Positions 1-64,000 of a DNA stretch of 64,000 nucleotides are shown piece after piece (positions within the stretch are counted from its first letter, which is position 1; every line of letters starts with the position of its first letter). Source of the stretch: Engelhardtia mirabilis (GTDB lineage Bacteria > Planctomycetota > UBA1135 > GCA-002686595); assembly GCA_007751255.1 (NCBI GenBank), contig CP036296.1, positions 1,364,001-1,428,000 of the forward strand, read 5' to 3'. The notes below the pieces were generated by a model that worked only from the letters and a program-made list of their open reading frames with translations, searched no databases and was not told the DNA's origin. The translations under genes were made by a program, and so were the position numbers.

Positions 1-1202
1 GCGGCCTGGGTTTCACGGGCATCGAGATCGGGCAGATCCTCGGGTGGGCCGGTTCGATCGGCGCCATCTCCGCACCCTTCATCGCCGGGCAGATCGCGGA
101 CCGCTACTTCCGCGCCGAGCGTTTCCTGGCTCTGCTGATGGTGGTCGGCGGGGTGCTGAAGTGGTTCACGGCCGCGCAGACCAGCTTCCAGGCCTGGCTC
201 TGGCTGTCGATCGCCTACGGCGTGGTCTTCATGCCGACCCTGGCCCTTTCGAACTCGATTGCCTTCGCCCACCTGCGTGACGCGACCGGCGAGTTCCCGA
301 GGATTCGTGTGTGGGGCACGATCGGCTGGATCGCCGCGAGCTGGACCTTCCCGATGATCTGGCTCCAACAGAACCTGGATCTGGGCTGGATGCCGCCCTT
401 CCTCAGTGGGCCGGAGGTCGAGGGAGTCACGTCCAAGCTGGCCAACGCCCTGCGCTTCTCGGGCGTTCTGGCCTTCGTCTACGCCGGCCTCTGCATGCTG
501 CTGCCCGCCACGCCGCCCAAGCCGGGAGGAACTGACACCCTGGCCTTCGCGCGGGCATTCAGGTTGCTGAACAAGCGCTCGTTCATCGTATTGGTGGTAG
601 CGAGCCTGGCGATCAGCACGATCCACCAGATCTATTTCCTGCAGACCGGGCCCTTCTTCAGCTCGATCGGTCTGCTCGACAGCGAGATCGGTCCGGCCAT
701 GACCATCGGTCAGTTCAGCGAGATCCTGATCATGGCGTTCCTGGGCTGGATGCTGATGACCTTCGGAATGCGGAACGTGCTGATGCTGGGGGGCGTGGCC
801 TACTTCCTGCGCTACGGCATCTGGGCCATGACCGAGCTACCGCCCTGGCTGCTGGTGTCGAGCCAGTTGCTGCACGGGGTGTGCTACGCCTGCTTCTTCG
901 CCTCCGCGTTCATCTACGTCGACCGGATCGCACCCGCCGACGTGCGGCACTCGGCTCAGACGGTCTTCGGGATCATGATTCTGGGCGGTGGGCCGGTGCT
1001 AGGCGGATTCCTCAGTGGCTACTTGGAGTCGCACTTCAGCGCCGGCAACGAGTCCTACTTCCCCGGCCTGTGGCTGACCCTCAGCCTGATCGGCCTCGCC
1101 GCGACGGTGCTGCTCTTGTTCAGCTTCCGCGACGAGAGTGAGCACATCGATCCGACGATCCCCGACCCCGAAGCCGAAGCCCTCGCCGGAGAGCTGGGAT
1201 GA
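1..1202 (+). CDS. Nucleoside:H+ symporter (NHS family MFS), 5' truncated
   Basis: The frame is open from base 3, so the gene enters from the left edge and about 400 residues are visible. The product is a polytopic inner-membrane transporter with about ten hydrophobic helices in view. The motif FPRIRVWGTIGW after a MPTLALSNSIAF helix closely matches NupG/XapB-type nucleoside permeases (FPPIRIWGTIGF in E. coli NupG, from memory), as does the later IGPAMTIGQFSEI helix. The family imports nucleosides by proton symport. The C-terminus is an acidic tail ending GELG. The stop overlaps the start of the ankyrin gene (ATGA, 1199-1202), so the two are probably co-translated. The substrate is inferred from family resemblance; a related sugar or unknown MFS substrate is possible. 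Confidence 0.85.
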   Translation, partial: GLGFTGIEIGQILGWAGSIGAISAPFIAGQIADRYFRAERFLALLMVVGGVLKWFTAAQTSFQAWLWLSIAYGVVFMPTLALSNSIAFAHLRDATGEFPRIRVWGTIGWIAASWTFPMIWLQQNLDLGWMPPFLSGPEVEGVTSKLANALRFSGVLAFVYAGLCMLLPATPPKPGGTDTLAFARAFRLLNKRSFIVLVVASLAISTIHQIYFLQTGPFFSSIGLLDSEIGPAMTIGQFSEILIMAFLGWMLMTFGMRNVLMLGGVAYFLRYGIWAMTELPPWLLVSSQLLHGVCYACFFASAFIYVDRIAPADVRHSAQTVFGIMILGGGPVLGGFLSGYLESHFSAGNESYFPGLWLTLSLIGLAATVLLLFSFRDESEHIDPTIPDPEAEALAGELG

Positions 1203-1849
1203 GCGCTGACCCCTGGGGTCAATTGCTGGAACTGTTCGAGGGTGGTGACGTCGGAGCGCTGCGCTCGGCCCTGAGTGAGCGTCCGGGGCTCGCGCGAGCC
1301 GCCGGGCCCTCGGGCGAGAGTGCCGTGATGGCCGCCCTCTACCGCGGCAGGCGCGACCTGGCTGAGGCCCTCGCCGACGCCAAGACCCCCCTGGACCTCT
1401 TCGAGCGCGTCGGTCTGGGGGACGGCCGCGGGGTCGAGGCGTTGCTGGACAAGTCCGCCGACGCCCTCGAAGCGGTCAGTCCCGACGGATTCACGGCGCT
1501 GCAGTTGGCCTGCTACCTGGCGCGCCCGTCGATCGCCGACATTCTCCTGGCGCATCGCGCGCCGGTCGACGCGGTGGCCACCAACGGCAGCGCCCTGCGC
1601 GCGATCCACGCGGCCGTGGCTGGCGGCGAGTACGAGTGTCTGCGGATGGTGCTCGAGGCCGGGGCCGAGGTCGACGCGGCTCAGAATGGTCGCATCACTG
1701 CCCTGCACGCCGCGGCCCATCGCGGCAACGCGCCCATGGTCCAACTGCTGCTGGGGGCGGGGGCCGACCCGCGCCGCCGGGACGACCAGGGGCGCTCGGC
1801 CATCGACCACGGGGCCGGGCACCCCGATGTGCTGGCGCTCTTCAATTGA
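1199..1849 (+). CDS. Ankyrin-repeat protein
   Basis: A 216-residue soluble protein without signal peptide or membrane segment. Ankyrin repeats run through most of it; the clearest are around residues 100-135 (DGFTALQLACYLARPSIADI), 135-168 (AIHAAVAGGEYECLRMVLEA) and 168-205 (ITALHAAAHRGNAPMVQLLL followed by a GADPRRRDDQGRSAIDHG turn). Ankyrin repeats bind proteins and give no enzymatic clue. The ATG overlaps the stop of the upstream nucleoside transporter by four bases, so translation coupling is likely and the protein may act with that transporter. A long inverted repeat begins about 110 bases past the stop and may end transcription. Confidence 0.85.
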   Translation: MSADPWGQLLELFEGGDVGALRSALSERPGLARAAGPSGESAVMAALYRGRRDLAEALADAKTPLDLFERVGLGDGRGVEALLDKSADALEAVSPDGFTALQLACYLARPSIADILLAHRAPVDAVATNGSALRAIHAAVAGGEYECLRMVLEAGAEVDAAQNGRITALHAAAHRGNAPMVQLLLGAGADPRRRDDQGRSAIDHGAGHPDVLALFN

Positions 1850-1957
1850 TGGCCCCGATTCGCTGACGGGCCCGTTCGATCGACGGGCCCAGCCCGAGCG
1901 TCGGTGGACTCGCGCGGGCGGGTCCCTACCGACGCCCAGGCTCGGCGCCGCTCTCTG

Positions 1958-2116
1958 GTGTCCTGGATCAGAAATTCGGCGTCACTTCCCGGGCTCCGAT
2001 CGATGCTGGCTGGGCGCGCCGACGACGCGTATCCGCTGCGATCCTCGGAGGAGGCGCTGGCGACGCCAGCGGCGATCGGAGCCCGGGAAGTGACGCCGAA
2101 TTCTGATCCAGGACAC
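1958..2116. repeat. Long inverted repeat between convergent genes
   Basis: Left arm 1958-2002 (45 nt, beginning GTGTCCTGGATCAG) is the reverse complement of right arm 2073-2116 (44 nt), with one extra A in the left arm (GAAATTC against GAATTC) as the only difference. The 70-nt loop holds further partial self-complementarity (GCTGGC/GCCAGC near the stem). The right arm ends at the first base of the TAG stop of the minus-strand thioredoxin-like gene, and the ankyrin gene ends at 1849. It could be a bidirectional terminator or a MITE-like element; no flanking target duplication is obvious. Confidence 0.85.
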
Positions 2117-3273
2117 TAGCCCTCGATGGGCTGGGCGAAGGTCTCGGCGCGCGTCGCGTACTCCTCGTACTCCGGATCCAGTTCGCGGCAGCGCGCCGCC
2201 AGCTCGATCGCCGTGCGCGAGTCACCCGAGTAGTAGTGGGCCCAGGCCAGGCCGTCGACGTACCGCGCGAGGTAGGCCTTGTACGCACCCTCCGAGCCCG
2301 TCCAGCAGCGCTCCGGCGGCACCTCGTCGGACTCACCCATGTGGAAGCCCTCGATGAACTTCACGGCCTGGGCCGCGATGTCGACGGCGAAGGCGTAGTC
2401 CTTGGACGTGAGCTCGTCCTCGGAGCGCAGGAAGTACCAGGTGACCTGTTGGGACCAGTTGCACAGATCCGAGTCGGGCACGAACTCCCGTGAAGCCACC
2501 AATGCCTTGCGCGAGGCGGGCATGTCGCCACGGTTCGCCTCGAGGTTCGCGGCGCGGTTCCAGGCCTGGTAGCGCACCGTGTCCTGCTTGGACTTCTTGG
2601 CGAGCTTGTAGACCGGGTCCAGGTCCCACTGCTCCGGCTCGAGTTCCTCGCCGTCCTCGTTGACGGTGATCGACGCGACGACCTCGTCGAGCAGCACCTC
2701 GGCGCCGCTCAGGGTCTTGCCCTTCGGGTCGTCCTTACGGATCGACTGGCGCAGCGCCTCGGACTCCTCGAGCACGCCCACGTCCGTCAACTTTGCTGCC
2801 AGGGTCAGCCGCGCGGCGAACTGGCCCTCGCTCATGTCCTCGGTCTGCGCCAGGGCAGTGCGGAGGGCCGTGACAGTCCCTTCGCCCTTGAGGATGCGCT
2901 CGATCTCCCAGGCGAAGGCGTCGGGCGGGGCGTAGCCCAGGATCACGTCGTCGGGCTGGCCGTCGGGCCCGAGCACCAGACAGGTCGGCATGGTCTGGAC
3001 GCCGAAGCGACGCATCAGGGCCGAACCCGGGCCGTCGCCGACGTTCGCGCTGACCAGCACCAGGTCGGCCAGTGCGGCTTCGCCGAGTTCGGACTGCAGG
3101 GTTTGACCGTACATGGACGCGCAGTGCTGGCTGCCGTCGGCCCAGAAGTAGATCAGCACCTGCGTCTCGGCGTCTCGGGCTTGGCCGATGGCCGCGTCCA
3201 AGTTGCCGTGGTGCCACTCGAGTTCGGGAGCGGGGCTGGCGGCCAGGGCCAGCAGGATGGATGTGGTGAGCAT
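2116..3273 (-). CDS. Secreted thioredoxin-fold protein with helical-repeat C-terminus
   Basis: 385 residues. The start chosen is the ATG at 3273 because it opens a signal peptide (MLTTSILLALAASPA) and has GAGG nine bases upstream; the frame is open further upstream but reads as unlikely Arg/Pro-rich sequence. Residues about 20-130 look like a thioredoxin fold: a beta strand VLIYFWADG leads to GSQHC (Cys51) in place of CxxC, and QTMPTCLVLGPDG supplies the cis-Pro loop. With a single active-site cysteine it is unlikely to be a classical disulfide reductase; DUF255/thioredoxin-like periplasmic proteins are the nearest match. The C-terminal half (about 150-380) is helical and TPR-like (SGDSRTAIELAARCRELDP). 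It is divergent from the sigma-factor fusion gene. Confidence 0.7.
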   Translation of the reverse strand: MLTTSILLALAASPAPELEWHHGNLDAAIGQARDAETQVLIYFWADGSQHCASMYGQTLQSELGEAALADLVLVSANVGDGPGSALMRRFGVQTMPTCLVLGPDGQPDDVILGYAPPDAFAWEIERILKGEGTVTALRTALAQTEDMSEGQFAARLTLAAKLTDVGVLEESEALRQSIRKDDPKGKTLSGAEVLLDEVVASITVNEDGEELEPEQWDLDPVYKLAKKSKQDTVRYQAWNRAANLEANRGDMPASRKALVASREFVPDSDLCNWSQQVTWYFLRSEDELTSKDYAFAVDIAAQAVKFIEGFHMGESDEVPPERCWTGSEGAYKAYLARYVDGLAWAHYYSGDSRTAIELAARCRELDPEYEEYATRAETFAQPIEG

Positions 3274-3521
3274 GGATCGCCTCGTCGGGGTTGCCGCGCC
3301 TGGCGCGGGTCTCGGGGGTTGTCTCGTCCGGGGGGGCATCCGGTGGGTGGCCGCTGGCCGCGGCCGGGGACTCAGGCGCCCCTCGATCTTCGCGCGATCG
3401 GCGCGCCGCGGCCTCCCCGGGTCTCGAAGTTCCTCGAACGGCGCGAGTCCCGCGCACGGCGGGCGGCCACCTGGCACCTTGGGTGGAGCTGATCGGGTCC
3501 GCATCAGCCCTCCCTCCTCCC

Positions 3522-6044
3522 GTGAGCTCCGCCGAATACGAACAGCTCCTGTCCCAAGGCGCCTGGGTCCGCGACCTGGCGCGTCGGCTCGTGCGCGATC
3601 CCGACCTGGCCGACGACCTGGCCCAGGAGGCCTGGCTCGCCGCCGCTCGCATCCGTTGGAGCGAGGTCCACTCGCCCCGGGCGTGGATGGCGACGGTCCT
3701 GCGCCGCGCCCTGCGGGAGCGGCTGCGGGGGGAGGAACGTCGCGCCCTGCGCGAGCGGTCGAGCTCGCGACCCGAGGCCGTCGACGCCGACCCCGCGGAC
3801 ATCGTCGCCCGGGCCGCGGCCCATCAGGACGTGGTCGAGGCCGTGATGCAGTTGCCCGAGCACTACCGGCTGGTTGTGCTGCGGCGCTACTTCGACGGTC
3901 AGAGCCCGGAGGAGATCGCGCGCGCGACGAACGTGCCGGTGGCGACGGTCAAGACGCGGCTACAGCGCGGGCTCGCGGCCCTGCGTGAGCGGCTGGACCG
4001 CAAGCACGGGGGCGATGGTCGCTCCTGGGCGGTGGCATTGGCGCCCCTGGCCTGGCGCGGTCACGAGCCCTTTGCAGTCCTGTCGCCCGCGGCGATCGTG
4101 GCAGCGGCGACGGCGACGGTCGCCGCGGTCGTACTGGCCCTCTTCTTCGCGCTGCGCCCGCCCGCGAACCTCCCGGCCGGAGCGAACGCGCCGGCCGCGA
4201 CCGCCGCGCTCGCGGAAGCGCCGCCGACAGTGGTGAACTCCGTACCGCCGGGATCCGAGGACGCGCGCCGCCGGGCCGTTGCTGTTGCGCCGACGGAGGC
4301 GGGACCGGTCGGAACTGCGGCCCGCGGCTTGGCCCTCGACGCGGGACCACGCCACCCGATCACCGCCGACGTGCGCGACTTGGACGGCCGACCGGTCGCC
4401 GGCGTGCTGGTCCGCTTCGAGTCCGAGCGCGCCACCAGCACCGCGATCGCCCTGTCCGACGACCAGGGCCGCGCTCGCTTGAGCACCGCGTCGCCCCCCG
4501 GGACCCTCGACTGCGGCGACTCCGCTTGGGCGGCCGTGGCGCCGTTGCGGATCACCGAGCTCTCCGAACGGCGCGTGACCCTGATCGTGGCGAGGCGGAT
4601 CGAGCGCACCGGTCGCGCGGTCGACCACTTCGGCGTCGGCGTCGGTGCCGCGGAGTTGGCCTTCGAGCTCCCCGCGCCCGCCGGCCCCGGCGCGAGCGAA
4701 GCCGTCGCGGCTCGCGCGACCACCGACCCGAGCGGGGCCTTCGCCTTTGCCGCGCCCGACGCCCCCGGCGCCGTGATCGCGGTCACCGCACCGGGTCGCG
4801 AGACCCTGCGCTTCCCCGTCGCCGAGCTGGGTCCGATGCCCTGGACCCTGGTCCTGCCCTCGCCCGGAGACCTGGCCCTGCGCGGCCGCGTGTTCGACGG
4901 CGCCGGTGCACCGTTGGCCGCCGCACGCTTGGCCCTCGACGGAGTCCTCGTGCCCCTGGCCGCCGATGGCTCCTTCGCGCTCACCGCCCGCTCGGGCGAA
5001 CTCGTGGCCTGGGCGCCGGGCTACGCCAGCGCGCGGACGGAGATCGACGCCGACGCCAGCGCTCCAATCGACCTCGAGCTCTTGCGCGCGCCCGACCTGG
5101 TCGGGGTGGTGCGCGACCGTGCGGGCGAGCCCGTGCCCGGCGCGCTGGTCTGGGACAGCCTCGCCGTGCCGGTGCTGTGGGACCAGGACCTGGGTGACGT
5201 GCTGTGGCTCTCGGCCGAGGTCGGCGCGGCCGCGGCGCAGGCCCCGGTGGAGTTCCCGAGCCTCGGCGCGGCCGAGGTGGAGACGGGCTCGGGTTGGAAG
5301 CCCGTCCGCGCGGACGCCGCCGGCCGCTTCGTCCTGCACGGCGATCCTTCCCGCGCCCGTCACCTCGTGGCCCTCGCGACCGAGAGCCACGACGTGGGCG
5401 AGTTCGACTTGGCGGCCGGCCTCTCCTTTCCCTGCGAGCTGATCCTCGACGAACCGGCGCGCCCGGGCGCCCTCGAGGGGCGCGTGATCGACAGCACCGG
5501 CGCACCCCAGCGCGGCGTGCAGGTCGAGTCGATGGCCCGCGTCCTCTCCGCGCGCTGCGGCACGCTTCAACTCGAAGTCGGCCTGGTGCTCGAGCGAGGT
5601 GCTCGAACCGACTCCGCCGGTCTGTTCCAGATCGACCGGCCCCAGCCCGTGGGGCACCTGTTCCAGTTCATCGGCGAGCGCAGCCTTCCCCGACGGGTCG
5701 ACTCCGGCCTGGCGCAAGGCCCCGATGCGGAGATGGGTCGCCCCCTGCGCGGCTTCGAGCTCAACGTCTACCGCGCCGTGCCCCTGGACCTGCGCGGGGA
5801 CTGGCCCGCGGGGACGCGGCTGTTGGCGCAAGGAAGCGAGGGCAACCCGCTGTTCATGGCCCACCGCCGCGGACGCCACGTGGAGTGGTTTCGGGGCAGC
5901 GTGCCCGCGGAGCTGGGACCGGCGAGCCTCATGGGCGAGCCGACCCTGGCGCGCATCGCGGTGGAGGGGACCGGCCAGTTCATCGACGTCCTGCCCGAGG
6001 CCGTGATCGAGGTCTCGCCGGCCGCCATCGACCGGTCCCGCTGA
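3522..6044 (+). CDS. ECF sigma factor fused to TM helix and CPR-like repeats
   Basis: About 840 residues from a GTG at 3522, chosen because sigma homology starts there (SSAEYEQLLSQGAWVRDLAR); the frame is open upstream and no Shine-Dalgarno is evident, so the start is uncertain. Residues 10-75 are sigma-2 (DPDLADDLAQEAWLAAAR), 105-160 sigma-4 with its helix-turn-helix (SPEEIARATNVPVATVKTRL). A single hydrophobic helix follows near 190-212 (TATVAAVVLALFFALR), then an Ala/Pro linker and at least four carboxypeptidase-regulatory-like beta-sandwich repeats (GRVFDGAGAPLAAARL, GVVRDRAGEPVPGALVW, GRVIDSTGAPQRGVQVE). The inferred topology is a cytoplasmic sigma domain tethered to an extracytoplasmic sensor-like region. 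No separate anti-sigma gene is adjacent. A paralogue lies at 18985-21603. Confidence 0.85.
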   Translation: MSSAEYEQLLSQGAWVRDLARRLVRDPDLADDLAQEAWLAAARIRWSEVHSPRAWMATVLRRALRERLRGEERRALRERSSSRPEAVDADPADIVARAAAHQDVVEAVMQLPEHYRLVVLRRYFDGQSPEEIARATNVPVATVKTRLQRGLAALRERLDRKHGGDGRSWAVALAPLAWRGHEPFAVLSPAAIVAAATATVAAVVLALFFALRPPANLPAGANAPAATAALAEAPPTVVNSVPPGSEDARRRAVAVAPTEAGPVGTAARGLALDAGPRHPITADVRDLDGRPVAGVLVRFESERATSTAIALSDDQGRARLSTASPPGTLDCGDSAWAAVAPLRITELSERRVTLIVARRIERTGRAVDHFGVGVGAAELAFELPAPAGPGASEAVAARATTDPSGAFAFAAPDAPGAVIAVTAPGRETLRFPVAELGPMPWTLVLPSPGDLALRGRVFDGAGAPLAAARLALDGVLVPLAADGSFALTARSGELVAWAPGYASARTEIDADASAPIDLELLRAPDLVGVVRDRAGEPVPGALVWDSLAVPVLWDQDLGDVLWLSAEVGAAAAQAPVEFPSLGAAEVETGSGWKPVRADAAGRFVLHGDPSRARHLVALATESHDVGEFDLAAGLSFPCELILDEPARPGALEGRVIDSTGAPQRGVQVESMARVLSARCGTLQLEVGLVLERGARTDSAGLFQIDRPQPVGHLFQFIGERSLPRRVDSGLAQGPDAEMGRPLRGFELNVYRAVPLDLRGDWPAGTRLLAQGSEGNPLFMAHRRGRHVEWFRGSVPAELGPASLMGEPTLARIAVEGTGQFIDVLPEAVIEVSPAAIDRSR

Positions 6045-6100
6045 ACCGAAGCCAGGGGCGAGGGGTGGCGCCCGCGTGGGATTCGGCTTATCCCTCGGGC

Positions 6101-6748
6101 ATGAGCGGCCGTTCCCAGTTCGACATCGACCGACTGATCCTCGTCGACGGCGAAGACCGGGTGGTGGGCGAGGCCGGCAAGGCCGAGTGCCACCTGGAGG
6201 GCGGTCGCAAGCACCGCGCCCTGGCCGTCGTGGTCTTCGATGGCGAGGGTCGCCTGCTGCTCGCGCGCCGCGCGGCGGCCAAGCCCCTGTGGCCGGGCTC
6301 CTGGGACGCGACCATCGCCAGCCATCCGCGCCCGGGTGAGGACTACGTGGTCGCGGGCCGGCGCAGGCTGCTCGAGGAGTTGGGCGTCGAGCTCGAGGCC
6401 GAGCTGCTCGGGCGCTTCGACTACCGCATCGAGTTCGAGGCCGTGGGCGTCGAGGACGAGGTCTGCGCGGCGCTGATCGCGCGGCTCGGAGGCGATCCGC
6501 CGGCGCCGGTCGCAGCCGAGGTCGACGGGATCCGTGCGGTGACGCTCGAGGCCTTCCTCGACGAGGCCGCGGACCCCGCGGCGGGCATCTGCCCCTGGGC
6601 GCCATTGGCCGTGCTCGCCGCGAGCTTGGCGCCGTCCCCGCCGGCGGAGCTCGCCGCACTCGCGCGTCCGGCCCTGCGCCAGCGCTTGATCGACGCCGCC
6701 GACGCCCACCTGGGCATCGGCGGCTGGCGCATGCTCGACGCGGGCTGA
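6101..6748 (+). CDS. Idi-like Nudix protein lacking the isomerase cysteine
   Basis: 215 residues from ATG 6101; the frame continues upstream but homology begins here. It follows type 1 isopentenyl-diphosphate isomerase along its length: KHRALAVVVFDGEGRLLLARR, WPGSWDATIASHP, the Nudix-like helix AGRRRLLEELGVEL, EDEVCAAL, and a C-terminal PWAPLAV. Aligned to E. coli Idi from memory, metal ligands H25, H32, H69, E114 and E116 correspond to H31, H38, H75 and the EDE motif, but the proton-transferring Cys67 (CGHP) is Ala73 here (ASHP). Known Idi chemistry needs that cysteine, so this may be a Nudix hydrolase of another diphosphate, or an isomerase using a different acid. No mevalonate or MEP genes are nearby. 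Confidence 0.75.
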   Translation: MSGRSQFDIDRLILVDGEDRVVGEAGKAECHLEGGRKHRALAVVVFDGEGRLLLARRAAAKPLWPGSWDATIASHPRPGEDYVVAGRRRLLEELGVELEAELLGRFDYRIEFEAVGVEDEVCAALIARLGGDPPAPVAAEVDGIRAVTLEAFLDEAADPAAGICPWAPLAVLAASLAPSPPAELAALARPALRQRLIDAADAHLGIGGWRMLDAG

Positions 6749-6806
6749 GTCCGCTGCCAGAGCCGGGCCGCAGTCGGCACCGACGACCGCGCTGGGATGC
6801 GCGCGC

Positions 6807-10571
<3,765 letters not shown>

Positions 10572-10575
10572 CGGG

Positions 10576-11514
10576 TCACACCGGTCCCCGCCGGGCGTTG
10601 GCCAGCAGGGTCATGAAGTGGGGGGGATGGGGGTCGCGGGCGACGCGCTGGACGCGAATGGCGTCGAAGCCGGCGCGGGCGAGGTGGTCGGTCAAGCCGG
10701 CCTCGGTGAAGCCGAGGTGGCGGTGTTGGAGCTTGTCGCGGACCCAGTCCTCGCCGTGGGCGAGCAGGTCGAGCACGAGCAGCTGGCCGTCGGGGCGCAG
10801 GATCCGTCGCGCCTCGGTCAGGGCGTGGACCGGATCCTCGGCGTGGTGCAGGGCCTGGCTGAGGACCACGACGTCGTGGGAGGCGTCGGGCAGGGGGAGA
10901 TCATCGAGCTCGCCGACCACGTACTCGAGGTTGCCGAGGCCGGCGGCGGTCGCCCGCGTGGCGAGCTGGTCCAGCATCTTCTCGGACAGGTCGACCGCGG
11001 TGACGGACTCGGCCACCTCGGCCAGCATCAGTGTCAAGAGCCCATCGCCCACGCCAAGGTCGGCGTAGCGCGCGCGGGGGGCGAGGCTCAGAAGGCCCCG
11101 GGCCAGGCCCTCCCAGGTGCGCCCGGGCAGGGCCAGCTCGCCGAACTTCGAGGCAACGCGGTCGAAGTAGGAGCGGTCGGCCTCGCGCTTGCGGCGGATC
11201 AACGCCTCCAGGCCGGCCAGGTCGGCCTCGAACTCCGGCGGCAGGGAGTCCTCGGCGATCACGCGGCCCAGGAGTTCGGCCGGCGCGTCCGGGTGGATCG
11301 AGTAGAGGCTGCGCCGACCGAGGCGCCGGTCGACCACCAGGCCGACCTCCTTGAGCAGCGCGAGGTGGGCCGAAACCCTGCTCTGGCCGAGGTTTAGGAT
11401 CTCGACCAGGTCCGAGGTCGAGAGCTCGTCGCGCCGCAGCAGGTGCAACAGGCGCAGACGGTTCTCGTCGCCCAGGGCCTTGAGCAGACGGGTGGTTTCG
11501 GAGAGGACCAGCAT
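10576..11514 (-). CDS. ArsR-type regulator fused to SAM methyltransferase (SahR-like)
   Basis: 312 residues from ATG 11514. Residues 5-90 are a winged helix of the ArsR family ([20 protein letters not shown], then [20 protein letters not shown]). Residues about 145-300 are a class I methyltransferase fold ([51 protein letters not shown]). This two-domain layout is that of SahR, the S-adenosylhomocysteine-responsive repressor of SAM-cycle genes in Proteobacteria, where the methyltransferase-like domain senses SAH. Lying directly upstream of metH supports the same role. No arsenic-type metal cysteines are present in the recognition helix. An imperfect dyad overlaps the region just before its start codon, consistent with autoregulation. 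A true arsenite-type or enzymatic methyltransferase role is less likely. Confidence 0.85.
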
Positions 11515-11542
11515 CGACGTATCCAGATTAGTTGATGTATCG
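11515..11542. promoter_or_regulatory. Possible operator dyad upstream of the SahR-like gene
   Basis: A 28-base imperfect dyad, with matched blocks CGA, ATC and A at 11515-11517, 11521-11523 and 11525 mirrored by T, GAT and TCG at 11532, 11534-11536 and 11540-11542. It is noticeably AT-richer than its surroundings and abuts the ATG at 11514. ArsR-family repressors bind such dyads over or after the promoter. Only about half the positions pair, so this is a candidate site, not a demonstrated one. Confidence 0.35.
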
Positions 11543-11658
11543 GTCCTCGCCGTCCTCGAGGTGAGAAAAGCTTCCGTGGACGTGAGGCGTCTCGCGGGGT
11601 CGCATCGCGGCCGCACTCGGTCGCTGAGCCGCCGCCAACGGCTGAGTACCCTGCGCCC

Positions 11659-12402
11659 ATGGCGCCGCTGTTCGACCCCGTGGCCGAGGCCTATCGGTCC
11701 TTCCGGCCGAGCTATCCGGCCGCGCTCCTAGATCGTCTGGATCAGCTTTGTGGACCACCTCGGGGTCCGGTCGTCGATGTGGGTTGTGGGACCGGGATCC
11801 TCGCGCGCCAGCTGGCCGCGCGCGGGGCGGTGGTGATCGGGATCGACCCCAGCCGGCCGATGCTGGCCCAAGCGCGCCAAGACGCCGCGGGGCCGATCTA
11901 TCTGCTGGGGGAGGCCGAGGCCCTGCCGATCGCCGACGGGAGCGCCGGTCGGGTCACCGCGGCCCAGGCCATGCATTGGTTCGACATTCCGGCCTTCGCG
12001 GTGGAGGCGCGCCGGGTCGCCCGTCCCGGAGCTTGGGGGCTCGGGCTCTGGAACCGGCGCCAGGACAGCGGCCTGGCCGGCGACTACGACCAGATCATGC
12101 GCCGCTCGAGCGAGCGCTATGCCCGCCACCGGCACGGGGCGCCGACCCTCGACCAGCTGCGGGCGGCCGTCGCGCCGACCGAGGTGATCGAGCTGCGCCA
12201 GGCCTGGAGCGACCCGCTGAACTGGGAGGCCTACCTCGGCCGGGCGCGCTCGACCTCCTACATGCACCACGCCGAGCGGGATCGCGCCGAGCTGGAGGCG
12301 GATCTGCGCCAGAGCTTCGAACGCTGGGCCGGTCCCGACGGCCGCGCGCCCCTCGACTACGAGGCCGTGGCCTACGCCTGGCCCCTGCTTCCCGCGGACT
12401 GA
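11659..12402 (+). CDS. Class I SAM-dependent methyltransferase
   Basis: 247 residues, cytoplasmic, no signal. SAM-binding motif I is VVDVGCGTGILARQLA (about residues 35-50), followed by an acidic strand VIGIDPSRPMLAQA, and AAQAMHWFDIPAFAVEARRV, the AQAxHWFD signature of the Methyltransf_11 group that includes trans-aconitate methyltransferase-like enzymes. The substrate cannot be read from the sequence. It diverges from the SahR-like regulator across 144 bases, so it could share the control region, and it converges on the DUF493 gene with only 13 bases between stops. Confidence 0.85.
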   Translation: MAPLFDPVAEAYRSFRPSYPAALLDRLDQLCGPPRGPVVDVGCGTGILARQLAARGAVVIGIDPSRPMLAQARQDAAGPIYLLGEAEALPIADGSAGRVTAAQAMHWFDIPAFAVEARRVARPGAWGLGLWNRRQDSGLAGDYDQIMRRSSERYARHRHGAPTLDQLRAAVAPTEVIELRQAWSDPLNWEAYLGRARSTSYMHHAERDRAELEADLRQSFERWAGPDGRAPLDYEAVAYAWPLLPAD

Positions 12403-12415
12403 GGCGGCGGCGCGC

Positions 12416-12682
12416 CTACAGCACGGCCATCACGTCGGGATGGGCCCGCAGCGCGTTGAAGATCGCGTGGCGCTGGTCCTTGTCGTGGACCACCATCCGC
12501 AGGTGCAGGGACAGGTACTTGCCGGTGCGGCTGCGGTTCGAGTCGGTCAACTCGTGCTCGATGCTGCCGACGACGAAGCGCACGGCCTTGCGCAGCTGGT
12601 CGGGGTCCACACCCATGACCTTGTAGCTCCACATGCAGGGGTACTGGATCTCGGGTTCACGGTCTCCGAAGGTCGAATCCAA
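12416..12682 (-). CDS. DUF493 (YbeD-like) small protein
   Basis: 88 residues. It matches the DUF493/YbeD family: YPCMWSYKVMGVDPDQL at the N-terminus, then an alpha-beta ACT-like fold ending in HDKDQRHAIFNALRAHPDV. I place the start at TTG 12682, because GGAG lies at suitable spacing upstream (GGAGACAAGCC-TTG) and the sequence above it is Pro/Arg-rich and non-conserved. Family members are about 85-100 residues long, agreeing with this start. Function is unknown; a regulatory ligand-binding role is assumed from the ACT-like fold. It stands alone and converges on the methyltransferase gene. Confidence 0.8.
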   Translation of the reverse strand: MDSTFGDREPEIQYPCMWSYKVMGVDPDQLRKAVRFVVGSIEHELTDSNRSRTGKYLSLHLRMVVHDKDQRHAIFNALRAHPDVMAVL

Positions 12683-12933
12683 GGCTTGTCTCCAGCGGCT
12701 GGGCGGCGGTCGCGGGAGTGAGTATAGGACCGGGTTCCAGTCCCTTCCGCGCCGGGGAGAGCTGCTCCCCAAGGAGCCAGGGCTGGGTCTGAGACGGCCG
12801 GAGCCTGCAAATCGGCTCCACCCGGCGGGACCGGGCAGCCGATGGAGCGGGGAGTTCGCACAGCCCGCGGCCAGGGACCTGTCTGTCCCGGCCGGGGTGG
12901 CACCCGCGCGCCCCCCGACCCACGACGTCATCG

Positions 12934-13893
12934 ATGAAAGCCCTCTCAAGCACCCTCATCCTTACCCTGCCCGCCCTCCTGGCCGGCTGCCTCTCGGGCA
13001 GCAAGCCCGCGGACACGGTCGAGGTCAAGACCACCGACCCGACGGACTACACCGGCTTCGCCACGATCGTCGAGACGGTCGGCAGCGGTGGCTACCACAC
13101 CTCGGCCCAGACCTTCGCCGCCGCCGGCATGGTCGAGATGCTCACGGGCGACGGGCCGTACACCGTCTTCGTCGTCCGCGACGAGGCCGCCGGCGCCATG
13201 GCGCCCGAGCAGCTCGCGGCGGGCAGCTCTGCCTTCGACCTGGACGGTCTCGCCGGCTACCACGTGATCGAAGGACGCCACTCGATCAAGGAGCTGATGA
13301 ACTCGCCCACCATGGAGACCGTCGGCGGCCAGCGCCTGACCTTCTCCCACTGGAACGGTGAGGTCGAGATCGCCGGCTGCGGCAACGCCGACTTCGGCGT
13401 CGGTTCCGCGCGCGTGGTCGAGGGCGACCTGCAGTGCTCGAACGGCGTGATCCACGTCATCGACCAGGTCCTCTTCCCGAGCTTCGACTCGCTCGCGGAC
13501 CAGATCGAGGGCACCGAATCCTTCAAGACCCTGGTCAACGCGGCCCAGGCCGCGGGCGTGCTCGACCTGCTCGACTCCGACGGGCCCTTCACCGTCTTCG
13601 CGCCCACCGACCGCGCCTTCGCGAACTTCGATCGCAGCGCCGTCAGCTACTTCATGGCGCCCGAGAACCGCGCCGAGCTGGTGCGCCTGCTCCAGCACCA
13701 CGTGGTCCAGGGCCGCTACTACGGCGACACCATGCACCACCAGCCCCTGACGACCCTCGGCGGCGACACGCTGCAGGTCAAGTGGCAGTCCGGCGCCGCC
13801 TACATCGGCAACGCCGAGGTGATCGCCTCCGACTTCCAGGCCACCAACGGCGTGCTGCACGTGGTCGACACGGTGCTCATGCCGACCAACTGA
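12934..13893 (+). CDS. Lipoprotein with two fasciclin (FAS1) domains
   Basis: 319 residues. The N-terminus is a lipoprotein signal (MKALSSTLILTLPALLAGC, lipid cysteine 19). Two FAS1 domains follow: about 40-180, with FAAAGMVEMLTGDGPYTVFV and GVIHVIDQVLFPS, and about 185-318, with LLDSDGPFTVFAPTDRAF and GVLHVVDTVLMPT. FAS1 domains mediate adhesion or ligand binding at the cell surface; no enzyme activity is expected. The second domain is closer to the family consensus. The first lacks the usual PTD following TVF (it has VRDEAAG), so it has diverged. It is monocistronic and is followed 19 bases after the stop by a perfect hairpin. Confidence 0.92.
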   Translation: MKALSSTLILTLPALLAGCLSGSKPADTVEVKTTDPTDYTGFATIVETVGSGGYHTSAQTFAAAGMVEMLTGDGPYTVFVVRDEAAGAMAPEQLAAGSSAFDLDGLAGYHVIEGRHSIKELMNSPTMETVGGQRLTFSHWNGEVEIAGCGNADFGVGSARVVEGDLQCSNGVIHVIDQVLFPSFDSLADQIEGTESFKTLVNAAQAAGVLDLLDSDGPFTVFAPTDRAFANFDRSAVSYFMAPENRAELVRLLQHHVVQGRYYGDTMHHQPLTTLGGDTLQVKWQSGAAYIGNAEVIASDFQATNGVLHVVDTVLMPTN

Positions 13894-13912
13894 GCTCCGC
13901 TCGATCGATGTG

Positions 13913-13959
13913 CCGCGGGCGCGCCGCTGACTCCCCGGGAGTCAGCGGCGCGCCCGCGG
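13913..13959. terminator. Perfect 23-bp hairpin between convergent genes
   Basis: Arms 13913-13935 and 13937-13959 are exact reverse complements around a single C at 13936, with an inner core GACTCCC/GGGAGTC. It sits between the stops of the FAS1 lipoprotein gene (13893) and the GST gene (13982). A T-tract is absent on both sides, so intrinsic termination would depend on the stem alone. The stem is unusually long and the loop unusually short for a typical terminator. Confidence 0.6.
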
Positions 13960-13981
13960 CCGTTCGGTCGGGCTCCGACGA

Positions 13982-14587
13982 TCAGCCCATGGCCCGGTGC
14001 CCTGGCTGGGCGGCAAAGCGCTCGAGCCAGGCGCGAAGGGCCGGGAAGGGGGCCAGGTCGTAGCCGCCTTGGTCGGCCACGTGGGTGTAGGCGTAGAGGG
14101 CGATGTCGGCGATCGAGTAGCCGGCTGGACCGAACCAATCGTGCTCGGACAGGTGCCGCTCCATCACGCCCAGGGCGTCGGTCCCGCGCTCGAGCCAGAT
14201 CTCGAGCAGGTCCGCCGAGACCTTGGACGGATCGCCCTGGGTCATCACGAAGCGCCGCGTGGCGATGTGGGGCTCGTGCAGGTTCTGCTCGAAGAACATC
14301 CAGCGCAGGACCTGGGCCCGGTCGAACGCGTCCGCCGGCACGTAGGGCGTTCCCTCGGCCAGGTAGCACAGGATCGCGTTCGACTCGGTCAGCACGCGCC
14401 CGTCGTCGAGCACGAGCGTCGGGATGCGACCGATCGTCGAGAGGCTCTTGACTGCCGCCCGCTGGGCTTCGGACTCTGGCTGGCCGAAGGTCACGTCGAT
14501 CAACTCGACGGGGCGGGCGAGACGGTGGAGCAGGAGCTCCACCTTGTAGCAGTTGCCGGAAATGGCGTTGCGATGGAGCTGCAGCAT
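13982..14587 (-). CDS. Glutathione S-transferase family protein
   Basis: 201 residues, the usual length. The N-terminal thioredoxin-like domain (1-80) has MLQLHRNAISGNCYKVELLL, with Ser10 in the place of the catalytic serine, IPTLVLDDG with the cis-Pro, and TESNAILCYLAEG, the glutathione-gamma-glutamyl contact. The all-helical C-terminal domain (85-200) ends with SIADIALYAYTHVADQGG, the conserved N-capping box region. Substrate is unknown; such proteins conjugate or reduce electrophiles in the cytoplasm. It starts 31 bases after the stop of the PHB-depolymerase-like gene and may be transcribed with it. Confidence 0.9.
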   Translation of the reverse strand: MLQLHRNAISGNCYKVELLLHRLARPVELIDVTFGQPESEAQRAAVKSLSTIGRIPTLVLDDGRVLTESNAILCYLAEGTPYVPADAFDRAQVLRWMFFEQNLHEPHIATRRFVMTQGDPSKVSADLLEIWLERGTDALGVMERHLSEHDWFGPAGYSIADIALYAYTHVADQGGYDLAPFPALRAWLERFAAQPGHRAMG

Positions 14588-14618
14588 GGCGGCAGTCTGC
14601 CGCCCGCCGCGGCCGCGG

Positions 14619-15590
14619 TCACTGGCCTCGGTGCAGATCGAAGAAGTCGAAGATCAGGGGCGTGGCGGGGGTCGCGTGGACGGATGCCAGGGGGGAGGCG
14701 GGTCCGGGCGCGGTGCCCGGCCAGGAGTGCCCGCCGTCGAGGGCCAGGTAGTAGATCGTGTCCGCACCCCGGGCCGGGCCCGGGGCCACGAAGACCAGGG
14801 CCTGGTCCAACTCGATCGGGCCCGCGGGAAGCGCGCCGCCGTTGACCGCGACGAAGGGCAGCAGGCTGTCGAGCTGTGAGGCGTAGTCCGTCTGGCTCAC
14901 GCCGATGCCGACCCCGCCCCAGAACGGCACGTTCTCGTCCAACAGGCCGTGGATCGCGAACAACGGCACCGGACCCACCGGCGGCGTGTCGATCCCGAGT
15001 ACGCCCGCCACCGGCGCGGCGGCGGTGACCAGGTCGGGGCGTTCGGCGGCGAGTCGGTAGCTCATCATCGCTCCGTTGGACATGCCGGTGACGTAGACGC
15101 GCTCGGGGTCCACCGCGGCGCTGCCGACGAGCTTGACGACCATGGCCTCGAAGAAGGCCACGTCGTCGATGCCCTGCTCCTGGGCGTAGCTGCAACAGTT
15201 GCCGGCGTTCCAGGTCTCGAGGCTGAACAGGGGCGGGCCGCCGAGTGCACCGGAGCCCTCGGGCGCGATGGCCACGTAGCCCCGTGCCAGGGCCTCGTCG
15301 ATCACGCCGTAGGCACCGGCGGCCTGCAGCGCGTTGCCGCCGCCGCCGTGGAACAGGAAGACCACCGGGTAGGGGCCGGCCTCGGGGTCGTAGCCCGGCG
15401 GCAGGGCTTGGCGGTACCAACGCAGCCCGTCGGGCGTGAGCACCCACTCCAGGGTCATGGGCGGCGCATCGGCGGTCGCCCGCGCCCGCGCCACCAGGGG
15501 CAGGGCGACCACGAGGGTCAGCGCGGCGAGGCCGGAGAGGGCGGCGGCGCGCGCGAGGCGGCCGATGAAGGGGCGGCGGTGTTGTTGCAT
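14619..15590 (-). CDS. Secreted PHB-depolymerase/LpqC-like esterase
   Basis: 323 residues from ATG 15590, where a signal peptide begins (MQQHRRPFIGRLARAAAL, then a hydrophobic run to ARA). The mature protein is an alpha/beta hydrolase of the esterase-depolymerase family: oxyanion loop VVFLFHGGGGNA, nucleophile elbow TGMSNGAMMSYR (Ser in GMSNG), acid region AIHGLLDENVPF and catalytic histidine DGGHSWPG. GNCCSYA near residue 145 is a conserved cysteine-containing loop of feruloyl esterase and LpqC relatives. It probably hydrolyses polyester or carbohydrate esters outside the cytoplasm; intracellular PHA turnover is unlikely given the signal. It lies 78 bases downstream of the USP/permease/zinc-ribbon operon. 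Confidence 0.85.
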   Translation of the reverse strand: MQQHRRPFIGRLARAAALSGLAALTLVVALPLVARARATADAPPMTLEWVLTPDGLRWYRQALPPGYDPEAGPYPVVFLFHGGGGNALQAAGAYGVIDEALARGYVAIAPEGSGALGGPPLFSLETWNAGNCCSYAQEQGIDDVAFFEAMVVKLVGSAAVDPERVYVTGMSNGAMMSYRLAAERPDLVTAAAPVAGVLGIDTPPVGPVPLFAIHGLLDENVPFWGGVGIGVSQTDYASQLDSLLPFVAVNGGALPAGPIELDQALVFVAPGPARGADTIYYLALDGGHSWPGTAPGPASPLASVHATPATPLIFDFFDLHRGQ

Positions 15591-15667
15591 GTCGGACTCC
15601 GGTCCAGCAGTCGCCGCTGGCCCGGGTACGTGAAACCGATTCCGCGAGAAACGGTTCCGGCCCCGAC

Positions 15668-16552
15668 TCAGGTCACGACGCTCCAAGTCCACCAGAACAG
15701 GGCGTAGCGGTAGCTGATCATCGCGATCAGGAACCAGACGCCCAGGAGCAGGCCGGACAGGACCGCGCGCCACCAGGCGTAGCTCCGCAGCCGCCGCAGG
15801 GCGCAGGCGGCCCAGAGCACCGAGATGCCGAGGGCCGCGCCCTCCGTCATGACCCAACGCAGAGGCCCCTGCTCCAGCTGCAACGCCTCCAGTACCAACC
15901 GGGTGACGAAGGCCCAGGCGAGGTGGACGGCGAGCAACACCGCCGCGGTGTAGTGCAGCGAGAACACCAGCCAGAAGCTCGGTCCGGCCCGCGGGGTGAC
16001 CAGGGCCACACCGAGTGCCAAGAGCGGCACGAGCAGGATCAGCGCGGCCTTCGACAGCCCTTGGAAGGTGCGGTCGAAGCGGGCGTTCAAGAGCTCGTCG
16101 GCCATGGCCTCGGCAAGCTCGGGTTCGACGCCCTTCGCCGCGAGTTCGCGGCTCCTCTCCGCGCGCCAAGTGTCGACGGTGGGGCGGATCGATTCGCTGT
16201 AGCCCTGGAACTCGAGCTGCACCTGCAGCGTGCTCGCGAAGGCGTTGAAGGAGGTGAAGGGCTGCAACAGGAAGTACAGCACGTTGCAGACCACGAACAG
16301 CTGCAGGGGGCGCAGCCAGGGTTGGCGCCGGCCACGCAGATAGTCGTCGGTTAACAGACCCGGCCGGAAGACGGCCGCGGCCATGGTCCTCCAGATGCGG
16401 CCGTCGGTGCCCAGGAAGTCCCCGAGCCAGGTGCCGACGACCTGGTGCAGGCCTTCGCCCTGCTCGGGGATCCAGCGCTCGCCGCAGGCGGAGCAGAAGC
16501 GCGCCTCGACGGGCGCCCCGCAGGATCGGCAGGTCCGGCCGTCGACCGACAT
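15668..16552 (-). CDS. DUF3667-like membrane protein with zinc ribbon
   Basis: 294 residues from ATG 16552. The N-terminus is a zinc ribbon with two CxxC knuckles (CRSCGAPVEARFCSACGERW). A conserved cytoplasmic stretch follows (GDFLGTDGRIWRTMAAAVFR, then PGLLTDDYLRGRR), typical of DUF3667 proteins. After it come about five hydrophobic helices (PLQLFVVCNVLYFLLQPF near 85-105, ALILLVPLLALGVALV, HYTAAVLLAVHLAWAFV, and two near the C-terminus). Function of the family is unknown. Its ATG overlaps the permease stop in a TGATG junction, so it is translated with the transporter and may be an accessory subunit. Confidence 0.75.
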   Translation of the reverse strand: MSVDGRTCRSCGAPVEARFCSACGERWIPEQGEGLHQVVGTWLGDFLGTDGRIWRTMAAAVFRPGLLTDDYLRGRRQPWLRPLQLFVVCNVLYFLLQPFTSFNAFASTLQVQLEFQGYSESIRPTVDTWRAERSRELAAKGVEPELAEAMADELLNARFDRTFQGLSKAALILLVPLLALGVALVTPRAGPSFWLVFSLHYTAAVLLAVHLAWAFVTRLVLEALQLEQGPLRWVMTEGAALGISVLWAACALRRLRSYAWWRAVLSGLLLGVWFLIAMISYRYALFWWTWSVVT

Positions 16553-17994
16553 CAGCGCAGGAAGACCAGCACGTAGGCGATCGCGAGGGCCACGTGCAAC
16601 GCGGCGAAGGGCGCGGCGCGCTTGACGAAGTCCACGAAGCCCAGGGGGATCCCGTGCCGGTGCATGATCGTCACCGCGACCAGGGTCGAGGCCGAACCGA
16701 TCGGCGTCAGGTTGCCGCCCAGGTTGGCGCCGAAGATCACCGACCACCACAGGGGCGAGTCCGGGTTGCCGGCAACCCCGGGCGTGGACTCGAGCACCTT
16801 GGCCAGCACCGCCGCCAGGGGGATGTTGTCGGTCACCGAGCTGGCCAGGGCCGAGGCGGCCAGGATCGCCGCCGAGCCGCCGACCTCGCCCAGCTCGATC
16901 ACGTGGGCCAGGCCACCGCCGATCAGCTCCAGCACCCGCGCGTGCTCCAGCACGTCCACCACCACGAACAGGGCGGCGAAGAAGGCGAGCAGGTCCCAGT
17001 CGATGGCCTTGTAGAAGCGGTCGGCCACGGCCTTGAACTTCAAGAGCACGATGCCTGCGAAGGCCAATGCCACGTAGCCCAGGCCCAGCTCGTCGATCCA
17101 CGGCAGCACCGACGCCGACGCGATGGTCCCGATGAACAGGGCCAGCATGACCGCGCCGAAGACGAAGAAGCCGCGACTCTCGATGCCGTCGCGCTCGTCG
17201 AAGCCGGCCACGCGCGCGGCGGCCTCGGCGCGCTCCTCGTCGCTCGCCAAGCCGTGGATCTGGCCCAGGCGCGAGCCCAGCCACAGGGTCGCGGCTGTGG
17301 TCACCACCACGTAGGGCGATGCGCTCAGGAAGAAGTCCACGAAGCTGATCCCCGCGGCGCTGCCCACGATGATGTTGGGTACCGACGAGATCAACGTCAG
17401 CAGCCCGCCCACGTTGGTCAGAAGGCCCTCGATCAAGAGGAACGACAAGAGCAGCGGCTTGCGCTCGAGCTTGTCCAGGGACACGGCCGTGAGCGAGCCG
17501 ACGATGATCATCGCCGTGACGTTGTTGAGCACCGCAGAGAAGACCACGGTCATCAGGCCGTAGAAGAACAAGAGGCGTCGCGGATCGCCGCCTGAGGTCT
17601 TGGTCAGCACGATCGCGATCCAGGTGAACAGGCCGGACTTGGCGACCACGTCCACGAACAGGCTCGAGCCCAGGATGATCGCCACCACGTTCCAATCGAT
17701 GCCCGGGATGTAGACCGGGATGGACTTGGCGTGGCCGTCGATCAGGACCGGGCCGAAGGGCAACAGATGCAGCGCCGTGCCGAGCAGCAGCGCGACCAGG
17801 GCGAAGCTGCCGACGATGACCGACTTCTTCGCGTGCAGCTTCTCCTCGAGGGCCAGGCACGCGATCATCGCGATCAACAGGCCCAGGAACAGCAGCGTCA
17901 CGCCCTGCGGGACGGCGTGGGCGTCGGGCTGCGCGCCGGCGACGCCGTGCTGCACGGTCGCGGTGGCGAGTGAGAGACCGTTCGCGAAGGCCAT
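16552..17994 (-). CDS. SLC13/ArsB/NhaD-like ion transporter
   Basis: 480 residues with about eleven membrane helices. Ion-transporter superfamily signatures are present in both halves: AVLNNVTAMIIVGSLTA and ASSVTDNIPLAAVLAKV (paired N-terminal and C-terminal hairpins), and ANLGGNLTPIGSASTLVAV, the NxTxIGSxSt motif of NhaD Na+/H+ antiporters, ArsB arsenite pumps and citrate carriers. Start ATG 17994 is fixed by a TGATG overlap with the USP gene. No arsenic resistance genes are adjacent, and the upstream USP partner suggests a sodium or anion stress function. The transported ion cannot be decided from sequence alone. Confidence 0.85.
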   Translation of the reverse strand: MAFANGLSLATATVQHGVAGAQPDAHAVPQGVTLLFLGLLIAMIACLALEEKLHAKKSVIVGSFALVALLLGTALHLLPFGPVLIDGHAKSIPVYIPGIDWNVVAIILGSSLFVDVVAKSGLFTWIAIVLTKTSGGDPRRLLFFYGLMTVVFSAVLNNVTAMIIVGSLTAVSLDKLERKPLLLSFLLIEGLLTNVGGLLTLISSVPNIIVGSAAGISFVDFFLSASPYVVVTTAATLWLGSRLGQIHGLASDEERAEAAARVAGFDERDGIESRGFFVFGAVMLALFIGTIASASVLPWIDELGLGYVALAFAGIVLLKFKAVADRFYKAIDWDLLAFFAALFVVVDVLEHARVLELIGGGLAHVIELGEVGGSAAILAASALASSVTDNIPLAAVLAKVLESTPGVAGNPDSPLWWSVIFGANLGGNLTPIGSASTLVAVTIMHRHGIPLGFVDFVKRAAPFAALHVALAIAYVLVFLR

Positions 17995-18851
17995 CACAGG
18001 AGCAGCACCGGGATTGCGCGGATCTCGACCGCCAGGGCGTAGGCCTGGCCGTGCATGGCCAACTGCTCGTCGTCCCGCGTGTGCATGGCCAGGAGCTCGA
18101 CGCCGCGGCCCAGGATCGCCTCGCGGATCTCGCGCAGCCGGTGGCCGACCGTGACCAGGGTCTCGACTTCCAGGTCGAGCCCCGCGGCCGCGAGCCCGCT
18201 GGCGCAGCGCTCGGCGTAGTCGCTCGGCTCGTTGAGCAGCCGCCCGCGGATCTTCTCTCGCGCCGTGGCGGTGTCGATCTCGGCAATCTTCGAGATGGCG
18301 TCCATGTAGCGCTCGAAGACCGCGTCGTCTTCCACATGGGCCAGGATCAGTTGGCCGCCCGGCGCGCACAGGGACGCCGCCCAGTCCACCAGGTCGGCTT
18401 CCCCAGTCAGGTGCCCGGACAGGGCCATGGTGCGCCGCGGCGTCCGGGTGCCCGCGCCCTCGCGCGCCCGCCCCGCGGCCGGGTGTGGCATCAACAGCAC
18501 CGGACTGGGCGCCACTTGGGTCAGCACGTCCACGTGCTCGCCCAGGCTGTGGGGGAAGCGCCAGGCTTCGCTGCCCAGATTCCGGTAGGTGCAGACTAGG
18601 TCCGGCGCGGCCTCGGCGACGTTCTCCAGGAGCCCTTCGAGGGTCCGGAAGTCGTCCACGTGGGCGTCGCGCCACTCCACTTCGCTGCCGAGCGGCTCGA
18701 GGAAGCTGCGTACGCCGTGCCCGAAGTCCGTGGCCGGGGCACCGTCCAGATCGCTGACCACCAGCACCCGGCGGACCGCCGGCCGCTCGAAGCTGAAGGT
18801 CGCCTTGTCCGCCGAGCGGAAGGCGCTTTCGAACGCGTCGACGTTGGTCAT
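17994..18851 (-). CDS. Tandem universal stress protein (USP) domain protein
   Basis: 285 residues from ATG 18851. Two USP-type alpha/beta halves can be traced: about 25-135 (RRVLVVSDLDGAPA through TQVAPSPVLLMP) and 140-285 (ALSGHLTGEADLVDWAASL, ILAHVEDD, GRGVELLAMHTRDDE, ending AIPVLLL). The ATP-binding GxxG-x9-GS/T loop is not recognisable in either half, so it may be a non-nucleotide-binding UspE-like form. It is first in a translationally coupled set with the SLC13/NhaD-like permease and the zinc-ribbon membrane protein, suggesting it regulates the transporter. It diverges from the sigma fusion gene at 18985 across 133 bases. Confidence 0.75.
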   Translation of the reverse strand: MTNVDAFESAFRSADKATFSFERPAVRRVLVVSDLDGAPATDFGHGVRSFLEPLGSEVEWRDAHVDDFRTLEGLLENVAEAAPDLVCTYRNLGSEAWRFPHSLGEHVDVLTQVAPSPVLLMPHPAAGRAREGAGTRTPRRTMALSGHLTGEADLVDWAASLCAPGGQLILAHVEDDAVFERYMDAISKIAEIDTATAREKIRGRLLNEPSDYAERCASGLAAAGLDLEVETLVTVGHRLREIREAILGRGVELLAMHTRDDEQLAMHGQAYALAVEIRAIPVLLL

Positions 18852-18984
18852 GGGGGCGAGGATAGGGGTCTGCCGGCCGCGATCCAGGCTCACCCCGGGG
18901 ACGGCCGAGGGCTTCGGGCCAGCCGGCGCGGCAAATCCCACGGATTGCTGCGCAGGATCGCAGCCGAGCGGGGACTCCCCTTCG

Positions 18985-21603
18985 ATGACCACGCCCGACA
19001 TCACCGACCTCAGCCCCGAGCAGCTCAAGAGCGAGCTGTCGTGGCTGCGCGGCCTCGCCTCGCGCCTGGTGCGCGAGGCCGACGTGGCCGAGGACCTGGT
19101 GCAGGACACCCTCGTCGTCGCCCTCCAGCGACCCGGGGGCGGTCGGCCCTTCCTGGCCGGTGTGCTCCGCAACCTCTCCCTGCGCCGTGGGCGCGGGGAG
19201 GCGCGGCGGCGGGTGCGCGAGCGTCGGGGCGCACGGCCGGAGGCCGTGGACAGCGCCGCCGAGCTCGTCAAGGAGATCGCCAACCAACGGGAGCTCGTCA
19301 GCGCCGTGCTGCGCCTGGACGAGCCCTATCGGGAGACGCTCCTTCTGCGGTTCTACCGTGACCTCTCGCCCAAGCGCATCGCCGCGCAGTCAGGCGTCTC
19401 GGTCAACACGGTGAACAGTCGGCTCCAGCGGGGCCTGGCGCAGCTGCGCTCGGGTCTCGACGCGGAGTACGGCGACCGCCGGACGTGGTGCCTAGCCCTC
19501 CTGCCGCTGGTGGATCCTCCTCCGCCCCCGGCTTGGCCCATCGTCGGAGCCGTCACCGTGAAGACCACCCTCGCCGCCGCCGCCCTCGTCGCCGCCGTCT
19601 CGGCCGGCGTGTTGATCCCCCTGCTCTCCGGACCCGAGGAGGCGGCGACCGCGACCGGAGCGCTGACCGCGGATCTGGCTGTCGCCTCCGTGAGCCAGCC
19701 TTCGGTGCTCGACGGCTCCGAGCCCCTGCGTCCGGCGGACATGGAGCGTTCCGTCGGCGCGGGCCGCACGGCCGTCGTCCGCACCGGGCTCGCCGCGGCG
19801 GACGACGGGCAACCCCAGCCCGCCGCGACACTGGTCAACGTGCGCGGCCGTGTGGTCGACGTCGACGGCCTGCCCGTTGCGGGCGTCACGGTCTCCGCCC
19901 GCGCCGACGGACGCACCCAGCAGGCCACCAGCGGCGACGGCGGCGCCTTCGTGCTCGAGGCGACACCCGAGGACCAGGTCACGATCCGCGTCGAGGGCGA
20001 CGATTGGGTCGCCCTGCGCGAAGGCTTCTGGGATACCAGCCGGCAGTTCGAGCCGATCGTGCTCGTGGCGCGGCCCCTGGAGCTGGCCGGTCGCGTGGTG
20101 GACGTCTTCGGCACGCCGGTGGGGGAGGCCCGCCTCGACTACCGCCTGCCCTCCGACCTGACCACCCGCGTCGGCCTGGACCTGGACTCGACCGTCGAGC
20201 GCACCTGGCAGGCGCGCACGGATGCCGACGGTCGCTATCGGCTGAGCGCCGTGCCGCGGGTCGAGGGCGCCCTGGTGGGCGTCGTGCACACGGGCTACGC
20301 GGCGCGCTTCCTCGACGCGCCCCTTCGCTCGGCGGAGAACTTCGACGTGGTGCTCGAGCCCGACGCGATGCTCTCGCCCCTCGCCATCCGCGGCCGCGTG
20401 GTGGACGGAGAGGGGCGGCCGGTGGAGGGTGCCCTGGTCTCCCTCGGGGCGACCGTGGGCAGCACCGATCGCGTCGGCGTGTTCCAGCTCGATCCGGTGC
20501 GCGCCCTGGACACGAGTGTCTTGAAGGCCGCGCGCGCCGGCTTCCTGCCGGCCGCACTCCAGCGTCCGGGAGAGCCGTCGGACGATGACACCGGCTGGCC
20601 CTCCTTCACGACCCTGACCCTCGGCGGCGCGAGCCTCTCGATCGCCGGCGTCCTCGTGGACCAGGACGGCGAACCCGTCGCCGGCGCGCGGGTCTGGGTC
20701 GACGACGGTGAGCCCTTCGGCGCCGTCGGCGCCTACCCCTTGCAGCTCGAGGCGATCCTGGCCGGCGGCGCGCCGCCCGCAGACGGCTTCGGGATGCAGG
20801 CGCAGATGCCGACCGCCGACGGGGACGAGCGCTTCGGTTGGTACACCCTGCCCAGCGAGCCCGACGGCATGTGGTTCTACACCACCACCGACGCGGGCGG
20901 AGCCTTCGTGCTGGAGGGCTTGACCGACCGCGACTACACCCTCGCCGCAGTCCTCGACGAGCCCCTGGCGCGGGTCACCAGCGGCCCCTTCGCCGCCGGC
21001 AGCGAGGGTGTCGTGGTCGAGGTCGACGTGCCCGAGGTCCACACCACCCTGCGCGGCCGCGTGGTCGACGAGCGCGGCGAGCCGGTGTCCGACATCCGCC
21101 TGCAGCTCTACGAGATCACCGAGACCAAGCGCGCGCGGGTCCTGGGCGGCTCCACGGAGATGAACCTGCTGGTCTCCCAGATCCCCGAGGGCACCGACGA
21201 AGAGGGCCGCTTCGAGCTCCCCATGGTGCCCGTGGAGGGCGCGTACCTGTGGGCTACCGGCGACGGCATCCTGCCCACGCCGCGCTCGATCCCGGCCGAC
21301 GTGGATCCCGAGAACTGGGTGCTCGAGCTGCCCTGCCGGCGCCGGCTCCAGGTCGAGCTGGCCCTGTCCGAACGCGCCGACGGTTTCGAGGTCCTTGCCG
21401 CCGACGGCTCCCGCCTGCCGCTCTACGAGACCTCCGCCTCCGCCGCCCGCTCCACCTGGCGCGCCGCGATCGTCGAAGGCGTCTCGTCGATCCAGAGCGT
21501 GGGCCTGGCCGCCCGCACCCTGCGCCTGTGGAGCGGTGAGGAGTTGGTGGAAGAGGTCCCCGTGAACCTCTCGGCCGAGGGCGTCAACACCATCCGACTC
21601 TGA
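18985..21603 (+). CDS. ECF sigma factor fused to TM helix and CPR-like repeats (second copy)
   Basis: 872 residues from ATG 18985. Sigma-2 is near residues 12-65 (READVAEDLVQDTLVVALQR) and sigma-4 near 105-160 (SPKRIAAQSGVSVNTVNSRL). A hydrophobic helix lies at about 192-214 (TTLAAAALVAAVSAGVLIPLL). Five carboxypeptidase-regulatory-like repeats follow: GRVVDVDGLPVAGVTVSA, GRVVDVFGTPVGEARLDY, GRVVDGEGRPVEGALVSL, GVLVDQDGEPVAGARVWV and GRVVDERGEPVSDIRLQL. It has the same plan as the gene at 3522-6044 but the primary sequences differ widely, so the two probably control different genes. The sigma-2 segment is short and no ECF-type anti-sigma gene is adjacent. The inferred sensor is the extracytoplasmic repeat array. 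Confidence 0.88.
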   Translation: MTTPDITDLSPEQLKSELSWLRGLASRLVREADVAEDLVQDTLVVALQRPGGGRPFLAGVLRNLSLRRGRGEARRRVRERRGARPEAVDSAAELVKEIANQRELVSAVLRLDEPYRETLLLRFYRDLSPKRIAAQSGVSVNTVNSRLQRGLAQLRSGLDAEYGDRRTWCLALLPLVDPPPPPAWPIVGAVTVKTTLAAAALVAAVSAGVLIPLLSGPEEAATATGALTADLAVASVSQPSVLDGSEPLRPADMERSVGAGRTAVVRTGLAAADDGQPQPAATLVNVRGRVVDVDGLPVAGVTVSARADGRTQQATSGDGGAFVLEATPEDQVTIRVEGDDWVALREGFWDTSRQFEPIVLVARPLELAGRVVDVFGTPVGEARLDYRLPSDLTTRVGLDLDSTVERTWQARTDADGRYRLSAVPRVEGALVGVVHTGYAARFLDAPLRSAENFDVVLEPDAMLSPLAIRGRVVDGEGRPVEGALVSLGATVGSTDRVGVFQLDPVRALDTSVLKAARAGFLPAALQRPGEPSDDDTGWPSFTTLTLGGASLSIAGVLVDQDGEPVAGARVWVDDGEPFGAVGAYPLQLEAILAGGAPPADGFGMQAQMPTADGDERFGWYTLPSEPDGMWFYTTTDAGGAFVLEGLTDRDYTLAAVLDEPLARVTSGPFAAGSEGVVVEVDVPEVHTTLRGRVVDERGEPVSDIRLQLYEITETKRARVLGGSTEMNLLVSQIPEGTDEEGRFELPMVPVEGAYLWATGDGILPTPRSIPADVDPENWVLELPCRRRLQVELALSERADGFEVLAADGSRLPLYETSASAARSTWRAAIVEGVSSIQSVGLAARTLRLWSGEELVEEVPVNLSAEGVNTIRL

Positions 21604-21604
21604 C

Positions 21605-21640
21605 CGCACGGGGGGGCGCCGCGCGCCTCCCCCCGGTGCG
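21605..21640 (+). terminator. GC-rich hairpin after the second sigma fusion
   Basis: CGCAC followed by a run of seven G pairs with CCCCCC-GGTGCG, with one bulged base, around a short GC loop. It begins two bases after the stop at 21603 and ends 10 bases before the stop of the minus-strand gene at 21650, so it may serve both. There is no T-tract. Confidence 0.45.
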
Positions 21641-21649
21641 ATGCGTCGA

Positions 21650-22915
21650 TCACCGGCTCAAGCGGAAGCCCACCGAGAACACACTGTCGTCGTCCACGTC
21701 GAAGGGCAGCCGGCCGGTGGCGTAGCTTGCATAGACCCCCGACTCGTCGCTGAGCACGAACTGGAAGTAGTTGGAGGCGTCCAGATCGGCCGCGCTGACG
21801 CCGCTGCTCGCATCGAGTTCGTGATAGAAGCGGTAGTCGAGCGAGGCCTTGAGTGTCCGACCCTGGATCGTCCCAAAGGTCGACGTGTAGCCAACCTCGG
21901 CGCGCAAGCGCGGGTAGGGATCGGCGTCCTCGCCTGCGGCGCGCCGACCCAGGTCCTGGTCCGGGTCGACCAGGTCGAGACCCAGGTTGATCGCCGGGAA
22001 GGGACCCATGCTCGGAACGGGCTGGTCGTCGCCGGTCAGCCACCGCGTGAGCGCGAAGGGGTACTCGGCGAGGTTCCAAGCCGCGACGCCGGGATCGCTC
22101 GACCAGAGCTGGCCTCCAAGCTCGACACCGTAGACGGCTTGTCGATTGGTGAAATCCTGATCGCTCTCATGGCCCACGCGCAGGTCGCCGTGCCAGGCCC
22201 AGATCGACTTGTCGGGGGGCACCGCGGTCGGATTCTCGAGGACGAATCGCCTGAATTCAGGAGTCTGTGCGGCATCCAACGAGGTTAGACCGAGGTCGCT
22301 CGAGAGCTGCGAGATCAGCTCGTCCGCGTCAGCGCGGAGGTCGTACCGTTTCTCGACCGCATCGGGGTCTCCCGCTCTCGCGAGGCCGTCCAGCGTCTCG
22401 ATGCTTGTCGTTGTGCGACCGAAGTAGCTCGCTCGCAGAGACGCCTCAAGGAAGTCGAAGGGGTTCTGCCGCTGTTCAGTGAAGACCTGTCCGCGGGCAT
22501 CCAGCGAGAACGCTACGGCGGAGCGGCCGTTCGCGAGGGTCAGGGGATCGACGAGGTCCTTGTTCAGCTCGAAGCGCAGGCCGAGCCCGGACTCCCGGTC
22601 GGTGTCGCCTGGAGCTGTGGTGATCAGCTCCAGCTCGAGCCCTTCGAAGAGCCGGCTGAGGCGGCCGTTGGCCACCCCAACGAGCTCTTCGCGCAGCTCG
22701 TCGTCGATGACGTCATTGACCTCCTCGAGTGCACGGTCCGGCTTGGTGCCCTCGGCGTCGTCGCCGGGCTGCTGGAGCGGATCGATTCGGACGGGAGTGG
22801 CGGGGGCTGCAGCGGCAATTGGAAGGGCTTGCTGTGTTAGTCCGTTCGCTGCGGTGAAGGCCAGGGCGAGTAGAGCCCGGGTCGCCCCGAGGGGAGCGCA
22901 GTGCTGGGCGAACAT
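21650..22915 (-). CDS. Putative outer-membrane beta-barrel protein
   Basis: 421 residues from ATG 22915, opening with a signal peptide (MFAQHCAPLGATRALLAL to about residue 35). The rest alternates polar and hydrophobic residues like beta strands, densest at the end (EVGYTSTFGTI, LKASLDYRFYHELDA, FQFVLSDESGVYASYAT, VFSVGFRLSR). I cannot name a family; an outer-membrane porin-like protein is inferred, though it lacks a terminal aromatic residue. A Gly-poor linker rich in acidic residues follows the signal (about 40-75). The ATG overlaps the stop of the upstream Lys-tailed protein in a TGATG junction, so the two are made together. Confidence 0.55.
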   Translation of the reverse strand: MFAQHCAPLGATRALLALAFTAANGLTQQALPIAAAAPATPVRIDPLQQPGDDAEGTKPDRALEEVNDVIDDELREELVGVANGRLSRLFEGLELELITTAPGDTDRESGLGLRFELNKDLVDPLTLANGRSAVAFSLDARGQVFTEQRQNPFDFLEASLRASYFGRTTTSIETLDGLARAGDPDAVEKRYDLRADADELISQLSSDLGLTSLDAAQTPEFRRFVLENPTAVPPDKSIWAWHGDLRVGHESDQDFTNRQAVYGVELGGQLWSSDPGVAAWNLAEYPFALTRWLTGDDQPVPSMGPFPAINLGLDLVDPDQDLGRRAAGEDADPYPRLRAEVGYTSTFGTIQGRTLKASLDYRFYHELDASSGVSAADLDASNYFQFVLSDESGVYASYATGRLPFDVDDDSVFSVGFRLSR

Positions 22916-23361
22916 CAGTCGGCCTCCCGGCGCATCCTGTAGAGATCGTCCGCCGTGTCGGCGAGATCCTTGACGGTGCGGGTCCTGCCACTCTCGAGCA
23001 CCGAGAAGAGCTCCGAGATCGCCGAGCCGAAGTCGATCCCCGCCTCGTAGTGGGCACCGAGCCATTCCGTGAAGCGCTCGTCGATCCGCAGGGCCAGGGC
23101 CTTGGCGGCGGTTCGGCGGGAGCCGTCACCGACTTCGTTCCAGTACCGCAGAGCCGACAGCTTCGTCGCGCCCGCCTGGGCGAAGGGGGTATCGAGCCCC
23201 TCGAACTGACCGAGGAAACTGAATGTCGCCATGTAGGCAGGGACGTCCAGCCCCCAAGGACGAGCTTGCCTCCCGGCTCCAGTGCCGCCGCTCGATCCGC
23301 CGCTGTCGTCGGTGCCGCGGGGTGTCGTCGCCTTCTTCTTCGTCGCTCGCTTCTTCGCCAT
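22915..23361 (-). CDS. Small protein with Lys-rich N-terminal tail, unknown function
   Basis: 148 residues from ATG 23361, which has a strong GGAGG nine bases upstream. Residues 1-15 form a basic tail (MAKKRATKKKATTPRG) resembling histone H1-like or AlgP-type tails, followed by a Ser/Gly linker (DDSGGSSGGTGAG) and a helical domain (about 40-148: MATFSFLGQFEGLDT, ALALRIDERFTEWLGAHYEA, TRTVKDLADTADDLYRMRRE). I recognise no family. The tail could bind nucleic acid or acidic polymer. Its stop overlaps the next gene, a putative outer-membrane protein, which argues against a purely nucleoid role. Confidence 0.7.
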   Translation of the reverse strand: MAKKRATKKKATTPRGTDDSGGSSGGTGAGRQARPWGLDVPAYMATFSFLGQFEGLDTPFAQAGATKLSALRYWNEVGDGSRRTAAKALALRIDERFTEWLGAHYEAGIDFGSAISELFSVLESGRTRTVKDLADTADDLYRMRREAD

Positions 23362-23745
23362 CTCGTTCCTCCGTTGGATGGGGTGGTTACCCGTGAGAAC
23401 GAGATCCGTGGGGAGACCGGCGCGCGGACTTCCAACTTTCCTCCGAGCACCGCCGGGAGCACTGCTGCGGTGTTCGTCGCTGTTGGCGGTGCGCGGGCCC
23501 AACCAGGGCAGGTGCCGAGCCGCGGGGTCGCCGGCGCCGCACCGCTTGGGATTCGACGGTCCGCTGTTTCGCCCCCGCGGCACTTTTCTTTCCGGCCTCG
23601 CCTAGCCCGGGTGCCCGTCGTCCATTGCGCGCGGGCGCAAAATCGGGCCCTGCCAGGGGGGTTGTCGTCGCGCGGCGAGATGCTCGACTACTGGGGTAGA
23701 AGTCCCGCCGTCCCCGGCCTCGCCGCCCAGCTCGAAAGCCGCCCC
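23362..23745. other. Divergent intergenic region
   Basis: 384 bases between the minus-strand Lys-tailed gene and the plus-strand TPR operon, expected to hold both promoters. Short open frames exist but none shows a recognisable protein or a consistent coding pattern. I see no clear -35/-10 pair, riboswitch or repeat. Confidence 0.5.
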
Positions 23746-26700
23746 ATGTCGCTCGCCCTCGGCGCCCTCGCCCTCGGTCTCGCGTCCCTCGGAACCCCCG
23801 CGCCGCCCGATGCGGACGAGGACTACCAGTACCTGGCGGGCCTGGCCCAGCGAGGCCTGCACGAGCTGGTCGTGCCCGAGGCGCGCAAGTTCATCGGCGA
23901 GTACCCGAGCGACTCGCGCTTGCCCCAGGCGCGCTATCGCCTGGGCGACGCCCTCTTCGCCCTCGATCGCTTCGAGGAGTCCCTGGCCGAGTTCGAGCGC
24001 CTGGACCGGGTCACGGGCTTCGACCTGGCCTTCGAGGTCGACCTGCGCCGCGGCCAGTGCCAGCTCGAGCTGGGCCGGCCGGAGCTGGCGATCGAGCCCC
24101 TGCGCTCGGTGGCCGACGGGGGGCCGCAGTACCTGGACCGCTCGGCGACCTTCCTCTTGGCCGAGGCCCTCTTGCGTTCGGGCGACGCGGAGCGAGCCGA
24201 CCGGCGCTACGCCGAGGTGCTCGAGGACGGCGGCGGCGACCTGGCCGCCGACGCCTGGCACGGCCGCGTCTGGTGCGCCTTCGACGCCGGTCGCCACGCG
24301 GACTGCGCCGAGCGCGCGGCCGAGTTCTTGCGGCGCTTCGAGTCCGACCCGCGTGCCGACGAGGTGCGTTTCCTCGCGGCCGAGAGCGACCTGGAGCGCG
24401 GCCAGGCCGAACGCGCCCTGGCGGGCTTCCTGGCCGTGCGCAGCGGCGACCAGGTCGACGCCGCCCTGCGCGGGGCGGGCTTCGCCGCTGCCGCTCTGGA
24501 CCGACACGATGAGGCCGCCGGCCACTTCGCAGCCCTGCTCGAGCGCTTCCCGGACAGCCGCTTCGCCGCGGAGTGTGCCCTGCACCGCGGCATCGCCCTG
24601 TTGCGCGCGCAGCGCGTCGACCAGGCCCGCGGCGCCCTCGACGACCCGCGCGTGCCCGCCGGGGCCGAGGCCGAGTACTGGCGCGCTCGCGCCTCCGCCG
24701 CCGCCGCCGACCACGCCGCAGCCTTGAGTCACGCCGAAGCCGGCCTGCGGACCAGACCTGAGGGCGAAGTCGCGCGCCGGCTGCAAGTGGCGCGCGGCGA
24801 CGCGCTGTTGGCCTTGGGGCGCAACGCCGAGGCCGCCGACGCCTTCGAGGCCGGGGGCGGCGGCTACGCCCTCTACTCGGCGGCCGTGGCGCACCTCGAA
24901 GACGGGCGCGCCGAGGAAGCCCTGGCCCTGGCCCAGCGCGTCGCGGCGGGTGGCGGCGAGGAAGCCAGCGCGGCAGCGGTGTTGGTCGCCGAGGCCCAAC
25001 TGGCCCTGCAGCGCTTCGACCAGGCCGAGCAGTCCTTCGCGGCCCTGGTCCAGAAGGAGGGCGACGCCGCCGAGCGTGCGCGGCTCAGCGTGCGCTTGGG
25101 TTGGGCGCGCATGGGCCGGGGCGACGCCGCGGCGGCGCGCGAGGCCTTCCTCGTCGGGACGCGCGCGCCCGAGGGCAGCGACGTCCTGCCGGAGGCGACC
25201 TTCATGGCCGCGCGCTGCGCCGATGAGTTGGATCGCGGCGAGGAGGCCATCGACGGCTACGCGACCTTCCTCGAGCGCTGGCCTGCCGCTGGGCGACGCA
25301 CCGAGGCCCTGGTGCGGCTCGCGCGCTTGGTACCCGGCGAGGACGGTGAGCGGCTGCTCGAGAGCGCGGCGCGGGACGCGGGCGAGCTCGGCCTGCGCGC
25401 GCGCTTCGACCTGGCCGAGCGCCTCTCGGACCGCGGCGAGTTGGCGCTGGCGCGCGGGCACTACGCGGCGCTGGTGGGCGCGCAGATCGAGCGCGAGCTG
25501 CGCCAGAGCTCGACCTACGGCCTGGCTTGGTGCGAGTTGAATCTGGGCGAGGTGGCAGCCGCGGCGGCGAGGCTCGATGCCCTGGCACGCGAGCGCGATG
25601 TCGAGCCCGAGTTGAAGTCCTCGGCCCTCGAGCTGCTGGTCTGGGCCGCCCGCTCCAGCGGCGACGCCGCGGCGACGCGCGAGGCCTATGCACGCTTCGC
25701 CGCGACCAAGCCGGACGACGCGCGCCTCCTGGCCGCGGCGCGTTTGACTTCGGCCGCGCTCACGGAGGCCGGCGCGACCGAAGCGGCTCTGACCCTGCTC
25801 GGTGAGGCGAACCGCGGTTTGGCCAGCCCCGAGGCCAAGGCCGGTGCCCTGGTCGAGGCCGCGTGGGTGCGGCTCGACGCCGGCGAGGTCGAGCGCGCCG
25901 AGGCCGAGTTGGCCCAGGCGCGCAAGCTCGCGCCGGCGAACGCCTCCCTGGCCGAGGCGAGCTTCTTCGTGGGCGAAGCGCGCTTCGAGCGCGGCGAGGA
26001 CGAGGCGGCCGCGGCCGACTACGCCCTGGCAGCGCCGCACCTGCCGGCGGAGTTGGCCCCGGCACTGCTCTACAAGTGGGGCTTCGCCGAGCTGCGGCGC
26101 GGCAACAGCGCCGCGGCGGAAGCGCGCTTCGCGCAGCTCCTGGCCCAGCACCCCGACAGCGAATTGGTGGGGGAGACGCTGTTCCTCGTGGGTGAGGCGC
26201 GCTTCCGCGACGAGCGCTTCGAGCAGGCCATCGCGCCCCTCGAGCAGGTTCTGGCCGAGCACCCGCGGCACCAGGTCGTACCCAAGGCGCGCTTTCGCCT
26301 GGGCGTGGCCGCCTCCCGGGCCGGTCGTCACGAGCGCGCGGCGGAGGTGCTCGGCGAGCTCGCCCGCCGCAACCCCGACTTCGAGCACCTGGCCGAGGCC
26401 GACCTGTGGCGCGGCCGCTCGCTCGCGGCCCTGGCCCAGACCCGCGCCGCCCGCGCCTGTTTCGATCGCGTGATCGCTGCCGACGACGGCGTGCTCTCGG
26501 CCCGCGCGCGGATCGAACTCGGACGACTCGACACGGCCGCCGGCGAGCTCGACGCGGCCCTCTCGCACTTTCTGAAGGTGGCGGTGCTCTACGCCCTGCC
26601 CGAGGAAGTGGCCGAGGCCCTGTTCCTGGCGGGGCAGGTGCTCGAGGCCCAGGACCGCGCCGACCTGGCCAAGGCGCGTTACGTGGAAGCGAGCGAGAAG

Positions 26701-26763
26701 TACCCGCAGACAGCCTTCGGTGTGCGCGCGGCGGAGCGCCTCGCCGCCATGGGCTCGCGCTGA
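23746..26763 (+). CDS. 1005-residue secreted TPR-repeat protein
   Basis: From ATG 23746, chosen because a signal peptide starts there (MSLALGALALGLASLGTPA). Almost the whole protein is tetratricopeptide-like helical hairpins of about 34-36 residues; clear ones are near 25-60 (VPEARKFIGEYPSDSRLPQA), 65-100, 760-800 (GNSAAAEARFAQLLAQHPDS) and 800-870 (FEQAIAPLEQVLAEHPRH). The repeats resemble those of periplasmic YbgF/CpoB and BamD-type scaffolds (FLVGEARFRDERFEQAI). It is first in an operon with ExbB, ExbD and a TonB-like toroid protein, 23 bases upstream of exbB. The likely role is a periplasmic scaffold for that machine. Its Ala content is very high and no other domain is evident. Confidence 0.85.
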   Translation: MSLALGALALGLASLGTPAPPDADEDYQYLAGLAQRGLHELVVPEARKFIGEYPSDSRLPQARYRLGDALFALDRFEESLAEFERLDRVTGFDLAFEVDLRRGQCQLELGRPELAIEPLRSVADGGPQYLDRSATFLLAEALLRSGDAERADRRYAEVLEDGGGDLAADAWHGRVWCAFDAGRHADCAERAAEFLRRFESDPRADEVRFLAAESDLERGQAERALAGFLAVRSGDQVDAALRGAGFAAAALDRHDEAAGHFAALLERFPDSRFAAECALHRGIALLRAQRVDQARGALDDPRVPAGAEAEYWRARASAAAADHAAALSHAEAGLRTRPEGEVARRLQVARGDALLALGRNAEAADAFEAGGGGYALYSAAVAHLEDGRAEEALALAQRVAAGGGEEASAAAVLVAEAQLALQRFDQAEQSFAALVQKEGDAAERARLSVRLGWARMGRGDAAAAREAFLVGTRAPEGSDVLPEATFMAARCADELDRGEEAIDGYATFLERWPAAGRRTEALVRLARLVPGEDGERLLESAARDAGELGLRARFDLAERLSDRGELALARGHYAALVGAQIERELRQSSTYGLAWCELNLGEVAAAAARLDALARERDVEPELKSSALELLVWAARSSGDAAATREAYARFAATKPDDARLLAAARLTSAALTEAGATEAALTLLGEANRGLASPEAKAGALVEAAWVRLDAGEVERAEAELAQARKLAPANASLAEASFFVGEARFERGEDEAAAADYALAAPHLPAELAPALLYKWGFAELRRGNSAAAEARFAQLLAQHPDSELVGETLFLVGEARFRDERFEQAIAPLEQVLAEHPRHQVVPKARFRLGVAASRAGRHERAAEVLGELARRNPDFEHLAEADLWRGRSLAALAQTRAARACFDRVIAADDGVLSARARIELGRLDTAAGELDAALSHFLKVAVLYALPEEVAEALFLAGQVLEAQDRADLAKARYVEASEKYPQTAFGVRAAERLAAMGSR

Positions 26764-26786
26764 CCGACCGCAAGGGCGAAACGACC

Positions 26787-27584
26787 ATGACGATTCAGAC
26801 GATGACGATGCCGCTCCTCGCGCAAGGCGCTCCCGACGACCTCGAGTCCATGTTCGAGCTGGTCGTGGCGGGCGGTCCGATGATGGTCCCGATCGCGCTC
26901 TGCTCGGTCGTGGCCGTGGCCTATTCGGTGGAGCGTTGGTTGCGCTTCCGGCCGGGTCTCTTGGGTTCGCGGCGCTTCGGGCGCGACGTGGTCGCCGCCG
27001 TGCGCGAGGGCGGCGTCGAGGGCGGCCTGACCCTGGCGCGCTCCAAGCAGAGTCCCCTGGCGCGCATTCTCGCCCTGGCCCTCGAGCGCGCGGACGAGCC
27101 CTTCCTCGACCGGGAGAAGATGGTCGGTGACTTCGCCTCCAACGAGATCCGGCGCCTGGGCAACAACCTGCGCCCGCTGCTGCTCGTGTGGTTGATCGCG
27201 CCGCTGCTCGGTCTGCTCGGGACGGTGTGGGGCATGATCGAGGCCTTCGGCGAGATCGCCGGCAGCGCGGGGATCGGGCGTCCGGAGCTCCTGGCCAGCG
27301 GCATCTACCAGGCCCTGACCACCACCGCCGCCGGCCTGGCCGTGTCGATCCCCGCGGTGGTCTGCTACCACCACCTGCGCGGGCGGCTGGACGCCTTCGG
27401 CCGCCGGGTCGAGGACCACGCGCGCGATCTGGACGCGGCCCTGCGCGAGCGCAGGGCGGAGCTCGCCCCGGCCCCGGTGGTCGAGCGCAGCAAGGCCCCG
27501 AGCGCGAACGGCTCGGCTCACGAAGCGCAGACCGCCCAGACTCCGCCGGTGCCTGCATCCGTTCCCATCGGTACCGAGGCCTGA
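26787..27584 (+). CDS. exbB: ExbB/TolQ/MotA-family proton channel subunit
   Basis: 265 residues from ATG 26787. Three membrane helices: about 27-46 (GGPMMVPIALCSVVAVAYS), then a cytoplasmic domain with SPLARILALALERADEPF, then 130-152 (LLLVWLIAPLLGLLGTVWGM) and 178-200 (LTTTAAGLAVSIPAVVCYHH). The GLLGTVWGMIEAF and ALTTTAAGLAVSIPAV segments are the conserved ExbB/TolQ pore helices. With ExbD it forms an inner-membrane proton channel that energises a partner spanning the envelope. The C-terminal 40 residues are an Ala/Pro-rich extension not found in E. coli ExbB. exbD follows after 3 bases. Confidence 0.93.
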   Translation: MTIQTMTMPLLAQGAPDDLESMFELVVAGGPMMVPIALCSVVAVAYSVERWLRFRPGLLGSRRFGRDVVAAVREGGVEGGLTLARSKQSPLARILALALERADEPFLDREKMVGDFASNEIRRLGNNLRPLLLVWLIAPLLGLLGTVWGMIEAFGEIAGSAGIGRPELLASGIYQALTTTAAGLAVSIPAVVCYHHLRGRLDAFGRRVEDHARDLDAALRERRAELAPAPVVERSKAPSANGSAHEAQTAQTPPVPASVPIGTEA

Positions 27585-27587
27585 GCC

Positions 27588-28004
27588 ATGCAGATCGACG
27601 ACGGCCGAGGCGAGGAGGAGCTGCAGCTCAACCTGGCGCCGATGATCGACGTGGTCTTCCTGCTCTTGATCTTCTTCATGGTCGCCACGACCTTCGTGGA
27701 GCCCGAGAAGCAGATCGACCTCGAGCTGCCCCAGGCCGAGAGCGGTTCGGAGCCCGAGGAGCTGCCCGACGAGCTCTTGATCCAGGTCCTGCGCGACGGC
27801 CAGATCCTGCTCGGCACCGTGGAGCACACGCGCGAGTCCCTGCGCGCCGAGCTCGAGCGCACGGCCCGCGCGCGTCCCTCGACTCCGGTCACGGTGCGCG
27901 GCGACGAGGCCGTGGACTACGGACGCGTGGTGGGGGTGCTCGACCTCTGCCACTTGGTCGGATTGACCGACACCAGCCTGATCGTGCGCGAATCCGCTGA
28001 CTGA
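27588..28004 (+). CDS. exbD: ExbD/TolR-family protein
   Basis: 138 residues. The single helix near 17-38 (APMIDVVFLLLIFFMVATTF) carries Asp21, equivalent to the proton-carrying Asp25 of E. coli ExbD. The periplasmic domain (about 40-135) is acidic at first (EPEEL) and has the ExbD/TolR fold pattern (VTVRGDEAVDYGRVVGVLDL). It would pair with the ExbB encoded just upstream. It starts 3 bases after the exbB stop, and the TonB-like gene starts 18 bases after its own stop behind a GGAGG site. Confidence 0.93.
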   Translation: MQIDDGRGEEELQLNLAPMIDVVFLLLIFFMVATTFVEPEKQIDLELPQAESGSEPEELPDELLIQVLRDGQILLGTVEHTRESLRAELERTARARPSTPVTVRGDEAVDYGRVVGVLDLCHLVGLTDTSLIVRESAD

Positions 28005-28022
28005 GGGCCGCCGGAGGCATCC

Positions 28023-31000
28023 ATGGAAACGCAACGCAACAGGCACCTGGGCAAGGACGTGGTCGTCGTCCTGGCCCTCGTGGGCGTCGGTTTCCTCCTG
28101 GCGTGGGTGCGCTTTCGGCCCTACCTCGGCACGGAGGGGCAGTACACCGACGGGATCGCCAGCTACGACGTGACCGAGGTCGGCTCGGTGCGCTACGCGA
28201 TCTGGGAGGCGCCCGAGTCCCTGGGTGCGGAGGTTGCGACGGCCGACGACGAGGGCCGCGCGACGGTCACGCCGGACGGTCGCCAGTTGGTCTTCGCGGT
28301 GGGCCAGCGCGGCCAGGGCGCGGACCTGTGGACCTGCGACCTGATCGACGGTGTTCCGCACGGGGCGCGGCCGTTGCGCGCGCTCAACACGCCCTCGGAC
28401 GAGCTGGCCCCCTGCTTCGGTCCCGGCGGCCTGTACTTCGCCTCCGACCGCCCCGGCACCCACGGAGGCCTCGACCTGTGGCGCGCGCCCTTCGACGGCT
28501 TCGACTTCGGAGAGCCCGAGCTGCTCGGCGGCGACCTGGCTTCGGCGGCGGACGACACCGACCCCGCGCCCCTGCCAGGCGGCGGGTTGGCCTTCGCCTC
28601 CAACCGCGACGGCGGGCGACTCGAGCAGTTCGACCTGTTCCTGGCGCGGCCGAACCCCAGCGAGCCGGGAGCCTTCCTGGTCGAGCCCCTCGCACCGCTC
28701 AACACCGGCTTCGACGAGCGCGAGCCCGCGGTGGCCGGCGACGGTCGGGTGCTGTTCTTCGCCAGCGACCGCGAGGGCGGCCAGGGGAGCTTCGACCTCT
28801 ACCGCAGCGGCCTCGACTTGGACGGTTGGAGCACGCCCCAGGCCCTCGAGAACCTGAACGGACCGGGGGCGGACCGGGCGCCGGCGCCGTCGGTGGACGG
28901 CTTCACCCTGGTCTACTCGAGCGAGTTCGAGGGCAGCGGCGCGGACCTGATGCGCGCGACCTCGCGCGAGCTGTTCCGGCGCGAGGGCGATCCGGTGGGC
29001 TTGAAGGAGCTGTTGCTCTTGGTCCTCTTGCTGCTGCTGGCGCTGTTGGCCTGGGGTGCCAAGCGATGGCGCGGCCTGGACGTCGTCTACCGCTGCTTCC
29101 TGATTTCGCTGTTGTTGCACCTCCTGCTCTTGTGGTGGTTCCGCGAGGTCTATCCGGAGTCGAAGGAGCTGGAGCTCGCCGCGCGCGAGGACGGGGTCAA
29201 GGTGCGCCTGGTCACGCGCTCCGACGGCGCGCGCGAGGGCAACGCCGAGCGCGCCGGCGAGCTCGCGGTCGAGCGCAGCCGAGCCGAGGCCGCGGGCGAG
29301 CCCCAGCGCGCGGCAGCCGAGACCTCGGCCCTCGCGGCCGCGGCGCCCTCCGCGGCAAGCCTGTCGCGGCGTGCGGCGGAACTCGGCGCCGAGCCCGTGC
29401 GGGTCGCGGCCGAGGCGGAGCGTCAGGCGCAGTCCACGGCCGACCGGGCCCAGGTGGCCGCGCCCCGCGAAGAGTTCAGCCAGCGCAGCGGCGCGGCGGA
29501 GGCTCTGGCCCTGGCGGCCAGCGAAGGCCCGGCGGCGCAGCGCGTCGAACCCGCGGCGCCGTCCGGTGAGGCGATCTTGGCCGGGCTCGCAGCGGCTGCC
29601 GCGGTGCCCTCCGCGCGCCCCTCGTCCGCGGCGATCGCGCGGCCCAGGGGCGCGGACCTGGGCGCGGCCCCCGAACGCCGCTCGGCCGAGGCGGAGCGGG
29701 TCCAGGACGGGCGCCCCGCACCCGAGGTCGCCGTCGCGAGCTTGGAAGAGACCTTCGTGCGCCGCGCGGACGCGGGCAGTGGGGAAGTCGCCCTCGAGGC
29801 CTCGAGCCAAGTGGCTTCGGCCAGTCGCGGGGCCGTCGCTGCTCCGGCCCGGCGCGAGGTCGCAGAGCCCGGTGGCTTCGCCTCACCCTTGCCCGGCTTC
29901 CAAGCCTCGGCCGAACTGGCGGGCGGGGGCGACGACGGGGCGACGTCCATGCGCGCGGCGATCGACGTGCAGCGGAGCGATTCGGCTTCGCAGGACGTCA
30001 CCGTGGCCCTGCCCGACGACGCGAGCGAGCTCGTTCCCCGTGCGACGGGCGGCGGCGAGGCGGCGCCGGAGCTGGTCGCGATGAGCTTCGAGAGCGCGCG
30101 TCGCGAGGTCGATTCAGGCCCGTCCCGGTCCGCCACGATCGGGGACGACCTGAGCCCCTTGGTCAGCGCGACCGCCAGCCCCGCGCGGGCCGCGCGACTC
30201 GATGCACCGGCCGCCATCCCCATTCCCCGCCGCGGCCTCCCGGATCTCCCCGCGCGTCACTCCCAGTCGACCGAAGTCGCCGTCGCCGTCGCCGCGCCCG
30301 ACGACGGCGGCCGGCCCGACACAGGCGTCGCTGCTGCGGTCGAGGCCAGCGCGCCCGCCAGCGCGGGGAGCAGCGCCGCCCTGGCCCTCGTACCCACCAA
30401 CCGCGTCGCCGAACGCGCGGGCACCCTCGAGCTGCCCCGCCGCCGCGGCAGCGACCTGGACCTTCCGTCCACGGCTCCCACGGGCCCGCGCTTGCCCGAC
30501 CTCGGCGGCCTCGCCGCGGCTGACACCGATGCGCCGCGCCGCCGCTGGGAGCACACCCCCTACGCCAGTCGCAGCGGCGCCGCCAAGGTGCGCGCCCTCG
30601 ACCTGCTCGGGGGATCGCAGGAGACCGAGGCCGCCGTCGCCTCCGGCCTGGCCTACCTGGCCCGCATCCAAGCCCGCGGCGGCTGGTGGGGTTCCGAGGA
30701 CGACTACGACCGCAAGTACCACCACGTGGTGATCGGCAAGACCGGCCTGTGCCTCCTGGCGTTCCTCGGCGCCGAGCACACGGCTGACAGCGCGAGCGAG
30801 CATTCCGACGTGGTGCGCCGCGGCATCGACTTCCTGCTCGGCGTACAGGACGAGCGCTCGGGCCACTTCGGCGATTGCACGTCCTACGGCCACGGCATCG
30901 CGACCTACGCCCTGGCGGAGGCCTACGCCATGACCGGCGAGGAGCGTCTGCGCAGGCCCCTCGAGCGCGCCGTGGCCCACATCGTCGCCGAGCAGAACCG

Positions 31001-31706
31001 TCGCGACGACGACCGCCTGCGCGGGGGGTGGAGCTACTACTACCCGGACGGGTCGACCTTCGACCGCTGGCCGCGGGTGTCGATCAGCGTGTGGCAGATC
31101 ATGGCACTCGAGTCCGCGCGCTTCGGCGGGATCGAGGTCGACGACGAGGTCTTGGACCTGGCCAAGGGTTTCGTCGAACGCGCCTGGGACTCAGAGCGCG
31201 GCGCCTACCGCTACAGCCACGACCCCTCGCGCCTGCGCCAGACCTACGCGATCCTGCCCGGCTCCACGCCGGCGGCGCTGTTTGCACTGTCGCTGTTCGA
31301 CGAGGACATCTCGTCCCGCGAGTACCGCGAGGCGCGGGAGTTCATCTCCGAGAAGGCGCCCCGCGGTTATCGCCACACGGGCACGGACGACTTCGTCTAC
31401 CGCGCGCGGGGCAACCTGTACTTCTGGTACTACGGCAGCCTGGCCCTGTTGCGCGCCGGTGGCGACGACTGGCGGCGCTGGAACGAGGCCATGAAGGAGA
31501 CGCTGCTGCCGAGCCAGAACCCCGACGGTTCCTGGGAGCCGATCTCCTCCTACGCCGACTACGCCGGCGACGACAGCCGCGACAAGAGCTACTCCACGGC
31601 CATGTGCGTGCTGACCCTCGAGGTCTACTACCGCTACTTCACGCCGCTCTTGTCCCAGGGCGAGGGGCCTGGGGCGGCGCCACCCGCTGGCAGCCGCGGG
31701 CGCTAG
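28023..31706 (+). CDS. TonB-like membrane protein with PD40 propeller and prenyltransferase-like toroid
   Basis: 1227 residues; GGAGG precedes the ATG. Order of parts: a membrane helix at about 10-28; a PD40/TolB-type propeller at about 70-320 (repeats such as GGLYFASDRPGTHGGLDLWR and GRVLFFASDREGGQGSFDLY); a helix at about 327-342; a second helix CFLISLLLHLLLLWWF holding Ser362 and His366 in the SxxxH spacing that TonB uses to contact ExbB/ExbD; an Ala/Glu-rich linker of about 450 residues able to span the periplasm; and a C-terminal alpha/alpha toroid at about 855-1215 of the prenyltransferase/squalene-oxidase repeat type (YGHGIATYALAEAYAMTG, GGWSYYYPDG, SISVWQIMALESARFGG). No squalene-cyclase DxDD acid motif is visible, so the toroid is probably a binding module. 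The operon context supports ExbBD energisation. Confidence 0.82.
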   Translation: METQRNRHLGKDVVVVLALVGVGFLLAWVRFRPYLGTEGQYTDGIASYDVTEVGSVRYAIWEAPESLGAEVATADDEGRATVTPDGRQLVFAVGQRGQGADLWTCDLIDGVPHGARPLRALNTPSDELAPCFGPGGLYFASDRPGTHGGLDLWRAPFDGFDFGEPELLGGDLASAADDTDPAPLPGGGLAFASNRDGGRLEQFDLFLARPNPSEPGAFLVEPLAPLNTGFDEREPAVAGDGRVLFFASDREGGQGSFDLYRSGLDLDGWSTPQALENLNGPGADRAPAPSVDGFTLVYSSEFEGSGADLMRATSRELFRREGDPVGLKELLLLVLLLLLALLAWGAKRWRGLDVVYRCFLISLLLHLLLLWWFREVYPESKELELAAREDGVKVRLVTRSDGAREGNAERAGELAVERSRAEAAGEPQRAAAETSALAAAAPSAASLSRRAAELGAEPVRVAAEAERQAQSTADRAQVAAPREEFSQRSGAAEALALAASEGPAAQRVEPAAPSGEAILAGLAAAAAVPSARPSSAAIARPRGADLGAAPERRSAEAERVQDGRPAPEVAVASLEETFVRRADAGSGEVALEASSQVASASRGAVAAPARREVAEPGGFASPLPGFQASAELAGGGDDGATSMRAAIDVQRSDSASQDVTVALPDDASELVPRATGGGEAAPELVAMSFESARREVDSGPSRSATIGDDLSPLVSATASPARAARLDAPAAIPIPRRGLPDLPARHSQSTEVAVAVAAPDDGGRPDTGVAAAVEASAPASAGSSAALALVPTNRVAERAGTLELPRRRGSDLDLPSTAPTGPRLPDLGGLAAADTDAPRRRWEHTPYASRSGAAKVRALDLLGGSQETEAAVASGLAYLARIQARGGWWGSEDDYDRKYHHVVIGKTGLCLLAFLGAEHTADSASEHSDVVRRGIDFLLGVQDERSGHFGDCTSYGHGIATYALAEAYAMTGEERLRRPLERAVAHIVAEQNRRDDDRLRGGWSYYYPDGSTFDRWPRVSISVWQIMALESARFGGIEVDDEVLDLAKGFVERAWDSERGAYRYSHDPSRLRQTYAILPGSTPAALFALSLFDEDISSREYREAREFISEKAPRGYRHTGTDDFVYRARGNLYFWYYGSLALLRAGGDDWRRWNEAMKETLLPSQNPDGSWEPISSYADYAGDDSRDKSYSTAMCVLTLEVYYRYFTPLLSQGEGPGAAPPAGSRGR

Positions 31707-31842
31707 GGGGGCTGGACCGCCCGCGGGGCTCGAGTCGAGGGCCGCGAGCGAGAGGATTGCCGCGGATACCGTCTTCGAACAGCGCGCCGCCGGCGTTCGC
31801 GGTTCTGATGGGAGCTGGCTCATTCCAGTCCATCAGACACCC

Positions 31843-33168
31843 ATGCACCACGCAGTCCTTGCCCTGCTTGCAACGATCCTCGCCGCGGCGGCTCACCCGG
31901 CGAGCGCGGCGCTCCAAACGCCGTTGGCCTCCGGCGCCAAGCTCCAGCTCGACTACGACCCGGGCGACGTGCTGGGGGCGATTCCCCAGGCGACCCTCGC
32001 GAACCTGGTCTACCCGCCCGCCAAGGGACCGGTCGCCGACGGCTATCCGGTCGAGCCCCTGCCGGTCTTCCTGACCGTGCGCGGCGGCAACACCAACCTG
32101 CTGCAGGTCGGGGTGGTGAGCGTGGGCGCCATCGAGGCACAGATGACGGGGCTGGGCTTGGTCGCGATCCAGATCGACCATCCGGTGATCGAGCCGGGGG
32201 ACGACTACCGCGTCTCCCTCGACGGCGTGCGGCGCGCGGTGCAGTACCTGCGAGCCAACGCGCCGACGCTCAACCTCGATCCCGAGCGGATCGTGATGCA
32301 CACGCGCTCCATGGGCACCTACCTGGGCTATGGCGTGAGCTTCAAGGAGGACGTGGCCGATCCCCTCGCGACCGATCCGGTGGCGCGGGAGTCCTCGCGG
32401 CCGGACTACCTGGCCGCGCGCATCGGCGTGTCCTCGCTGATGTGCTTCGACCTGGCTCCGGGGCCCTGGACCTCGTCCCTGTCGCAGATCGTGTTCCCCG
32501 GGCTGGCCTTCGGCGATTCCACCGCGGAGCAGCGCCTGGAGGAATCGCCGACCTGGTGGCTCCTGAACCCCGGCCTGTTCGGTCGCGAGCGCACGCCGCC
32601 GATGTTGATCGTCATCAACTCGCAGCACGGCGACGCGTGCGGAGCGATGACCAACATCCACAGCGGTCTGTTGGGCGAGGAGATGCTGCGTGCCCTCGAC
32701 GATTGGGTGGCCCAGTCCGGCGACGAGGACCTGCGCCTGCGCTCGACCTCGGTCGACAAGCTCGTCTGGCCAGCGGTTGAGGAGCCGATCGCGGACTGGA
32801 CCCTGGAACGCATGGCGGAGGACTTCGGCGGTCTCTACGTCGCGCCGCCCGCTGGCGATCTGACGGCCGCGGGGGGCGTCCTGAACCTGAGGGCCTTCGG
32901 CGCCGAGCTGGGGTCCCTGGTGGAGTTCCGCGGCGGGAGCGGCTGGAGCGCAGCCCCCCCCGTCGGTTGTCCAGGCGCCGTCGGCAGCTTCGCCGCGCCC
33001 GTGCTGTTGGGCAGCGCAGTGGCAGGGGCCGATGGGATGGCGCAGGTCGGCGTGACGATCGCCACGCACCAGATGGGCGGGGTGCTCGAGTTTCGGGCCC
33101 TGGCGCCGTCGAGTTGCGAGTGGAGCGCTCGCGGCCTGCACCTGCTGATCGCGGGGGCGCAGCAGTGA
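31843..33168 (+). CDS. Secreted alpha/beta-hydrolase-like protein
   Basis: 441 residues with a signal peptide (MHHAVLALLATILAAAAHPASA). Residues about 65-290 resemble an alpha/beta hydrolase: PVFLTVRGGNTNLLQVG as the first strands, RRAVQYLRANAPTLNLDPER typical before the nucleophile, then IVMHTRSMGTYLGYG with Ser in RSMG, and HGDACG as a possible histidine loop. The nucleophile elbow TRSMG departs from GxSxG at its first Gly. Residues about 355-441 form a beta-rich C-terminal domain with VGCPGAVGSFAAPVLLG, similar to the CPG-containing tails on planctomycete secreted proteins. The stop overlaps the FG-GAP gene (GTGA), so they are co-expressed. Substrate unknown. Confidence 0.6.
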   Translation: MHHAVLALLATILAAAAHPASAALQTPLASGAKLQLDYDPGDVLGAIPQATLANLVYPPAKGPVADGYPVEPLPVFLTVRGGNTNLLQVGVVSVGAIEAQMTGLGLVAIQIDHPVIEPGDDYRVSLDGVRRAVQYLRANAPTLNLDPERIVMHTRSMGTYLGYGVSFKEDVADPLATDPVARESSRPDYLAARIGVSSLMCFDLAPGPWTSSLSQIVFPGLAFGDSTAEQRLEESPTWWLLNPGLFGRERTPPMLIVINSQHGDACGAMTNIHSGLLGEEMLRALDDWVAQSGDEDLRLRSTSVDKLVWPAVEEPIADWTLERMAEDFGGLYVAPPAGDLTAAGGVLNLRAFGAELGSLVEFRGGSGWSAAPPVGCPGAVGSFAAPVLLGSAVAGADGMAQVGVTIATHQMGGVLEFRALAPSSCEWSARGLHLLIAGAQQ

Positions 33169-36100
33169 AGGGCCCGATTGGGATCGCAGCGGTTGCGCTG
33201 GTCTTGGCGGTGCCTTGCCCGCCGGCGCATGGCCTCGCGGTGTCTTCGGCGAAGTTGCTTCGTCCTCCGGCGACTTCCCCGGCAGCGCCTCCCCTGGCAT
33301 CGACCTTGTCGCCGGTGATCTGCGCCGCAGTGGCATCCGCAGTGACATCCGCAGCGGTGCCCCAAGTCGGGCCGCATCACCGCTTCACCTTGCATGGCGC
33401 GGAGGTGCTCGACGGGTTGGGCAGTGCGGTGCAGTTGCTGCCGGACCTGAACGGCGACGGTCGTGCCGACTTCGCCGTGGGCGCGCCCCAGCCCGATCGC
33501 TTCGCCGCGGGTTACGTGGAGGTCCACTCGGGCGCCTTGGGCACCGAGCTCTTTCGCATCGACGGGCCCGCCTGGAGCGGACCCATGGGCGACCGCTTCG
33601 GCGCGGCCCTCGCGGTCTTGGGCGACCTCGATGGCGACGGTTTGCCGGAGCTGGCGGTCGGCGCGCCCGAGGACGACGACGCAGGACTCGAGTCCGGAGC
33701 GGTCAGCATCCACTCCGGTGCGGACGGGGCGCTGCTGCAGCGAGTCGCGGGCCTGCAGGCCGGAGAACGCTTCGGAGCGGTCCTCGCGAGCGTCGGCGAC
33801 GTGAACGGGGACGGGCTCGACGACCTGCTCGTGGCAGCGCCCGGCGGACACCTGCACCCGGGTGCGGCCCCGGGCCGCGTCGAGCTGCTGTCGGGAGCGT
33901 GGATCGCCCAGACCGTCGCCGGTCAGCCGACGAGCGGTCCCGCGGCCCTGCTGGACGTCGCCGGCCCCGCGGGCTTCGGCTGGGCGATCGGTCCCGTGGG
34001 CGACATCGGCGGCGACGGGTCGATCGACCTGGCTGTCGGATCGCCCGGCGCGGGCGCGGGCGGCGAGGTCGTGCTGATCGACGGCGGGACGGGTGCGGAG
34101 CTCGCGCGGCTCTTCAGTCCGTTGGCGGGCGCTCGCTTGGGCGAGGCCTTGGCCGACGCGGGCGACGTTGCGGGCGGGCGGGAACCCGAGCTGCTCGTAG
34201 GCGCGCCCGGCCACGGGGGCCTCGGCCGCGTGCGACTGGTCGACGGCGGAGTTCTCGTGGGGCTCAGCGGCAGCGTCGACATCGACAGCCTCGCGGTGCT
34301 GCGAACACACGACGGCGCGTTTGCGGGCGAGCGCTTCGGCAGCCGGCTCGCATCGGGGGGCGACCTGGATGCGGACGGGATCGTCGACTACGTCGTCGCA
34401 GCTTGCGACGGAGCGTTGACCCAAGGCGGCGGGCGCGCGGCGGCCTACTCGGGCCAGAGCGGAGCCTTGCTGTTCGAACTCGCGGGCAGCCAATCGGGCG
34501 AGCTGGCCGGCTGGTCCTTGGCCCTGGGAGGCGACGTCGACGGCGACGGCCACGGCGACCTGGTGGTCGGCCTCCCACGGGCCCAGACCTGGCGCGGCGC
34601 GGCGGTGGTGCTTTCGGGTGGGGAGGCCACGCTGGTCAGCGACAGTCACCTCTTGGCCCTCGACGCCGGCGGTTCGGTGGGCTTCGAGCTGTGGGGCGGA
34701 CCCGCCCTCGCCGCGGACTTCTACGTCCTGGTCGGGAGCCTGTCGGGGACCTCGCCGGGTACTCCGATCGCCGGCGTCGTGCTGCCGATCGTGGTCGACA
34801 CCTACACCCTCTACAGCCTCGCCGCGCCGCCCGAGCAGTCGGGCTTCATCGGCGTGCTCGACGCGGCCGGGCGCGGGAGCGCGACGATCGTGCTGCCGCC
34901 GAACACCCCGCCGGCCCTGGCTGGGGCGACCCTGCACTACGCCTGGCTGGCCGTCGACGGCGCGCCCGGTCTGCCCGGCAGCCACGCGAGCAACCCCGTG
35001 CCCTTGAGTCTTTCGATCGACTCCTGCGCGGTGCTCGATCCGCAGCTCGACTGCAACACGAACGGCCAACTCGACGCCTGCGACCTGCTGCAGGGGCTCG
35101 AGCTCGACTGCAACGACAACGGGGTCCCGGACAGTTGCGAACTGGCGGCCGGGACGGCTGTGGACGCGGACTTCGACGGGCTGATCGACGCCTGCCAGTC
35201 GGTGGTCTTCGTCGACGGCGATGCGACCGGCGTCGCTGACGGCAGCAGTTGGGCCCATGCGTACAACGACCTGTCCCAAGCCCTGGCGGCGGTGCCGGAG
35301 TTCGGGCAAGTCTGGGTCGCCGAGGGCGTCTACCGCCCGGGCCCGGTCGGATCGGCGCCGGAGACGACCTTCAGCCTGCGCGAGCATGTGGGGCTCTACG
35401 GTGGTTTCGCGGGCGGCGAGTCGAGCCTGGCCCAGCGCGACTCCCAGGCCAACCCGACGATCCTCGACGGCGACCTGGCCGCCGACGACGGCACCCTGGG
35501 TGGCACGCTGATCGAGAACGTGTGGAGCGTGGTCACGGCGCCCGCTTCGGTCGACCGGTTCGCGGTGCTGGACGGCTTCACCGTGCGCCGCGGCGCCGCG
35601 GACGAGTCCGCCGAGTGCGATCCCGTGGTGGCCATGTTCGACAAGTGCCGCGGCGCCGGACTCTATTGCCTCGGCGCGCCGACGGTGCGCGACTGCGTGT
35701 TCGAGGACCACTTCGCCGCCTACAACGGCGGCGCCCTGTACGTGGCCGCCGACGCGCTCTTCGTTAACTGCACGGTCCGTCGCAGCGTGGCCCTGCGCGG
35801 CGGCGCGGCCTACGTGGACATCGGCGCCGCGCCGACCTTCGTCAACTGCAGGCTGGTGGGCAACCAGGCCTACGAGGGCGGTGCGCTGTTCGCCAACGGC
35901 AACCCCGGTCAGGGGCCGATGCTCGTGAGCTGCGTGGTGCACGGCAATGGCGCGGCGACACGCGCCGGTGGGCTGTTCGTCACCGGTGGCCAGGTGACGC
36001 TCGCGGGCTGCACCGTGACCCACAACTCGTGCCTGGGCCCCCTGGCCGGTGTCGGCGGCGACTTCGGCGGCACCTGGCAGATCGATGGCTCGATCCTGTG

Positions 36101-36515
36101 GGGCAACGTGGGCCTGTTCGGTAGCTCGAACCTCGGCGGCGAGGGCGCTCAGCTCGATGGCAGCGGCGTCACGATCGCGCGCTCGTGCGTCGAGGGCTGG
36201 AGCGGGGCCTTGGGTGGCACCGGCAACATCGGGACCGACCCGCTGCTCGCCGATCCGGACGGCGTGGACGGCGTGCTGGGAACGGCCGACGACGACGTCT
36301 CGCTGTTGGCCGGTTCACCGTGCATCGACGCCGGGGACGGGCCGGTGCTGGGGCTCGATTGGCACGACCTCGATCTGGACGGCATCATCCTGGAGTCGAT
36401 GCCCTTCGACGCCGCGGGCAACGCGCGCTTCGTCGACGCGCCGTCAGCGCCGAACAGTGGCCTGCCGCTCCTCGGCAAGGTCCCCGACATGGGGGCGCTG
36501 GAGCGGCAGAACTAG
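33165..36515 (+). CDS. Secreted FG-GAP / EF-hand-like / beta-helix protein
   Basis: 1116 residues from GTG 33165, chosen because it overlaps the previous stop and begins a signal peptide (VKGPIGIAAVALVLAVPC). About seven FG-GAP repeats lie at 90-470, with calcium-binding loops DLNGDGRADFAVGAPQ, DLDGDGLPELAVGAPEDD, DVNGDGLDDLLVAAPG and DVDGDGHGDLVVGLPRA; together they suit an integrin-alpha-like propeller. Residues about 628-665 are two linkers of the DCNDNGVPDSC type, frequent in planctomycete exoproteins. The last 430 residues are a right-handed beta-helix (FVDGDATGVADGSSWAHAYN, GLYCLGAPTVRDCVF), ending SGLPLLGKVPDMGALE. No catalytic residues are evident; adhesion or glycan binding is inferred. 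Confidence 0.85.
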   Translation: MKGPIGIAAVALVLAVPCPPAHGLAVSSAKLLRPPATSPAAPPLASTLSPVICAAVASAVTSAAVPQVGPHHRFTLHGAEVLDGLGSAVQLLPDLNGDGRADFAVGAPQPDRFAAGYVEVHSGALGTELFRIDGPAWSGPMGDRFGAALAVLGDLDGDGLPELAVGAPEDDDAGLESGAVSIHSGADGALLQRVAGLQAGERFGAVLASVGDVNGDGLDDLLVAAPGGHLHPGAAPGRVELLSGAWIAQTVAGQPTSGPAALLDVAGPAGFGWAIGPVGDIGGDGSIDLAVGSPGAGAGGEVVLIDGGTGAELARLFSPLAGARLGEALADAGDVAGGREPELLVGAPGHGGLGRVRLVDGGVLVGLSGSVDIDSLAVLRTHDGAFAGERFGSRLASGGDLDADGIVDYVVAACDGALTQGGGRAAAYSGQSGALLFELAGSQSGELAGWSLALGGDVDGDGHGDLVVGLPRAQTWRGAAVVLSGGEATLVSDSHLLALDAGGSVGFELWGGPALAADFYVLVGSLSGTSPGTPIAGVVLPIVVDTYTLYSLAAPPEQSGFIGVLDAAGRGSATIVLPPNTPPALAGATLHYAWLAVDGAPGLPGSHASNPVPLSLSIDSCAVLDPQLDCNTNGQLDACDLLQGLELDCNDNGVPDSCELAAGTAVDADFDGLIDACQSVVFVDGDATGVADGSSWAHAYNDLSQALAAVPEFGQVWVAEGVYRPGPVGSAPETTFSLREHVGLYGGFAGGESSLAQRDSQANPTILDGDLAADDGTLGGTLIENVWSVVTAPASVDRFAVLDGFTVRRGAADESAECDPVVAMFDKCRGAGLYCLGAPTVRDCVFEDHFAAYNGGALYVAADALFVNCTVRRSVALRGGAAYVDIGAAPTFVNCRLVGNQAYEGGALFANGNPGQGPMLVSCVVHGNGAATRAGGLFVTGGQVTLAGCTVTHNSCLGPLAGVGGDFGGTWQIDGSILWGNVGLFGSSNLGGEGAQLDGSGVTIARSCVEGWSGALGGTGNIGTDPLLADPDGVDGVLGTADDDVSLLAGSPCIDAGDGPVLGLDWHDLDLDGIILESMPFDAAGNARFVDAPSAPNSGLPLLGKVPDMGALERQN

Positions 36516-36537
36516 TCGCGCTGGTAGTCGGGGGGAG

Positions 36538-36678
36538 GGGGCGCAGGGCGGCGCGGGACGTACGGTGGCGGGACCATTTGTCCCAACGGCGCGCAGCAGC
36601 GCCGGCGACGCCGGCGCTGCTGCGCGCCGTTGGGACAAATGGTCCCGCCACCGTACGTCCCGCGCCGCCCTGCGCCCC
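36538..36678. repeat. 141-bp perfect palindrome
   Basis: Left arm 36538-36607 and right arm 36609-36678, 70 nt each, are exact reverse complements around a single A at 36608. Weaker complementarity continues outward (TAGTCGGGG on the left, CCCGACGACTA on the right). It fills the gap between the stop of the FG-GAP gene (36515) and that of the S9 peptidase gene (36698). The arms contain TGTCCCAACGGCGCGCAGCA and its complement. It is far longer than a terminator stem; cruciform extrusion is possible. Confidence 0.9.
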
Positions 36679-36697
36679 GCCACCACCCGCCCGACGA

Positions 36698-38971
36698 CTA
36701 CTCCCCGCTGCGGTAGCGCTCGAAGAACTCGTAGATGCGCCCCAGCCGATCCACCCGTTGGTGCGGATCGCCGGTGCGCGACAGGTCGTGACCCGACCCG
36801 GGGTAGCGCACGTACTCAACCGGCCGCTCCAGCACCTTCAGTGCGCGAACGAGCATCTCGGACTGGCTCACGCCCGTTCTCAGGTCCTCGCTCGCGTGCA
36901 TGACGAGTAGCGGCGTGTGGATGTCCGCCACGTAGGTGAACGGTGACTCGCGGTCCAGGATCTCGCGCGTCGCCGGCTCCCAGGGGTAGCCGCCGAAGCA
37001 GTAGGGCACCAGGCGCCAGGCGTTGCCCTCGCCGAAGAAGGTCGCCAGGTCGTACACGCCGCGCTGGGCGACGGCGGCCTTGAAGCGGTCGTCGTGCCCG
37101 ACGATCCAGGCCGTCAGGTAGCCCGCGTAGCTGCCACCGGTGACGAAGAGCTGATCGGTGTCGATCCAATCGAACTCCGCGGCGGCGGCGTCCATGGCGG
37201 CCAGGGCGTCGGAGCAGGGCCCCGCTCCCCAGTTCTGGTAGTTGCCCTTCTGGAAGGCGAAGCCGTAGCCGTTGGAGCCCCGTTGGTTGGGGTAGACCAC
37301 GCCGTAACCCCGCGAGCAGAACCACTGCCACTCGTGCCACATGCTGAACGAGCCGGGGCCCCACATGACCATCGGGCCGCCGTGCAGCGAGAGGACGGTG
37401 GGGTAGCGCTCGCCGGCCACGGCGCCGATGGGGGGCATGACCCAGTACTGCACGCGCGTGCCGTCGGGCGCTTCGGTCCAGCGCCACTGCACCGGGGCGA
37501 CCTCGGTCTCGGCCAGCCAATCGCTGTGGTGCGCGGAGATGCACCGCTCGCCCTCGGGGCCCACGGCGAAGAGCTCGCCGGGGTTGTCCGCCGTGGACAG
37601 GGCGTAGACCTGGACCTCGGGCGTGGCTTCGAAGGACAGCACCGCGCCCGGCCGATCCAGGGTCTGCACCAGCTCGCCGGCAGGGGACAGGCCCCAGGTC
37701 ATCTGCTGGCCCTCGGAGGGGCTCGAGAAAACGACCCATTCACCGCCCCCGGCCGCGGGCACCACGTGCAGGCCCTGCACGTCGCGATCGTGCTTCGGAA
37801 GCAGCCGCCACCACGCGCCGCCGGCGGCGGGAATGCTGGCCAGCTCGGTCTGGGCGTAGGTGGGCTCGCGCTCGTCGTCGGCGGTGAAGTAGAGAGTCTC
37901 GCCGTCGAGTGACCAGCGCGGGCTGCCGAAGGACCAGTCCTGGTCGTCGACCAACAGGCGCGGCTCGCCGCCCGACGCGTCGATTAGCCAGATCGACGAG
38001 CGCTGGATGCGATCGGGATGGGTCGTCACCGGCGGCAGGCCGACGAAGGCGATCTGGTCGCCGCCCGGCGCGATGCGCGCGCCCCCGTGGCCGCGCCAAC
38101 CGCCGGCGAGTTCGGTGGCCTCGCCCGAAGTGGCGTCCACGCGGAACAGGTGCGCGTAGCGCGCCTCGCCGGCCAGGCCCTGCTCGCCCAGGAAGTCCAG
38201 GTCGAACAGCACGCTCGCGGTGTCGTCGTCCTCTTCGCCGTCGAGGAAGCGGCGCAGGGTGTCGAGGTCGGCGTCGGGCGCGCCCTTGGCGTCGTCCTCG
38301 GCTGCGGTCTCCTCGGCGGCCTCGTCCTCTTGATCGTCCTTGGCCTTGGCGTCGCCGAACACGCGCCCGGGCCGCTCGTAGTCGAAGGGCGGCTGGCCCT
38401 CGAGCTTCGACTCCGGCACGGAGCTGGTGACCAACAGGCTCTCGCCGCCGGGGAACCACTGGGGCGACGAGGCGCCGTGCTCGAGCTCGGTCAACTGGCG
38501 CGCCTCGCCCGGCTCGGTCAGGGACAGGAGCCAGACCTGGCGGCTGCCCGCGCCCTCTCTGCCCTCGTCGCCGCTGCGCACGAAGGCCAGGGTGTTGCCG
38601 TCGGGGCTCAGTGCCGGCGAATCGCCGCCGCGCGAGCCGAAGGTCAGGGGCCTGGCCATGCCGCCAGCCGCCAGGTCCGCGAACCACAGTTGCGTGCGGT
38701 AGCCGACCTCACCGTCGCGGTCCGTCACGTCGCCGTGGACCGAGCGCACGGTGTAGACCACCTTCGAGCCATCGTCCGACACGTCGATCGAGCCGATCTG
38801 GTGCACGCGGGCGAGGTCGGCGAGGGCGATGCGCGCCGGTGCGTCGGTCGCGACCTCTGCTTCCGCGTCCGCTGCCTGGGTCGGGGCGGGAACGGCCCCG
38901 CTCGCCCCGGTGAGGACAAGGGGCCAGGCGGTCAAGGCGGCGAATGCGCGCAGGGTCTTAGGGCTGAGCAT
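36698..38971 (-). CDS. Secreted S9-family prolyl-oligopeptidase-like peptidase
   Basis: 757 residues with a signal peptide (MLSPKTLRAFAALTAWPL and on to about 33). Residues 50-480 are a TolB/PD40-like beta-propeller (LSPDGNTLAFVRSGDE, SPRWSLDGETLYFTADD) with an acidic insert near 215-245 (DQEDEAAEETAAEDDA). The catalytic domain holds GGSYAGYLTAW (Ser near 614), HASEDLRTG (Asp near 692) and PGSGHDLSRTG (His near 728), the order of S9C acylaminoacyl-peptidases. It would cleave short peptides in the periplasm or outside. It lies 69 bases after the multi-pass membrane protein gene on the same strand. The window also holds a DPP-IV relative at 58136. Confidence 0.92.
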   Translation of the reverse strand: MLSPKTLRAFAALTAWPLVLTGASGAVPAPTQAADAEAEVATDAPARIALADLARVHQIGSIDVSDDGSKVVYTVRSVHGDVTDRDGEVGYRTQLWFADLAAGGMARPLTFGSRGGDSPALSPDGNTLAFVRSGDEGREGAGSRQVWLLSLTEPGEARQLTELEHGASSPQWFPGGESLLVTSSVPESKLEGQPPFDYERPGRVFGDAKAKDDQEDEAAEETAAEDDAKGAPDADLDTLRRFLDGEEDDDTASVLFDLDFLGEQGLAGEARYAHLFRVDATSGEATELAGGWRGHGGARIAPGGDQIAFVGLPPVTTHPDRIQRSSIWLIDASGGEPRLLVDDQDWSFGSPRWSLDGETLYFTADDEREPTYAQTELASIPAAGGAWWRLLPKHDRDVQGLHVVPAAGGGEWVVFSSPSEGQQMTWGLSPAGELVQTLDRPGAVLSFEATPEVQVYALSTADNPGELFAVGPEGERCISAHHSDWLAETEVAPVQWRWTEAPDGTRVQYWVMPPIGAVAGERYPTVLSLHGGPMVMWGPGSFSMWHEWQWFCSRGYGVVYPNQRGSNGYGFAFQKGNYQNWGAGPCSDALAAMDAAAAEFDWIDTDQLFVTGGSYAGYLTAWIVGHDDRFKAAVAQRGVYDLATFFGEGNAWRLVPYCFGGYPWEPATREILDRESPFTYVADIHTPLLVMHASEDLRTGVSQSEMLVRALKVLERPVEYVRYPGSGHDLSRTGDPHQRVDRLGRIYEFFERYRSGE

Positions 38972-39040
38972 GGACGCGGGATGGGGTCGAAGCCTCGGCG
39001 GACGCGGCAGGGGCAGGGCGCCCGACCGCGGGCCAAGAGC

Positions 39041-40894
39041 TTAGGCTCGCGTCCGCCGACCGGACGCTCCGAGCGGCCCTTCCTCCGTCGACGCCACCTT
39101 CGGCGCGCGCCAGACGACCCACAGGCTGAGTCCGGCCATCAGCAGGGCCGCGAAGAAGATCGACTCCGCGCGCAGACGGTCGGTGAGGCTCGGGCCCGGC
39201 AGGGCGAAGGCGTCGCCCATGAGGTGCAGGGCCAGGGCGGCCTCCACGTCGCCGATCAGGGGCTCTTGGATAAAGGGGCGCACGGCCTGTTGGCGCAGGT
39301 AGGTGGCCACCTGGGAGAGGTCGACGCCCTCGGGCGCCCCGAGTCGGTTCATCGTCTCGACCGCCTCGAGGGTCGCGGTGGTGGTGGGGTGCAGGTGCGG
39401 CGCGTCGGCTCCGTCAGGCTGGACGATGTTGCCGAAGCCACCCGGGACCGCATAGCTGGTGCCCTCCGAGCACCAGGCTGCCAACAGGATCGCGTGGATC
39501 CGACTGCGGTGGCGCTCACCGAAGTCGCCGATTCCCAGCACCTTCGCGCAGTCCAGCGCGATGCGAGCCTTGGTCACCGCGCCGAAAGTCCCGGGTTCCG
39601 GCAGGGCGTCTTCGACTCCGGCCCGGAAGACGGCCAAGCGCTCGTCGGTCAGAGAGCCGTCGGCGTGCATGGCCACCAGCTCGAGCAGATCGGAATCACG
39701 CAGGTAGCTCTTCACCGAACCGTCGCGCAGGTCGTTCCGGATCAACAGTTCGGTGCGTCGATAGTCGATCAGGTCCTCGTCGTTCAACAGGCCGCAGCGC
39801 CAGGCCCCCAGCGCGGTCATCGGGTGCAGTCGTTCGCGCTTCGGCGGCAACACCTGGATGGCTTCGGCCGCGCGGCTCGTGTCGAGCCGGTCGAAGCGCT
39901 CCGGGCCCAGGGTTTCGCGGGCGTGACCGAGCGCGGCCCATTCCATCAGCGCGGACGTGGGCTCGTCGAAATCCTCCACCCATTGCTCGAGTTCGGCCAC
40001 GTCGCGGCCGAAGGGCACCTCGATCGCGTAGTTGGCCAGGAGTGGAAACGCGACCGCGAGGAGCAGCATGAAGGGTCCGGCCCACCTGGCGCGTCGGCGC
40101 ATGGGCCGATCGCCCATCAGACCGATGCCGACCAGGCTCACGACCAGCAGTGGCGGCAGGCCGTAGGTGGTCAGGGGTCCCGCGTGGCCCTGCAGCATCA
40201 TCGGCAGCATGAAGGCGATGCCCACGAACTGACCCAGTCCCGCTCGGACCACCGTCGCCACCGTGGTGCGGTCCGCGATCCCCGCTCGGCTGAGCGACAG
40301 GGCTGCGGCGGCGACGCCCACGGCCAGGAGCAGGAACACGAAGCCGACCAGGTCCCATTGGCTGTGGAAGATCGCGAAGAGCAGCAAGCCGAAGGGCGCG
40401 AGGAACAGCAACGCGGAGAAGATCGCCGCCGGGCCGCGGGTCGCCAAGTTGCGGTTCCCACGGCGCAAGAGGCCCGCCGAGTTGGCCGCGCTGAGGGTCG
40501 AGGTCAGCCGCATGGCGCCGGCCAGGCTGGCGGCGGCCACGAGCAGGATCGCCCAGGGCGCCGCGATCCACAGCCAAGCGGGCGCGGTCTTCGCCGCGCC
40601 GCCGACCGCGGGGCTCAACTTGCCGAGCAGCGCGATGTCGATCACGCCGGGGGGCAGGATCGCGGCGGCGCGGCGCAGCCAGGTGGGCAGCGGGCGGCCG
40701 TCGGGGTTCGACGACGGCGCTTGTTCGAGTGGCGCGCTCAGAAAGGCCGGCGGGCAGTCGGATGCACCGGCGCTCTCGCGCTCGGCGATCCGCGCCCGGA
40801 CCCCGGCCGCGAAGTCACCCGGCTCCGGCCGCTCGGGCGCGAGCGCCTGCTCGATCCGCTCGTCGGGGATCAGGTCGGTCTCGGGCGCGCTCAT
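39041..40894 (-). CDS. Multi-pass membrane protein with toroid-like repeat domain, partner of ECF sigma factor
   Basis: 617 residues from ATG 40894, which overlaps the sigma-factor stop (ATGA). Residues 1-90 are cytoplasmic and acidic/helical (LIPDERIEQALAPERPEPGD, FAAGVRARIAERES), the position and length of an anti-sigma domain, but no zinc HxxxCxxC motif is present. About eight hydrophobic helices follow (110-330: APWAILLVAAASLAGAM, GFVFLLLAVGVAAAALSL, WAGPFMLLLAVAFPLLANYA). Residues about 345-570 form a soluble helical domain whose most conserved part is TTTATLEAVETMNRLGAPEG and VDLSQVATYLR, a prenyltransferase-toroid-like pattern shared with the proteins at 41552-43048 and 46443-47882. 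A last helix is at 585-605. It may be a membrane anti-sigma factor. Confidence 0.75.
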   Translation of the reverse strand: MSAPETDLIPDERIEQALAPERPEPGDFAAGVRARIAERESAGASDCPPAFLSAPLEQAPSSNPDGRPLPTWLRRAAAILPPGVIDIALLGKLSPAVGGAAKTAPAWLWIAAPWAILLVAAASLAGAMRLTSTLSAANSAGLLRRGNRNLATRGPAAIFSALLFLAPFGLLLFAIFHSQWDLVGFVFLLLAVGVAAAALSLSRAGIADRTTVATVVRAGLGQFVGIAFMLPMMLQGHAGPLTTYGLPPLLVVSLVGIGLMGDRPMRRRARWAGPFMLLLAVAFPLLANYAIEVPFGRDVAELEQWVEDFDEPTSALMEWAALGHARETLGPERFDRLDTSRAAEAIQVLPPKRERLHPMTALGAWRCGLLNDEDLIDYRRTELLIRNDLRDGSVKSYLRDSDLLELVAMHADGSLTDERLAVFRAGVEDALPEPGTFGAVTKARIALDCAKVLGIGDFGERHRSRIHAILLAAWCSEGTSYAVPGGFGNIVQPDGADAPHLHPTTTATLEAVETMNRLGAPEGVDLSQVATYLRQQAVRPFIQEPLIGDVEAALALHLMGDAFALPGPSLTDRLRAESIFFAALLMAGLSLWVVWRAPKVASTEEGPLGASGRRTRA

Positions 40895-41436
40895 CGCGTG
40901 GCCTCCTTGGCGGCGTCGGCTTCCAACAGTCGGGCGAGCTCCCTGCGGGCGCGGTACAGGCGCCCTTCGATGGTCTTCTCGGTCACGCTCAAGAGGGCGG
41001 CGACCTCGCGCACGGGGGTGCGCTCCAGGTAGTGCATCAGCACCGCGGCGCGCAGCTCGCCGGGCAGGCGGTCGATGGCGGCGCGCAGGTGGGTGGACGA
41101 ATCGTCCGCCGGCTCGGCGGGCGCCGCCGGCTCCGGGGCGGACTCGAGGGGCGCCCCGCCGCGCTCCCGCCGCCGCCCGGCCGCGGCGCACAGGTTCCAG
41201 GCGATGCCCCGCAGCCAAGGCCCGACCTGGTCGGACGCGCCCCAATCTCCGGCGAAGCGACCGCGCGAGATCCAGGCCTCCGCGAACACGTCCTGGGCCA
41301 GCTCCACCGGTTCCGCCGCCCGCCAGGCCTTGAGCAAGCCGATCAACGGCCCGCGGAAGCGCTCCATCAGGTCGTCGAGGTCGGGCTCCCCGAGGACAGC
41401 CTGGGGGCCCTGGGCTTGGAGTCGGCGCGGGGACAT
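40891..41436 (-). CDS. ECF RNA polymerase sigma factor
   Basis: 181 residues from ATG 41436. Sigma-2 is at about 18-80 (ELAQDVFAEAWISRGRF, VGPWLRGIAWNLCAAAGRR) and sigma-4 at about 115-170 (AAIDRLPGELRAAVLMHYLE and VREVAALLSVTEKTIEGRL). The linker is Ala/Pro-rich (ESAPEPAAPAEPADD). Unlike the two other sigma factors in this window it is a simple two-domain protein, coupled by ATGA to a membrane protein with an anti-sigma-like cytoplasmic N-terminus. It likely directs transcription of this cluster or of envelope genes; no target promoter could be identified here. Confidence 0.92.
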   Translation of the reverse strand: MSPRRLQAQGPQAVLGEPDLDDLMERFRGPLIGLLKAWRAAEPVELAQDVFAEAWISRGRFAGDWGASDQVGPWLRGIAWNLCAAAGRRRERGGAPLESAPEPAAPAEPADDSSTHLRAAIDRLPGELRAAVLMHYLERTPVREVAALLSVTEKTIEGRLYRARRELARLLEADAAKEATR

Positions 41437-41551
41437 CGAGGGGGATTGTCGCCGGCGCGGAGGATCCCACGGGAAACCGGGATAAATCCGGGCGGCTCGT
41501 GTCGGATGGCGCTGGATCCTGCCGAGGGCGCTGGAGAGTCCGACCGAGCTC

Positions 41552-43048
41552 TCAGGCACCCCGCAAGGATCGCCTCAGGAGCGAGGCCGCTACGGCGGCG
41601 TAGGCTGCGAAACCCAACAGGGCGGACTCGCGCAGGATCCAGGGCGGCACCGCCGGTTGCGGGTAGTCGGTCAGGCGTTGCAGGTGAGCCAGGCATAGGG
41701 CCGCGACGACCTCCCCAGTTCCGACTTTCCAGCGGATGGTCGCGATTCGCCCGCGGCGCAGGTGGCGGGCGAGGAGCTCGACGTCGACCTGTGGTGGCAC
41801 CCCGACCTGCTCCATCAGGCACAGGGCGTCGGCCGTGGCATCGAGTGAGGTGTGGAGCTCGCGCAGGCCGGTCTCCTCGTCGGTGTGCCAACCCCCGAAG
41901 CCACCCTTGTTGCGATCGGCCGACGACGACCAGCCCTCGACGAGCAGCTCGTGCAACCCATCGGCGTGCCGCTGGCCGAAGCTGGCGTCGCCCAGGAGCA
42001 GCGCGGCCAGGGTCGCGCGTCGCGCCGACTCGAGCTCCATGAAACTCGGCGGCTCGGACACGCACTCGTCGAGGCGAGCGAGGATCCGCTGTCGCTCGAC
42101 CGCGTCGATCCGGCCCAGGCGAGAGCGCGCGGCAAGCTCGACCAGATCGTCGGCCATCAACGGGACCCCCGCATGCGCGCCCGAGAAAGTGCGCGCGGAG
42201 CGACCGGCCTCGCCCAGCCAGCGCTCGGCGTCCCCGTCGTCGAACAGGCCCGTGCGGACCAGGGCCTCGTCGATCCACATGTTGGTGCCGCCCTCCGCGC
42301 GGTACCCCGCGGCCTCGTCTCGCCAGGCGTCGAGATCGAGCTCGCCGAAGCGCTCCGGACCCAGGGCTGTTGCTGCCAGGCCGAGGGTCGACCAACGGGT
42401 GGCCTCGGGGTCTCCGAGGCGACCTGTCAGATCCCCGGGCCAAACGCCCACGACCCGACCGAACAGGAACGCACAGATCAGGACCCCGGGCAGACCGAGC
42501 CACAGGGTGACCCACGCACCGTACCGGCCGCGTTCGCGCTCCGCTTCGTCGCCGAAGCGCCAGCGCACCAGCGGGATCAGGAAGATCACGCCCGTCGGAA
42601 TCGCCAGCCTCGCCAGGAGGCTCAGGTGCTCGACCGACCAGCGGGAGCCCATCGGCGCAAGGAAGTCGGGCGCGATGGGTACCAACGGCAGGAGGAAGAG
42701 GCCCAGCGCCTTGCGCTCCGGAAGGGTCGCGGCGGGGGGCAGGGCTGCGCGGAAACCGATCAGGAGCAGGGCCGCCGTCGCGAAGAAGAGCGCGCCCGCG
42801 AGATCGCCCAGCCCGAGCTCCAGGGCACCGATGCGGGCTGCGGTGGGGAGCACGCAGGCGGCCGCGAGGAGCGCCGTCCCCTGTCGCGGCGAGAGGCGTG
42901 GACGGGATTCGTTCGCGGCGGAGAGTGCGTGCAGCCAGTTGGGCGTCAGGCCCAGCACGAAGCTGGCCACCGCCATGGACAGGCCGATGGACACCAGGTA
43001 GTCCGGTTGAAAGTGAAGCATCGATTCGAAGGGGAGCAAGGCGGGCAA
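41552..43048 (-). CDS. Multi-pass membrane protein with toroid-like domain (paralogue 2)
   Basis: 498 residues. About six membrane helices occupy residues 15-200 (YLVSIGLSMAVASFVLGL, GTALLAAACVLPTAARIG, GVIFLIPLVRWRF, AWVTLWLGLPGVLICAFLFG). Residues about 220-470 are soluble and helical. Two patches match the 617-residue protein at 39041: LGPERFGELDLDAWRD against LGPERFDRLDTSRAAE, and TSLDATADALCLMEQVGVPP plus VDVELLARHLRR against the TTTATLEAVETM patch. It lacks the anti-sigma-like N-terminus. A final helix precedes the C-terminus (LLGFAAYAAVAASLL). No known family is recognised. It is last in a run of four minus-strand genes and 115 bases upstream of the sigma-factor gene. Confidence 0.7.
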   Translation of the reverse strand: MPALLPFESMLHFQPDYLVSIGLSMAVASFVLGLTPNWLHALSAANESRPRLSPRQGTALLAAACVLPTAARIGALELGLGDLAGALFFATAALLLIGFRAALPPAATLPERKALGLFLLPLVPIAPDFLAPMGSRWSVEHLSLLARLAIPTGVIFLIPLVRWRFGDEAERERGRYGAWVTLWLGLPGVLICAFLFGRVVGVWPGDLTGRLGDPEATRWSTLGLAATALGPERFGELDLDAWRDEAAGYRAEGGTNMWIDEALVRTGLFDDGDAERWLGEAGRSARTFSGAHAGVPLMADDLVELAARSRLGRIDAVERQRILARLDECVSEPPSFMELESARRATLAALLLGDASFGQRHADGLHELLVEGWSSSADRNKGGFGGWHTDEETGLRELHTSLDATADALCLMEQVGVPPQVDVELLARHLRRGRIATIRWKVGTGEVVAALCLAHLQRLTDYPQPAVPPWILRESALLGFAAYAAVAASLLRRSLRGA

Positions 43049-43067
43049 GAACCGGCGCAGCCGGCCG

Positions 43068-44627
43068 CTACTGGGGCGGACCCGTCGCGACCGGTACCTG
43101 GACCGTCAGCGAGTCGGGGGCCGGGCTCGGGACCGTGAACTCGACCCGCGTGCCGGGGAGCGCTCGGAAGTCCCCGTCGGTCGACTCGCCGAGGGTCGCG
43201 ACCCAGTCGCCCGGGAGCAACGACAGGGCGTAGGTGCTGCGCCCGCGGTGCAGCTCGAGCCAGTTCGCATCCAGGGTCGGAAGGAACGGCGGCCGAACCT
43301 CCAGCGAGCCCGCGTAGCGATTGCCTAGCAACGCGATGCTCTCCCGGTGAGACTCGAGCTCGAACCAGACCTCACACCGCGTCCAACTCTCGAGCCTGCG
43401 CTGCTCGCCCTCGCGGACCCCGATGGCGAGCACCTCGGCGTTCGGCCACTCGACCTCGAAGTAGACCGGGCCCTCGCCGGTTGACGCGACGGCGTACCAG
43501 GCGCCCTCGAGCTCTCGAGCCGGCTCGCGAGCGTCCCGATCACCCCGGTGAACGGATACCCGGCGGCCGTCGTCGGCGCCGATCTCGTCCGAGCCCCAGG
43601 GGTTGCCAGGGGGCAGGACGACGCTGGTCGCGACCAGCTCGAGGCGCGTCTCGGCACCCTGGTCGAGCGAGGCCAGGGGCCACCAGCTCCAGTGCAGGGT
43701 CCCCCGTCGGTCGGGAGCGATTGCGAACGCGCCCTCGAACCGCCCGCCGGGGCCCCGAGCAAGGGTCAGATGCTCGCGCCTGATCGGGGATTCCTCGCCG
43801 TTCGGCGCGATCTCGAACAGAAGCTCTTGCACCCGGTCGGGGATCCCCGCGATGCCGAGCGACAGGGTGTGGCGCCAACCCTCGAGGGGCTCGAGCTCCA
43901 ACGTCGTGACGGGGTCCTGCGCGTCGACGTCGCCGGCAAGGATGGAGACTCGCCGCGGTGCGTAGCCGTCCGCCTCGACCAGGATCTCGGTCGGGCATTC
44001 GAATGGGGGGCCGAGCAGACCCCAGCGCGAGAAGTCGTCGAGCAGGGAGTCGCGCGTGGCCTCCATCTTCGGTGACCGACCGAAGGGGATCGAGTCCTCC
44101 GCGACCGCTTCGCCGTCCGGCAGCTCGAGCGGACGGCCGTCGAGCTCGAGGATCGTCGTCCGCGGGTAGAGCGGCGAGCCGTCGAGTGCCGAGACGAACT
44201 TGAAGGGAGGTGCGCTCCAACGGACCTCGAAAGTCGGCACCAGCGGAGCCGAGCTGCCCGCGAAGTCGCTCGGTCGGATCTCCGCCTGGGGGAAACCGCC
44301 GAGCCAACCGAACCAGACCCGCGCCGTCTCGCCCTCCTGCAGGTCGAACTCGTCCAGGTCCACCGCGAACGGCCCCGGTCGCCCCGGCTCGATCGGAGGG
44401 CAGAGGACCGTACGGATCACCCGCCCGTCGGCGTCGAAGGTCGTCAGCGCCACGGCCCGCAGATGATCGATCTGCATCGCCGGGTCCAAGGCGACGAGGC
44501 CGATGGAATCGTCGGCAGCGAAGTCTGCATGAGGCTCTCGCTCGTTCACCGCCGCCCACAGAACGATCGCGGCGAGGGCGGCCGCGCAGATCGCGAGCAG
44601 CAGCTTGATCTTTGGACGATTGGGCAT
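43068..44627 (-). CDS. Single-helix-anchored extracytoplasmic protein (paralogue A)
   Basis: 519 residues. One N-terminal helix (residues 7-26, IKLLLAICAAALAAIVLWAA) anchors or exports a long beta-rich region. A PEGA/CPR-like patch is visible near 215-240 (EILVEADGYAPRRVSI). The protein is a diverged paralogue of its neighbour at 44655: both share GYxPRR, a VRELNFEI/VQELLFEI strand, a GNPWGSDEIG/GPWGPLGTPG turn and the ending LLPGDWVATL to PVATGPPQ (LLPGEYRANL to PTPTGPAR). I know of no named family for it. It starts 27 bases after its paralogue and ends 19 bases before the multi-pass gene, so all are one transcript. Confidence 0.65.
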   Translation of the reverse strand: MPNRPKIKLLLAICAAALAAIVLWAAVNEREPHADFAADDSIGLVALDPAMQIDHLRAVALTTFDADGRVIRTVLCPPIEPGRPGPFAVDLDEFDLQEGETARVWFGWLGGFPQAEIRPSDFAGSSAPLVPTFEVRWSAPPFKFVSALDGSPLYPRTTILELDGRPLELPDGEAVAEDSIPFGRSPKMEATRDSLLDDFSRWGLLGPPFECPTEILVEADGYAPRRVSILAGDVDAQDPVTTLELEPLEGWRHTLSLGIAGIPDRVQELLFEIAPNGEESPIRREHLTLARGPGGRFEGAFAIAPDRRGTLHWSWWPLASLDQGAETRLELVATSVVLPPGNPWGSDEIGADDGRRVSVHRGDRDAREPARELEGAWYAVASTGEGPVYFEVEWPNAEVLAIGVREGEQRRLESWTRCEVWFELESHRESIALLGNRYAGSLEVRPPFLPTLDANWLELHRGRSTYALSLLPGDWVATLGESTDGDFRALPGTRVEFTVPSPAPDSLTVQVPVATGPPQ

Positions 44628-44654
44628 GGGTGCGATGGCTGAGAGTCCTCGAGG

Positions 44655-46343
44655 TCAACGGGCCGGCCCGGTAGGCGTCGGGACTCGCACGACGATAGGC
44701 CCGGCGGGTTCCTCCGGCACGCGGAAGGCGACCGTCGACCCAGGAAGGTCCTTGTCGTTCAGCGCCGTCGCGTCGAGGAGGTTCGCGCGGTACTCGCCGG
44801 GAAGGAGTTCGTATTCGATGCGGGTCGCCTCCGATTCCAGTGTGCGTCGCCACCCTGGATGGAAACTCAGCCCTCTCGGCGCGAGTGCGACGACGAGCTT
44901 GGCGTCGGGTCCGAGCAGGTCGAGGCAGGCTTGAAGGTCTTCGAGCCGTACTTCCACGTGGACACCCGTGGACGAATCGACGACGCGGTGTGAACCGGCA
45001 GCCACGGGCACGATCGCGACGCCGTCTGGCTCGCCGGGCCGTTCCGCGGGCCACTCGATCTTGAAGGCCGCATGGCGAGTGCCGAGGCTGCTCAAGAGGA
45101 ACCACTGACCGTCGGCCAGGCCGGCCCGCATCCAAGTTCCGAAGAACCGGGTTGATCCGGTCACCCTCGCGGCCGAGGCGCCGGGCGTCCCGAGTGGACC
45201 CCAGGGGCCGAGGTCGGAGATCGCGACGGTGGTCGCCATGGCACGGAATCGAAAGCCGGAGTCGTCGCGCTCCGCAGTGTCCAGCAACTCGGTCTGCCAC
45301 CGCAACTGAGCGTAGTCCTGGCCGCCGGTCCTGACGCTGCCCGTGAAGGTCCCCGACTCGGAGCGGTGCAGCACGATCGCGCCCATCGTCGCCTCGCAAC
45401 GCTCGTCATCCCCCAGGCGGATCTCGAAGTTCAACTCACGCACCGACGCCGGAAGGCCTGCGGCCTCGAGCTCGACCGAGCGCTCGTGCGGGTTCAGGGC
45501 GTCGAGGGTCACGTCGAGGAACTCGGGCTTGTCCCCACCTGCCGCGGCGTGCCGGATCCGTCGCGGTCGGTAGCCCGGAGCGGAGACTTCGAACTCGGCC
45601 GAGATGGGCACGCGCGGATGAACCTGAACCTGCCAGCGGGACCACTCCGGGCGCTTCTCGCCCGAGGTCTCCGCGCGCGCGAGCTCGTGACCCGCCGAGT
45701 CGATCATCACCAGGTCATCGACGGCGGTCAGCGTCACCTCGGGATCCATGACCCTGGCCCGGTCGACGGCATCGAAGGTCCGCACGTGCAGGCCGCCCTG
45801 CACTCGGTTCACCTCGACGCCGCCGAGCGGCGCCATGCCATGCAAGGCCGGCCCATCGAGCCGATCACTGGCCAGGACCTCCGCGCCGCGCCGAAACCAG
45901 AACACGGCCCTCTCGGTCGACGTCAACTCAGTCGCGCCACTCGGGACCTCGAACCGAGAGGCCGGCGCATGGGGAGCGTGGCGGCAGGGCATGGAGCGGC
46001 TCGAACCGTGGGAGTCGTCGACGATGGTCATGACGACAGTCGTGGGGACATCGAGGCTCGTGCGCGATCGAATGTCGATCCGGAGCGGTTCGAGCTCCGC
46101 CTCGGCTGCCACTTCGCCCGAGGTCGGCCGCCGCCGCTCCACGGGTCGTTCCCCGGGCTCCGAGACCTCGCGAGGCAGCTCCGCGACCTCGGCGTCGGCG
46201 ACGTCCGTGGCTACGGCGGCGTCGAGCTGCCGATCCATGCGCGAACGACCCAGCAGGAGAGCCGTCACCGCGAGGATCAGCAGGGCAACCGCGACGCCCG
46301 CTGCACCCCACCATGTGCCCCGTTCATGTCCCTGTCTACTCAT
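44655..46343 (-). CDS. Single-helix-anchored extracytoplasmic protein (paralogue B)
   Basis: 562 residues. A membrane helix at about 12-31 (WGAAGVAVALLILAVTALLL) is followed by an acidic linker and a beta-rich extracytoplasmic region. PEGA-like sequence occurs near 250-280 (AEFEVSAPGYRPRRIRHA). It ends RVPTPTGPAR. Architecture and several motifs match paralogue A at 43068. Enzymatic residues are not evident; a scaffold or sensor role is conceivable given the neighbouring ECF sigma factor and multi-pass paralogues. ATG 46343 lies 100 bases downstream of the 479-residue membrane protein gene. Confidence 0.65.
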   Translation of the reverse strand: MSRQGHERGTWWGAAGVAVALLILAVTALLLGRSRMDRQLDAAVATDVADAEVAELPREVSEPGERPVERRRPTSGEVAAEAELEPLRIDIRSRTSLDVPTTVVMTIVDDSHGSSRSMPCRHAPHAPASRFEVPSGATELTSTERAVFWFRRGAEVLASDRLDGPALHGMAPLGGVEVNRVQGGLHVRTFDAVDRARVMDPEVTLTAVDDLVMIDSAGHELARAETSGEKRPEWSRWQVQVHPRVPISAEFEVSAPGYRPRRIRHAAAGGDKPEFLDVTLDALNPHERSVELEAAGLPASVRELNFEIRLGDDERCEATMGAIVLHRSESGTFTGSVRTGGQDYAQLRWQTELLDTAERDDSGFRFRAMATTVAISDLGPWGPLGTPGASAARVTGSTRFFGTWMRAGLADGQWFLLSSLGTRHAAFKIEWPAERPGEPDGVAIVPVAAGSHRVVDSSTGVHVEVRLEDLQACLDLLGPDAKLVVALAPRGLSFHPGWRRTLESEATRIEYELLPGEYRANLLDATALNDKDLPGSTVAFRVPEEPAGPIVVRVPTPTGPAR

Positions 46344-46442
46344 CCTCTGGCGTGAGCTTGGCTGGAGTTCAGGACGGGTTCGTCGCAGGTAGGGGATCGA
46401 TTGCGCCGGTCTTGAAGGTCGTACGACTTGCGGCGCATCGGT

Positions 46443-47882
46443 TCAGGTGGGGCTGCGGCCAATGCCTGCGCGCGCGGGGATTCGAACGGCGACGAGCGCG
46501 GCGATGGCCACCAATAGGCCCGGTAGCCAGCGCAGCCAGTCGGGGACGCCACCGATGTCGAGTTCGTGCGCGAGGATCCACAGACCCGTTCCGGCGAGCA
46601 GGTCGTCGTCCCCGACTCCGTGCAGGAACGAGATGGGGGCGGTGCGGTAGAGGCGGTCGCGCACGAGCTCGAGGTCGATCCCCTCCGGAACGCCGAACTT
46701 CCGCATCAGCAGCAGGGCGCCGACCGTCTCGTCGGTGTGGGGGCCGAATCGGACCCAGACCACATCGGGGCGCGGGACGTCGAGCTTCAGCCGGGCGAAG
46801 CCGCCACCGATGGGGGTCCAGGTCTCGAGCAGGCGCGTGCGGACCAGCTCGGCGTCGAGCTCCTCACCCAACAGCTCCAGGGCCCGGTTCCAGTACCACA
46901 GGGCGAGCAGGTTGTCGGCCCGCGCGGCGGCGGCATGGATCCTCTCGGCCAGGATCGGGGCCTGGCCCGCATCCCCGTCCAGGCCTGCGCGAATCAAGAG
47001 GTCACACACGCGGACGGCGGACCGGGGGTCGGAGGGCCCCCGCGGGGTCCAATCGGGCCAGGTCCTATCGGCACCCGTCGGTTGGACCAAGGGCTCGGCG
47101 GCGACGTCGTTCGTCGGTCCGACGGAGAGCCCCAGGCTGTCGCGAATGAGCGCGTCGCCGAGGACGCGGCTGTCGCGCCCTGCGGTCGTCCGATCCAGGG
47201 CCTCGCGCACTCGCTGGCCGCCCGCCTCCGAGGCCAAGATGTCGACGTTCCAAGCGGAGGTCGACACCGCCTGACTGCCCGCGCCGACCGCGCCGATCGC
47301 GCGCGCCAGGCCGGCGTCGGCGACCATCCGCACCTTGCCCCGCAAGCCGTGGGCATTGCTGGCCACGGCCGCCCCGTAGAGGGCCAGGATCACGAGCGAC
47401 GTCCGCGCCCCGGGCCGCAGCGACACCGGTCCGCCATCGACACGGAGCGAGCCCATGGCATGGGCGCCGAGGATCAGGGCCCCCGTTCCGATCGGTACGA
47501 AGCCCCAGTTCTCCGCGAAGATCGAGAGCGTCCCCAGCCCAAAAGCGAACAGCAGCACCCCGCGGGCGAACTCCGTCGCCGGCGCGTGGGGATCCGATCG
47601 CGCGGCCCTTTGCGCGGCGAGGCTCAGGGCCAACAGCGCGCCCGCCGTGATCAGCGCGGCGAGGAAGCTCGCAACCTCACCCATGAAGGGGCCGTGCAAC
47701 GCCACCAACAAGAGGTCCACCAACGCCAAGAAGACGATCCCGCGAGCGCCCGGCATGCGACCGGTGCGGTCGGTCGTTCCTGCGCTGGCGAGCGCGGTGA
47801 GGATCCCCGCGCCGAGGCGCCTTCGATCGCGAATGCCAGACGACGTACTCGCGATCGATCGGCCGTCGACGGAATGGGTCAT
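46443..47882 (-). CDS. Multi-pass membrane protein with toroid-like domain (paralogue 3)
   Basis: 479 residues from ATG 47882; a later ATG opening MPGARGIVFLALVDL (near residue 43) is an alternative start. Four to five helices lie at about 48-190 (IVFLALVDLLLVALHG, FLAALITAGALLALSLAA, GVLLFAFGLGTLSIFA). The soluble part (about 195-440) shares with paralogues 1 and 2 the patch TDETVGALLLMRKFGVPEGI followed by DLELVRDRLYR. A terminal helix WLPGLLVAIAALVAV closes the protein. It is the first gene of the minus-strand run and is followed, reading outward, by the lipocalin remnant at 47981. Function unknown. Confidence 0.68.
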   Translation of the reverse strand: MTHSVDGRSIASTSSGIRDRRRLGAGILTALASAGTTDRTGRMPGARGIVFLALVDLLLVALHGPFMGEVASFLAALITAGALLALSLAAQRAARSDPHAPATEFARGVLLFAFGLGTLSIFAENWGFVPIGTGALILGAHAMGSLRVDGGPVSLRPGARTSLVILALYGAAVASNAHGLRGKVRMVADAGLARAIGAVGAGSQAVSTSAWNVDILASEAGGQRVREALDRTTAGRDSRVLGDALIRDSLGLSVGPTNDVAAEPLVQPTGADRTWPDWTPRGPSDPRSAVRVCDLLIRAGLDGDAGQAPILAERIHAAAARADNLLALWYWNRALELLGEELDAELVRTRLLETWTPIGGGFARLKLDVPRPDVVWVRFGPHTDETVGALLLMRKFGVPEGIDLELVRDRLYRTAPISFLHGVGDDDLLAGTGLWILAHELDIGGVPDWLRWLPGLLVAIAALVAVRIPARAGIGRSPT

Positions 47883-47980
47883 GGCAAGGACTCCGAATCG
47901 CGAAGGAGCCCTCGCGGCTCCGAATCGACGGATTGAAGTCTAGCGGTGCATCGCTCCGCGGTCGGTCGAGCGCTCGATTT

Positions 47981-48187
47981 CGTCAGTGAGCCCGAGTCCA
48001 GCGTGCCAGGTCGCCGCTTGCTGCAGTGACCGGGTGCCCCGCGTCGGGCCAGGACTGGGGGACGCGGCGCAGGTCTGCGGGGTCGTAGCCCATCTCGGCC
48101 AGGCGCAGCTCGAGGGCCTCGAGGCGCTCGTCTGCGATCTCGGGGTTGCGGGTCATGATCCAGGCGTAGTCGCGCTTGGTGCGGGCG
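47981..48187 (-). pseudogene. Lipocalin gene 3'-end fragment (direct repeat copy A)
   Basis: This segment aligns without gaps to 51404-51610, the 3' end of the intact lipocalin gene. Bases 48030-48187 (158 bp) are identical to 51453-51610; the last 49 bases differ at about 13 positions. It encodes the lipocalin C-terminus (RDYAWIMTRNPEIADERLEA and on) with a stop at 47983. Homology ends abruptly at 48187 and the frame closes upstream without a start codon, so it cannot make a lipocalin. The differences in the last 16 codons still read as a plausible lipocalin end (GDLARWTRAH against GDLAHWTRDH). Confidence 0.85.
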
Positions 48188-48711
48188 GAGAAATCCGGCT
48201 CTCCTGCACCTCTAGTGGAAGCCGCGAGACCTCAGAAGGCCCTCGTTCCTGCAATGCCGCCCGGGCTGGCCTCTCAAGCCCCCAGGAAGGGCGCGCGGAT
48301 CGCGGTCGCCCGGTTCGATCCTCTGCCGCTCGACGCTCCCCTGGATCGCGGGCCGTACCGAGGAATCTTCGACGGGCGAGGCCCCCCGCATCCGGTCGTT
48401 CAAGGCTGTCATCCTCGTTGGCTGCCCCCGCCGCTACGACCCGTGGGTGGTCTACCGGATGGGGCCAAGAACCATCGATCGAAGGAGCGGGAACGCCAGA
48501 ACTTTGGGGCGCCTTAACCCGAACCGAAGCCACGGGTTAGGCCCAGGCCCAGGCCCAGGGTCCCGAAGTGATAGGTTCGAGCGCACGCGCGACGGGAGAA
48601 CTGAGGCTCGGCAACCGTTGCGCCTACCCGTCGCATCTCACCCACGGAACAGTCCGGAACGACCTGTGCCGTGCCCACCGGCTTCCACTGAAACTGCAGG
48701 AGTGCAAGAAA
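48188..48711. other. Non-coding or decayed segment
   Basis: About 520 bases between the lipocalin fragment and the small secreted protein gene. Short overlapping open frames on both strands show no recognisable domain, signal or consistent codon pattern. A short tandem run of GGCCCA units lies near 48540-48560. I see no integrase, transposase or RNA gene in it. It is the left part of the segment bounded by the direct repeats. Confidence 0.5.
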
Positions 48712-49098
48712 TTGTTGAAGGCAATCATCACCTCGATCGTCGTCCTCACCGTGACATCGCAGTCCTTTGGACAGACAGTGCTCCCCTGCAACCAGTCCAC
48801 CTTCGTCGAGCTGAACAGCGGCCCCCTGTTGTTCTGCGGCCCGGATATCATCGGCCAGGCGGCCGCGGCCATGTCAAGTGCTGCTCTGGCAGGTACGCAA
48901 TGCGCCGAGGAATGTGAGGATGTCAATGGTGTTCCCTTTCGCTGTGCAAAGACCGGTACAGGGCCTGTTCCGCTCGACGCATTCACCATCGATGACATCT
49001 TCGTCGATCCAAGCACCGGGCAGCTGTGCGCAACGGGGAGCTTCCAGGGCCAAGTTGCCGTAACTTGCGCGAACTGCCCTAGGATAATCGAAGCGTGA
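48712..49098 (+). CDS. Small secreted cysteine-rich protein, unknown
   Basis: 128 residues from TTG 48712, supported by AGGAG nine bases upstream and by a signal peptide starting there (LLKAIITSIVVLTVTSQSFG); the frame is open upstream without coding character. The mature part has seven cysteines in about 105 residues, including CAEECEDVNGVPFRC and CANC near the end, suggesting disulfides. No family is recognised. GC content and codon choice are visibly lower than in the flanking genes, as in the next gene. The next gene begins 88 bases downstream. Confidence 0.6.
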   Translation: MLKAIITSIVVLTVTSQSFGQTVLPCNQSTFVELNSGPLLFCGPDIIGQAAAAMSSAALAGTQCAEECEDVNGVPFRCAKTGTGPVPLDAFTIDDIFVDPSTGQLCATGSFQGQVAVTCANCPRIIEA

Positions 49099-49186
49099 GG
49101 CTGATCGTCCGCCTGTCGGGCATGTGGTCATCCGGCCAATCGCTCCGAGATTCGCGCAAGTTCGCCCGGCGAGCGGAACGGACTAA

Positions 49187-51202
49187 ATGACTCGTCGGCA
49201 ATCTGAACTGACGGAGACCTGTTTGGATCTTCACGTGGCCGTGCCGGATCGGACCAGTCGACGGCGCATGGCCGTGGGAGCAACCTGCGTGATAGTCGCC
49301 ATTCTCACGGCGCTCTACCTGACACGGGTGCCACACAAGCCGGAAGCGGCAATCGCAGAGTCAGCTCCGACGCGGTCGGAACGCGGCGATCGTGTCTCAG
49401 CTCTGTCGAGTCCATTGTCGTCGGCGGAGAGCCGTCGCGCAGTCTTGATGGGCGACGAGGGGCGAGGGCCACTGCGGATTCGACTTGAAGGGGTTCGCGA
49501 GGCGAAGCGGCTGCTGGAGGACGGCCCCGGCGTCGCCGAGTATGCGGTCGACGCTCCCGGGGCTTCTGTCGAGTTGGCGCCGATCCTTGGGCGCGAGATT
49601 CGAATCCCCGCCGAGAAGGTTGGATTGGAGGTTGGGGCCACCCGAATTTTCTTGGGAGCGATCGAGATTGCGGGGCAGACGTTCACATACCCTCAGGTGT
49701 GCTTGGATCTCGGCGATGCTGCTTTCGACGACGGGGTGCGCACTATCGACGTCGCAGTTGGCAGCCCGTCTCTCTATTCGGTTGGCGATTCTGAAGGTGA
49801 GATCGCGATTCGCAATTACCGCGATGGCGGCTTCGGAGTCGGTGACCGCTACTTCGGCACGCTGCGGGTTGCGGGTGCGCTCTTTGCGCTGCCGTGGGAG
49901 TCCGACTTTTCCTCTTCGTTTCGCATCAGTGCCGATGGCGCTGTGCCTCTCGATGTCGAGCCGCAGCGTCCACTCAACTTCCCCAGCACTCGCAAGCTCA
50001 CCTTGGAGCCGTCGACCGGGCTTTCGTTGCGATTGACGTCTCCGACGCGGCCCGGAAAGGTGGACGTCGTCGTAACGAGGCCGGGCGCAGGGGAGCCCGT
50101 GCTGGGTGCCGCTGCTGTGCTCCTGACGGACTGGAAGCGTGACCGGACGGCCTTCACTGACGTTCGATGGTTCGCCAATCTCGAGTTCGATGGACTCCCG
50201 GTCGCGAGTGTCGCGGTCAATCTGTCGCTGCCCCCTTCTGGCGAGTCCCTGGCAATACGGGAGTTCGTCTTGCAGGCGGTGGAGATGAACTCGCAGGCTA
50301 TTCAGCTCGATGGGAGGGCAGCGCCTGAGCCGGTCGCCGCAGCGGTCGAGCTGAGATTTGATCGGCGGATCGTGGATCTTCAACGAATGCTCGATCAGCC
50401 CCTGGCCGTTCGTTTGGACACGGCGGACTCAGCTGCGATCGCGGCAGGCCAGATGCCTGTTCTGCACAAGTTCATCGGCTCGGAGGTGCAGGTTGGGCCC
50501 GATGGGGCAAGTTGTGTGTTTCGGAATCAACCGACTGGTCTGTTTCCGGGAGAGTATTGCCTGGTCATCCCGCAACTCGCTTACTCCGAGACTCTGGTAA
50601 TCGTGGAGGGTATCGAGAGCTATGTCCTGCCCGAGATTCGGATTAGTGACCTAGTCGTGCAGCTCTCTGGTTCCGAGGTGGCGCGTGCTACAGCCGTGAC
50701 GCTAAGTCCGGTGGGGTGCGGCAGCCGCCTTGTCCCACTGTCGAAGTCTGTGCCCAGCGATCGCACGCTCTACTTCCTCGTGGCTGCCGGGGAGTTCACA
50801 GCGACGGTGCACCCACCGACCCTCAGAATGGTCGATCGCACTGTCAATGCCGACCCCGGGCCTTCGTTGCAGGAGCTCCGGCTGGAACCGTATGCGCGAG
50901 CAAGCCTGCGTTTTGGTGATCAGGTTGACGGGCGGCACTCGAGAGCGTCGATGACCGTTCTTCCGCAGGTTCACGTTGCAGACCTTGCCGGGGAGAAGGT
51001 CTCTGCGCTTGTAAGGGGGACCGGCTTCGATCTGGCGACGGGTACCGTTGACGGCTTCGAGGTGTTGTTCGAAAGCGAGTCGGCGCTGCGCGTGACCCTG
51101 CGGGGAGCGCAGACGAGTGAGTCGGTCTCGATCGTCACCTCATTCGGCCCGCCTGAGCCGACTGTCCTGCCGTCGGGCTGGCTCGAAGGTAGCGATGGCT
51201 AG
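49187..51202 (+). CDS. Single-helix-anchored extracytoplasmic protein, low-GC, unknown
   Basis: 671 residues. A helix at about 28-45 (AVGATCVIVAILTALYL) follows a basic stretch RTSRRR, giving an inside-out signal anchor; the remainder is beta-rich (PLRIRLEGVREAKRL, VDVVVTRPGAGEPVLGAA, ISDLVVQLSGSEVARATAVT). Overall layout resembles the paralogues at 43068 and 44655, but I find no convincing shared motif, so kinship is only suggested. Codon use is markedly less GC-biased (many TTG, GTT, AAT, GAT codons) than in neighbouring genes, consistent with acquisition or relaxed selection. No Shine-Dalgarno stands out before the ATG. It converges on the lipocalin gene. Confidence 0.65.
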   Translation: MTRRQSELTETCLDLHVAVPDRTSRRRMAVGATCVIVAILTALYLTRVPHKPEAAIAESAPTRSERGDRVSALSSPLSSAESRRAVLMGDEGRGPLRIRLEGVREAKRLLEDGPGVAEYAVDAPGASVELAPILGREIRIPAEKVGLEVGATRIFLGAIEIAGQTFTYPQVCLDLGDAAFDDGVRTIDVAVGSPSLYSVGDSEGEIAIRNYRDGGFGVGDRYFGTLRVAGALFALPWESDFSSSFRISADGAVPLDVEPQRPLNFPSTRKLTLEPSTGLSLRLTSPTRPGKVDVVVTRPGAGEPVLGAAAVLLTDWKRDRTAFTDVRWFANLEFDGLPVASVAVNLSLPPSGESLAIREFVLQAVEMNSQAIQLDGRAAPEPVAAAVELRFDRRIVDLQRMLDQPLAVRLDTADSAAIAAGQMPVLHKFIGSEVQVGPDGASCVFRNQPTGLFPGEYCLVIPQLAYSETLVIVEGIESYVLPEIRISDLVVQLSGSEVARATAVTLSPVGCGSRLVPLSKSVPSDRTLYFLVAAGEFTATVHPPTLRMVDRTVNADPGPSLQELRLEPYARASLRFGDQVDGRHSRASMTVLPQVHVADLAGEKVSALVRGTGFDLATGTVDGFEVLFESESALRVTLRGAQTSESVSIVTSFGPPEPTVLPSGWLEGSDG

Positions 51203-51403
51203 ACTGGGGTTGCGCCCTTTTGGAATGCCATGTGCCGGGGTCAGAAGGGGCGTTCGCCCAGAGTTGAGAGCCGGCGATGGCGACGAGAGGCAGTGGGCAA
51301 GCAGAGGCGTCGCCCGCTGATGAGTTGGACGCAATGGGCGCGAGTCCTGGTGACCGATGCGGGCGAGATGCGTCGAGTCGCCTGGCCGGCGTGTGCCCGA
51401 TAA

Positions 51404-51610
51404 CGTCAGTGGTCCCGGGTCCAGTGCGCCAGGTCGCCGCCGGCGTCGCTCGCCGGGTGCCCCGCGTCGGGCCAGGACTGGGGGACGCGGCGCAGGTCTG
51501 CGGGGTCGTAGCCCATCTCGGCCAGGCGCAGCTCGAGGGCCTCGAGGCGCTCGTCTGCGATCTCGGGGTTGCGGGTCATGATCCAGGCGTAGTCGCGCTT
51601 GGTGCGGGCG
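51404..51610. repeat. Direct repeat copy B inside the lipocalin 3' end
   Basis: Intact-side copy of the 207-bp direct repeat whose other copy is 47981-48187, offset 3423 bases. It covers the last 68 codons of the lipocalin gene plus two bases beyond the stop. Confidence 0.88.
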
Positions 51611-52008
51611 ACGATCGTCGCGCTGTAGTCGTCCGCGAGCCAGGCGATCAGGTACTCGGCTTCGAAGGGCCAGAGGAAGCGCATGCCCCACGTCGCGTTG
51701 GTCGCGTCGTCGCGCACGAAGCCGACGGGCTCCATGGTCTTCAGGGGGCCGTCGAAGGCGCCCTTGCGGAAGACGTAGCTGGTCAGGATGCGGCCGTCGT
51801 CGCCCAGGGCGTAGGACTCGACCGCGTTGTAGGCCTTCTTCTCCGAGCCGGCCGGGATGTGGGCCTGGACGTACCAGTCGCCCATGAAGCGCGGCAGGTC
51901 GACGCTCGAGACCGTGGGCAGGGGCGGGTGGGAGGCGCAGCCGAGCAGGCCGAGGAGGCCGGCCAGGAGCGGGGTTCGGGGTGCGTGGGATGAGTTCGCG
52001 AAGGCCAT
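51406..52008 (-). CDS. Bacterial lipocalin (Blc-like) lipoprotein
   Basis: 200 residues from ATG 52008. The signal ends in a lipobox (AGLLGLLGC, Cys24). The mature protein follows Blc/apolipoprotein D-like lipocalins: DLPRFMGDWYVQAHIP carries the GxW motif, then AYNAVESYAL, TWGMRFLWPFEAEYLIAWL, and TKRDYAWIMTRNPEI as the last strands with a C-terminal helix ERLEALELRLAEMGYD. Blc binds fatty acids or lysophospholipids at the outer membrane. The last 16 residues (SDAGGDLAHWTRDH) differ in the truncated second copy at 47981. It diverges from the orphan solute-binding protein gene. Confidence 0.93.
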   Translation of the reverse strand: MAFANSSHAPRTPLLAGLLGLLGCASHPPLPTVSSVDLPRFMGDWYVQAHIPAGSEKKAYNAVESYALGDDGRILTSYVFRKGAFDGPLKTMEPVGFVRDDATNATWGMRFLWPFEAEYLIAWLADDYSATIVARTKRDYAWIMTRNPEIADERLEALELRLAEMGYDPADLRRVPQSWPDAGHPASDAGGDLAHWTRDH

Positions 52009-52103
52009 GTGTGGGCCTTCGCTCGGCCGGCGGGATCGGATGCGCCGGGCTCGGCCCGCGGCGGGGTGGTGCCCTCGCGCCCGGCTCCCACTATCTTCAG
52101 CCG

Positions 52104-52868
52104 ATGCTTCGAGTCGCCCTGATCGCCGCCGCCGTCGCCTGCTCCCTGGCCTGCAGCTCGCCCCGCAGCGAGTCGGACCTCTACCCGGGCCCGCCCCTGG
52201 TGGTGGGCTGCGACTTCGCCAACCCGCCATTCGCCTCGCGCGAGGGGGCCCTGCCGCCGGTGGGGCGCGACGTGGAGATGACGCGGGAGCTGGCCCGCCG
52301 GCTCGGACGACCGCTGATCTGGCGCCAGCTGCCCTTCGACGAGCTCTTGGACGCAGTGGAGGACTGCGAGGTCGACGCGGTGGTCGCGACCATGGGCGTC
52401 ACGCCCGAGCGCGAGGCGCGGGTGCCCTTCAGCGAGCCCTACTTTGTCACGGACGTCCTGGCCCTGGTGCGCGTCGGCGACGGCCAGCCGCGGACCCTGG
52501 ACGAGCTCGACGGGCAGGCGGTCGCCGCCGGCGCGGGCACGACGTCGGAGCGGGCGGTGCGCCTGTGCCTGCCCAACTCGACCATCGCAGTAGCCAGCGA
52601 GAAGGGCGACACCAGCGTCGATCGGCTCCTCGCTGGCGAAATCGCGGCGGCGGTGATGGACGGCCCCGACGCGCGGGACCTGGCGCGGGAGAATCCGCGC
52701 CTGACGTGGATCGAGGAGCCCTTGGCCGAAGAGCGCTACGCGATCGCCCTGCGGCCGGACGATCCGAACCTGCGGAAGGAAGTCGACGCGGCCCTTGGAG
52801 CGATGCGCGAAGAGGGATTCCTCGCGCTGCTCGACCAGCGCTTCGGGCTCGCGGGAGTGACGGAATGA
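52104..52868 (+). CDS. Orphan amino-acid-type substrate-binding lipoprotein
   Basis: 254 residues from ATG 52104. The signal ends near the lipoprotein-like AAVACSLAC. The body is a family 3 periplasmic binding protein: LVVGCDFANPPFASREG, GRDVEMTRELARRLGR, VDAVVATMGVTPEREARVPF, SEPYFVTDVLALVR and the hinge LAEERYAIALRPDDPNL. These proteins bind amino acids or related ligands and normally feed an ABC importer, but no permease or ATPase gene lies nearby. It may serve a distant importer or act as a receptor. A 37-bp-arm hairpin follows the stop. Confidence 0.88.
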   Translation: MLRVALIAAAVACSLACSSPRSESDLYPGPPLVVGCDFANPPFASREGALPPVGRDVEMTRELARRLGRPLIWRQLPFDELLDAVEDCEVDAVVATMGVTPEREARVPFSEPYFVTDVLALVRVGDGQPRTLDELDGQAVAAGAGTTSERAVRLCLPNSTIAVASEKGDTSVDRLLAGEIAAAVMDGPDARDLARENPRLTWIEEPLAEERYAIALRPDDPNLRKEVDAALGAMREEGFLALLDQRFGLAGVTE

Positions 52869-52881
52869 CGTGGGGAGCGGT

Positions 52882-52958
52882 TAGGCGGACGTCAGGTGCC
52901 AGGCACAAGACCGCCGCCTAGGGCAGCGGTTTTGTGCCTGGCACCTGACGAACGCCTA
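52882..52958. terminator. Imperfect 37-bp hairpin between convergent genes
   Basis: Arms 52882-52918 and 52922-52958 are reverse complements with about four mismatches and a 3-base loop. The perfect core is 19 bp (52890-52908 with 52932-52950) and contains GGTGCCAGGCAC, itself nearly palindromic. It lies between the stop of the binding-protein gene (52868) and that of the minus-strand secreted protein (52969). The GTGCCTGGCACC-type core resembles, from memory, a widespread REP-like motif. Confidence 0.7.
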
Positions 52959-52968
52959 CCCGCGGCTC

Positions 52969-53658
52969 TCAGCAGCCCGGCTCGAAGCAGGGCGGCGAGG
53001 GGCCCAGGATCGTCAGGCACTCGGCGTTGGTCAGGCGCAGCGGACCGACCGGGCCGATGCTCTGGCGGGTGCCCTGGAACCAGATGCTGAGGCCGGTGAC
53101 CGAGGGGCCCGACGGGACCGTGAAGTCGAAGGTTGCGGTGTCGCCGAACAGGAGCCCGGCGGCCAGGAACTGCGGGTTCGAGATCAACAGCGTCGCGTCC
53201 GGCAGGATCGGTAGGAACGCCGGCGCCAGCGAGTAATACAGCGACCACTGGCCGATCTCACCGCTCGGGCCGACCCGCAGGCGCATCGGGCAGCCGGGCA
53301 CCGCGTTGCCGCACTTCACCAGCGTGGCCTGGGGCAGTTGCGCGGTCAGCACCGACAGGCTCGCGCAGGGGCCGGGTGTGTAGGTGCTGGTGTACTGGAT
53401 GATCTGGCCGACGAACGGCGACAGGTCGACGGTGAGGCTCCTGACGTGGATTCCGTCCTGGGACCCGGCCAGGGGACCGGAGCACTTCAGGTAGTACTTG
53501 GCGTCGTTGCAGGGGCCCGGCCCCGGCAGGGATTCGATCACCCCGGTGAAGGTCGCGGGCTGGGCGGCAGCCTGGGCCGGGCCCTGGGCCGCAGCGGTGC
53601 CGAGTTGGGTGGCCGCGGCGATCGCGACCAAGATCGCGTAGCGAGCGATGTGAAGCAT
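52969..53658 (-). CDS. Secreted protein of unknown function
   Basis: 229 residues from ATG 53658, preceded by AAGGGGA. The signal peptide is MLHIARYAILVAIAAATQLG to about residue 25. The mature part begins with a PxTFTGVIESLPGPGPCNDA strand and cysteine-containing loops (YYLKCSG, PGPCASL, CGNAVPGC), and ends with a domain common to planctomycete exoproteins (RVGPSGEIGQWSLYYSLAP, GPLRLTNAECLTILG). I cannot name a family. Eight cysteines imply disulfides. It lies 113 bases downstream of the glycosylasparaginase gene, on the same strand. Confidence 0.7.
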   Translation of the reverse strand: MLHIARYAILVAIAAATQLGTAAAQGPAQAAAQPATFTGVIESLPGPGPCNDAKYYLKCSGPLAGSQDGIHVRSLTVDLSPFVGQIIQYTSTYTPGPCASLSVLTAQLPQATLVKCGNAVPGCPMRLRVGPSGEIGQWSLYYSLAPAFLPILPDATLLISNPQFLAAGLLFGDTATFDFTVPSGPSVTGLSIWFQGTRQSIGPVGPLRLTNAECLTILGPSPPCFEPGC

Positions 53659-53771
53659 GGCGTCCCCTTTCAGTTGACGGGGGAGTGCCGCCGGCGCGGG
53701 GGGGCGCGAGCGACATCCCCTCGCCACCTAGCCTGCCAAGCCGCGCCGATAACGGGGCTACAGCCTCGGGC

Positions 53772-54854
53772 TCAGTTCTGGAACAGCGACACGCACTGGA
53801 TCCGGCGGCTGCCGGCGCTGTCGTGAACCGCGAACGAGCCCCCCGGACGCATGGAGGCCGAGCCCCAGGCCCCGTCCTTGCGGACCGCGTAGAAGCTCAC
53901 GTTGAAGTTCGGCTCGCCCTTCTCGTTCAAGAGATGCGGCCGCCGCGTGCGGTCGGCGATGCGCTTCAGCACCGCTAGGCAGGCGTCCGTGGGCGCCAGG
54001 CCGTTCTCGAGCTCGCGCACGATCGAGAAGGCCCCGCAGGACTGGATCACCGCCTCGCCGCGGCCGGTGGCGCCGGCCGATCCGAAGGCGTTGTCGCAGT
54101 ACATGCCCGCGCCGACGATGGGGGAGTCGCCCACGCGGCCGGGGATCTTCCAGGACAGGCCGCTGGTGGTCGTGACGCAGCCGATGTCCCCGGCGGCGGT
54201 GACCCCCGACGCGTGGATCGTGCCGGTGGTGTAGGGGATCTCGAGCTGGCCCTCGGTCTGCAACTGCTGGTCGGGGTCGAGCCAGTCGTCGTCGGGGCTC
54301 AGGCGCGTCTTCCAACGCAGCCACGCCGCGCGCGCCTGGTCGGTCAGCAGGTTCTGCTCGGGGAAGCCGTGGGCCAGGGCGAAGCGCTTCGCCCCCTCGC
54401 CGACGATCATCACGTGGTCGGTGCGCTTGAGCACGAGCAGCGCCACCTGCGACGGGTGCATGATGTCCTCGATGCAGCCCACCGAACCGGCGCGGTGGGT
54501 CGGGCCGTGCATCACGCTCGAGTCGAGCTGCACCACGCCGTCTTCGTTGGGCAGCCCGCCGTAACCCACGGACATGTCGTTCGGGTCCGCCTCGACGATG
54601 CCGACCCCGGCCACCACGGCATCGAGCGGGTCCGTGCCCGCGCGGATCAACTCCATCGCGCGGTCCACCGCCGCGACGCCGTTGCCCGACGCGATCACGC
54701 AGGCGCCGCGATGGGCGTGGCCCTGTGCGACGTAGTCGTCCTGGGCCGCGGTGAACGGCCGGGGATCGTCGGCCGCGCGCGCGCGGGCACCGAGGCTCGC
54801 GAGTCCGAAGGCGGCAGCGGAAGAGGTCAGGAGCGAGCGGCGATCGATGGGCAT
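53772..54854 (-). CDS. Tat-exported N4-(beta-N-acetylglucosaminyl)-L-asparaginase
   Basis: 360 residues from ATG 54854. The N-terminus is a twin-arginine signal (MPIDRRSLLTSSAAAFGLAS). The enzyme is an Ntn hydrolase of the glycosylasparaginase family, which cleaves the GlcNAc-Asn bond of glycoasparagines after self-processing. The autocleavage site is the Thr of TTGTIHASGVTAAG; SGLSWKIPGRVGDSPIVGAG is the loop characteristic of aspartylglucosaminidase, and DNAFGSAGATGRGEAVI follows. The N-terminal chain has the expected GAVVAGVGIVEADPND-type region (VAGVGIVEADPNDMSVGYGG). Export fits degradation of glycopeptides outside the cytoplasm, together with the two S9 peptidases in this window. Confidence 0.92.
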   Translation of the reverse strand: MPIDRRSLLTSSAAAFGLASLGARARAADDPRPFTAAQDDYVAQGHAHRGACVIASGNGVAAVDRAMELIRAGTDPLDAVVAGVGIVEADPNDMSVGYGGLPNEDGVVQLDSSVMHGPTHRAGSVGCIEDIMHPSQVALLVLKRTDHVMIVGEGAKRFALAHGFPEQNLLTDQARAAWLRWKTRLSPDDDWLDPDQQLQTEGQLEIPYTTGTIHASGVTAAGDIGCVTTTSGLSWKIPGRVGDSPIVGAGMYCDNAFGSAGATGRGEAVIQSCGAFSIVRELENGLAPTDACLAVLKRIADRTRRPHLLNEKGEPNFNVSFYAVRKDGAWGSASMRPGGSFAVHDSAGSRRIQCVSLFQN

Positions 54855-54939
54855 GGTTCGAGCGTTGAGCGTGTCGGGATGGGCCGCAGATCCTACTGGC
54901 GACGCGCGAGCCTTGGCGGCCGGGCCGCACGATCGAGAC

Positions 54940-57897
54940 TCAGGGTCTGGTGACCAGTGCCGGTCGTGGTCCGCGGATCGTGACCGCGCCGGTATCGCTC
55001 GACGGCACCCGCTCGAGCACCGCGGTGGGAGCGTCGACCCAGCCCATGGCCGCGCGCACCTCGGCGGCCCGTGGCCCCGCCGGGTCAGCATCGGTCAGCG
55101 CGGCCCACTGAGTCGGAGTCGGGTTGCCGGTCGCGACCCACCAGGTCCGGCCGCCGTCGTCCACGACCCGGGTGAAGTCGAGCGCGGGCCTAGTCCGTAC
55201 CTCGGCGCTCCCGTCGAGGCCCTCCACGGCTCCGGTCAACACGTGGGCGAAGCGGCCGGGGCGCTCGCCTCCCCCTGCCACCAGACCCAGGGGCGCATCG
55301 GATTGGTCGCCGCCGGCGCCCCTCGACTCCAGCGCGCTCGAGAGTCGCGCCCACGTCGCGATCATCCCGCGCCCGTCGCCGGGGCGTGCGGGACCGTCGA
55401 GGACCAAGGTCAGGTGCTCGGCGTCCCCCGGGGCCCCGATGCTCCGCAGCAAGTCCCGTTGGCCGACGAGGCGTTCGACCTGGGCGCAGACCTCGGCCGC
55501 CGCCGCTCTCGGCGCGCCCGAGCCCCCGGCCAGGGCGTCGGTCGTCGCCGTCACCAGGCGCTGGGCCGCTCCCGTGGTCGGGCCCGCGAAGTCGGCGGAC
55601 CAGCGCGCCTCGGCGGCCACGAAGTAGTTGCGTTGGGCGACGAGGCCGATCACCGCGGCCGCCAGGGCCGTGCCGGCCAGGACCTGCAGGGTGTGGCGCC
55701 GCGCCCAACGCGCCGCGCGTCGCGCCGGGCCGGGACGCCGCGCGCGGATCGGGCGCCCCTCGGCGAAGGCGCGCAGGTCCGCGGCGAAGTCCGCCATCGA
55801 CGCGTAGCGCTCGTCGCGGACCTTCTCGAGCGCGGTGGAGCAGATCGTGCCCAGGTCCGCCGGCAGGCGCGTGACGATGTGCGAGAGGGGCGTGGGCCGC
55901 TCGTGCAGCACCTTGTGTTGGATCAACTGGGCCGAGTCGGCCTCGAAGGGATGCACGCCTGAAAGCGCCTCATAGAGGCAAATGCCCAGGGAGAAGACGT
56001 CGCTGCGTCCGTCGATCGCGTAGAGGTCCGGGTTGATCTGCTCGGGGCTCATGTAGCGCGGCGTGCCGACGCGCTCGTGGGTCTGCGTGCTGCCCAGTCG
56101 ATCCAGGGCCCGCGCCGTGCCGAAGTCGGTGATGCGCGGCCGCCCGTCGTTGCCGATCAGCACGTTGCGCGGCTTCACGTCGCGGTGGACGATGTGGTGC
56201 TCGTGGACGGCGGCGAGGGCCTCGGCCAGCTCGGCGAAGAACAGAGCACGGTTGCGAAAGCTCTCCGCGCGCCGACCGCCGGTGAGCGACGCACCGGCCT
56301 CCAGCGTCTGGGGGCCGTCGCCGGCGCCGAACTCGTTGTCGATCACCGAGCGCAGGGTGCGCGCGCCCTCGACCAACTCCATGGCGATCCACAAGAGGCC
56401 GTGGGTCTCGCCGCTCTGGTAGACGCGCACGATGCCCGGGTGCTCGCAGCGGGCGGTGGCCTTGGCCTCCAGCTCGAAGCGATCGACCTGGCTCTGGGTG
56501 CGCCCCTCGACGGCCACGATCTTGAGCGCCACCGGCCGCTCGACCACCGTGTCGAAGGCCTCCCAGATCTCCCCCTGTTGGCCGCGGTCGAAGAAGCGGA
56601 TCAGGCGGAAGGGTCCCAGGTACTGACCCGGATGGCCGCAATTCGGGTTGTAGGCCTCGCCGGTCGCCTCGCCGGCGCGGGGGGCGTCTTGGCCCGGCAG
56701 CACTTGGAGCGGCAGGTTGTCGAGGAAGCGTTCCAGGTCCTCGGCCAGGGCGTGGGCCGAGGGGTAGCGCAGGTCGCGGTCCTTCTCGAGGCAGCGGGCG
56801 CAGATCGCCTGCAGCTTGCGCGGCACCCGCCGGCGCGGGTCGGTCGGCGGCTCGGCGTTCTTGGTGACGATCTTCTCGAGGATCTCGCGCCGGGCGTCCT
56901 CGGGGTCGGGGAGGCGACTCTCGAAGGGGCGGCGCAGGCTCAGCGCCTCGTACAGCATCACGCCCAGGGAGAAGATGTCGGTGCGCTCGTCGAGGCCGTA
57001 GACCTGGCCGGCGACCTGCTCCGGGCTCATGTAGCTGGGCGTGCCGGTCATGCCGTACTCGCCCCGCGCGCGCCGCTCGCCGTGCAGGGTCTCGCGCAGG
57101 AGCGCCAGCCCGAAGTCGGCGATCTTGGGCTCGCCGGTCTCGGTCACCAGCACGTTGACCGGCTTCAGATCGCGGTGCAGCACCCCATGGCTGTGGGCGT
57201 AGGCCACCGCGCGGGCCAGGGCCAGGAAGAACACGACCGTCTGGCGGTCGAGGCCCTCGGGCGGCTCTTCGCCGGCCTCGAGCGCCCTGCGCCGCTCCTC
57301 GAGCAGGTCCGCGAAGCTGCGTCGTCCGTCGACCAGCTCCTGGGCGATCCACATTCGTCCCTCGCACTCGCCCGTGTCGTGCACGGTCACGATGTGGGCC
57401 TGCTTGAGCCGCGCCATGGCCCGCGCCTCGCGCTCGAACAGGGCGCGCGCGCGGGCGCTGGCGGCGTCGCGACGCAGGATCTTGAGCGCTACGCAGCGGC
57501 CCAGGCTCTGTTGGTGAGCCTCCCAGACCTCGCCCATGGCTCCCCGACCGATAGCGCCCAGCAGCGTGTAGTCGCCGACCACGGCACCGGCCTCGAGCGC
57601 GCCGGGCCCATGGCGGTCGAGCAGCTCGTCCACGTCCTCGTCGCTGAGCAGGCCGAGCAGGCCGTCGATCAGGACCGAGGGCGATTCGGCCCGTCGAAGG
57701 TCCTGCCCGTCGGGCGGCGGCGCGTGGAGAGTCGACTCGCCCCCGTTCTCGGTCGGCCTGCGCGCCGAAGCCCGACCTGCCGACGAAGCTCCACCTGTGA
57801 GCGGGTCTCCAGCCACCGAAGAGCCGCGGTCGCCCGGGTGCTGCGGGCCCTCACCCTGCCGGGTTCCGGAGTTCACGGCACGCAGGCCACGGCGCAT
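54940..57897 (-). CDS. Membrane Ser/Thr protein kinase with two kinase domains
   Basis: About 985 residues from ATG 57897; the start is uncertain because the first 80 residues are disordered. Kinase 1 (about 105-400) has IGRGAMGEVWEA, VALKI, HRDLKPVNVLV, DFG and TPSYMSPEQ. Kinase 2 (about 425-715) has HRDVKPRNVLI, DFG and TPRYMSPEQ, but its glycine loop is altered (FFDRGQQGEIW), so ATP binding may be weaker. A basic stretch (RARRPGPARRAARWARR) and one membrane helix (LAGTALAAAVIGLVAQ, near 740-755) follow, then about 230 extracytoplasmic residues with a weak resemblance (NPTPTQWAALTDAD) to formylglycine-generating-enzyme-like domains. Such Hanks-type receptor kinases are abundant in Planctomycetota. 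Divergent from the DPP-IV-like gene. Confidence 0.9.
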   Translation of the reverse strand: MRRGLRAVNSGTRQGEGPQHPGDRGSSVAGDPLTGGASSAGRASARRPTENGGESTLHAPPPDGQDLRRAESPSVLIDGLLGLLSDEDVDELLDRHGPGALEAGAVVGDYTLLGAIGRGAMGEVWEAHQQSLGRCVALKILRRDAASARARALFEREARAMARLKQAHIVTVHDTGECEGRMWIAQELVDGRRSFADLLEERRRALEAGEEPPEGLDRQTVVFFLALARAVAYAHSHGVLHRDLKPVNVLVTETGEPKIADFGLALLRETLHGERRARGEYGMTGTPSYMSPEQVAGQVYGLDERTDIFSLGVMLYEALSLRRPFESRLPDPEDARREILEKIVTKNAEPPTDPRRRVPRKLQAICARCLEKDRDLRYPSAHALAEDLERFLDNLPLQVLPGQDAPRAGEATGEAYNPNCGHPGQYLGPFRLIRFFDRGQQGEIWEAFDTVVERPVALKIVAVEGRTQSQVDRFELEAKATARCEHPGIVRVYQSGETHGLLWIAMELVEGARTLRSVIDNEFGAGDGPQTLEAGASLTGGRRAESFRNRALFFAELAEALAAVHEHHIVHRDVKPRNVLIGNDGRPRITDFGTARALDRLGSTQTHERVGTPRYMSPEQINPDLYAIDGRSDVFSLGICLYEALSGVHPFEADSAQLIQHKVLHERPTPLSHIVTRLPADLGTICSTALEKVRDERYASMADFAADLRAFAEGRPIRARRPGPARRAARWARRHTLQVLAGTALAAAVIGLVAQRNYFVAAEARWSADFAGPTTGAAQRLVTATTDALAGGSGAPRAAAAEVCAQVERLVGQRDLLRSIGAPGDAEHLTLVLDGPARPGDGRGMIATWARLSSALESRGAGGDQSDAPLGLVAGGGERPGRFAHVLTGAVEGLDGSAEVRTRPALDFTRVVDDGGRTWWVATGNPTPTQWAALTDADPAGPRAAEVRAAMGWVDAPTAVLERVPSSDTGAVTIRGPRPALVTRP

Positions 57898-58135
57898 GGG
57901 CCACGGGACCACATGCGTCGTGCTCTGATTCCAACTTCCTTCTGGGGGGGCATGTCCGGCGGGAGGACCGTGACCTCGTCGATGCGTCGAACAGAACGGG
58001 AACCGACACCTGAAGGAACGCAAACCGACTTCCAAGCCCCGGGGAAAGAACCGAATTTGTCGCTCCTGGTCCGGAAGTCCGGCGCAACCCCGGCGCAACC
58101 GCCGCTCGTTATGCTGCGCGGCCCCGAGGACCCCC

Positions 58136-60310
58136 ATGCACCTATTCGCACACCTGACCGTCATCGCGGCCCTGGCCGCCCCGTCCCACCTCCAGGAAGC
58201 GCCGGACGCGCAGGCGCAGACGATCCAGCGCCTGACCATCGAAGACGTCCTGCAGGGGGTGGGCTGGACCACCCGAGCCGAGGGGGTGCGCTGGGCCTGG
58301 GACGGGCTGCACCTCGCGGTGGGCGAGGGGGATCAAGCTGTCTGGCTGGACCCGGCGACCCTCGAGGAGGTCCCGGCCCTGGCCGAACCGGAGGAGGTGG
58401 AGGACGAGGCGGCGCGGCCGCCGCGCCTGCGGGTGCGCGAGAACGAGCTGGTGCTCGAGCGCCCCGGGGCCGGTGAGGACGGCGAGACCCAGCGCACGGT
58501 CCTGACCACGGACGGGGGCAACAAGTCGCTCGCGACCCTCAGCCCCGACGGCAGCCGAGCCTCCTACGTACGCGACGGCGACCTGCTTGTCGTGCCGGCC
58601 ACGGGCGGCGAGAGCTGGGCCGTGGCCGCGGCGTCGGGCGAGGAGGTCCTCGAGGGCGTCCTCGACTGGGTCTACCAGGAGGAGATCTACGGTCGCGGCG
58701 ACTTCCGCGGCCACTGGTGGAGCCCGGACAGCGCCTCCCTGGCCTTCCTGCGCCTGGACCAGCGCGAGGTGCCGGTCTTCCCGATCGTCGACCACATTCC
58801 GAACGACTTCCTGCAGGGCCAGCGCGGCGCCGAGCTCGAGTTGACCCGCTACCCCAAGTCCGGCGATTCGAATCCCGTCGTCGGCGTGGGCCTGGCGCGC
58901 CCGGGCGACCGCACGGTCCGCTACATCGACCTGTCGGCCTATCCGGAGGACCTGTTGGTGCTGCGCGTGGATTGGGCCCCGGACGGGCGGCTGCTGTTGA
59001 CCCTCTCCGACCGCATCCAGACCTGGGCCGAGCTCGTCGCCGTGGACCCGCAGGCGGTGGATTCGCAGACCGTGCAGCCCACCACCCTGCTGCGCGAGGA
59101 GTCGGAGACCTGGGTCAACCGGCCCGAGCCACCCCTGTGGTTGAAGGACGGCTCGTTCCTGTGGCAGAGCGAGCGCAGCGGCTACCGGCACATCGAGCAC
59201 CGCGCCGCGGACGGCTCGGTGGTGCGCGCGATCACCTCCGGGGACTGGCAGGTGCGCCGCATCCTCGAGGTCGATGAGGAGGCCGGAGTGCTCTGGTTCG
59301 AGGGCACCCGCGACGGGGCGATCGGCTCCAACGTCTACCGGGTCGGCCTCGACGGCCAGGGGCTGGTGCGCCTGACGCCCGGCAACGGCTGGCACTCGGC
59401 CCGCTTCGACGACGCGCGGCGCTACCTGGTCGACACCGTGTCGAGTGTCTCCGAGCCCCCGCACTCGCGCTTGGTCGACGGCGTCAGCGGCGAGGTTCTG
59501 CGCGAGTTCGCGCCGGCCAAGGTCGTTGCCGATCGGTCGTTCGTCGCGCCCCAGCGCTTGACCATCGTGGCGCGTGACGGCTATCCCTTGGACGCGACCG
59601 TGATCGTCCCCGCGAGCCGAACCGAGGGCGCGCGCCTGCCGGTCTTCCTGGACACCTACTCGGGCCCCGACGCGCCGACGGTAAGCAATCGCTGGCAGCC
59701 GAGCACCTGGCACCAGTTCCTGGCCCAGGAGGGCGTGATCGTGCTGCAGGTCAACGTGCGCACGGCCAGCGGCCGCGGACAGGCGCACACGGGGCTGGCC
59801 TACCGCCAGCTCGGGGTGGTCGAGCTGCGCGACCTGGAAGACGCCGTGGACCACGTGGTCGCGGCCTACGGCGCCGACCCGGCCCGGGTCGCGATCAGCG
59901 GTTGGAGCTACGGCGGATTCATGGCCGGCTTCGCCCTGACCCACTCGGACAAGTTCGCCCTGGGCTTCGCCGGCGCCGGCGTCCACGACTGGCAGCTCTA
60001 CGACACGATCTACACGGAACGCTACATGTCGACGCCGATCGACAACCCCGAGGGCTATGCGGCCAGTTCGGTGATCGGCGCGGCCGGTGACCTCCAAGGT
60101 CACCTGGTGCTCATGCACGGCACCATGGACGACAACGTCCACATGCAGAACACCCTGGGTCTGGTCGACGCCCTGCAGCGGGCCGGCAAGGAGAACTTCG
60201 AGCTGATGCTCTACGTCAACTCGAGGCACGGCGTTCGCAGCCCGCACCTGACGCGCTACCGCTGGCGCGTGTTGCGCGAGCGCTTCGGGCTCGGCCAGGA
60301 CGGGCTCTGA
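58136..60310 (+). CDS. Dipeptidyl-peptidase IV-like secreted peptidase (S9B)
   Basis: 724 residues with a signal peptide (MHLFAHLTVIAALAAPSHL). The DPP-IV N-terminal propeller (about 35-480) includes DWVYQEEIYGRGDFRGHWWS; its EE pair is the DPP-IV signature that binds the substrate amino terminus. The catalytic domain has RVAISGWSYGGFMAGF (Ser in GWSYGG, near residue 591), HGTMDDNVHMQNT (Asp near 665) and NSRHGVRS (His near 699). It removes dipeptides from N-termini, preferentially after Pro or Ala in known members, outside the cytoplasm. Its promoter region faces the kinase gene. The gene ends 34 bases from the convergent CDF transporter stop, with no hairpin between. Confidence 0.95.
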   Translation: MHLFAHLTVIAALAAPSHLQEAPDAQAQTIQRLTIEDVLQGVGWTTRAEGVRWAWDGLHLAVGEGDQAVWLDPATLEEVPALAEPEEVEDEAARPPRLRVRENELVLERPGAGEDGETQRTVLTTDGGNKSLATLSPDGSRASYVRDGDLLVVPATGGESWAVAAASGEEVLEGVLDWVYQEEIYGRGDFRGHWWSPDSASLAFLRLDQREVPVFPIVDHIPNDFLQGQRGAELELTRYPKSGDSNPVVGVGLARPGDRTVRYIDLSAYPEDLLVLRVDWAPDGRLLLTLSDRIQTWAELVAVDPQAVDSQTVQPTTLLREESETWVNRPEPPLWLKDGSFLWQSERSGYRHIEHRAADGSVVRAITSGDWQVRRILEVDEEAGVLWFEGTRDGAIGSNVYRVGLDGQGLVRLTPGNGWHSARFDDARRYLVDTVSSVSEPPHSRLVDGVSGEVLREFAPAKVVADRSFVAPQRLTIVARDGYPLDATVIVPASRTEGARLPVFLDTYSGPDAPTVSNRWQPSTWHQFLAQEGVIVLQVNVRTASGRGQAHTGLAYRQLGVVELRDLEDAVDHVVAAYGADPARVAISGWSYGGFMAGFALTHSDKFALGFAGAGVHDWQLYDTIYTERYMSTPIDNPEGYAASSVIGAAGDLQGHLVLMHGTMDDNVHMQNTLGLVDALQRAGKENFELMLYVNSRHGVRSPHLTRYRWRVLRERFGLGQDGL

Positions 60311-60343
60311 TCCGGGGCGCTCGGGCGCGGGCTGGCGCGGCGT

Positions 60344-61333
60344 TCAGTTCGCGGGGTCCGGGACCCCTGCGCGGCTCTGGTTCTCGGTGTGTGCCACCAC
60401 GTCGTCCAGGCGGTGCTCGTCCACGTCGGCCGGGTCCTGGTGCACCAGCACGTCGCTCGAAGGGTAGACAGAGCGCACCCGCGCGATGACCTCGTCGGCC
60501 ACGTGGTGGGCCTCGCCGAGGCGCATCTGGGGGTCGAGTTCCAAGTGCAATTCGATGAACATGCTGGCGCCCGCCGCGCGGGTGCGAAGGTCGTGCAGCC
60601 CCTGCACCTTGGGCACCGACCGCACCAGGTCCTCGATGCGACTGCGGTCGGAATCCGGCAGCTCGCGGTCCATCAATTCGTCCACGGCGCGGCGCGCGAC
60701 GCCCCAGGCCGTCGCGGCCAGGTAGATCGCGACCAGGGCGCCCATCACGGGGTCGATCCAGGGCGTGTTGGTCCAGTGCTCGACGGCCAGGGCCGCCATC
60801 ACGGCGAAGGCCGAGAGGAAGTCGGTCACGTAGTGGGCCAGGTCGCCGCTGATCGCGATCGAGCCGGTCTCGCGCACCACGTGCCGCTGGTACAGGACCA
60901 GGGCGCCGGTCAGGACCAGGGACAGGACCATCACGCCCAACCCCAGCCCTGTCGACACGACGGGTTCCGGATGACTCAGTGAGCGCCAGGCCTCGGTCAC
61001 GACGAAGACGGCGGAGCCCGCGATCAACGTGGCCTGGACCAGGCTCGACAGGGCCTCGGCCTTGCCGTGGCCGAAGCGGTGGTCGGCGTCGGGCGGCCGC
61101 TGGGCCTTGCGGACGCTGAACAGGGTCAGGGCCGAGGCGGCCAGGTCGGCCAGGCTGTCCACCAGCGACGCCAGGATCGAGACCGAGCCGGTGATCAACG
61201 CCGCCCCGAGCTTGGCTGCCACCAGGGCCGAGGCCACCGTCACGCTGGCGCGGGCGGCGCGGGTGCGCAGCTTCGCATCGCGCGCGAGCGCCGCGTTGCC
61301 TGGGCGATGGGGGTGGAGCACGGCGCCGGTCAT
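60344..61333 (-). CDS. Cation diffusion facilitator (FieF-like)
   Basis: 329 residues from ATG 61333. Six membrane helices and a cytoplasmic C-terminal ferredoxin-like domain match the CDF family. Zn-site residues are in place: DSLADLAAS (two Asp of helix 2, spaced four) and AHYVTDFLS (His and Asp of helix 5), the DD-HD pattern of Zn/Fe exporters such as FieF. HRFGHGKAEALSSLVQ is the conserved helix 2-3 loop. The cytoplasmic domain has GLHDLRTRAAGASMFIELHL and ends with a histidine-containing tail. It exports zinc or ferrous iron using the proton gradient; manganese specificity (DD-DD) is unlikely. Confidence 0.93.
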   Translation of the reverse strand: MTGAVLHPHRPGNAALARDAKLRTRAARASVTVASALVAAKLGAALITGSVSILASLVDSLADLAASALTLFSVRKAQRPPDADHRFGHGKAEALSSLVQATLIAGSAVFVVTEAWRSLSHPEPVVSTGLGLGVMVLSLVLTGALVLYQRHVVRETGSIAISGDLAHYVTDFLSAFAVMAALAVEHWTNTPWIDPVMGALVAIYLAATAWGVARRAVDELMDRELPDSDRSRIEDLVRSVPKVQGLHDLRTRAAGASMFIELHLELDPQMRLGEAHHVADEVIARVRSVYPSSDVLVHQDPADVDEHRLDDVVAHTENQSRAGVPDPAN

Positions 61334-61537
61334 CGGGACAGTCTGGCAGACCGGGCCCACAGCTCGAACCCTCGACCCGGGGGCCCGGGCCCGCGCCGCG
61401 GCGCTCGCGACGCTGCGCGAGCGGGCGCGCGAGGCGAGTGGGTGCCATCGGCGGCCTCGAGCGACTCCGCGATCGCGGCCTTCGGCACCGTCGTGGGGGC
61501 GGTCGATCGCGAGCCAGCCCCGAACGCGCCCCGGGGC

Positions 61538-62017
61538 TCAGTACGGCACGCGATCGGAGAAGCGCGCCCAGGCCTCGAAGGGGCCGCGGCCCTCGTCGGC
61601 CAGGCGGCGTTCGGTGGCCAGGCTGCGCTCGCCGGCGGGCAGGGGCAGCTCGTCGTAGAGCCGCGCGTCGTCGAAGCCGGCCGCCGCGGCGTCGTCGCGC
61701 CCGCCGGCGAAGACCAGGCGCTCGAGGCGCGACCAGTAGATCGCGCCCAGGCACATGGGGCAGGGCTCGCAGGAGCTGTAGAGCGTGCAGCCGGCGAGCA
61801 GGTGGGTCCCCAGGGATTCGCAGGCGGCGCGGATCGCGGTGACCTCCGCGTGGGCTGTCGGGTCGCAGCCGCTGACCACGCCGTTGGTCCCGCGGGCGAT
61901 CACCTGGCCGTTCTTCACGATCACGGCGCCGAAGGGGCCGCCGCCCGAGCCAGCGGATTCGGTGGCGAGGCGCAGGGCTTCGCGCAGGTGGAGATCGTCG
62001 TCGGAGGGAACGGGCAT
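61538..62017 (-). CDS. guaD: Guanine deaminase (GuaD-type)
   Basis: 159 residues from ATG 62017. It belongs to the zinc cytidine-deaminase-like fold: DPTAHAEVTAIRAAC gives the HAE proton shuttle and zinc histidine, and SCEPCPMCLGAIYWSRLERL the two zinc cysteines. Closest remembered match is Bacillus subtilis GuaD along the full length: GGPFGAVIVKNGQVIARG, AGFDDARLYDELPLPAGERS, and the C-terminal tail AWARFSDRVPY that closes the active site. It converts guanine to xanthine in the cytoplasm for purine salvage. The region between it and the CDF gene (204 bases) contains nothing recognisable. A tRNA adenosine deaminase (TadA) role is less likely given the tail. Confidence 0.9.
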   Translation of the reverse strand: MPVPSDDDLHLREALRLATESAGSGGGPFGAVIVKNGQVIARGTNGVVSGCDPTAHAEVTAIRAACESLGTHLLAGCTLYSSCEPCPMCLGAIYWSRLERLVFAGGRDDAAAAGFDDARLYDELPLPAGERSLATERRLADEGRGPFEAWARFSDRVPY

Positions 62018-62134
62018 GGGTTTGGCACAGATGGCGGCGAGAGACGTTAGCAGGACACGGAGCCCGAGAAACCCTCGCCGTGGCCGGAGCAGACTCCGGC
62101 TAGCATTGGCCGGCCCCGCCGCCAGGACGATTCC

Positions 62135-63118
62135 ATGCCGAAACAAGCAGCCACCGAGTCTCATCGGAATCCATCTCCGGGACCCAGCCGGGGCCTGGTT
62201 CTCCTGCTCGTCACGATCTTCGGCGTCGGCGGCGGGATCAGCTGCGCCGGCTGCGCCAAGGCCGCCGATCCGGTGGTCGAGCACGGCGCTCCGACGGCGA
62301 CGGGGCCGGGTGCGGCGAATGGCACGGGGGCGAATGGCACGGCGGCGAATGAATCGGCGGGGGGTGGTGTCGCCGAGCCCGTCCAACCGCAAGCGCCCCA
62401 GCCGGCCGTGGGCCCCGCGCCGGTGCACGGCTATCGAGTGCTGGCGGAGTTCACCCACGACTTCCGCTCCTTCACCCAGGGCCTCGTCTTCGCCGAGGGT
62501 CAGTTGTACGAGAGCGCCGGCAAGTACGCCGCGTCCGACCTGCGCCGGGTGGACCTGGTCACCGGTGAGGTGCTCGAGCGTCGGCGCCTGGCGGGGAACT
62601 ACTTCGCCGAGGGACTGGCGGCCGTCGGCGAGCGGCTGATCCAACTGACCTGGCAGAACGGCAAGGCCTTCGTCTACGACCGCACGACCTTCGAGAAGAT
62701 CGGCGAGTTCCCCCTCGCCGGCGAGGGTTGGGGCCTGACCTACGACGGCGAGCGGCTGATCCTGTCCGACGGCACCGAGTACCTGCGTTTCCTGGATCCG
62801 GAAACCTTCGCGCAGCTCGGGACTGTGCGCGTGACCGACGACGGCCGTCCGATTCAACGCATCAACGAACTGGAATTCGTGCGCGGCGAGGTCTGGGCCA
62901 ACATCTGGCAGACGAATCGCATCGCGCGCATCGACCCGCAGACGGGTCGCGTCAACTCCTGGGTCGACCTGACGGGCATCATCGACGTGAACCCCGTCCT
63001 CGTGGGCGGCGAGCCCCAGAACGTGCTCAACGGGATCGCCTTCGAGCCGATCACGCAGCAGCTCTACGTGACAGGCAAGAACTGGCCCAAGCTGTTCCAG
63101 ATCGAAGTCGTCGAGTGA
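62135..63118 (+). CDS. Glutaminyl-peptide cyclotransferase (plant/bacterial type)
   Basis: 327 residues. The N-terminus is a signal with a possible lipobox (FGVGGGISCAGC), then a low-complexity linker with repeated GANGT/AAN units (about residues 58-75). The catalytic five-bladed propeller (about 95-327) has FTHDFRSFTQGLVFAEGQLY, ESAGKYAASDLRRVDLVTG, YFAEGLAAVGERLIQLTWQN, GWGLTYDGERLILSDGTEYL, RINELEFVRGEVWANIWQT and VLNGIAFEPITQQLYVTGKN, the family signature blocks. It converts N-terminal Gln to pyroglutamate on exported peptides. The stop overlaps the next start (GTGA at 63115-63118). Confidence 0.93.
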   Translation: MPKQAATESHRNPSPGPSRGLVLLLVTIFGVGGGISCAGCAKAADPVVEHGAPTATGPGAANGTGANGTAANESAGGGVAEPVQPQAPQPAVGPAPVHGYRVLAEFTHDFRSFTQGLVFAEGQLYESAGKYAASDLRRVDLVTGEVLERRRLAGNYFAEGLAAVGERLIQLTWQNGKAFVYDRTTFEKIGEFPLAGEGWGLTYDGERLILSDGTEYLRFLDPETFAQLGTVRVTDDGRPIQRINELEFVRGEVWANIWQTNRIARIDPQTGRVNSWVDLTGIIDVNPVLVGGEPQNVLNGIAFEPITQQLYVTGKNWPKLFQIEVVE

Positions 63119-64000
63119 GCGTGGCGCGCGCGGGCGAGGGAAGTGGGCCGCGCGGGGCCATTCGGCGTTGGACGCGCCGCTGTGTGTCGGTCGCGCTCGG
63201 GCTGGTACTGGGAATGCTCGCCCTGGAGCTGGGCGTGCGCCTGCTCGACCCCCTTGGAACGAGCTACTACCGCTCCACCAACCAGTACCTGCAACAGTCG
63301 GTGGTGCTCCCGCCCGACGCCGGTCGGCCCGATGGCCGGTTGTTCGAGAACGCGCCCGGTCGTTCGCTCGATTGCGGCACGTCGACCTTCGCCACCGACG
63401 GCGCGGGGCTGCGCGCGGCCGACGCCGACCAGCCCGCGCCCCGACCCCGCGCCCAGGCCACCGACGTGGGCCTGCGGATCCTGTTCCTCGGTGATTCGGT
63501 CACCCTCGGATGGGGGGTCGACTTCGAGCAGACCTGGGTCGCCACGATCGCGCGCGAAGCGCGCGCGCCCGACGGCCGCGCGGTGCAGACGCTCAACGCC
63601 GGCCACCTGCAGTACAACACCGTTCAACAGGTCGATTGGTTCTTCGCCCACGCCCAGGCCCTCGAGCCGGATCTGGTCGTGATCACGGCGGTGATGAACG
63701 ACCTCGACGACGCCTACGCCTTGTACCTGGCGTACATGGACCAGCTGGCGAGCGCCGAGCAAGACTCGCCGACGCTGCTCGAGCGCTGCACGACGGCCTT
63801 CCACACGCACTTCCACGGCTTGGCCGGCCTGCTGCAGTACCGGCGCGAGATGCGGGCGCCGTCCGCGCCGGCGCCCTCCGCCGGGGTACCGATCGAAGAG
63901 CGGGAGGACTACCGCGCGGGCTGGCCCAAGGCCGAGGCGGCGCTCGATCGGCTGCGCGGGGCCTGCGTCGCCGCCGGGGTCCCGCTGGTCGTCTTCGACC
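63115..64000 (+). CDS. SGNH/GDSL-hydrolase-like membrane-anchored protein, 3' truncated
   Basis: The frame from GTG 63115 stays open to the window end (295 codons visible). The GTG overlaps the cyclotransferase stop, which supports this start. A basic stretch RRWTRRC precedes a signal-anchor helix at about 25-45 (VSVALGLVLGMLALELGV). Residues about 125-150 hold the SGNH block I ILFLGDSVTLGWGVDFE, with the nucleophile Ser in GDS, and YNTVQQVDWFF and VVITAVMNDLDDAYAL match blocks II-III (NAG-H and NDxxD). Such proteins act as esterases or acyltransferases on envelope glycans, often resembling AlgX/DltD. The remainder of the gene and its C-terminal catalytic His/Asp lie outside the window. Confidence 0.8.
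   Translation, partial: MSVARAGEGSGPRGAIRRWTRRCVSVALGLVLGMLALELGVRLLDPLGTSYYRSTNQYLQQSVVLPPDAGRPDGRLFENAPGRSLDCGTSTFATDGAGLRAADADQPAPRPRAQATDVGLRILFLGDSVTLGWGVDFEQTWVATIAREARAPDGRAVQTLNAGHLQYNTVQQVDWFFAHAQALEPDLVVITAVMNDLDDAYALYLAYMDQLASAEQDSPTLLERCTTAFHTHFHGLAGLLQYRREMRAPSAPAPSAGVPIEEREDYRAGWPKAEAALDRLRGACVAAGVPLVVFD

Follow-up and report, generated by a model that had tools for sequence, protein, structure and literature searches.

A four-gene operon of the planctomycete Engelhardtia mirabilis encodes what is probably (at roughly 70%) a force-transducer system of the cell envelope that is driven by the proton motive force and in which an alpha/alpha-toroid replaces the end domain of TonB or TolA. 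In the textbook picture, TonB and TolA deliver the proton power of the inner membrane to the outer membrane. The operon occupies positions 23746–31706 of the 64,000-nucleotide stretch of contig CP036296.1 analyzed here (the window), and its four co-directional plus strand genes code for a TPR protein, ExbB, ExbD and a 1227-residue protein, the putative transducer (Table 1). Open reading frames and Pfam matches bear out the original prediction of this gene order and of a last gene that begins 18 bases past the ExbD stop codon. The isolates Poly30 and Pla163 also contain the whole operon, with the putative docking motif present as SLLIH and SLVAH, respectively.

Table 1. Features of the operon and of the putative transducer, with positions in the window
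Feature	Position	Strand	Details
TPR repeat protein	23746..26763	+	1005 aa; Pfam TPR_6 4.5e-28; signal-peptide-like N-terminus read off the sequence
ExbB/TolQ-like proton-channel subunit	26787..27584	+	265 aa; Pfam MotA_ExbB E 1.1e-23
ExbD/TolR-like subunit	27588..28004	+	138 aa; membrane Asp D21; Pfam ExbD E 4.9e-29
Putative force transducer, whole protein	28023..31706	+	1227 aa; open reading frame; Pfam PD40
TM1, residues 2–35	28026..28127	+	AF2 model
PD40 propeller, residues 59–320	28197..28982	+	Pfam PD40 2.5e-18; AF2; Foldseek
TM2, residues 327–348, then Lys/Arg-rich turn	29001..29066	+	AF2 model and alignment
TM3, residues 351–374, proposed motor-docking helix	29073..29144	+	S362 codon 29106–29108; H366 codon 29118–29120
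Ala-rich linker, residues 377–845	29151..30557	+	469 aa; composition count
Candidate motor box, VxVRL-like, residues 392–397	29196..29213	+	recurs here in alignments of relatives
Alpha/alpha-toroid, residues 846–1213	30558..31661	+	AF2 pLDDT 92.2; Foldseek

The N-terminal half of the transducer (residues 1–405) is modeled by AlphaFold as a single chain with a pLDDT of 85, and a Foldseek query with these residues returns TolB chains at all of ranks 1–18 (best E 5.9e-12). The PD40 propeller expected in this protein is thus present and has a TolB-like fold; at the sequence level, PorE/OmpA-type PD40 proteins give the highest-ranking models, all far short of their cut-offs. The expected C-terminal alpha/alpha-toroid is likewise recovered, by a confident AlphaFold model and by Foldseek matches to cyclases. 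A Lys/Arg-rich loop sits between TM2 and TM3, which argues that the toroid is not cytoplasmic, and the modeled topology places it in the periplasm. Several sibling toroids without the docking motif have N-termini that read as signal-peptide-like, consistent with a non-cytoplasmic toroid. The linker had been described as ~450 residues of Ala and Glu; it is indeed long and Ala-rich (24.7%), but Arg (10%) and Ser (10%) exceed Glu (9%), followed by Pro (8%), and the plain Ala/Glu description does not hold. Across 64 long forms the linker measures 336–675 residues (median 473), with 21% Ala and 12% Pro. The candidate motor box takes its name and idea from PMC12204202, and this segment is not predicted as a strand in the single-chain AlphaFold model.

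TM3 carries both residues of the predicted SxxxH spacing, S362 and H366. In an unanchored alignment of the 64 long forms, which include one frame open at its 5’ end (L132), position 366 is His in all 64 and position 362 is Ser in 59 and Ala in the other five. TM3 accordingly shows SxxxH in 59/64 and [SA]xxxH in 64/64, and neither pattern occurs in TM1 or TM2 of any of the 64, the TM1 segment being at least 18 residues long in 63 of them. Conservation of the motif, on which the original prediction was made to depend, therefore holds. Among 26 full-length proteins, S362 and H366 are the sole invariant residues of the membrane block, a result with which alignment A2 agrees; all invariance claims rest on unanchored alignments, and a motif-anchored table was used only for neighboring positions. 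The full SHLS motif is not present, as the Leu and second Ser, which by E. coli numbering lie at +11 and +15 from the first Ser, vary among relatives. The motif extends into the wider family: 37 of 54 other toroid-family proteins contain SxxxH and three more a credible AxxxH (a fourth [AG]xxxH row, L163, resembles a signal peptide). It is absent from 13 of the 54, and the toroid thus also occurs without the motif, although L172, scored as motif-free, does show SxxxH in another alignment. The three TonB_C proteins of the same genome, all encoded outside the window, served as a control; SAVVH or AALVH occurs in the N-terminal TM helix of two of them, and the third shows neither. In TonB itself, Ser16 and His20 contact ExbB, according to PMC12215075.

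The two motor proteins belong to the expected Pfam families, with ExbB scoring 83.9 bits against MotA_ExbB (cut-off 22.9) and ExbD scoring 101.4 bits against ExbD (cut-off 25.4). The NCBIfam equivalogs are not reached: ExbB scores 70.7 against tolQ (cut-off 221), which is nevertheless its top model, ExbD scores 74.3 against tolR, likewise its top model (cut-off 127.3), and the NCBIfam exbB and ExbD models also remain under cut-off for these proteins. Judged by alignment, the motor residues of the proton path are intact. D21, the proton-path membrane Asp of ExbD, is kept in 62/62 sequences, and S40, T146, T179, T180 and P189 of ExbB are kept in 61/61; T146, T180 and P189 align with TolQ residues 145, 178 and 187, counted along the alignment. 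PMC12215075 also describes a tryptophan of E. coli ExbB that is contacted by TonB, and this residue has no counterpart among the conserved residues of the 61 ExbB proteins. The TPR protein scores 189.9 bits against NCBIfam tol_pal_ybgF (cut-off 90.1), a score spread over five separate TPR stretches; it scores 63.2 against the CpoB model PRK10803 (cut-off 383) and also falls below the cut-off of the BamD model.

Synteny was surveyed, as proposed with the original prediction, at 80 named loci, the scan having kept the best 80 among 172 confirmed relatives. Eighteen of these loci were dropped, being truncated at the 5’ end or coding for fewer than 1000 residues. At the 62 complete loci, ExbD lies directly upstream of the transducer gene in every case, ExbB is present at 61, with the single miss stopping at a contig end, and the TPR gene is detected by BLAST at 57. 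The 28 relatives (L041–L068) and the 80 named loci (L077–L156) overlap in genomes, and their counts are kept separate. The constant ExbD linkage, the invariant His and the periplasmic model together support the reading of this protein as a TonB analogue with a toroid end.

The family search was confined to Planctomycetota. A long-form toroid match (E ≤1e-130) is found in 32 of 392 genomes sampled evenly over the phylum, E. mirabilis included; with an E limit of 1e-60 and five candidates scored per genome, this survey gives a lower bound for the wider toroid family. In a set of 61 genomes, 29 (again including E. mirabilis) contain the full long-form toroid, showing that the system is not universal, and toroid matches range from 1 to 18 per genome, with several in most. 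At 20 distant loci from 19 genomes, a non-random set picked by eye, ExbD immediately precedes the toroid gene at 10, and other planctomycete families are reached. Neither ExbB nor ExbD is seen near the toroid paralogues of near relatives at any of 20 loci (L157–L176, high-scoring rows and not a random sample), nor the toroid paralogue in the E. mirabilis genome (L075); ExbD adjacency is therefore not a general trait of the toroid family. The locus has no plasmid match and no PHROG match, and searching viral folds yielded a single, uninformative row below E 0.001.

The closest published relatives of this transducer are force transducers with vWA tips (Williams-Jones et al. 2025, PMC12204202). 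They are described there as having a TM Ser/His docking motif, a disordered linker and a C-terminal domain unlike those of TonB and TolA; they are found in Planctomycetes, within the PVC group their genes often lie downstream of TPR, tolQ-like and tolR-like genes, and their function is unknown. The operon described here shares the TM helix with Ser/His, the linker, a non-TonB/TolA end domain and the upstream TPR and tolQ/tolR-like genes. However, its end domain is a toroid with no vWA Pfam match, it contains one tolR-like gene rather than a pair, its chain includes an extra TM pair and a propeller, and its linker is ~470 residues long compared with ~100. What appears to be new is a toroid tip on a putative ExbBD-type transducer; transducers of the TonB/TolA kind, including those with vWA tips (PMC12204202), are already known. 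No paper linking a toroid with ExbBD was found in the literature searched, a set without preprints and with few subscription journals. PMC5006271 contains toroid and ExbBD words, in unrelated places.

Among the established systems, Tol-Pal (TolQRA-TolB-Pal-CpoB) resembles this operon in its TolQ/TolR-type motor, SxxxH helix, long linker, TolB-like propeller fold and TPR protein. Unlike in Tol-Pal, the propeller forms part of the transducer chain, where TM helices tether it, and a toroid stands where TolA has domain III. TolB_N has no match in the E. mirabilis genome and is over cut-off in 0/61 genomes (one sub-threshold match, G015). The window contains no OmpA-domain (Pal-type) gene; the four OmpA-domain places of this genome all lie outside it, and OmpA-domain proteins are present in 61/61 genomes. 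The absence of TolB_N and of an OmpA-domain neighbor in the window argues against a canonical Tol-Pal system. TonB-ExbB-ExbD has the same motor type, docking Ser/His and TM3 topology, but here two more TM helices and a propeller precede the docking helix. A Pfam scan finds no TonB_C (PF03544) in the transducer, ruling out canonical TonB. The layout had been predicted to be unlike TonB, TolA and Mot; the lack of TonB_C and TolB_N upholds a difference, but the Tol-like traits and the published vWA-tipped operons make it less alien.

We infer docking to the motor, the transmission of force, a binding role for the toroid and the motor stoichiometry as follows. Known ExbBD and TolQR motors have a 5:2 stoichiometry, and an ExbB pentamer and ExbD dimer would likewise form a 5:2 motor. 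TM3 would dock on the outer face of ExbB, with S362 and H366 acting as S16/H20 of TonB and S18/H22 of TolA, and the segment following TM3 may engage ExbD. Motor work would pass along the periplasmic linker of 340–680 residues to the toroid. Standing in for the C-terminal domain of TonB or TolA, the toroid would hold or pull a partner on the outer membrane or cell wall side. The propeller, with its TolB-like fold and in the same chain, would face the periplasm. The TPR protein would be a periplasmic partner and may be the scaffold originally proposed. Tentatively, the likeliest job for such a system is Tol-like linking of the envelope, and not siderophore-type import.

Ton-like import, in which the toroid would engage an outer-membrane transporter or a polymer-uptake complex and the motor would drive import, is unlikely. 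The docking motif is the same as that of TonB, the many toroid matches per genome (up to 18 among the 61) would suit several receptors, and long linkers would suit a wide periplasm, a planctomycete trait. However, no recurrent receptor-type gene adjoins the operon at 60 downstream and 49 upstream loci, where the commonest genes are DsbH/DUF255 (10/60, wholly downstream) and RibD (8/49, upstream). Both were rejected as conserved partners, being shared only within subsets in what looks like subclade synteny. In addition, the E. mirabilis genome already contains its own TonB_C proteins, and both the propeller fold and the best motor models are Tol-like.

Less likely still, the toroid may be a periplasmic glycan or lipid enzyme that TM3 anchors near the motor, or that the motor positions, with no pulling force. 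Its Foldseek neighbors are type II terpene cyclases, GH76 mannanases and AGE-type epimerases (best E 7.4e-7, TM 0.60), and databases tend to label such proteins prenyltransferase/squalene-oxidase repeat. An aromatic-rich set (Y955, H957, E966, W1003, Y1005 and W1024) is conserved almost throughout the 76 members aligned, and the motif-free sibling toroids would also fit an enzyme. With squalene-hopene and other type II terpene cyclases the toroid shares its fold and a loose Q-G-x-W pattern (28/29 long-form toroids), but identity in the cyclase matches is 13–18%, the DxDD pattern is found in only 5/29 and is thus not conserved, the toroid is joined to a proposed docking helix, and Pfam SQHop_cyclase_C scores 17.9 bits, below its cut-off of 26.1. 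Topology and the missing DxDD rule out a cytoplasmic terpene cyclase or prenyltransferase, and the possibility of a cytoplasmic enzyme that had been raised against the original prediction did not come true. The thioester CxEQ is found in 0/29, which rules out a thioester (macroglobulin-type) toroid and also speaks against the periplasmic enzyme. A plain anchor would explain neither why a single TM helix out of three has an invariant His nor why the long forms are constantly coupled to ExbBD. Finally, it is very improbable that the conserved Ser/His are structural within a TM2–TM3 hairpin and unrelated to ExbB/ExbD, with operon linkage reflecting co-regulation only: their contact with the motor is deduced, Ala replaces S362 in a few long forms and the short forms of near relatives lack adjoining motor genes, but the motif persists in single-TM short forms that have no hairpin, for which an intra-hairpin role cannot account, and ExbD linkage is complete at the intact loci.

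The reading of this operon as a proton-driven transducer with a toroid tip may extend well beyond E. mirabilis. On balance, we slightly favor a phylum-wide Planctomycetota class of proton-driven, toroid-tipped transducers, in which one branch with a fused TolB-like propeller would give bacteria that lack a detectable TolB_N a compact machine of Tol-like type, and short forms located away from motors would use shared or orphan ExbBD. The end domains that can be driven by such motors are only beginning to be charted, the vWA domain (PMC12204202) being an example. If the proposed reading is true, Planctomycetota have diversified the TonB/TolA-type energy route, as their genomes often contain several toroid paralogues, and a toroid tip would suggest a function for proteins labeled prenyltransferase/squalene-oxidase repeat. 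The operon thus suggests an uncharacterized way of passing energy over the cell envelope.

The operon under study lies in a 6.9 Mb genome of two contigs and comprises four genes (Table). Open reading frame coordinates and Pfam matches bear out the predicted layout of TPR, ExbB, ExbD and last gene, including the 18-base gap after the ExbD stop codon. In the AlphaFold model of residues 1-405 of the 1227-residue last protein (pLDDT 85), a first membrane helix (TM1) precedes the propeller and a TM2-TM3 hairpin, and Ser362 and His366 fall within TM3; the SxxxH motif is thus inside a membrane helix, as originally predicted. The C-terminal toroid, likewise foreseen, is modelled confidently (pLDDT 92.2). 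Elsewhere in the window, sigma-70 regions 2 and 4 share a single ORF (18589-21603, plus strand) with CarboxypepD_reg domains, suggesting a sigma factor joined to domains of extracytoplasmic type.

Genes of the operon and their domain matches
Gene	Position	Strand	Match
TPR protein	23746-26763	+	Pfam TPR
ExbB	26787-27584	+	Pfam MotA_ExbB
ExbD	27588-28004	+	Pfam ExbD
Last gene (1227-aa protein)	28023-31706	+	Pfam PD40; sub-threshold squalene-hopene-cyclase match at C-terminus

Conservation of SxxxH across homologues, on which the prediction depended, is strong. Searching 61 genomes, including the window's own, with the toroid yielded nearly whole-length matches at 49-65% identity in 28 others; in G030 the match is a fragment only. 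In an unanchored alignment of 26 full-length proteins (long forms), the window's among them, S362 and H366 are the sole invariant residues of the membrane block, and both columns were invariant again in a second alignment. A scan of named genomes supplied 80 loci, the best 80 of 172 confirmed relatives; among 64 frames longer than 1000 residues from these loci and the window, His occupies position 366 in all 64 and Ser position 362 in 59, the other five having Ala (L084, L089, L099, L113 and L155). Neither SxxxH nor AxxxH occurs in TM1 or TM2 of any of the 64. Alanine at the serine position is known beyond the long forms, since of three TonB_C proteins in the same genome two carry SAVVH or AALVH in the N-terminal helix; the third has neither. 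Of the published SHLS motif, neither the L nor the second S is retained.

The gene order also recurs. All 62 complete long forms at the named loci directly follow ExbD, each with a possible start codon within -20 to +90 bases of the ExbD stop. ExbB is found in 61, the exception (L097) stopping at a contig edge, and BLAST finds the TPR gene in 57; of the misses, L088 and L097 are at contig ends, L154 has a clear TPR frame, L130 has a frame in which TPR_8 scores over cut-off, and L123 has no TPR in three frames tested. Flanking genes recur in subsets only, such as a DsbH/DUF255 thioredoxin-type gene downstream of the toroid gene (10/60 loci; e.g. L125 11124-13283, L136 12192-14543) and RibD upstream of the TPR gene (8/49).

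The motor residues are similarly constant: ExbD D21 in 62/62, and ExbB S40, T146, T179, T180 and P189 in 61/61. By PDB alignment, with positions counted by hand, T146, T180 and P189 correspond to TolQ 145, 178 and 187. TonB Ser16/His20 are described as touching ExbB Ser34 and Trp38, TolA Ser18/His22 as making the same contact network, and this network as extending to ExbB Pro190 or TolQ Pro187 (PMC12215075). S40 may be the counterpart of the contacted serine. The ExbB residues conserved in at least 93% include no tryptophan, which argues against a contact identical to that of TonB and ExbB.

By fold, the toroid matches terpene cyclases as well as alpha-barrels of GH76/AGE type (best E 7.4e-7, TM around 0.6). 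DxDD occurs in 5 of 29 toroids and a thioester motif in none of the 29. An aromatic and His/Glu set is kept family-wide, in nearly all of 76 toroid sequences; it would fit either a binding pocket or an uncharacterised active site.

Toroid proteins extend well beyond the long form. In a phylum-wide census of 392 evenly drawn genomes, including the window's own, a long-form toroid match, set at E 1e-130 or lower, occurs in 32, and altogether at least 76 have a match passing E 1e-60. Shorter paralogues consist of an N-terminal APWLAISxxxH-type helix, a linker and the toroid; the window's genome has two such paralogues close to each other. Among 54 family proteins whose 5' end is uncut, a membrane segment precedes the toroid in 46; this segment carries SxxxH in 37 proteins, only Ala or Gly stands in the Ser place in four (one of which is probably a signal peptide), and 13 have neither.

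No motor genes occur at 20 near-relative paralogue loci (L157-L176), nor was ExbB or ExbD found across the 17 kb own-genome locus L075, whereas at 10 of 20 distant loci, selected by eye, the toroid gene immediately follows ExbD or ExbB-ExbD. These counts indicate motor coupling for the long form as well as for other families, with near-relative short forms standing alone. In L075, two SxxxH toroid proteins lie around a smaller motif-free toroid-family frame (4793-9556; G000:C1:6225792-6230558). Elsewhere in the same genome, the motor locus L071 (G000:C1:2312937-2320796, minus strand) has a TPR gene, one for ExbB and three for ExbD, and the 12 kb retrieved there contain no toroid gene; this motor is a possible partner for motor-less toroids. 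At five distant loci (L178, L179, L185-L187) ExbD directly precedes the toroid gene and no ExbB was detected in the sequence retrieved; the channel subunit may be encoded elsewhere or be divergent. Two of the ten motor-adjacent loci, L177 and L180, also encode the PD40 propeller, and the propeller-SxxxH-toroid protein of L180 (6818-11380) has an added CarboxypepD_reg domain C-terminal to the toroid. A short-form protein in L183 (7140-9314) has a zf-HC2 domain N-terminal to its SxxxH helix, hinting at a tie to cytoplasmic regulation.

A Tol-like role for the system is conceivable, if somewhat doubtful. First, the best NCBIfam models of the motor genes are tolQ and tolR, both below cut-off, and that of the TPR protein is tol_pal_ybgF, above cut-off, with the match split over five stretches. 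Second, the 18 best PDB fold matches of residues 1-405 are TolB chains (best E 5.9e-12), several entries being one protein and TM-scores reaching 0.39-0.43 with the membrane helices in the query. However, the best N-terminal sequence models, PorE and an OmpA-type PD40 protein rather than TolB, both far below cut-off, count against Tol-likeness. TolB_N has no match in the window's genome and none over cut-off in the 61 genomes, many incomplete, with one sub-threshold match (G015). OmpA-domain proteins are present in 61/61 genomes. The long form occurs in 29/61, so it is no universal Tol-Pal replacement.

Transducers tipped with a vWA domain and carrying the docking motif have been described, their genes in the PVC group, Planctomycetes included, often following a TPR gene, a tolQ-like gene and a pair of tolR-like genes (PMC12204202). 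A word search of the main text of that paper found neither 'toroid' nor 'squalene', and our literature search found no paper linking a toroid to ExbBD. We therefore take the toroid form as a variant of known transducers. From its domains, their order, the modelled topology and the conservation, we infer that the 1227-residue protein docks and transmits force, and is probably a force transducer (probability roughly 0.7). TM3 would dock onto ExbB, motor work would pull the linker and the toroid would grip an outer partner, while the propeller and the TPR protein would hold or release partners close to the inner membrane.
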